Below are positions 1 through 12,152 of a stretch of 12,152 nt of DNA, piece by piece (position 1 is the first letter of the stretch; every line of letters begins with the position of its first letter). Below the pieces are notes generated by a model. It was given only the letters and a program-made list of their open reading frames with translations. It was not told the DNA's origin and did no database searches. The position numbers and the translations under genes were made by a program. The DNA is from Candidatus Saccharimonadota bacterium. Lineage in GTDB: Bacteria; Patescibacteriota; Saccharimonadia; Saccharimonadales; Saccharimonadaceae. The DNA lies in assembly GCA_017421685.1 (NCBI GenBank), contig JAFOHW010000032.1, positions 1 to 12,152 on the forward strand, in the 5' to 3' direction.

Positions 1-705
1 ATTCTTCTTCGCAGAAACTGGAACCATGATAATATCTCCGCCCCATTCTTCGGGCTGGAGACCCTGTTGGCTCAGGTCGGCCATAGTACGGTTAATGTCG
101 GCTCCTTCGCGGTCGATTTTATTAATAGCGACGATGATTTTGGCGTTGGCGGATTTCGCGAAGTTTATCGCTTCGATAGTCTGGGGCTTTACTCCGTCAT
201 CAGCGGCAACAACGATTACAACAATATCGGTAAGAAGAGCGCCGTGTTGACGAATCGCCGCGAAGGCTTCGTGGCCTGGAGTATCGAGAAAAGTTATTAG
301 CCTATCGTCGTGTTTTAGCTGGTAAGCGGAAATATGCTGAGTAATTCCACCCGCTTCGTCGTCAACAGTTTTCTTATTAAGTAAAGTATCAAGAAGCGTC
401 GTCTTTCCGTGATCAACATGACCCATAACTGCGACAACTGGAGGTCGTTCGGTAGCTTTTTCGGAAAGTTCACATCGGAAATCAGACGTTTTAGTCGAGG
501 TATTCTTCCGCTCGAGTTTAACGTTTTTTAGTCCTAGCTCATCGATGATGATGCTGGCTGTTTCAAAATCGAGACGCTGGTTGATTGTCGCGACGATGCC
601 GTTTTTAAAGAGAGTACCAATTAATTCCGTAACAGAAAGACCAAGAGCATTAGCGAGCTCATCGACCGTAATAGAACCAGCAATCTGTATAGTCTTCTCT
701 TCCAT
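1..705 (-). CDS. infB: Translation initiation factor IF-2, N-terminal part (partial at left edge)
   Basis: The frame read leftwards from ATG at 705 is open for 235 codons to the window edge. It encodes IF-2, the GTPase that brings initiator tRNA to the 30S subunit and promotes subunit joining. An IF2_N-type helical domain spans about residues 6-58. The G domain follows at about 88 onward: G1 GHVDHGKT (95-102), G2 GGITQHI (119-125), G3 DTPGH (141-145), G4 NKID (195-198) and a G5-like SAKK (231-234). Domains II-IV lie outside the window. The start is supported by AGAAAGGA a few bases upstream. Only a short linker (about 60-87) joins IF2_N to the G domain, so the long basic N-terminal region of E. 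coli-type IF-2 is missing; this is common in reduced genomes. No nusA lies upstream; a divergent tRNA gene sits there instead. Family identity is certain. Confidence 0.97.
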
Positions 706-756
706 GCTTATCCTTTCTGTTTCGGTAACACAAAAAAATATTATGTATCTCGTTTA

Positions 757-765
757 ATTTTACCA
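757..765 (-). promoter_or_regulatory. Extended -10 promoter element for infB
   Basis: On the minus strand the sequence reads TGGTAAAAT, an extended -10 (TGn plus TAAAAT), about 50 bases before the infB ATG. The -35 position is a poor match. It gives infB its own promoter, back to back with the tRNA-Asn promoter. The assignment is by consensus only. Confidence 0.45.
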
Positions 766-780
766 CAAAAATGAAAAATA

Positions 781-789
781 TGCTATAAT
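781..789 (+). promoter_or_regulatory. Extended -10 promoter for tRNA-Asn
   Basis: TGCTATAAT is a perfect extended -10 (TG-n-TATAAT) ending 19 bases before the first base of the mature tRNA. A weak -35-like TTACCA (760-765) lies 18 bases upstream. Transcription should start near 796, leaving a short 5' leader for RNase P to remove. Confidence 0.65.
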
Positions 790-808
790 GGATGTACGTT
801 CTTTTTAT

Positions 809-883
809 TCCCCGGTAGCTCAATGGTGGAGCAAGAAGCTGTTAACTTCGAGGTTGCCAGTTCGAGTCTGGCCCGGGGAGCCA
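809..883 (+). tRNA. tRNA-Asn (anticodon GUU)
   Basis: The sequence folds as a complete tRNA. The acceptor stem is TCCCCGG (809-815) with CCGGGGA (873-879). The D arm is GCTC/GAGC (818-821 with 829-832). The anticodon arm is 834-838 with 846-850, and the 7-base loop CTGTTAA places GTT at 841-843. A 5-base variable loop follows, then the T arm GCCAG-TTCGAGT-CTGGC (856-872). The discriminator is G880 and CCA is encoded at 881-883. The outermost anticodon-stem pair (A834-G850) is a mismatch. It delivers asparagine to AAC/AAU codons. It is a single-gene unit with its own promoter and terminator. Confidence 0.96.
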
Positions 884-885
884 AA

Positions 886-921
886 ATGAGTGCATAACCC
901 CCCTTATGCACTCATTTTTTT
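886..921 (+). terminator. Intrinsic terminator after tRNA-Asn
   Basis: A perfect 12-bp stem, ATGAGTGCATAA (886-897) with TTATGCACTCAT (904-915), closes a CCCCCC loop and runs into a T tract to 921. A-rich bases at 883-886 give a shorter T tract on the minus strand, so it may also stop minus-strand transcription coming from the gene at 983-1471. Confidence 0.9.
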
Positions 922-982
922 GTGATATGTGATTAGTTCGAGTTGACTCGAGTTCAATAGTTCTATTTTAAATAGTTAAAAT

Positions 983-1471
983 CTAACCGCCAAAGAGGAC
1001 TTTAAAGAGGCCAAGGGATACGGCAAGCATGATCAGGCCAGCAGTAATTATGCCGGCGATGATAGAAATCATGGTCTTCTTAAAGTCAAGGTTAAGTATG
1101 GAGGCGGCTAAGGTCCCAGTCCAGGCGCCGGTACCCGGAATAGGAATCGCGACAAAGAGGAACAGGGCGAAGTATGTACCGTAATTTCCGGTTTTTTCTA
1201 AGAGCTTTTTTCCGCCTTTTTCCCCTTTTTTAAGACAGAAATCACAAAACTTTTTAAAAGGCTTCCATTTTCTTTCACTTCCCCAGGTCAGAACTTTCCG
1301 AGCGAAGAAATAAATAATTGGAACCGGAATAATGTTGCCGATGATGGCCGTAATTAAGACTAACCACTCAGGAAGCCCAAGATCCATGCCAACAGCGACA
1401 GGTATAGCTCCTCGAAGCTCAATTAGGGGTACCATAGAGATAAATAAAACGATAAGAATTTTCCCAAGCAT
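983..1471 (-). CDS. Small multi-drug export family membrane protein (COG2426-like)
   Basis: This is a 162-residue integral membrane protein. It shows the two signatures I associate with the Sm_multidrug_ex family (COG2426): ELRGAIPVAVG near the N-terminus (residues 18-28) and PIPGTGAWTG (111-120) at the head of a later membrane segment. Hydrophobic segments lie at about 4-25, 34-58, 99-124 and 133-158. A Lys-rich loop with two Cys (about 66-95) lies between the second and third. The family name suggests drug export, but the transport substrate is generally not established, so only membrane location and family are safe. Its ATG lies 12 bp after the stop of the DUF1653 gene, so the two are probably co-transcribed. 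No good Shine-Dalgarno is visible; translation may be coupled to the upstream gene. Confidence 0.85.
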   Translation of the reverse strand: MLGKILIVLFISMVPLIELRGAIPVAVGMDLGLPEWLVLITAIIGNIIPVPIIYFFARKVLTWGSERKWKPFKKFCDFCLKKGEKGGKKLLEKTGNYGTYFALFLFVAIPIPGTGAWTGTLAASILNLDFKKTMISIIAGIITAGLIMLAVSLGLFKVLFGG

Positions 1472-1483
1472 GATTTTATTCTA

Positions 1484-1729
1484 TCATAAGTTCTTAATGT
1501 CTTGGAGTTCAAAACGATATTTTTGAGAAGAGTCTGGATATTTTTCGTGATCAACCTCACCAATAAAGAGATCGTATGGGCGACACCAGAGTTTATGATC
1601 ATCGTAAAGAGCTCGATAAACAACCATTTTTTCTTCAGTTTCGCTATGGAATCCAATACTTTCTACGATATAATAATTACCTTTAAAATGTTTATAAACA
1701 CCGTGAATGATTACTTCGCGTTTTGCCAT
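1484..1729 (-). CDS. DUF1653 domain protein
   Basis: This is an 81-residue soluble protein matching the DUF1653 pattern: GVYKHFKGNYY near the N-terminus, then HSETEEKMVVYRALYDD, then LWCRPYDLF. The family is a small single-domain group of unknown biochemical function. I chose the second in-frame ATG (1729). The upstream one (1753) would add nine residues not typical of the family and would lie upstream of the best -10 box. No Shine-Dalgarno precedes 1729, and the -10-like TACAAT ends only seven bases before it, so the mRNA may be leaderless. The gene ends in TGA followed directly by TAG. It is first in an operon with the membrane protein gene downstream. Confidence 0.85.
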   Translation of the reverse strand: MAKREVIIHGVYKHFKGNYYIVESIGFHSETEEKMVVYRALYDDHKLWCRPYDLFIGEVDHEKYPDSSQKYRFELQDIKNL

Positions 1730-1735
1730 GGTTTT

Positions 1736-1745
1736 ATTGTATAAT
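1736..1745. promoter_or_regulatory. Overlapping divergent -10 elements
   Basis: On the plus strand TATAAT (1740-1745) lies 25 bases before the ATG at 1771 and should start a short leader near 1752. On the minus strand TACAAT (1736-1741) lies seven bases before the ATG at 1729. The two hexamers share two base pairs, so polymerase probably cannot use both at once. Neither has a good -35. Confidence 0.5.
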
Positions 1746-1770
1746 AGAAACAAGAAAAAAGGGAGTTTTT

Positions 1771-3390
1771 ATGCTTTTAGAAAACAAATTACTGATTGGG
1801 AAAACTGAGGATGGGATCGAATTATCTATCCTGCCTCAGATGGCAAACCGTCATGGACTAATTACTGGAGCATCTGGTTCCGGGAAAACTATCACGCTAA
1901 AAGTCATGGCGGAAAGTTTCTCAGACGCTGGCGTGCCGGTATTCCTGGCAGATGTTAAAGGCGATATCGCTGGGACTTCTGTTAAGGGGGAGATAAATGA
2001 TGCAATTCAAAAACGCTTAGATAAGCTTACTATTAAGGGGTTTGAAGCAAAAGCGTTCCCTGTTCGATTTTGGGATTTGTTCGGGACCGAAGGGCATCCG
2101 GTTAGGGCTACGGTTGAGTCGGTTGGACCGGAAGTACTTTCAATCATGCTAGGCTTATCAGAGGCACAGGAGGGCAATCTTGCGATTGCTTTTGCGATTG
2201 CAAAAGATGAAAATTTAGCTTTAATCGATCTAAAAGATTTAAGAGCGGTGTTACAGTATGTTAGCGAAAATAAGGATAAATATTCGACAAAATATGGAAA
2301 TATTACGACCCAGAGTATAGGAGTTATTCAGAGATCATTATTGACGTTAGAAAATCAGGGTGCAGACCATTTCTTCGGCCAGCCGGCGCTACAAGTTAGC
2401 GATTTCTTTGAAACAGAATCCGACGGACGAGGAGTAATTAATATCTTGCACGCAGTGACATTATTCGAAAGTCCCGATATGTATGCGGCCTTTTTGCTTT
2501 GGCTACTTACGACTTTATTCTCAACTTCTCCAGAGGTAGGTGACCTTGATAAACCAAAATTAGTGTTCTTTTTCGACGAGGCACATTTGCTATTTAATGG
2601 CATGCCAGCCTATCGGCTTAAAAGAATTGTTCAGATAGTTAAATTAATTCGCTCACGCGGGATTGGACTTTATTTCATTTCGCAAAGTCCGACCGATATT
2701 CCGGATGAAGTCTTAGCTCAGCTCGGTAACCGAGTTCAACATTCCCTTCGTGCCTATACACCTTCGGAACAGAAGGCCGTCCGTGCCGCAGCGCAGGCCT
2801 TCAGGGTTAATCCAAAGTTTGATACAGAAAAGGCAATCATGGAGCTTGGAACAGGCGAAGCTTTGATCTCTTTCCAGAATGAAAAAGGTGCACCAGAAAT
2901 AGTAGAGCGAGCGACAATTTTACCGCCTCAGAGTCTAATGGGGGCGATTGACGGAATAACGAGAAATAAGATTATAAATTCAAGTCCTCTCTGCGGAAAA
3001 TATGATGAGGTAATAGATTCGGAATCGGCGGCAGAAATTATCCAACAAAAAGCCGATACGAGATTGGCAGAGGAATCGGCACGAGCGGAGGCTGAATTAG
3101 CTGAAAAACAAAAGGTTTTAGCCGAAAAAGCCGCCGAGAAAGCCGCTAATGAACAAGCAAAATTGGCCGAGAAGGAGCGTATCGCGGCCGAGAAGGCCGC
3201 CGAAAAAGCAGAAGCGGTTCGGGTTAAGGCTGAAGAAAAAAGGCGCTTAGAAGCCGAAAGAGAGGCCAAAAAGGCCAAAGAAAAAACCAAAAAGATGACG
3301 GATCGATTCCTAGGAAATATAATTGGCTCAGTCGGAAGCTCCGTGGGGAGAAAGATTTCGAGCAAAATTTTCAAAGATTTATTCAAATAG
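1771..3390 (+). CDS. HerA/DUF853-type P-loop ATPase (YjgR-like)
   Basis: This is a 539-residue ATPase of the HerA/FtsK-like superfamily, closest in pattern to the bacterial DUF853 (YjgR) group. The Walker A is GASGSGKT (residues 33-40). The Walker B is VFFFDEAH with D269 and E270, preceded by an extended linker and followed by RIVQIVKLIRSRGIGLYFISQSP, which contains the polar SQSPTDIP stretch (304-311). Residues about 425-505 are an Ala/Glu/Lys coiled coil. The tail (about 512-538) has the VGSSVGRK pattern typical of this group's C-terminus. HerA relatives are hexameric DNA translocases, but the job of the DUF853 group is not firmly known. I chose ATG 1771 over 1723 because AGGGAG sits five bases upstream and the -10 lies at 1740. 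It is monocistronic and converges on the acyl-CoA ligase gene 43 bp away. Confidence 0.9.
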   Translation: MLLENKLLIGKTEDGIELSILPQMANRHGLITGASGSGKTITLKVMAESFSDAGVPVFLADVKGDIAGTSVKGEINDAIQKRLDKLTIKGFEAKAFPVRFWDLFGTEGHPVRATVESVGPEVLSIMLGLSEAQEGNLAIAFAIAKDENLALIDLKDLRAVLQYVSENKDKYSTKYGNITTQSIGVIQRSLLTLENQGADHFFGQPALQVSDFFETESDGRGVINILHAVTLFESPDMYAAFLLWLLTTLFSTSPEVGDLDKPKLVFFFDEAHLLFNGMPAYRLKRIVQIVKLIRSRGIGLYFISQSPTDIPDEVLAQLGNRVQHSLRAYTPSEQKAVRAAAQAFRVNPKFDTEKAIMELGTGEALISFQNEKGAPEIVERATILPPQSLMGAIDGITRNKIINSSPLCGKYDEVIDSESAAEIIQQKADTRLAEESARAEAELAEKQKVLAEKAAEKAANEQAKLAEKERIAAEKAAEKAEAVRVKAEEKRRLEAEREAKKAKEKTKKMTDRFLGNIIGSVGSSVGRKISSKIFKDLFK

Positions 3391-3433
3391 ACAGAAATTA
3401 GACCTCCGGTCGGCCTGGGCTTGTTCGCTTAGA

Positions 3434-5155
3434 TTATTTTTTGACCTTCTCTTCTTTCTCGAGTTCACGGAAGGCAACTTTGCCAACTTTTGTTTGAGGG
3501 AGTTTATCCCTAAACTCGTATGCGGTTGGTAGGGCATAAATTGGAACATTTCTCTCGAGAAGTTCGCGAATTTCACGTTCTAAGCGTTTCCCTGGCCTAT
3601 ATCCTGGCTTAAGAACGACGAAAGCCTTCGGGACTTGGCCTTTATAGTGGTGGTCTATCCCAATGACCGTAGAAGTTAGGACAGCTTCATGTGAATTAAT
3701 AATAGATTCAAGGTGGGTCGGGTAGATATTGTATCCGGAAGAAACAATGATACGCTTCAGACGTTGCGCAAAGTAAATAAGACCATCTTCGCCAAGATAA
3801 CCAATATCTCCGGTATGAAGCCAAATTTTGCCATCGTCATGTAAACGAATTGCTTGGGCAGTTTCTGCATCATCCCCTAAATATCCCATCATAACGAGAG
3901 GACCAGAAATACATATTTCCCCTTCTACCTTTGGAGGCTGTTCTTTGAAAGTATCGGTTTTGATGATTTTGAAATCTGTATCTGGGAATGGCACACCAAT
4001 GATACCGTCTGCAAAAGTATATTCAGGCGAAAGACAAACCGCCCCTGAACCTTCAGTTAAACCGTATCCAACACGAATCTTAGCATCTGAGCCATGAGCC
4101 CTAAGAAAATCATTTACTTTATCGCGTAAAGTTTGGTTAAGAGTATCTCCTCCGCAGATGACGGCCGTAACGGATTCGAGGTCATTACGCTTTAATTTTG
4201 TATTAATTAAAGCTTCAAATAAAGTCGGAACGCCAACGATGAAGTTAGGATTATTCTTTCTTATGATGTCAGCGAACTGCTTATGAGAAAAAGCCGGAAT
4301 TAGGATACAGCCCATTCCTTTACAGAGGGGGGTATGAATACAAATTCCGAGCCCGAAGCAATGAAAAATCGGCAAGATAGAGAGTACGGTTGCGCCTGGA
4401 ACAACTTGGCGAATCATCATCCCGTCACAAATAGATTCTACGTTAATGTTGCGATTAGACAACATCACGGCTTTCGGGGCTCCGGTAGTTCCCCCAGAAT
4501 ACATAATTACGGCAAGGTCTTCTCCGCTACGCTCTTCGTGGTAATTCCCCTGATAAAAGTAGGAATTCGCGATAAAATCTTCCCAAAGAACCACGCGACT
4601 ATCGTTCGACGGGAGACGGACTTTTTTAACGTGTAAGGTATTATAGAGTTTCTTTTTTAAGAACCCTAGACCATCGGAAGGGCGGACCACGATGATACGT
4701 TCGAGCTGAGCACTATCGCGAAGTTTATAAATTTTATCGAAGACTGCGTCAATAACGAGGACGTATTTAGACTCTGCTACTTTCACATAGTACTCTAATT
4801 CCTTCTCAGACGAGAGAGGATGAACCATATTGCAAATTGCCCCGACCATGTTAACAGCGTAGACCATGGTTATACCCTCTGGAGTATTAGGCATACAAAT
4901 TGTTACTCTGTCGCCTTCTTTGACGCCATAGTTTTTAAGCGCACGGGCGGCCTTTTCGATTTTCTTAACGAAATTTTTATAAGTTACCTTATGTCCGTAA
5001 TAGATATAGGCGGTATTGTCTGGCCATTTCTCGGCAGACTGCATAACCATGTCGACCATAGAGCAATCCGGGTATTCAATGTGTTCAGGAATCCCTTCTT
5101 CTTGGTAAAAGTCAAGCCAAGGTTTATTCTGTTCTTTTTTCTTACTCTTTTTCAC
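3434..5155 (-). CDS. AMP-dependent acyl-CoA ligase (long-chain fatty acid-CoA ligase-like)
   Basis: This is a 573-residue member of the ANL adenylating superfamily, which activates a carboxylate with ATP and then usually forms a CoA thioester. The motifs are complete: phosphate-binding YSGGTTGAPK (219-228), YGLTEG (364-369), HTGD (447-450, ribose-binding D450), the hinge and following RLKRIIVSSGYNIYP (465-479), and the catalytic lysine K559 in LPQTKVGKV. No membrane segment is visible; the N-terminus is very basic. The hinge sequence and overall length favour a FadD-like fatty acyl-CoA ligase, but the substrate cannot be read from sequence. The start is GTG at 5155, with AAGGAG six bases upstream. 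That ribosome-binding site and the start codon lie inside the inverted repeat at 5153-5199. No phosphopantetheine carrier or fatty-acid gene is nearby. Confidence 0.92.
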   Translation of the reverse strand: MKKSKKKEQNKPWLDFYQEEGIPEHIEYPDCSMVDMVMQSAEKWPDNTAYIYYGHKVTYKNFVKKIEKAARALKNYGVKEGDRVTICMPNTPEGITMVYAVNMVGAICNMVHPLSSEKELEYYVKVAESKYVLVIDAVFDKIYKLRDSAQLERIIVVRPSDGLGFLKKKLYNTLHVKKVRLPSNDSRVVLWEDFIANSYFYQGNYHEERSGEDLAVIMYSGGTTGAPKAVMLSNRNINVESICDGMMIRQVVPGATVLSILPIFHCFGLGICIHTPLCKGMGCILIPAFSHKQFADIIRKNNPNFIVGVPTLFEALINTKLKRNDLESVTAVICGGDTLNQTLRDKVNDFLRAHGSDAKIRVGYGLTEGSGAVCLSPEYTFADGIIGVPFPDTDFKIIKTDTFKEQPPKVEGEICISGPLVMMGYLGDDAETAQAIRLHDDGKIWLHTGDIGYLGEDGLIYFAQRLKRIIVSSGYNIYPTHLESIINSHEAVLTSTVIGIDHHYKGQVPKAFVVLKPGYRPGKRLEREIRELLERNVPIYALPTAYEFRDKLPQTKVGKVAFRELEKEEKVKK

Positions 5156-5199
5156 AAAAAACTCCTTATGATAATTATATCATAAAAGGAGTTTTTGTG
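5153..5199 (-). promoter_or_regulatory. Inverted repeat holding -10 box, Shine-Dalgarno and GTG start of the acyl-CoA ligase gene; terminator-like
   Basis: On the minus strand the arms are CACAAAAACTCC (+ 5188-5199) with extra Ts and TATGATA following, against TATCATAAGGAGTTTTTTGTG minus one T (down to 5153). They pair over about 20 bp around a four-base TAAT loop. The 3' arm contains the AAGGAG Shine-Dalgarno (5162-5167) and the GTG start (5153-5155). The hairpin centre contains TATAAT (5174-5179) reading toward the gene. A transcript starting there (near 5167) would lack the 5' arm and leave the site open. A read-through transcript from the giant gene would fold it shut. The A-tract/stem/T-tract layout also resembles a bidirectional intrinsic terminator. 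The structure is seen directly; its role is inferred. Confidence 0.6.
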
Positions 5200-5241
5200 G
5201 GAGATACGATGTACGTCAGACGTTGAAACTTAGAGCGTCTC

Positions 5242-8200
5242 TTACGCTACAAGTCTCCTTACTAATGAGCCGAACTCTCTATAAGGTCCTTCGTTCCCTG
5301 TTGTTCTCAGGAATTCACGTATTGCGTCTTTGTCGTTGTCTGGGAGTCGCCTCCAAGATTCTCTAAGATACTGAACAGCAACATCAGGCTGGCTGGCACT
5401 TTCGGCAGGAGTTAATCCTAGGAAATATAGTATTCCACCCCGTCCAGCTATGCCCCTAAGCTCATCGGACATATTGCTCAAGAACTCATTTTTTCGTCGC
5501 CTTAGCGCTTCTTGGTCATCGGGGGTCTGGGTTTCTCCCTGACCCGATTGGGCTTCTTGTCTGGCGCGTTCTTCTTCCTCTCGTCTGGCACGTTCTTCTT
5601 CCTCTTGTCTGGCGCGTTCTTCTTCCTCATCGCCCTCCAAGGCGTCTATTAAATCATCTGTATCTTCTGGAGGTTGCGATGCTCCTCCTTCGCCAGGCGT
5701 ATTCGGAAGATCGGAATCTCCTCCGTCATGATCGATAGGAAGGTGATCGATAGGAAGGGTCGGGGGAGTCTCTCCTCCGTTACCATTTCCGCCAGGAGTT
5801 TCGATTGGAGGGTTGTTGCCTCCGCCATTGCCACCAGTTCCTGGAGGAGTTTCGATTGGAGGGTTGTTGCCTCCGCCATTGCCACCAGTTCCTGGAGGAG
5901 TTTCGATTGGAGGGTTATTGCCTCCGCCATTGCCACCAGTTCCTGGAGGAGTTTCGATTGGAGGGTTATTGCCTCCGCCATTGCCACCAGTTCCTGGAGG
6001 GACTGGTTGTCCACTCGGAGTTTGGCCTTGACTTCTGCCTAAACTCGGTCTAGGAGCAAACGGCAAGGTAACACCGCCGGTATCAATATCTCTTTCTCTT
6101 ACGAAATCATAAATAGCTGGAGTTTCTTCGATATGAGGAACAGATACAGTAACCGTACCGTCCCACCAGCTCGAGTCATAATGTTCTGCGGCGTATGAGG
6201 TGACACTCATATATCCGTCCCCTCTAACATCGTCGATGCTAGCTACGAATATGGTACCAGGAGCTTCACCGTTTGGACCAAGAGGGATATTTACGCCATC
6301 AACGGTCTGCAAATAACCGTCGTGAACAGGCATAACAACTTCCCCATTTACAATCTCGTGCTCTATTTGATAATGTTCTCCATTCTCCAGCTCAATAAAC
6401 CCTCCTATTCCATTAGGACGACTTACGTCTTGGGCAAAGTTCCCTATTCTTCCGCCCGCAGTGGTTGATACATAGCCACTCATTCTGGTGTGATATCCTA
6501 CGCCCTCGTCATAATACAAGCGTAGTTCTGCTCCGTCCGATTCCGCAGTTCCATTATTAAACCAATCAAAATCATAAAACTTAGTATTGGTGCCCGTATC
6601 AGAAAGGTTTATTTGCTCATCGGAGTAAGTAACCTGAATACTTGGATCTCGAGTCAAAACCCTACTATATCCTTCCCTATTTAGCTCTTCCATTCTCGCC
6701 GCATCATCACCTGAGACCCCCATGACTACATTTTCTCCTCGGCCACCAATGGTTGCAAGTATGGTCTCTTTTGCGTCTTCATTGTTAGGTCGGATAATTA
6801 TGCCATGTCTTTCGGCTATCTTCTCAAGAGCACCAATTCTCGATGGGTCGATAATTGCTCTTATTTCTTGTGAAGCAAAGAAAGTGACGGCTCCAACAAG
6901 TGCAGTTTTTGCCGCTTGTTTCAAGGCGAGAGCATTTTTAGTTTTATTGAAATCAGCATCTTTTTCGTCGACACTTTCCACAATCTTATTTTGAATAACA
7001 GCTTCTACATCATTTAGGCCTTCTCTATCCTCCTCCGAAAGAGACCTCACGGCTTCTGCAATAGCTACATCGAGAGCTAGTCTTTCCTCACCAATTTTTT
7101 CTTCAGAAGAATAGGCTATTAGGTCTTTCTGCTCTGAATCTGAGAACCTTACGCGAACCCTCGCTTCAGCGATAGCATTAAGGATTGATTGCCTATCTCC
7201 TGATTCTACAGCGTTCGCCAAGTTAGTGGTCAGTTCGTTAGCTGGACGCAAGTCATACATTGTTCCGCCTATCCTGGTTTCGTATTTTGAACCTTCGTAT
7301 GCGCGATTAACGGCAAGGTTCTTCTGCATGGTGGCTCGATCCTCGATGATGCGACCTCGCTCACGAACAAATTGAGTTGCGGATGAAATAGCGATACCTG
7401 CTCCTGCGCCTACGCCCGTACCCAGAAGAGCTTTCGATCCTGTCTTAGCGGCAGTCTGAGTTAACGAGACCACCGAACCGAGAACGCCTGCGATTATTTC
7501 CGGAGGTATAAATTGTCCGAATCTGCTGTTCTCATATTTATCAACTAGCCTATCAATACCGTCACGATGTTCTTGAGTTCTAGCGTTGTTTCGAACATCG
7601 GCATTATAGAGTTTGAATCCTTCCATAACCCTACCGACAGAAGCACCATGCTCTACATATTCGCGAGCTTGGATGGCGAGTCCACAACATTGCTCCAATA
7701 GTGATGCGTTTAATGGAGGATTATCTCCCCTATCCCTAGATTCAGCTATGAGGCGCTTTGCGTCGTTCCTAAGATTTAAGATCGCATCTTCTAAACTACC
7801 GCCTTCAGGAATTTCAGCTTCTGCAAACTTCGAAATAAGATCCTTAAAGACTTCAGTAGTTTTAGCATCAACCTCGGTTACCTTTTCGCCTTGACCTTCT
7901 CCTCCTACATTTCTGTAAATTAAATTTTCGAATCCTTCTTCGGTCATTCCTCGTGCGATTCTTGCGCGAGTGGTTTCATTTCTACTAGCGAGATAAGTAT
8001 ATATATTGGTCTGCTTTCCCCCAATAGTAACTTCACGTTCGCCTTCAAAAATTTCTCGTTCGTACTTTCTCTGATAATATCTCGCAAACAAATTATGTTT
8101 CCAGATACGCTTAATAATATTTTTTGTAGATTCCGCCTCGGTATTCAACTCTTCTTTAGCGAAATGCCTAGCTAAATCTTTGGCATCCCAGGTATGGTCA

Positions 8201-9306
8201 ATATTGACGCCTACTAATGGTCCTGGAGTTTCTGGCTCTTCTGGAGGTTCTGGAGCAGGAGGGAGTATCCCGAAAGGTTTTGGAGCAGGAGGGAGCTCTC
8301 CGAAAGGTTTTGGAGCAGGAGGGAGCTCTCCGAAAGGTTTTGGATTTGCTGGATCAGGTTCTGGATCAGGTGGAACTGGATTTGGATCTACTGGCGTTGG
8401 CTCTGGATCGGGTGGAACTGGATTTGGATCTACTGGCGTTGGCTCTGGATCAGGTGGAACTGGATTTGGATCTACTGGCGTTGGCTCGGATTCATCTATA
8501 TCTTTTGGTGCGTGAGGATAAAGAACCCAATCAATATCTTCATTGCTCTTGCCTCCTTTGCTTTCGCCAGCACCATAAATACCGTTTTTTCCAGCACCAC
8601 CAAATCCCATGCGACGATCACCTATAAAAGGTTCGTTCCTTCTTTGGTCTTTATACATTTTGTATACTTCTGACTGCTGAATATTGCTAACTATTTTCGG
8701 CAGATTTTGAGCTAATTCCTCTGCCATTCTACTGCGTTTTTCATTATAGAAATCTTCGTCTTCTTTTCGTCTTTTACTGAAGTCTTCTATTTCACCATAT
8801 TCTTTTTTGTAAGTGCCTCCTTTTTGGTCTCCACTGGGGTATTCTGCCCCTTTTTCTGAGTGTTGTCGTCCAGTTACTTTAAAGATTTTCCTTCTTTTTT
8901 TAAAGTTTTCCATCTCTTTTGCTCGTTTTTGCTGGAATTTTTCATCTAATTCAGAAAAACGCGGGTCAGCTACATATAGCATCTCCTCTAACTCTCGTTT
9001 GGCAGTAGTAAGATCTTCTATCGTTCCTTCTTGAATCGTGGTATGTCTTGCCATCGCTTTCATCACAGCGTCTCTCTTCAAAACATATCTTTCATAACAT
9101 AGTGCAAGATTCAATTTAATGACTTCTTTATCATCTGGTGTAAGATTAACTACCTTAGCAACTCTTTCGAGTTCGCGCCTAGTAAACTCTTTTGCTCTTT
9201 CTTTTTCCTTTTTTATCTCCTTACCGTGGTCGGAAAGACTATCCCATTGACTAGCCTGCTGGGGCTGTTCTCCTGGATTCTTTGACTGAGTTTCTGGATT
9301 ATTCAT
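5242..9306 (-). CDS. Giant repeat-containing protein of unknown function (1354 aa)
   Basis: I do not recognise a family. Residues 1-270 are highly charged and mostly helical (Lys/Glu/Arg). Residues 274-315 are three copies of EPTPVDPNPVPPDP and 323-352 three copies of KPFGELPPAP, a stiff proline-rich linker. A helical region (365-600) is followed by two hydrophobic stretches, about 603-620 and 624-647 (the second glycine-zipper-like, GTGVGAGAG), and a third at about 799-813. Residues 890-1065 look beta-rich, with many Tyr, Gly and Trp. Then come four copies of PPGTGGNGGGNNPPIET (1103-1170), an acidic stretch, three EEEERAR(Q/R) units (1227-1250) and a helical C-terminal domain (about 1263-1354). 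There is no N-terminal signal peptide. The start has GGAGGG about seven bases upstream, and only 3 bp separate it from the stop of the small gene before it, so translation is probably coupled. A membrane-associated or cell-contact structural protein is one possibility; no catalytic motif is visible. Confidence 0.9.
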   Translation of the reverse strand: MNNPETQSKNPGEQPQQASQWDSLSDHGKEIKKEKERAKEFTRRELERVAKVVNLTPDDKEVIKLNLALCYERYVLKRDAVMKAMARHTTIQEGTIEDLTTAKRELEEMLYVADPRFSELDEKFQQKRAKEMENFKKRRKIFKVTGRQHSEKGAEYPSGDQKGGTYKKEYGEIEDFSKRRKEDEDFYNEKRSRMAEELAQNLPKIVSNIQQSEVYKMYKDQRRNEPFIGDRRMGFGGAGKNGIYGAGESKGGKSNEDIDWVLYPHAPKDIDESEPTPVDPNPVPPDPEPTPVDPNPVPPDPEPTPVDPNPVPPDPEPDPANPKPFGELPPAPKPFGELPPAPKPFGILPPAPEPPEEPETPGPLVGVNIDHTWDAKDLARHFAKEELNTEAESTKNIIKRIWKHNLFARYYQRKYEREIFEGEREVTIGGKQTNIYTYLASRNETTRARIARGMTEEGFENLIYRNVGGEGQGEKVTEVDAKTTEVFKDLISKFAEAEIPEGGSLEDAILNLRNDAKRLIAESRDRGDNPPLNASLLEQCCGLAIQAREYVEHGASVGRVMEGFKLYNADVRNNARTQEHRDGIDRLVDKYENSRFGQFIPPEIIAGVLGSVVSLTQTAAKTGSKALLGTGVGAGAGIAISSATQFVRERGRIIEDRATMQKNLAVNRAYEGSKYETRIGGTMYDLRPANELTTNLANAVESGDRQSILNAIAEARVRVRFSDSEQKDLIAYSSEEKIGEERLALDVAIAEAVRSLSEEDREGLNDVEAVIQNKIVESVDEKDADFNKTKNALALKQAAKTALVGAVTFFASQEIRAIIDPSRIGALEKIAERHGIIIRPNNEDAKETILATIGGRGENVVMGVSGDDAARMEELNREGYSRVLTRDPSIQVTYSDEQINLSDTGTNTKFYDFDWFNNGTAESDGAELRLYYDEGVGYHTRMSGYVSTTAGGRIGNFAQDVSRPNGIGGFIELENGEHYQIEHEIVNGEVVMPVHDGYLQTVDGVNIPLGPNGEAPGTIFVASIDDVRGDGYMSVTSYAAEHYDSSWWDGTVTVSVPHIEETPAIYDFVRERDIDTGGVTLPFAPRPSLGRSQGQTPSGQPVPPGTGGNGGGNNPPIETPPGTGGNGGGNNPPIETPPGTGGNGGGNNPPIETPPGTGGNGGGNNPPIETPGGNGNGGETPPTLPIDHLPIDHDGGDSDLPNTPGEGGASQPPEDTDDLIDALEGDEEEERARQEEEERARREEEERARQEAQSGQGETQTPDDQEALRRRKNEFLSNMSDELRGIAGRGGILYFLGLTPAESASQPDVAVQYLRESWRRLPDNDKDAIREFLRTTGNEGPYREFGSLVRRLVA
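5557..5628 (-). repeat. 3 x 24-bp in-frame tandem repeat (EEEERAR-Q/R)
   Basis: There are three contiguous 24-bp units encoding EEEERARQ, EEEERARR, EEEERARQ (residues 1227-1250 of the giant protein). The outer two units (5557-5580 and 5605-5628) are identical; the middle one has two substitutions. They encode a charged, probably single-helix segment. Confidence 0.9.
5797..6000 (-). repeat. 4 x 51-bp in-frame tandem repeat (PPGTGGNGGGNNPPIET)
   Basis: Four contiguous 51-bp units encode residues 1103-1170. The units at 5797-5847 and 5848-5898 are identical to each other, and so are those at 5899-5949 and 5950-6000. The two pairs differ by one silent base (gttgttgcc against gttattgcc on the plus strand). 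Near-identity at the DNA level points to recent duplication. The encoded Gly/Asn/Pro-rich stretch should be flexible. Confidence 0.95.
8251..8340 (-). repeat. 3 x 30-bp in-frame tandem repeat (KPFGELPPAP)
   Basis: Three contiguous 30-bp units encode residues 323-352. The units at 8281-8310 and 8311-8340 are identical. The unit at 8251-8280 differs by three bases in a short stretch and encodes KPFGILPPAP. Confidence 0.92.
8362..8487 (-). repeat. 3 x 42-bp in-frame tandem repeat (EPTPVDPNPVPPDP)
   Basis: Three contiguous 42-bp units encode residues 274-315. The first and third are identical, and the middle one has a single base change (cggg for cagg on the plus strand). A degenerate partial unit (EPDPANP) follows, then the 30-bp repeat. 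The encoded segment is a proline-rich, extended linker. Confidence 0.93.
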
Positions 9307-9309
9307 TTT

Positions 9310-9621
9310 TTATCCCTCCGTACCTAAATATAGCCCACGGAATTTAAGCATAGTTTCAAGAGCAACTTGAGTAAGATTTACGCCTGAATTCTTCATAAAT
9401 TCAGTCATTTTTTCATCAGTAAAATTCGGATCATCAATGAGTCTATTTAGTTCTGCCGTTTTTTCTTCACTTAATTGCATAATAGCGGCTTTATTTATTT
9501 GGTCTGTGAGGCGTTTTACCATATCTTCTTTAAGCTCCGCTTTTACCTCTGGGTCGAGCTCTATCATTCCTTTATCTTTTAGTATTGACTCGATAAAGTC
9601 ATCGATACTTTGCATTTCCAT
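9310..9621 (-). CDS. Small helical protein resembling DUF5663
   Basis: This is a 103-residue, acidic, wholly helical-looking protein with no signal peptide or membrane segment. The pattern LDPEVKAELKEDMVKRL (22-38), then EEKTAELNRLID, then a C-terminal LKFRGLYLG resembles, from memory, the DUF5663 family of short CPR proteins of unknown function; a profile search was not possible. ATG 9621 is preceded by AAGGAAAGG with good spacing; the second in-frame ATG (9615) is less well placed. A consensus-like promoter lies at 9664-9692. The stop is 3 bp from the start of the 1354-residue gene, so the two form an operon and probably work together. A chaperone or partner role for the giant protein is only a guess. 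Confidence 0.8.
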   Translation of the reverse strand: MEMQSIDDFIESILKDKGMIELDPEVKAELKEDMVKRLTDQINKAAIMQLSEEKTAELNRLIDDPNFTDEKMTEFMKNSGVNLTQVALETMLKFRGLYLGTEG

Positions 9622-9663
9622 ATTGGACCTTTCCTTTTATTTGTGTATGACGTTTATGGTTTA

Positions 9664-9692
9664 ATAATAAAGCAGAAGCGAATAAAAGTCAA
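9664..9692 (-). promoter_or_regulatory. Promoter of the DUF5663-like/giant protein operon
   Basis: On the minus strand TTGACT (9687-9692) and TATTAT (9664-9669) are separated by exactly 17 bp, each one base from consensus. Transcription should start near 9657, giving a leader of about 35 bases with the Shine-Dalgarno AAGGAAAGG. Confidence 0.8.
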
Positions 9693-9693
9693 C

Positions 9694-9721
9694 AAAAAAT
9701 AACCCCGGAGGGTTATTTTTT
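9694..9721 (-). terminator. Intrinsic terminator of rpsA
   Basis: A perfect 12-bp inverted repeat (9694-9705 AAAAAATAACCC with 9710-9721 GGGTTATTTTTT) encloses a four-base loop, five bases after the rpsA stop. On the minus strand it is a stem followed by a T6 tract. It ends two bases before the -35 of the next operon, insulating that promoter. Confidence 0.93.
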
Positions 9722-9726
9722 GAATC

Positions 9727-10794
9727 TTATTTTGTGATTGAGAGGGAGATTTTTCGACCCTCTTTATCGATGTCTAAGACCTTAAAGCTCTTTCGCTCGT
9801 TTAGAGTGAAGATTTTTTCCGGATCAACGTCGGAGCCTTCACCAAGTTCAGAAACATGAACCAGAGCTTCGACGGCTGGGGAGATTTGGACAAAAGCGCC
9901 AAACGGCGTAATTCTCGTAATCGTTCCTTCGACTTTCGAGCCCTTCTTTAGGCCTTCAACTTCGGAAATCCAAGGATCTTCAACGAGTTGTTTCATGGAT
10001 AGAGATAGGCGTTCCTTATCAATAGCGATAATTTTAGCTTCAATAGTATCGCCAACTTTGACATAATCGGAAGGATTATTAACTCGCTCCCAAGAAATTT
10101 CGGAGATATGGATTAGTCCTTCAATCCCATCAACATTAACAAAGACGCCGAAATCGACAACTCCAGTCACAACTCCCTTGATAACATCGCCAACCTTAAG
10201 TTCAGCAAAGCGCTCCGCTAAACCGTCCTTAATCGCCTCTTTTTCAGAGAAGATAAGCTTGTTTTCTTTCTTGCTTGCGTCGAGGATACGAGCCTTAATC
10301 GGCTTTCCGACGAGAGAGTTTAATCTTTGGAGAATCTCATCCTTATCAGCAGAGCCGACTCGAGGATAATGTTCGGCCGAAAGTTGGGAAACTGGCATGA
10401 AGCCACGAATTCCTTCGTATTCGACAAGAAGTCCGCCTCTATTAGCATCGAACGGAGTAACTTCAACGATCTCGCTATTATCTAATTTCGCCTGGATTTC
10501 GTCCCAGCCTTTATCTTTTACAGCTTTGCGAAGCGAAAGTAGAACATAGCCATCATTCATCTCTGAATCAATGACAGAGGTCGTAACTTCATCCCCAACC
10601 TTAAGATTTCGGGCAAAAGAAACTTCGCGCCTCGGGACAAGGCCAACGCCCTGCGCTCCAAGATCAATTAGTATTTCGTGTTTTTTGACAGAGAGGACTG
10701 TTCCGCTAACGGTATCTCCTGTCATGATTTTCTTAGACGAATCTGTATTCTCAGCTAACAGTTCATCCATAGTTAGTTTTTTGGCATTTGCCAT
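9727..10794 (-). CDS. rpsA: Small ribosomal subunit protein bS1 (four S1 domains)
   Basis: This is a 355-residue protein with four S1 RNA-binding (OB-fold) domains, at about residues 25-90, 106-184, 200-269 and 285-355. Domains 3 and 4 are the most canonical (DFGVFVNVDGIEGLIHISE and PFGAFVQI...ALVHVSEL). S1 binds mRNA on the 30S subunit and helps initiation on poorly structured or weak sites. E. coli S1 has six domains; four-domain forms are usual in many other phyla. I start it at ATG 10794 (MANAKKLTMDELL), with AAAGGA upstream at a rather long spacing of about 12 bases. ATG 10827 is in frame and would add eleven residues, but it has no Shine-Dalgarno and its extra codons contain the AAAGGA. 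A strong terminator follows the gene, and an elaborate structured leader precedes it. Confidence 0.95.
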   Translation of the reverse strand: MANAKKLTMDELLAENTDSSKKIMTGDTVSGTVLSVKKHEILIDLGAQGVGLVPRREVSFARNLKVGDEVTTSVIDSEMNDGYVLLSLRKAVKDKGWDEIQAKLDNSEIVEVTPFDANRGGLLVEYEGIRGFMPVSQLSAEHYPRVGSADKDEILQRLNSLVGKPIKARILDASKKENKLIFSEKEAIKDGLAERFAELKVGDVIKGVVTGVVDFGVFVNVDGIEGLIHISEISWERVNNPSDYVKVGDTIEAKIIAIDKERLSLSMKQLVEDPWISEVEGLKKGSKVEGTITRITPFGAFVQISPAVEALVHVSELGEGSDVDPEKIFTLNERKSFKVLDIDKEGRKISLSITK

Positions 10795-10846
10795 AGTTAA
10801 TTTAATTCCTTTCTTAGGCCCATTCATAAGCTAATATTCGATTGAG

Positions 10847-10973
10847 GCGGGTCCTGTCCGAATACCTTTTTCTCGGGCCGCTCCGGGCCGCTCGACCCTT
10901 CGGGTCGTCCGCGTCCCAAGGGGCGGTCTGGCCAAGTCTTAGGCCCTTCGAAAAAGGTATTTCGACCACCCGC
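10847..10973 (-). ncRNA. Unassigned structured RNA / rpsA leader element (long inverted repeat)
   Basis: The arms at 10847-10879 and 10942-10973 are near-perfect inverted repeats. On the plus strand the left arm is GCGGGT, a mismatched patch, CGAATACCTTTTTC, then GGGCC; the right arm carries GGCCC, GAAAAAGGTATTTCG, then ACCCGC. Between them are a 6-bp hairpin (CGACCC/GGGTCG, 10893-10907) and a smaller one around CCC-AA-GGG (10909-10926), so the RNA could form a long stem capped by a multi-branch junction. Two tandem copies of CGGGCCGCTC lie at 10874-10893. The element is much more G+C-rich than its surroundings. A strong minus-strand promoter (11037-11065) would transcribe it into the rpsA leader, ending 53 bases before the rpsA ATG. 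There is no terminator after it on either strand. I found no SRP RNA apical GGAA motif; 6S-like RNA cannot be excluded. Confidence 0.55.
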
Positions 10974-10974
10974 A

Positions 10975-11004
10975 TTAATACGCATCCATAAGAATGAATG
11001 TAAA
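10975..11004 (-). promoter_or_regulatory. Possible second promoter at the edge of the structured element
   Basis: On the minus strand TTTACA (10999-11004) and TATTAA (10975-10980) are separated by 18 bp. Transcription would start near 10968, inside the first arm of the inverted repeat. The match is modest and the site is secondary to the better promoter upstream. Confidence 0.3.
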
Positions 11005-11036
11005 TATGAGCTAGTGAATGAGCCTAAACTTCTATA

Positions 11037-11065
11037 ATTATAACAAAACCTCTTGAAAATGTCTA
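11037..11065 (-). promoter_or_regulatory. Strong promoter reading into the structured element and rpsA
   Basis: On the minus strand TAGACA (11060-11065), a 17-bp spacer, and a perfect TATAAT (11037-11042) with an extended-10 TG motif (TGTTATAAT) predict a start near 11030. The transcript would carry about 235 bases of leader before the rpsA ATG. A second TATAAT overlaps on the plus strand (11033-11038, palindrome TATAATTATA) but lacks a -35. Confidence 0.75.
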
Positions 11066-11103
11066 TACTTTATTATTCCTAGAATTTAGCGTAGAATAGA
11101 AAT

Positions 11104-11877
11104 ATGTATTTAGTTGTCGATATTGGAGGTACGAAAACTTTAATTGCGCTATTTTCGAGACGAGGACGGGTTATTCGGAGGATTAAGTTTAAGACCCCAC
11201 AAGGCGCGAAAACTTTCTTGGCCGAGCTAACTAGATATTTAGAGGATTTCAGAAAGTATAAAATCAGCGCATTAACAGTGGCGATCCCTGGTCTTGTACA
11301 AAAAAATTGTTCAGTTAAATTTGGGAATCGAAACTGGGACAATATTGATATTCTTACTCCCTTAAAAGAGTTGTTCGCTTGTCCGATTTATTTTGAAAAT
11401 GATGCAAATCTCGCGACGCTATATGAGTCTTTTCGGCTTCCTGGACGAACGGTATTTTTAACCTTTTCAACTGGGGTTGGAGGCGGTATCGCAGAAAAGA
11501 ATCGGGTTCTGCCGGAGTCGGCCGAGTTTGAACCTGGACATAAGATATACGAGTATAGCGGAAAGCGAAAAGAGTGGGAGGATATTGCCTCCGCTAAGTC
11601 CATCGGGGATTTTTATCACGTCGATCATGCTACGAAATTGAGAAAGAAGGAGGTTATGGAGGATATCGCAAAGAGAATCTATTTAGGAATTCCCGATATC
11701 ATAGAAACATATAATCCTGACACTATTATCCTTGGGGGACCTTTAGGGAAAATTTTTAAACTTTATTCTAAATATCTTCCCCAAGACTTAAAGGTTAAAT
11801 TACGTCGTCCTAAACGTCCTAATGAGTCGGTGATTTATGGGGGATATCTCTATGCAAAGCGAAAGGAACGGGAGTAA
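11104..11877 (+). CDS. ROK-family sugar kinase-like protein without the zinc cysteines
   Basis: This is a 257-residue member of the ROK/ASKHA fold (glucokinase, N-acetylhexosamine kinase and relatives). The phosphate-1 loop is DIGGTKT (6-12). The sugar and catalytic site FENDAN has D100 as the expected general base. STGVGGGI (122-129) is the phosphate-2 loop, and EPGH (143-146) is the ROK sugar-contacting Glu/His. ILGGP (209-213) is the adenosine motif. The zinc motif CxCGxxGCxE that normally follows GH is replaced by YSGKRKEWED, so no cysteine ligands remain. The protein is also shorter than the usual ~300 residues. Activity as a sugar kinase is likely but not certain. No Shine-Dalgarno precedes the ATG; TAGAAT (11092-11097) ends six bases before it, so the mRNA may be leaderless. 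The metalloprotease gene follows 14 bp downstream. Confidence 0.85.
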   Translation: MYLVVDIGGTKTLIALFSRRGRVIRRIKFKTPQGAKTFLAELTRYLEDFRKYKISALTVAIPGLVQKNCSVKFGNRNWDNIDILTPLKELFACPIYFENDANLATLYESFRLPGRTVFLTFSTGVGGGIAEKNRVLPESAEFEPGHKIYEYSGKRKEWEDIASAKSIGDFYHVDHATKLRKKEVMEDIAKRIYLGIPDIIETYNPDTIILGGPLGKIFKLYSKYLPQDLKVKLRRPKRPNESVIYGGYLYAKRKERE

Positions 11878-11891
11878 TTCCCTCTTCGAAA

Positions 11892-12152
11892 ATGGTAAAG
11901 AGAGATTTTCTAGAACGTCTAAAAATAGATTTTTCAGACTTCAGGTTTATTCGCGGAAGGAAATACGCTTTTAGACCCCCGAAGACTATCGTAGTTGGAC
12001 CGTCGGAGCCTAAAGATAAGCTTTTGCTTTTACATGAACTAGGGCATGCGATTTTAGGTCATACTGATTTTAGGACCGATGTAGGGAGATTAAAAATGGA
12101 GGTTGAGGCCTGGGAGAAAGCGCGAGAATTAGCCGAAAAATATGAGATTGAA
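11892..12152 (+). CDS. HExxH metalloprotease, ImmA/IrrE-like (partial at right edge)
   Basis: The frame from ATG 11892 is open for 87 codons to the window end. It contains HELGH (residues 48-52) followed by AILGHTDF and, twenty residues on, MEVEAWEKARELA, matching the HELGHxxLGH...ExEAxxxA layout of the ImmA/IrrE (peptidase M78-like) domain. H48, H52 and probably E72 would bind zinc, with E49 catalytic. Some relatives are SOS-type or mobile-element regulators that cleave repressors; others are stand-alone housekeeping proteins. There is no helix-turn-helix in the visible part. ATG 11892 is the only standard ATG start after the last in-frame stop (11823). It has no clear Shine-Dalgarno and sits 14 bp after the ROK stop, so translation is likely coupled. 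The gene was too short and open-ended for routine ORF listing. Confidence 0.75.
   Translation, partial: MVKRDFLERLKIDFSDFRFIRGRKYAFRPPKTIVVGPSEPKDKLLLLHELGHAILGHTDFRTDVGRLKMEVEAWEKARELAEKYEIE

Follow-up and report, generated by a model that had tools for sequence, protein, structure and literature searches.

The window, meaning the whole 12,152-nucleotide stretch of DNA analysed here, belongs to a Candidatus Saccharimonadota genome of 643,773 bases in 70 contigs and carries rpsA, the gene for ribosomal protein S1, on its minus strand. The 80 best named relatives of this protein all come from Candidatus Saccharibacteria, mostly of the ruminant gut, and include Candidatus Nanosyncoccus alces. 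The gene most likely starts at the ATG at 10794 rather than at 10827, because a good Shine-Dalgarno sequence lies upstream of 10794 and the proteins of relatives begin there. The features of the region, all on the minus strand, are as follows.

9727-10794 (-): rpsA, ribosomal protein S1, 356 aa with four S1 domains (protein comparison, Pfam)
10807-10812 (-): Shine-Dalgarno sequence AAAGGA, unpaired in the predicted fold (sequence and fold)
10813-10826 (-): 3' arm of the leader hairpin, UGAAUGGGCCUAAG, immediately 5' of the Shine-Dalgarno sequence (fold; covariation across leaders)
10847-10973 (-): window copy of a dispersed palindromic element, consisting of an outer module GGGUGGUCGAA...UUCGGACAGGACCC, inner arms and a core (fold, model R1)
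10861-10872 (-): 3' side of the inner arm, helix 1 of the model (the same 12 pairs as the 5' side)
10873-10949 (-): conserved core, GAAGGGCCUAAGACUUGGCC ... GGCCCGGAGCGGCCCGA, split by a nested repeat (common to the inspected copies)
10892-10928 (-): second repeat of family B, 37 nt, nested in the core's apical loop (recurs in other surroundings)
10950-10961 (-): 5' side of the inner arm, helix 1 of the model (12 pairs, two-sided changes at 12/12 in 35 distinct copies)
11015-11028 (-): 5' arm of the leader hairpin, UUUAGGCUCAUUCA (fold; covariation across leaders)
11037-11065 (-): putative rpsA promoter, TAGACA-17-TATAAT with TG preceding the -10 box (pattern scan, 11/12 matches)

Divergent from rpsA, a ROK-family kinase gene recognised by Pfam occupies 11104-11877 (+), and the start of a similar gene seemingly, by eye, lies upstream of rpsA in many relatives. 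A further ORF of 1354 aa at 5242-9306 (-) contains repeated VDPNPVPPDPEPTP and PPIETPPGTGGNGGGNN blocks and has no Pfam match at E<=0.001.

A sequence-only reading of this DNA had singled out 10847-10973 as a structured, G+C-rich RNA in A+T-rich surroundings, and the descriptive part of that reading stands. Specifically, G+C reaches 67% in 10850-10949 against 28-36% in the adjoining 100-base windows on both sides. The rpsA strand (10973-10847) folds to -66 kcal/mol, compared with -46.9 +/- 3.9 for 200 dinucleotide shuffles, none of which is as good (z -4.95), and the plus strand folds to -71.7 kcal/mol (z -6.79). The near-consensus promoter is present as a sequence, with the 11/12 matches listed above, and the arms are, as stated, no simple duplication: their sequence differs from site to site, with complementarity kept. 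That reading overlooked two things, namely that the 127-nt stretch is repeated in the genome and the genus, and that it lies within a further stem (11028-11015 with 10826-10813), which reaches as far as the Shine-Dalgarno sequence.

The repetition begins in the genome itself, where a 94-nt sister copy without the nested repeat (G000:C46:16686-16779) aligns in two pieces of 93 and 96% identity to the outer parts of the window copy, and where a 26-base piece of the nested middle is matched at C33. A first scan of 60 relatives gives matches at E<=1 in 42 genomes, many of them possibly due to chance, and the strong ones lie at varied places in genomes of the same genus. A covariance model, R1, was built from an alignment (A2) of eight full copies, including that of the window, and its match there (10858-10963, 84.8 bits, E 5.8e-21) is thus to one of its own builders. 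Under stricter filters, which lose weak matches, R1 finds the family at E<=0.001 in 90 of 147 genomes of the genus and gives no match in the other 57; this genome holds six matches, and another as many as 20. Across the order, searched with the same filters, seven of 197 genomes match at E<=1e-5: six are of the same genus and the seventh, G329, represents another genus of the family (E 8.3e-6). The element family is almost restricted to a single genus of Saccharibacteria.

On the rpsA strand, the core shared by these copies measures about 46 nt and approximates to UUCGAAGGGCCUAAGACUUGGsCnAGCGsCCCGGAGCGGCCCGAGAA, with variants in which another pairing helix takes the place of the GGGCC/GGCCC helix. 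In 20 of 47 copies, identified by a pattern that misses the window's variant, GGGUGGUC, the arms are enclosed by an outer module GGGUGRC...GGaCAGGACCC. Conserved terminal inverted repeats were not found; the arms vary by site, and the outer GGGUGRC/GGACCC module alone is shared. The nested repeat has a distribution of its own: all 37 nt recur in different surroundings at three loci (L010, L011, L012), a 16-nt part of it with at most two substitutions appears at four more (L004, L021, L022, L026), and L257 shows a nesting related to that of the window copy.

The pairing of the element is strongly maintained. Among 35 distinct copies, 96.5% of pair cells hold standard pairs (76.2% after shuffling), and two-sided changes occur in 17 of 23 pairs (11.8 in shuffles), with a covariation score of 0.552 against 0.171. 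Sliding of the partners destroys this signal; the alignment used, A3, was fitted to the structure, which favours the result. Helix 2 of the core has two-sided changes at four of its five pairs. Pairing also often extends from the arms into the host flanks. Beyond the model and module, the complementarity of a flank with its own partner has a median of 7.1, compared with 3.0 for swapped flanks, and in 16 of 47 copies it is higher than the 99th percentile of swaps. With a score of 5.5, against a 95th percentile of 6.0 for swaps, the window copy is unexceptional in this respect.

Copies lie both within and outside ORFs. Fifty flanked copies, drawn from the strongest matches rather than at random (30 from the genus search, 16 further ones from other genomes, three from this genome and the window copy), were classed by position. 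Thirty-four lie wholly within ORFs of at least 100 aa and leave the frame open, 24 in the orientation of the ORF and 10 opposite to it; this call is mechanical save for ten hosts supported by Pfam, and the ORFs of L241 and L249 are doubtful. The other 16, including the window copy, lie outside, three of them (L155, L160, L162) overlapping an ORF end. All ten host proteins submitted to Pfam match conserved families: LigA, an RlmD-like relative of tRNA U5-methyltransferase, GatB, QueA, MiaA, MurB, Obg, YchF, and a class I and a class II tRNA synthetase, which we take to be IleS and LysS. The inserted peptides include, for example, SFEGPKTWASAPERPEE and SFEGPKTWASAPERPE. In the RlmD-like gene, the residues encoded by both arms resemble, by eye, those of element-free relatives. 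A second type of element, which shares the outer module, contributes two in-frame copies of the peptide TTGDAAWGTPDGASATAGENAAAGP to the IleS-like class I tRNA synthetase of L141. The occurrence of the core in unrelated genes, in both orientations and in several frames is as expected of a mobile or formerly mobile DNA element and hard to square with a cis-acting S1 sensor.

LigA provides a series of orthologues with and without inserts at one site, between NIPL and VEVRGE. In a set of 31 sequences (the 30 best from 57 matching genomes, among which is the query's own, and L153, which was added for having an insert), this site holds segments of 117-186 nt in 16 and of at most 72 nt in 15. Judged by eye from their folds, 15 of the 16 long segments are palindromic, with several core types. 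In five orthologous inserts that share a core type, eight of 36 pairs in coding DNA have two-sided changes, amounting to 12 two-sided cells against 4.5 in shuffles (0/500 as high); the count of pair types is unremarkable (343/500 shuffles as high). As further observations at this site, L174/L178/L181/L185 and L182/L187/L194 carry additional in-frame palindromic core types unlike that of the window, and the segment of similar length in L195 is a short EYD-type repeat and not a palindrome.

The rpsA leader itself has a different, conserved structure. In the predicted fold of the window, 11028-11015 pairs with 10826-10813, the Shine-Dalgarno sequence is single-stranded, and the 127-nt element forms a branch inside the 164-nt loop of this outer hairpin. 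Comparison of the window with the rpsA leaders of the 80 named relatives allows the hairpin to be recognised in 80 of 81 leaders. A script finds arms like UUUAGGCUCAUUCA...UGAAUGAGCCUAA with at least 9/12 pairs in 65; another 15 fit a compact pattern (e.g. GUUUUUGAGCCCCUUAAGGGGUUCAAAGGGAAGG), defined by sequence with its pairing judged by eye; and L090 shows the 3' arm alone in the 300 nt read. Across 38 distinct arm pairs, which include L095 and L099 (class 1 by script, compact by eye), 98% of cells pair. Two-sided cells number 51, whereas 1000 shuffles average 11.4 and none is as high; this comparison overstates covariation because the leaders are related to each other. The number of pair types is not unusual (165/1000 shuffles as high). 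The stem begins 3-13 nt past a -10-like box in 65 of 81 leaders, as located by a stem finder that misses the compact class, and it ends at a Shine-Dalgarno sequence that is canonical in the window and in the leaders of relatives. The outer hairpin, which lies close to the predicted 5' end of the mRNA and directly adjoins the Shine-Dalgarno sequence, is likely the functional part of the leader and may protect the mRNA 5' end, control initiation, or both. A DNA operator was also considered for the outer inverted repeat and rejected, as its arms stand at very different distances in different leaders (spans of 42 to 148 among the leader arm pairs listed, with a 164-nt loop in the window).

Conservation of the upstream region in relatives, which the sequence-only reading had named as a check on a functional RNA, divides between the two structures: the outer hairpin is recognised in 80 of 81 leaders, and the 127-nt core (at most four substitutions) in that of the window alone. 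The only other core match at the 80 named loci belongs to L129 and falls further downstream, within coding sequence. Eight other leaders carry, in the same loop, an element with the same outer module (GGGUGAC...GGCAGGACCC) and a different core, which is the second type also found in frame in the L141 tRNA synthetase; pattern marks on L053 and L107, produced by a lax pattern, were judged false by eye. The leaders of L086 and L130 contain what look by eye like diverged elements. Leaders with an inserted element keep the basal stem.

The available data are best accounted for by a model in which the 127-nt structure is a small palindromic DNA element, mobile now or formerly, that was inserted into the loop of the rpsA leader hairpin, and we hold this with considerable confidence. 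Against it, neither a transposition event nor, in a search for Y1 transposase, a mobilising enzyme came to light. Such hairpins would do little harm where length is free, whether in a protein loop or in that of the rpsA leader, and this tolerance, together with several frames that lack stop codons, could explain why the elements persist. The effect of the insert on S1 synthesis is probably small, since it merely lengthens the stem and leaves the stem base and the unpaired Shine-Dalgarno sequence unchanged. How the arms arose is a separate question, to which our confidence in the insertion does not extend. Probably template switching in the course of DNA replication makes them or keeps them perfect, one flank being copied into the other as its reverse complement. 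This step deserves no more than moderate weight, because insertion into existing hairpins is a live rival.

In that rival, the elements are ordinary MITEs whose transposase prefers existing hairpins, so that the complementary arms pre-date the insertion; the origin of the arms is the sole point on which it departs from the model preferred here. In L193, whose LigA gene carries no insert, a 12-bp hairpin occupies the insertion site, insert-free rpsA leaders already form a hairpin, and the arms in the RlmD-like gene encode residues like those of element-free relatives (by eye), all of which suits pre-existing arms. The other 14 short LigA segments, however, have no comparable stem (that of L192 is weaker), and the arms have changed in step in orthologous LigA copies. 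The transposase family looked for, Y1 (PF01797), is moreover found in two of 60 genus genomes, missing from the other 58 and absent from this one (G000). We regard pre-existing arms as a serious contender with somewhat less than an even chance. The accessible portions of PMC2229807 describe MITEs such as Correia/NEMIS and ERIC (127 bp) as small palindromes without a transposase of their own, some of them transcribed or fused to ORFs. In these respects, as far as that source describes them, the present family is similar. It differs in that a conserved terminal inverted repeat is not seen, that the site-specific arms blur the element's boundaries, and that a transposase partner was not found in the Y1 search of 60 genus genomes. 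A link to REP/RAYT elements was also considered and is unsupported, given Y1 transposase in two of 60 genus genomes and none in this one.

The preferred model can be taken a step further, to a class of elements whose ends are made afresh at each site: fold-back DNA synthesis would copy the host flank as an inverted arm without a dedicated transposase, and cores would nest, exchange and be read in frame through core proteins. We put this forward tentatively, as a proposal more likely wrong than right. Related processes are known from template-switch hairpins and from Nematomorpha mitochondria, in which, according to the available text of PMC8794818 and PMC6649704, templated mutation makes or keeps perfect inverted repeats and long palindromes occur in coding DNA. 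Inverted repeats and long coding palindromes are thus common to both, as described in those parts; in contrast, a core is conserved across sites here, and a shared core goes unmentioned in the portions of those papers available to us.

Among described elements, the closest kind is the Rickettsia palindromic element (RPE), and similar elements have been reported in Wolbachia. RPEs are dispersed palindromic repeats of about 105-146 bp that form a long stem-loop, lie between genes and in frame in conserved protein genes, and have also been reported inside RNA genes, according to the accessible parts of PMC2229807 and PMC10969869. The family in the window shares the dispersed long stem-loop and the in-frame insertion in conserved genes attributed to RPEs there. 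The arms here are, in contrast, site-specific, whereas RPEs are listed in those parts with 12-bp terminal inverted repeats; the present elements also belong to a different phylum and have several cores, some of them nested, and the likeness drawn here is one of description. For Saccharibacteria, the PMC articles searched yielded no description of a palindromic element, and one may exist elsewhere.

It is also conceivable that the rpsA leader loop is a landing site whose elements have been put to use, for instance through a longer 5' stem that stabilises the mRNA, which would be compatible with the insertion model. The loop holds such elements in at least nine of 81 leaders, namely that of the window and the eight with the same outer module, with L086 and L130 diverged-looking and the basal stem kept. 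The remaining leaders, however, do not match the module pattern, and LigA shows the same recurrence at one site without a leader role, so that tolerance suffices. Recruitment of this kind accordingly seems quite unlikely.

Much less probable still is a role for the 127-nt structure as a sensor specific to rpsA, which would bind S1, or report the state of the ribosome, and repress S1 translation. The proposal of a leader sensor in the sequence-only reading was right in that the rpsA leader is structured and matches no Rfam family. Located between a strong promoter and rpsA, the element does form part of the predicted leader, in a loop where elements recur in other leaders. The 127-nt part, however, is very unlikely to be a cis-acting S1 sensor, since it is a dispersed repeat whose core is absent from the other 80 leaders and sits within many unrelated ORFs in both orientations. 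E. coli S1 has six S1 domains, against four in the 356-aa protein of the window. According to the available sections of PMC10931766, autorepression by S1 in E. coli relatives acts through an mRNA leader that lacks a canonical Shine-Dalgarno sequence; a canonical one abolishes repression, and domain 6 appears indispensable. Autoregulation by S1 thus exists in gamma-proteobacteria, and a structured leader of the same gene is common to both. The hairpin here, in contrast, ends at a canonical Shine-Dalgarno sequence, and the mechanism described in those sections needs a weak one as well as domain 6. An S1-autoregulatory leader of the E. coli type, which the earlier interpretation had invoked, is therefore unlikely. 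In a survey of 20 ribosomal leader candidates (PMC7247131), the main text, as available, names neither rpsA nor Saccharibacteria, Patescibacteria or CPR. Finally, a free-standing RNA of 6S or SRP type, the main alternative of the sequence-only reading, would fit the long interrupted stem and the strong promoter upstream, but it is scarcely credible given that 10847-10973 has no match to any Rfam family even at E<=5, that many copies lie within ORFs, and that a pattern scan finds no terminator-like site on the minus strand between the structure and rpsA. At a lax threshold, an Rfam scan of the window gives five matches, among which a tRNA at 809-880 alone exceeds its gathering score.

These findings extend in-frame palindromic elements, best known from Rickettsia, to core proteins of Saccharibacteria with reduced genomes (LigA, GatB, MurB, Obg, tRNA synthetases and others). 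The inserted and empty orthologues constitute a natural series for testing how hairpins originate and are maintained by templated mutation. The findings also carry a warning, as strong covariation, commonly read as evidence for a functional RNA, may be seen in a repeat present within genes in both orientations. The conserved rpsA leader hairpin, in turn, has no Rfam match in the window and is a candidate for the control of S1 synthesis.

Outside the genus, a hairpin flush with the Shine-Dalgarno sequence is seen in four (L262-L265) of 24 rpsA leaders and has another sequence; start codons are misassigned in several of these 24 loci, and counts alone are used. In at least 12 of the same 24 loci, from other genera of the order, a short hairpin such as GGAGUCU..AGACUU-AUG instead lies between the Shine-Dalgarno sequence and the start codon (L266-L269, L271, L273-L275, L280-L282, L284), a layout unlike that of the window's genus. 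Within the relatives' assemblies, four contain two full-length rpsA matches each (G035, G026, CAMZAW with L075 and L088, and CAMJSX with L117 and L120); these paired matches are about 89-91% identical to the query and could be paralogues or reflect mixed strains in the MAGs.
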